This document shows, in pieces, positions 1 to 5,161 of a stretch of DNA of 5,161 bases. A program made the position numbers and the translations under genes. Position 1 is the first letter of the stretch, and every line of letters starts with the position of its first letter. Source of the stretch: Betaproteobacteria bacterium (GTDB taxonomy: Bacteria > Pseudomonadota > Gammaproteobacteria > Burkholderiales > Burkholderiaceae); the NCBI GenBank assembly GCA_009921765.1, contig RFXC01000269.1, positions 1-5,161 on the forward strand. The letters run 5' to 3'. The notes beneath the pieces were generated by a model that worked only from the letters and a program-made list of their open reading frames with translations, did not search any database and was not told the origin of the DNA.

Positions 1-330
1 GCCTTGTTCATCGCTGAAAGCTGGTCGCAACCGCTTGCCGGGGGTGGGTTTCAGGTACTCGGTGATCCGGCACACAAACTGCCCAACCCGGTGCTCTATC
101 GTCTGAGCGAGGTCCTGGCATGCTGGCGGCAGGTCGTGGCCCCTGTACTCTGGGTGATGTCGGAATTCCCTTCGCGCGGGGCGAGCTTTGCCTTGAAGCC
201 CGCCTATGAGCGCAGACTACACGCCATCCGATCGCTCGAGCGGGCAACGGTCACAGGTGCTGGCCACATGATGCACCACGACCAGCCGGCTGCCGTGGCG
301 GCCCTTATCCGGACATTTCTTCTCAAATGA
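1..330 (+). CDS. alpha/beta-hydrolase fold protein, C-terminal part (5' end outside window)
   Basis: The reading frame is already open at base 1, so only about the last 109 residues are visible and the start lies upstream. Features seen: a segment DPAHKLPNPVLYR followed by ACWRQVVAPVLWV, typical of the strand before the catalytic acid in alpha/beta hydrolases, and GAGHMMHHDQP near the end. The first histidine of that motif (codon 265-267) is the likely catalytic His, and a final helix (AAVAALIRTFLLK) closes the fold. The nucleophile elbow is outside the window. The catalytic acid is not obvious: the usual G-x-x-D after the strand reads VMSEFPS, so a Glu may serve. The substrate cannot be told. 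The gene ends in an ATGA overlap with the PHP-domain gene, suggesting a shared transcript. Fold assignment is fairly sure; the function is unknown. Confidence 0.8.
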   Translation, partial: ALFIAESWSQPLAGGGFQVLGDPAHKLPNPVLYRLSEVLACWRQVVAPVLWVMSEFPSRGASFALKPAYERRLHAIRSLERATVTGAGHMMHHDQPAAVAALIRTFLLK

Positions 331-1208
331 GTTTTCGCCCCGATCCCTGGCGCTGCAACGCCGATCTGCACTGCCATTCCAACATGTCCGACGGGGTGCT
401 CGAGCCCGCTGCGCTGGTCGAACGCGCAGCCGAAAACGGGGTGGAGCTGTTTTCGCTCACCGACCATGACGAAATCTGCGGGCAGCAGGCGGCAGCCGAC
501 GCGGCGCGGGCGCGCGGCCTCGAGTATGTGGGAGGCGTTGAGGTCTCGGTGTCCTGGGGCGGCGAAACCGTGCATGTGGTGGGGCTGCGGATCGACTGGA
601 CCGATGCCGCATTGTGTGCGGGGCTCGCTCGAACGCGATCGGGCCGCGATTCGCGCGCACGCGAGATCGCCCGCCAGCTGGAAATTGCCGGCGTGCCCGA
701 GGCCTGGGAGGGCGCGCTTCGTCACGTGGGCAACCCTGCGCTCATCTCGCGCACGCATTTCGCGCGGTACATCGTCGAGCGCGGCATCTGCGACGACGTG
801 GGCGAGGTGTTTCGGAAGTATCTGGTCGAGGGCAAGCCTGGTTATGTCGAGCACCGCTGGGCGCGGTTGTCCGAGGCAGTGGAGTGGATTCGCGGGGCGG
901 GCGGTGTCGCCGTGCTTGCGCATCCCGGTCGCTATCGCTTCAACGACACGGCGCTGTGGGCGCTGGTGTCGGAGTTCAAAGCCGCTGGCGGTGAAGCAAT
1001 CGAAGTGGTCTGCGGCAGCCACACGCGGGACCAGTTCCGGCGCTTTGCCGGTGTGGCACTGGAGGCGGGCCTTGCGGCCTCCCGCGGCGCCGACTTTCAC
1101 TCGCCGGGTGAACGCCATACCGAGCTGGGCCGCCTGCCTCTGCTTCCGGATTCTGTCACGCCCGTGTGGCGCAACTGGCCCGAGTTCCTGAACCGGCAGG
1201 CCGCCTGA
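327..1208 (+). CDS. rnm: PHP-domain 5'-3' exoribonuclease RNase AM (YciV/TrpH family)
   Basis: This is a 293-residue cytoplasmic metal-dependent phosphoesterase, the same length as E. coli YciV. Known for the family: RNase AM trims extra 5' nucleotides from rRNA precursors and degrades short 5'-phosphorylated RNA; a Chromobacterium member hydrolyses 3',5'-bisphosphonucleotides. All PHP metal-binding motifs are seen in order: DLHCHSNMSDG (H15, H17, D22), LTDHDE (D46, H47), GVEVS (E72), VHVVGL (H83), SRTHFAR (H144), LAHPGRY (H200), SHT (H232) and GADFH (D256, H258). The similarity to YciV appears collinear throughout, including FRKYLVEGKPGYV at 162-174. The ATG overlaps the stop of the hydrolase gene by 4 bases and has only a weak Shine-Dalgarno (CGGA), consistent with translational coupling. 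The older name trpH reflects its position near trp genes. Nothing is truncated. Confidence 0.93.
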   Translation: MSFRPDPWRCNADLHCHSNMSDGVLEPAALVERAAENGVELFSLTDHDEICGQQAAADAARARGLEYVGGVEVSVSWGGETVHVVGLRIDWTDAALCAGLARTRSGRDSRAREIARQLEIAGVPEAWEGALRHVGNPALISRTHFARYIVERGICDDVGEVFRKYLVEGKPGYVEHRWARLSEAVEWIRGAGGVAVLAHPGRYRFNDTALWALVSEFKAAGGEAIEVVCGSHTRDQFRRFAGVALEAGLAASRGADFHSPGERHTELGRLPLLPDSVTPVWRNWPEFLNRQAA

Positions 1209-1240
1209 CCCAGGTCGGGTGCGGGGCCTGCGCCTGCGGT

Positions 1241-1246
1241 TAGGAT
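1241..1246 (+). promoter_or_regulatory. weak possible -10 box (TAGGAT) upstream of yciO
   Basis: The 66-base gap between rnm and yciO holds TAGGAT, 4 of 6 matches to the sigma-70 -10 consensus, followed by a GC-rich stretch and 28 bases of possible leader. I see no -35 match at 16-18 bases upstream and no extended TGn. No clear Shine-Dalgarno precedes the yciO ATG. The gap contains no convincing terminator hairpin (only a 4-bp ACCC/GGGT stem near 1209-1222 and no T-run), so yciO may equally be read through from rnm. Confidence 0.22.
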
Positions 1247-1274
1247 CGCGGGTTGCAAGAGTGTTCTGCGACCC

Positions 1275-1907
1275 ATGACCCGAATTCTTTCGATTCACCC
1301 TGACAATCCGCAACCGCGGCTCCTGCGGCAGGCGGCGGACTGTCTGCGTGAGGGGGGAATCGTGGCCACGCCCACGGATGCCTGTCACGCCCTGGTCTGG
1401 CAGATCGGCGACCGCGAGGCGCTCGAGCGTGTCAGGCGGATCCGCGCGCTCGATGCCCGCCATCTCATGACCTTGCTCTGTCTCGATCTGGCGCAGCTGT
1501 CGGTCTATGCCGCGATCGATACCCGGCAATTCCGCTTCCTGAAGGAATGGACGCCAGGCCCCTACACCTTCGTGCTGCCAGCCACCCGGGAAGTGCCGAA
1601 GCGACTGCTCCATCCCTCTCGTCGAACCCTGGGCGTCAGGGTGCCGCAGGCGCCGCTTCTGAGGGCATTGCTTGAAACGGTCGGCGAGCCGCTGCTCGGC
1701 ACCACGCTGCAACTCCCGGGCGACGACACGCCGCTGTCAGAACCCGAAGAGATCGAGGCGCAGTTGTCCGGGCGGGTGGATCTGGTGCTCGAGGGCGGAC
1801 GCTCGGGGCTGGAGCCGACCACGGTCATCGACCTGACAGGTGATCAGCCACTGGTGGTGCGGATCGGCTGCGGGCCAGTGGATGAGATGCTCGGTAAGGG
1901 GCGCTGA
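1275..1907 (+). CDS. yciO: YciO, Sua5/YciO/YrdC-family protein
   Basis: The 210-residue product has the YrdC fold and resembles E. coli YciO (206 residues) along its length: IHPDNPQ at 7-13, PTDACHAL at 33-40, TPGPYTFVL at 93-101, RRTLGVRVP at 116-124, GTTLQLPG at 142-149 and PTTVIDLT at 181-188. The match to IHPDNPQ right after the start supports this ATG. The fold binds nucleotides and RNA. The related TsaC/Sua5 enzymes make threonylcarbamoyl-AMP for the t6A modification of tRNA. The residues marking TsaC are absent: the KRP-x-x-KG region reads RALDARHLMTLL and the SxN motif reads GTTLQ. I therefore call YciO, whose physiological role is unsettled, rather than TsaC. It follows rnm, as in E. 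coli, pointing to a conserved functional link. Confidence 0.9.
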   Translation: MTRILSIHPDNPQPRLLRQAADCLREGGIVATPTDACHALVWQIGDREALERVRRIRALDARHLMTLLCLDLAQLSVYAAIDTRQFRFLKEWTPGPYTFVLPATREVPKRLLHPSRRTLGVRVPQAPLLRALLETVGEPLLGTTLQLPGDDTPLSEPEEIEAQLSGRVDLVLEGGRSGLEPTTVIDLTGDQPLVVRIGCGPVDEMLGKGR

Positions 1908-1926
1908 CGGGCCCGGTGCTCGCCAC

Positions 1927-1935
1927 TGATAAAAT
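1927..1935 (+). promoter_or_regulatory. extended -10 promoter (TGaTAAAAT) for the M50 protease-trpS block
   Basis: The bases TG-A-TAAAAT match the extended -10 consensus TGnTATAAT at all but one base. This type of promoter can work without a good -35 box. None is seen at 17-18 bases; a partial CTGACG at 1904-1909 is 20 bases away. Transcription would begin about 7 bases after the box, at or next to the A of the ATG at 1942, giving a leaderless message. The TAA inside the hexamer (1930-1932) is an in-frame stop for the protease frame, so translation cannot start further upstream. Confidence 0.6.
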
Positions 1936-1941
1936 CGGGTC

Positions 1942-2604
1942 ATGAATCTCAGCCTGCCGCAACTTATTGCGGTGTATGCAATCCCGGTCATTCTCGCCAT
2001 CACGCTGCACGAAGCCGCTCACGCCTGGCTCGCGGCGCGGTTGGGCGACCCCACCGCGCGTCTGCAGGGCAGGGTGTCCGCCAATCCACTTCGTCATGTT
2101 GACCCCATTGGCACCCTGCTGGTGCCCGCGCTCATCCTGCTGGTGGGCAAGGCGCTTGGGGCGGGTGGTCTTTTGTTCGGCTGGGCCAAGCCGGTTCCGG
2201 TCGATGCTTCAGCGTTCCGGTCGCCCCGTCGCGACCTGGGCCTGGTCGCTGCGGCAGGGCCAGGCGCCAATCTGCTGATGGCGCTGGGCTGGGCGATCCT
2301 GCTCAAACTGCTGGTGCTCGGGGCGGTGAATGTCGAGTTCCTGGTGCTGATGGCGCAGGCTGGCATTCTTTGCAATCTGGGGCTGGCGGTACTCAATCTG
2401 CTGCCAGTCCCTCCGCTTGACGGCGGCCGCATCGTGGCAAGTTTTCTCCCGCTCCGAGCGGCCATCGTCTGGTACCGGCTTGAGCGCTTTGGTCTCCTGA
2501 TCGTGCTGGCGCTGCTTGCCACCGGTCTGCTGGGTGCGATCATCACGCCCGCCATCGGGTTGGGCGTCGACCTGATTTCCTGGTTATTCAACTTTTCGGG
2601 CTGA
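1942..2604 (+). CDS. site-2 protease family (M50) integral membrane zinc metalloprotease
   Basis: A 220-residue polytopic membrane protein of the compact M50 type (YwhC/Rv-like), without the PDZ domains of RseP. The first membrane helix (about 7-31) carries the zinc motif HEAAH (H23, E24, H27). FGWAKPVPVD at 79-88 and AGPGANLLMA at 105-114 are typical of the family. NLLPVPPLDGGRI at 152-164 supplies the third zinc ligand, D160. Further hydrophobic segments lie near 59-78, 110-128, 133-153 and 184-205. Such enzymes cleave substrates within the membrane. The substrate of this subgroup is not known to me, and no anti-sigma factor gene is nearby. ATG 1942 is the first possible start after an in-frame stop, and no Shine-Dalgarno precedes it, consistent with leaderless translation. 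The gene ends 2 bases before trpS. Confidence 0.9.
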   Translation: MNLSLPQLIAVYAIPVILAITLHEAAHAWLAARLGDPTARLQGRVSANPLRHVDPIGTLLVPALILLVGKALGAGGLLFGWAKPVPVDASAFRSPRRDLGLVAAAGPGANLLMALGWAILLKLLVLGAVNVEFLVLMAQAGILCNLGLAVLNLLPVPPLDGGRIVASFLPLRAAIVWYRLERFGLLIVLALLATGLLGAIITPAIGLGVDLISWLFNFSG

Positions 2605-2606
2605 TC

Positions 2607-3674
2607 ATGTTTCCAGAACGTGTCGTCTCCGGCATGCGCCCCACCGGGGCGCTGCATTTAGGGCATTACCACGGCGCGCTCAAGAATTGGGTGCGACTGC
2701 AATCCGAGTATCCCTGCCTGTTTTTTGTAGCTGACTGGCATGCCCTCACCACCCACTACGACTCACCCGAAGTCATCGGAAACAATATCTGGGAGATGGT
2801 GATCGACTGGCTCGCCGCCGGCATTGACCCGCAGCAGTCCACGCTGTTCATCCAATCCCGCGTGCCCGAGCACGCCGAACTTCATCTGCTGCTGTCGATG
2901 AGCACCCCGCTTGGCTGGCTGGAACGCGTGCCCACCTACAAAGACCAGCAGGAAAAGCTCTCGGATCGTGATCTGGCCACCTACGGCTTTCTGGGCTATC
3001 CGCTGCTTCAGGCGGCCGACATCCTGATGTATCGCGCCGCATTCGTTCCGGTTGGCGAAGACCAGGTGCCGCACATCGAGCTGACGCGCGAGATCGCGCG
3101 CCGCTTCAATCATCTTTTCGGCCGCGAACCAGGTTTCGAGGACAAGGCGCGCGAAGCGGTCAAAAGACTGGGCAGCAAGCGCGCGCGGATGTATCAGCAA
3201 CTGCGTACCCGCTTTCAGGAGCAGGGCGATGACGAGGCCTTGCAGCAGGCCCGCGAGCTGCTCGACCAATCGCCCAACCTCAGCCTGGGCGACCGCGAGC
3301 GGCTCTTTGGATGGCTTGAGGGAAGCCGGAAGATCATTCTTGCCGAGCCGCAGGCGTTGCTTACCGAGGCCTCGCGGATGCCTGGCATCGATGGACAGAA
3401 AATGTCCAAGAGCTATGGCAATTCGATCGGCATGCGAGAAGACCCCGAGTCGGCCGGTTGCACATCGGCGGGCATCGGTTGCCTGGAGTGCAAACAGCCG
3501 GTGGTCGACGCCGTGCTGAAGGAGCAGCAGGGCTTTCTGGAGCGCGCGCAACCCTATCTCGATGACCCAAGCCTGCTGCGCAACATCATTGCCGATGGCT
3601 GCGACCGAGCCCGCAAACTCGCGCAGGAAACCATGCGGGATGTCCGTGAGGTGATGGGTCTCAGCCATGACTGA
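2607..3674 (+). CDS. trpS: tryptophanyl-tRNA synthetase with an apparent internal in-frame deletion
   Basis: A class I aminoacyl-tRNA synthetase that activates tryptophan with ATP and charges tRNA-Trp in the cytoplasm. Seen: the N-terminal VVSGMRPTGALHLGHYHG with HIGH-type HLGH (17-20), ADWHALTTHY (42-51), LLQAADILMY (133-142), VGEDQVPH (149-156) and KMSKS (265-269). Residues about 186-258 hold the extra segment typical of this proteobacterial subtype. At residues 282-284 REDPES runs straight into GCTSAGIGCLECKQPV. From memory of Ralstonia-like TrpS, about 45 residues belong here (KKIRTMPTDP to a KCPVWQ segment and a helix), giving about 400 rather than 355. The missing part should contain the first Cys of an Fe-S motif whose other three (C285, C292, C295) remain. 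The C-terminal helices from 296 on look normal. The frame is intact, so it may be expressed, but tRNA binding is in doubt. Start and operon position fit coupling to the protease gene. Confidence 0.93.
   Translation: MFPERVVSGMRPTGALHLGHYHGALKNWVRLQSEYPCLFFVADWHALTTHYDSPEVIGNNIWEMVIDWLAAGIDPQQSTLFIQSRVPEHAELHLLLSMSTPLGWLERVPTYKDQQEKLSDRDLATYGFLGYPLLQAADILMYRAAFVPVGEDQVPHIELTREIARRFNHLFGREPGFEDKAREAVKRLGSKRARMYQQLRTRFQEQGDDEALQQARELLDQSPNLSLGDRERLFGWLEGSRKIILAEPQALLTEASRMPGIDGQKMSKSYGNSIGMREDPESAGCTSAGIGCLECKQPVVDAVLKEQQGFLERAQPYLDDPSLLRNIIADGCDRARKLAQETMRDVREVMGLSHD
3450..3458 (+). other. trpS: inferred deletion junction within trpS
   Basis: Codons S282-A283-G284 mark where a segment conserved up to REDPES joins one conserved from GCTSAGIGC on. 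Both flanks read like ordinary betaproteobacterial TrpS and only the intervening roughly 135 bases are missing, with the frame kept. Short TCGGC repeats (3450-3454 and 3465-3469) lie at the join and could have favoured slippage, but they are short enough to be chance. The expected length of the missing part is recalled from relatives, not computed. Confidence 0.7.
3648..3655 (+). promoter_or_regulatory. ribosome binding site inside the trpS end for the methyltransferase gene
   Basis: GAGGTGAT, within the last codons of trpS, is a good anti-16S match, 11 bases before the ATG at 3667. An in-frame stop (TGA 3652-3654) overlaps it, and the first start codon after that stop is ATG 3667. This fixes the methyltransferase start despite the 8-base overlap with trpS. 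Spacing is slightly long. Confidence 0.5.
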
Positions 3675-4254
3675 CGCGCGGGCGGCCACACCGGCCGCCG
3701 GGTGCGTGCCGGCGCATGGTGCGTCTGCGCCCTCCGCGTGGGTGATGCGCGGGCTTGGCTGGCTGGCTCCGGGCAGCCGGGTTCTCGATCTTGCCGCCGG
3801 GCAGGGGCGTCACGCGCGGGCGGCCGAGGCGCTCGGCATGGTGGTGACCGCAGTTGATCGAGATGCCGCGGCGTTGCGGTCAATCGGCGGCACGGTTCGT
3901 TGCGTCGAGGCCGATCTGGAAGCAAACCCGCTCCCCTTCGAGGCGGCGAGCCTTGATTGCGTCATCGTTACCAACTACCTGTTCCGGCCAAGGTTTTCAG
4001 AAATGTGCGGGCTACTCGCACCGGGCGGTCTCCTGATCTACGAAACCTTCGCGCGCGGCAATGAACGCTACGGCAAGCCGAGCAACCCCGATTTCCTGCT
4101 CGAACCCGGCGAGTTGCTCGCGCGGTGCGCCGAGGCCGGGCTGGCTGTGATTGCCTTTGAGGATGGCGTGATTCGGGGGTCTCGGCGCGCGCGGGTTCAG
4201 CGGGTCCTCGCGGTCGGGCCCTCGGCGAACCTCGAGAGCTTCGCGATAGAATGA
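3667..4254 (+). CDS. class I SAM-dependent methyltransferase (TehB-like, uncharacterised)
   Basis: A 195-residue Rossmann-fold methyltransferase. Motif I is [12 protein letters not shown] (39-50), binding S-adenosylmethionine. The acidic end of strand 2 is D64 in TAVDRD, and the next acidic motif is EADLE (81-85). Strand 4 is [11 protein letters not shown] (96-106), and [13 protein letters not shown] (117-129) is the post-motif strand. [17 protein letters not shown] (134-150) looks like the family signature. The N-terminal 25 residues are Ala/Gly-rich and probably flexible, and there is no membrane segment. The substrate is not evident; the TehB resemblance concerns the fold and does not imply tellurite resistance. 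It overlaps trpS by 8 bases, so its level is probably tied to trpS translation. Length is normal for the type. The fold is certain, the role unknown. Confidence 0.87.
4247..4252 (+). promoter_or_regulatory. possible -10 box (TAGAAT) for dapA
   Basis: TAGAAT, 5 of 6 matches to the -10 consensus, overlaps the first base of the methyltransferase stop codon. A start near 4259 would give a leader of about 24 bases before the dapA ATG. No -35 match is seen at 16-18 bases and there is no extended TGn, so the call rests on the hexamer and its position. The leader has no riboswitch-sized structure and only a weak GGAA as Shine-Dalgarno. Confidence 0.38.
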
Positions 4255-4282
4255 CTGCTTCCCTCTTCGGAACCCTCAAACC

Positions 4283-5155
4283 ATGATCCAGGGCAGCATT
4301 GTCGCGATCGTCACGCCGATGCACGAGGACGGCAGCCTCGACCTCGATGGCTACCGTCGCTTGATTGACTGGCATATCGAACAGAAAACCGCCGCCATCG
4401 TGGCGGTCGGCACCACCGGCGAATCGCCAACGGTCGATCACGATGAGCACTGCACCCTGATCCGGGTCGCGGTCGAGCATGCTGCGGGACGCCTCCCCAT
4501 CATCGCCGGCACGGGCGGCAACTCCACGCGCGAGGCTATCGAACTCACCGAGTACGCGAAGAAGGTTGGTGCGGCGGCCTCCCTGCAGGTGGTCCCCTAC
4601 TACAACAAGCCCACTCAGGAAGGCATGGTCAGGCACTTTACGGCGGTCGCCGAGCGTGTTGGCCTGCCCGTCATCCTGTACAACGTGCCGGGCCGTACGG
4701 TCGCCGACCTCTCGAACGACAGCGTGCTGAAGCTTGCCCAGGTGCCAGGCGTGATCGGGCTCAAAGACGCCACCGGCGACATTCCCCGTGGCTCCGATCT
4801 GCTTGCCCGGTTGCCTGCCGGTTTTGGTGTCTACAGCGGCAACGACGACTCCGCGCTCGCGCTCATGGCAATGGGCTCGCATGGTGTCATCTCGGTCACC
4901 GCCAACATCGCCCCGGGCGCAATGGCGAAAATGTGTGCGGCGGCGCTTGCCGGGCGCTGGAATGAGGCGCTTGCCATCAACCGGCAACTGCTACCGCTTC
5001 ATCTCAAACTGTTCGTTGAAGCCAATCCTATTCCGGTCAAGTGGGCGATGGCTGAGCGTGGGCTGATCGGGCCGGCAGTTCGCCTGCCGCTTACTCCGCT
5101 CTCTTCTGGCTTCCATGATGTTGTGCGCGCAGCCATGCGCGCGGCAGGGGTCTGA
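4283..5155 (+). CDS. dapA: 4-hydroxy-tetrahydrodipicolinate synthase
   Basis: The 290-residue cytoplasmic TIM-barrel aldolase condenses pyruvate with aspartate semialdehyde, the committed step to diaminopimelate and lysine. Numbering matches E. coli DapA exactly, so the residues can be read directly. K161 (in GLKDATGD) forms the Schiff base with pyruvate. The proton relay T44, T45 (VGTTGES), Y107 (PYYNKP) and Y133 (LYNVPGR) is complete, and R138 binds the aspartate semialdehyde carboxylate. GNDD at 186-189 is in place. The lysine feedback-site residues S48, H53, H56, N80, E84 and Y106 are kept, with A49 replaced by Pro, so a lysine-inhibited enzyme is expected. The start agrees with the family N-terminus ([10 protein letters not shown]). 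An ATG 1 base after the stop suggests a coupled downstream gene. Confidence 0.97.
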
Positions 5156-5156
5156 C

Positions 5157-5161
5157 ATGCA
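5157..5161 (+). CDS. possible start of a downstream gene, cut by the window edge
   Basis: An ATG begins 1 base after the dapA stop, and only five bases of it are visible. In many beta- and gammaproteobacteria the gene after dapA encodes the outer-membrane assembly lipoprotein BamC, and such tight spacing fits an operon. The sequence itself shows no more than a start codon, so the identity is a guess from known gene order. Confidence 0.3.

Follow-up and report, generated by a model that had tools for sequence, protein, structure and literature searches.

An in-frame 135-bp gap in a betaproteobacterial trpS gene is probably an assembly or library artefact

Does a trpS gene whose product is 45 residues shorter than that of its relatives encode a working tryptophanyl-tRNA synthetase (TrpRS), or does it record a gap that the living cell does not have? 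The window (i.e., the whole stretch of DNA analysed, 5,161 bp) carries on its + strand the end of an alpha/beta-hydrolase-like gene, followed by genes for a PHP-domain protein, a Sua5/YciO-type protein, a peptidase M50, trpS, a methyltransferase and dapA, the match of the first, partial gene being weak (E 3.3e-5, just below the Pfam cut-off). Judging from its sequence, the 355-aa product is a betaproteobacterial tryptophanyl-tRNA synthetase. Indeed, it scores 648.6 bits against the NCBIfam profile NF008922 (PRK12283), whose curated cut-off is 572, and it displays both the KMSKS loop and, as HLGH at residues 17-20, the HIGH-type motif (motif name from the available text of PMC2954223), while the helical anticodon-binding domain that follows KMSKS is incomplete, with 45 residues fewer than in the 400-aa protein P0001. 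The features of the gene are collected in Table 1. Note that the methyltransferase frame has its ATG at 3667, 8 bases before the trpS end (overlap 3667-3674), an arrangement that suggests translational coupling.

Table 1. Features of the trpS locus, in window coordinates
Feature	Position	Strand	Basis
trpS, tryptophan--tRNA ligase, 355 aa, without 45 residues	2607..3674	+	ORF call, NCBIfam profile, alignment to P0001
KMSKS ATP-binding loop, residues 265-269, intact	3400..3414	+	
Join, 135 bases of relatives absent, 1-bp microhomology (G)	3452..3453	+	DNA alignments
Three leftover cysteines (C-x6-C-x2-C) of the four-cysteine motif; first cysteine in the absent part	3459..3491	+	

P0001 was the best protein match (best 120 of 8000 scored) and is found on 24 contigs with one member sequence. 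All 355 aligned residues of the window TrpRS are identical to it (355/355), and the single 45-residue gap corresponds to P0001 residues 283-327. DNA alignments with loci from four of the nearest genomes, namely L112 (G042), L114 (G040), L115 (G038) and L116 (G039), each place one 135-base block, absent from the window, at 3452/3453; no further indels were reported against L112, L114 and L115, and the more distant L116 (77-79% identical) displayed two further small indels elsewhere. No frame disruption was seen elsewhere in the window, and the gap is a clean, in-frame 135-bp loss whose ends have a single base (G) in common, with no direct repeat spanning them. An earlier note on this DNA had claimed that about 45 residues were missing in frame just after KMSKS, relatives having about 400 in total, and both P0001 and the DNA alignments bear this out. 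The same note had REDPES joined directly to GCTSAGIGC; the join is present, with the correction that one alanine codon stands between, since the ORF translation reads REDPES into AGCTSAGIGC at 3452/3453.

The absent segment was intact in 111 of the 111 locus records (L001-L111), at least 4 of which are duplicates (L081-L084 repeat L001, L002, L003 and L079); 109 were recognized by pattern and two (L064 and L078) by eye, the pattern having missed them because of one substitution each. Among the 166 retrieved proteins, 152 are at least 390 aa long and 14 are N-terminally short, and none (0/166) was without the whole segment. One of the 166, the metagenomic P0034 (390 aa), is without 10 residues inside the segment (293-302 in P0001 numbering), which makes a second, shorter loss at this site. 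When the same join was sought with residues 258-307 as query, it was found in none of the best 120 of 7998 matches, all of which were 41-53% identical because all align with a gap; the protein collection was clustered at 90% identity, and an identical join could hide inside a cluster. In the plasmid collection, only partial matches of 60-80% identity were found (25 records). The five nearest genomes (G038-G042; 93-99% at the amino-acid level) all carry the 400-aa form. Thus, close relatives sharing the 355-aa join, which the earlier note had named as the evidence that would overturn it, appeared neither among the best 120 of 8000 and the best 120 of 7998 matches nor at the loci, where the segment is present in 111/111. 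An old lineage-specific loss was rejected since the nearest genomes hold the segment, and an intein- or intron-like insertion in the relatives, instead of a deletion in the window, was rejected since the alignment with the Thermotoga maritima TrpRS also runs across the segment. A different shortening occurs in three genomes of the family (G035:C47, G036:C113 and G037:C139), whose 366-codon trpS frame matches P0001 at 84% and then at 71-73%, and which are without most of residues 183-242, an insertion absent also from the T. maritima TrpRS.

What the absent segment holds bears directly on whether a 355-aa enzyme could work. In T. maritima TrpRS, a four-cysteine motif binds a [4Fe-4S] cluster, of which Cys236 is the first ligand and with which Arg224 makes contact (available text of PMC2954223). 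According to the alignment of P0001 to the T. maritima structure 2g36, the equivalents of both Cys236 and Arg224 fall within the segment; the residues were matched by manual counting, in agreement with the KMSKS position, 193-197, given in the available text of that paper. This alignment, together with the domain description in the same text (PMC2954223), also supports the placement of the loss in the anticodon-binding domain by the earlier note. The lost positions that are invariant in 40/40 aligned relatives include Thr292, Asp293, Pro294, Arg296, Cys308 and Trp325, and the full C-x(21-24)-C-x6-C-x2-C motif is reduced to C-x6-C-x2-C in the window TrpRS. All four cysteines occur in 152/152 of the retrieved proteins of at least 390 aa, spaced as C-x21/22-C-x6-C-x2-C. 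In the available text of the 2010 paper (PMC2954223), the motif is described mostly from thermophiles, other extremophiles and anaerobes; among the TrpRS of betaproteobacteria, the [4Fe-4S] cluster may be common.

We therefore weighed whether the window encodes a working 355-aa TrpRS, with an anticodon domain rebuilt without its first cysteine and charging tRNA-Trp without an iron-sulphur cluster or otherwise. The kept frame, the intact catalytic motifs, the profile score above its cut-off and the constrained look of the kept codons speak for such an enzyme, but the invariant positions among the lost residues and the lack of any compensating change, the kept residues being equal to P0001, make it highly improbable. 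Structure prediction points the same way, the mean pLDDT dropping from 70.8 to 60.2, although both AlphaFold2 models are mediocre. For P0001, the model (pTM 0.63) reached 79-95 per ten-residue block over 271-330, while that of the window protein (pTM 0.48) was lowest from ~240 through the junction; both rest on 40-41 close sequences only, and since both are mediocre the contrast carries little weight. To the narrower version, a functional TrpRS that charges tRNA-Trp in spite of having just lost its first iron-sulphur ligand and the beginning of its anticodon domain, we attach next to no credence. If it were true, the cluster and the segment would be dispensable and, more generally, a real and working enzyme would question the need for an iron-sulphur cluster and a proximal anticodon domain in this TrpRS group.

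The kept codons were compared with those of three relatives, giving dN/dS values of ~0.006-0.07 (on the two sides of the gap, ~0.03 and 0.04 against L112, 0.02 and 0.07 against L115, 0.006 and 0.04 against L114). The kept part of trpS is, by these codon ratios, under strong purifying selection, which in combination with the identity to P0001 would place any genuine deletion in the very recent past. If a single cell lineage did lose the 135 bp so recently, it would be left with a defective TrpRS, carried either by a minor or dying variant or by a cell with an intact trpS elsewhere. Such an event fits the identity to P0001 outside the gap, the otherwise unbroken window, and a clean in-frame junction with the 1-bp microhomology that illegitimate deletions can show; it remains unlikely, as the same join is absent among the matches listed (best 120 of 8000; best 120 of 7998) and the nearest relatives are without a separate second trpS. 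Indeed, no separate second trpS was found in these five genomes: G038-G041 gave one trpS match each, and in G042 the intact copy is accompanied by a piece of that gene at a contig end. Some other genomes of the family (e.g., G063) show a second, ~45%-identical trpS match, and for this reason the source cell could possess a paralogue. The window's own 355-aa protein did not occur among the protein matches listed (best 120 of 8000; best 120 of 7998), the 400-aa form being found on 24 contigs.

Altogether, the gap is probably an assembly or library artefact. This reading is favoured because P0001, with 24 contigs behind it, matches 355/355 residues outside the gap, because no relative examined was without the segment as a whole, because the kept codons show dN/dS of ~0.006-0.07, and because contig ends cluster in the segment and, in the nearest genome, one contig begins within it and the other switches identity close by. 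The gap thus exists in the record but most probably does not represent a working enzyme of a living cell, in which a TrpRS of the usual 400 aa is most likely encoded. The earlier note had offered three options, namely that there is a second trpS, that the enzyme works in an unusual way or that the gap is an artefact; best supported is the artefact, or else a very recent broken allele.

The clustering of contig ends was assessed in 74 genomes by counting partial matches that stop no more than 5 bases from the end of a contig; a partial match in G007, which sits inside a 3-Mb contig, was left out. Fourteen contig ends lay inside trpS, in 9 genomes, and 5 of the 14 fell in residues 283-327 (G026 twice, G027, G042 and G025) against 1.6 expected (binomial p 0.015), or 4/9 when counted per genome (simulated p 0.034), in a test that is small and post hoc, as it was devised after the cases were seen. 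Another contig end, at residue 330 in G027, lies just outside the segment. Of the two contigs concerned in G042, which is the nearest genome, one (L113, G042:C100; 95.5% identical to the window) starts 55 bases inside the segment. The other (L112, G042:C186) is 94.5% identical to the window up to 3453 and 90.1% over the last 292 matched bases; compared with G040, it is ~85-96% identical before ~3300 and 95-97% after, its trpS 3' part turning G040-like, and L112 and L114 have 83 identical bases in common across the left junction. Such a switch would fit a chimeric contig or genuine recombination at this position.

Starting from an ordinary betaproteobacterial TrpRS gene, near-identical DNA common to co-occurring related species would break or tangle assemblies at this place, the two flanking pieces would be joined without the middle, and the 135 bp would be dropped as the contig was made, be it in assembly, in the merging of scaffolds or through a chimeric molecule in the library. 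Several observations count against an artefact, i.e., the loss keeps the frame, the window has no frame disruption elsewhere and no other indel against L112, L114 and L115, only 1 bp is common to the gap ends, no unusual hairpin is predicted in the missing DNA, the contig-end test is small and post hoc, and the G042 switch could be real recombination. The earlier note took the kept frame as a mild argument against random error; we would put its weight at a factor of three at most. Repeat-mediated deletion was rejected as a simple mechanism because only 1 bp is common to the ends, which likewise leaves a plain k-mer or repeat-driven misjoin unexplained. Hairpin-driven polymerase skipping was also rejected, since the missing DNA, taken from three relatives, showed no stronger folding than shuffled sequences (z-scores of 0.31, 0.74 and 0.05). 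The mechanism of the join is thus explained neither by a repeat longer than 1 bp nor by a hairpin, and a literature search on strain-driven misassembly found no paper. If the gap is an artefact, it provides a warning that, on a metagenome contig, an essential gene with a clean in-frame gap can pass for biology, and a full-length protein that is identical elsewhere is what exposes such a false gap.

Compared with known systems, the window TrpRS is closest to the 400-aa betaproteobacterial enzymes of NF008922 (PRK12283), here represented by P0001, with which it has the same catalytic motifs and 355/355 identical aligned residues, and from which it differs by the absence of residues 283-327. The T. 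maritima TrpRS (PDB 2g36, with its [4Fe-4S] cluster; available text of PMC2954223) aligns with P0001 over both domains. The 400-aa relatives differ from it by an insertion at ~174-243 that is absent in T. maritima and by a C-x21-C spacing in place of C-x22-C. The window TrpRS retains the last three cysteines of the T. maritima four-cysteine motif, whereas the equivalents of Cys236 and Arg224 are missing from it.
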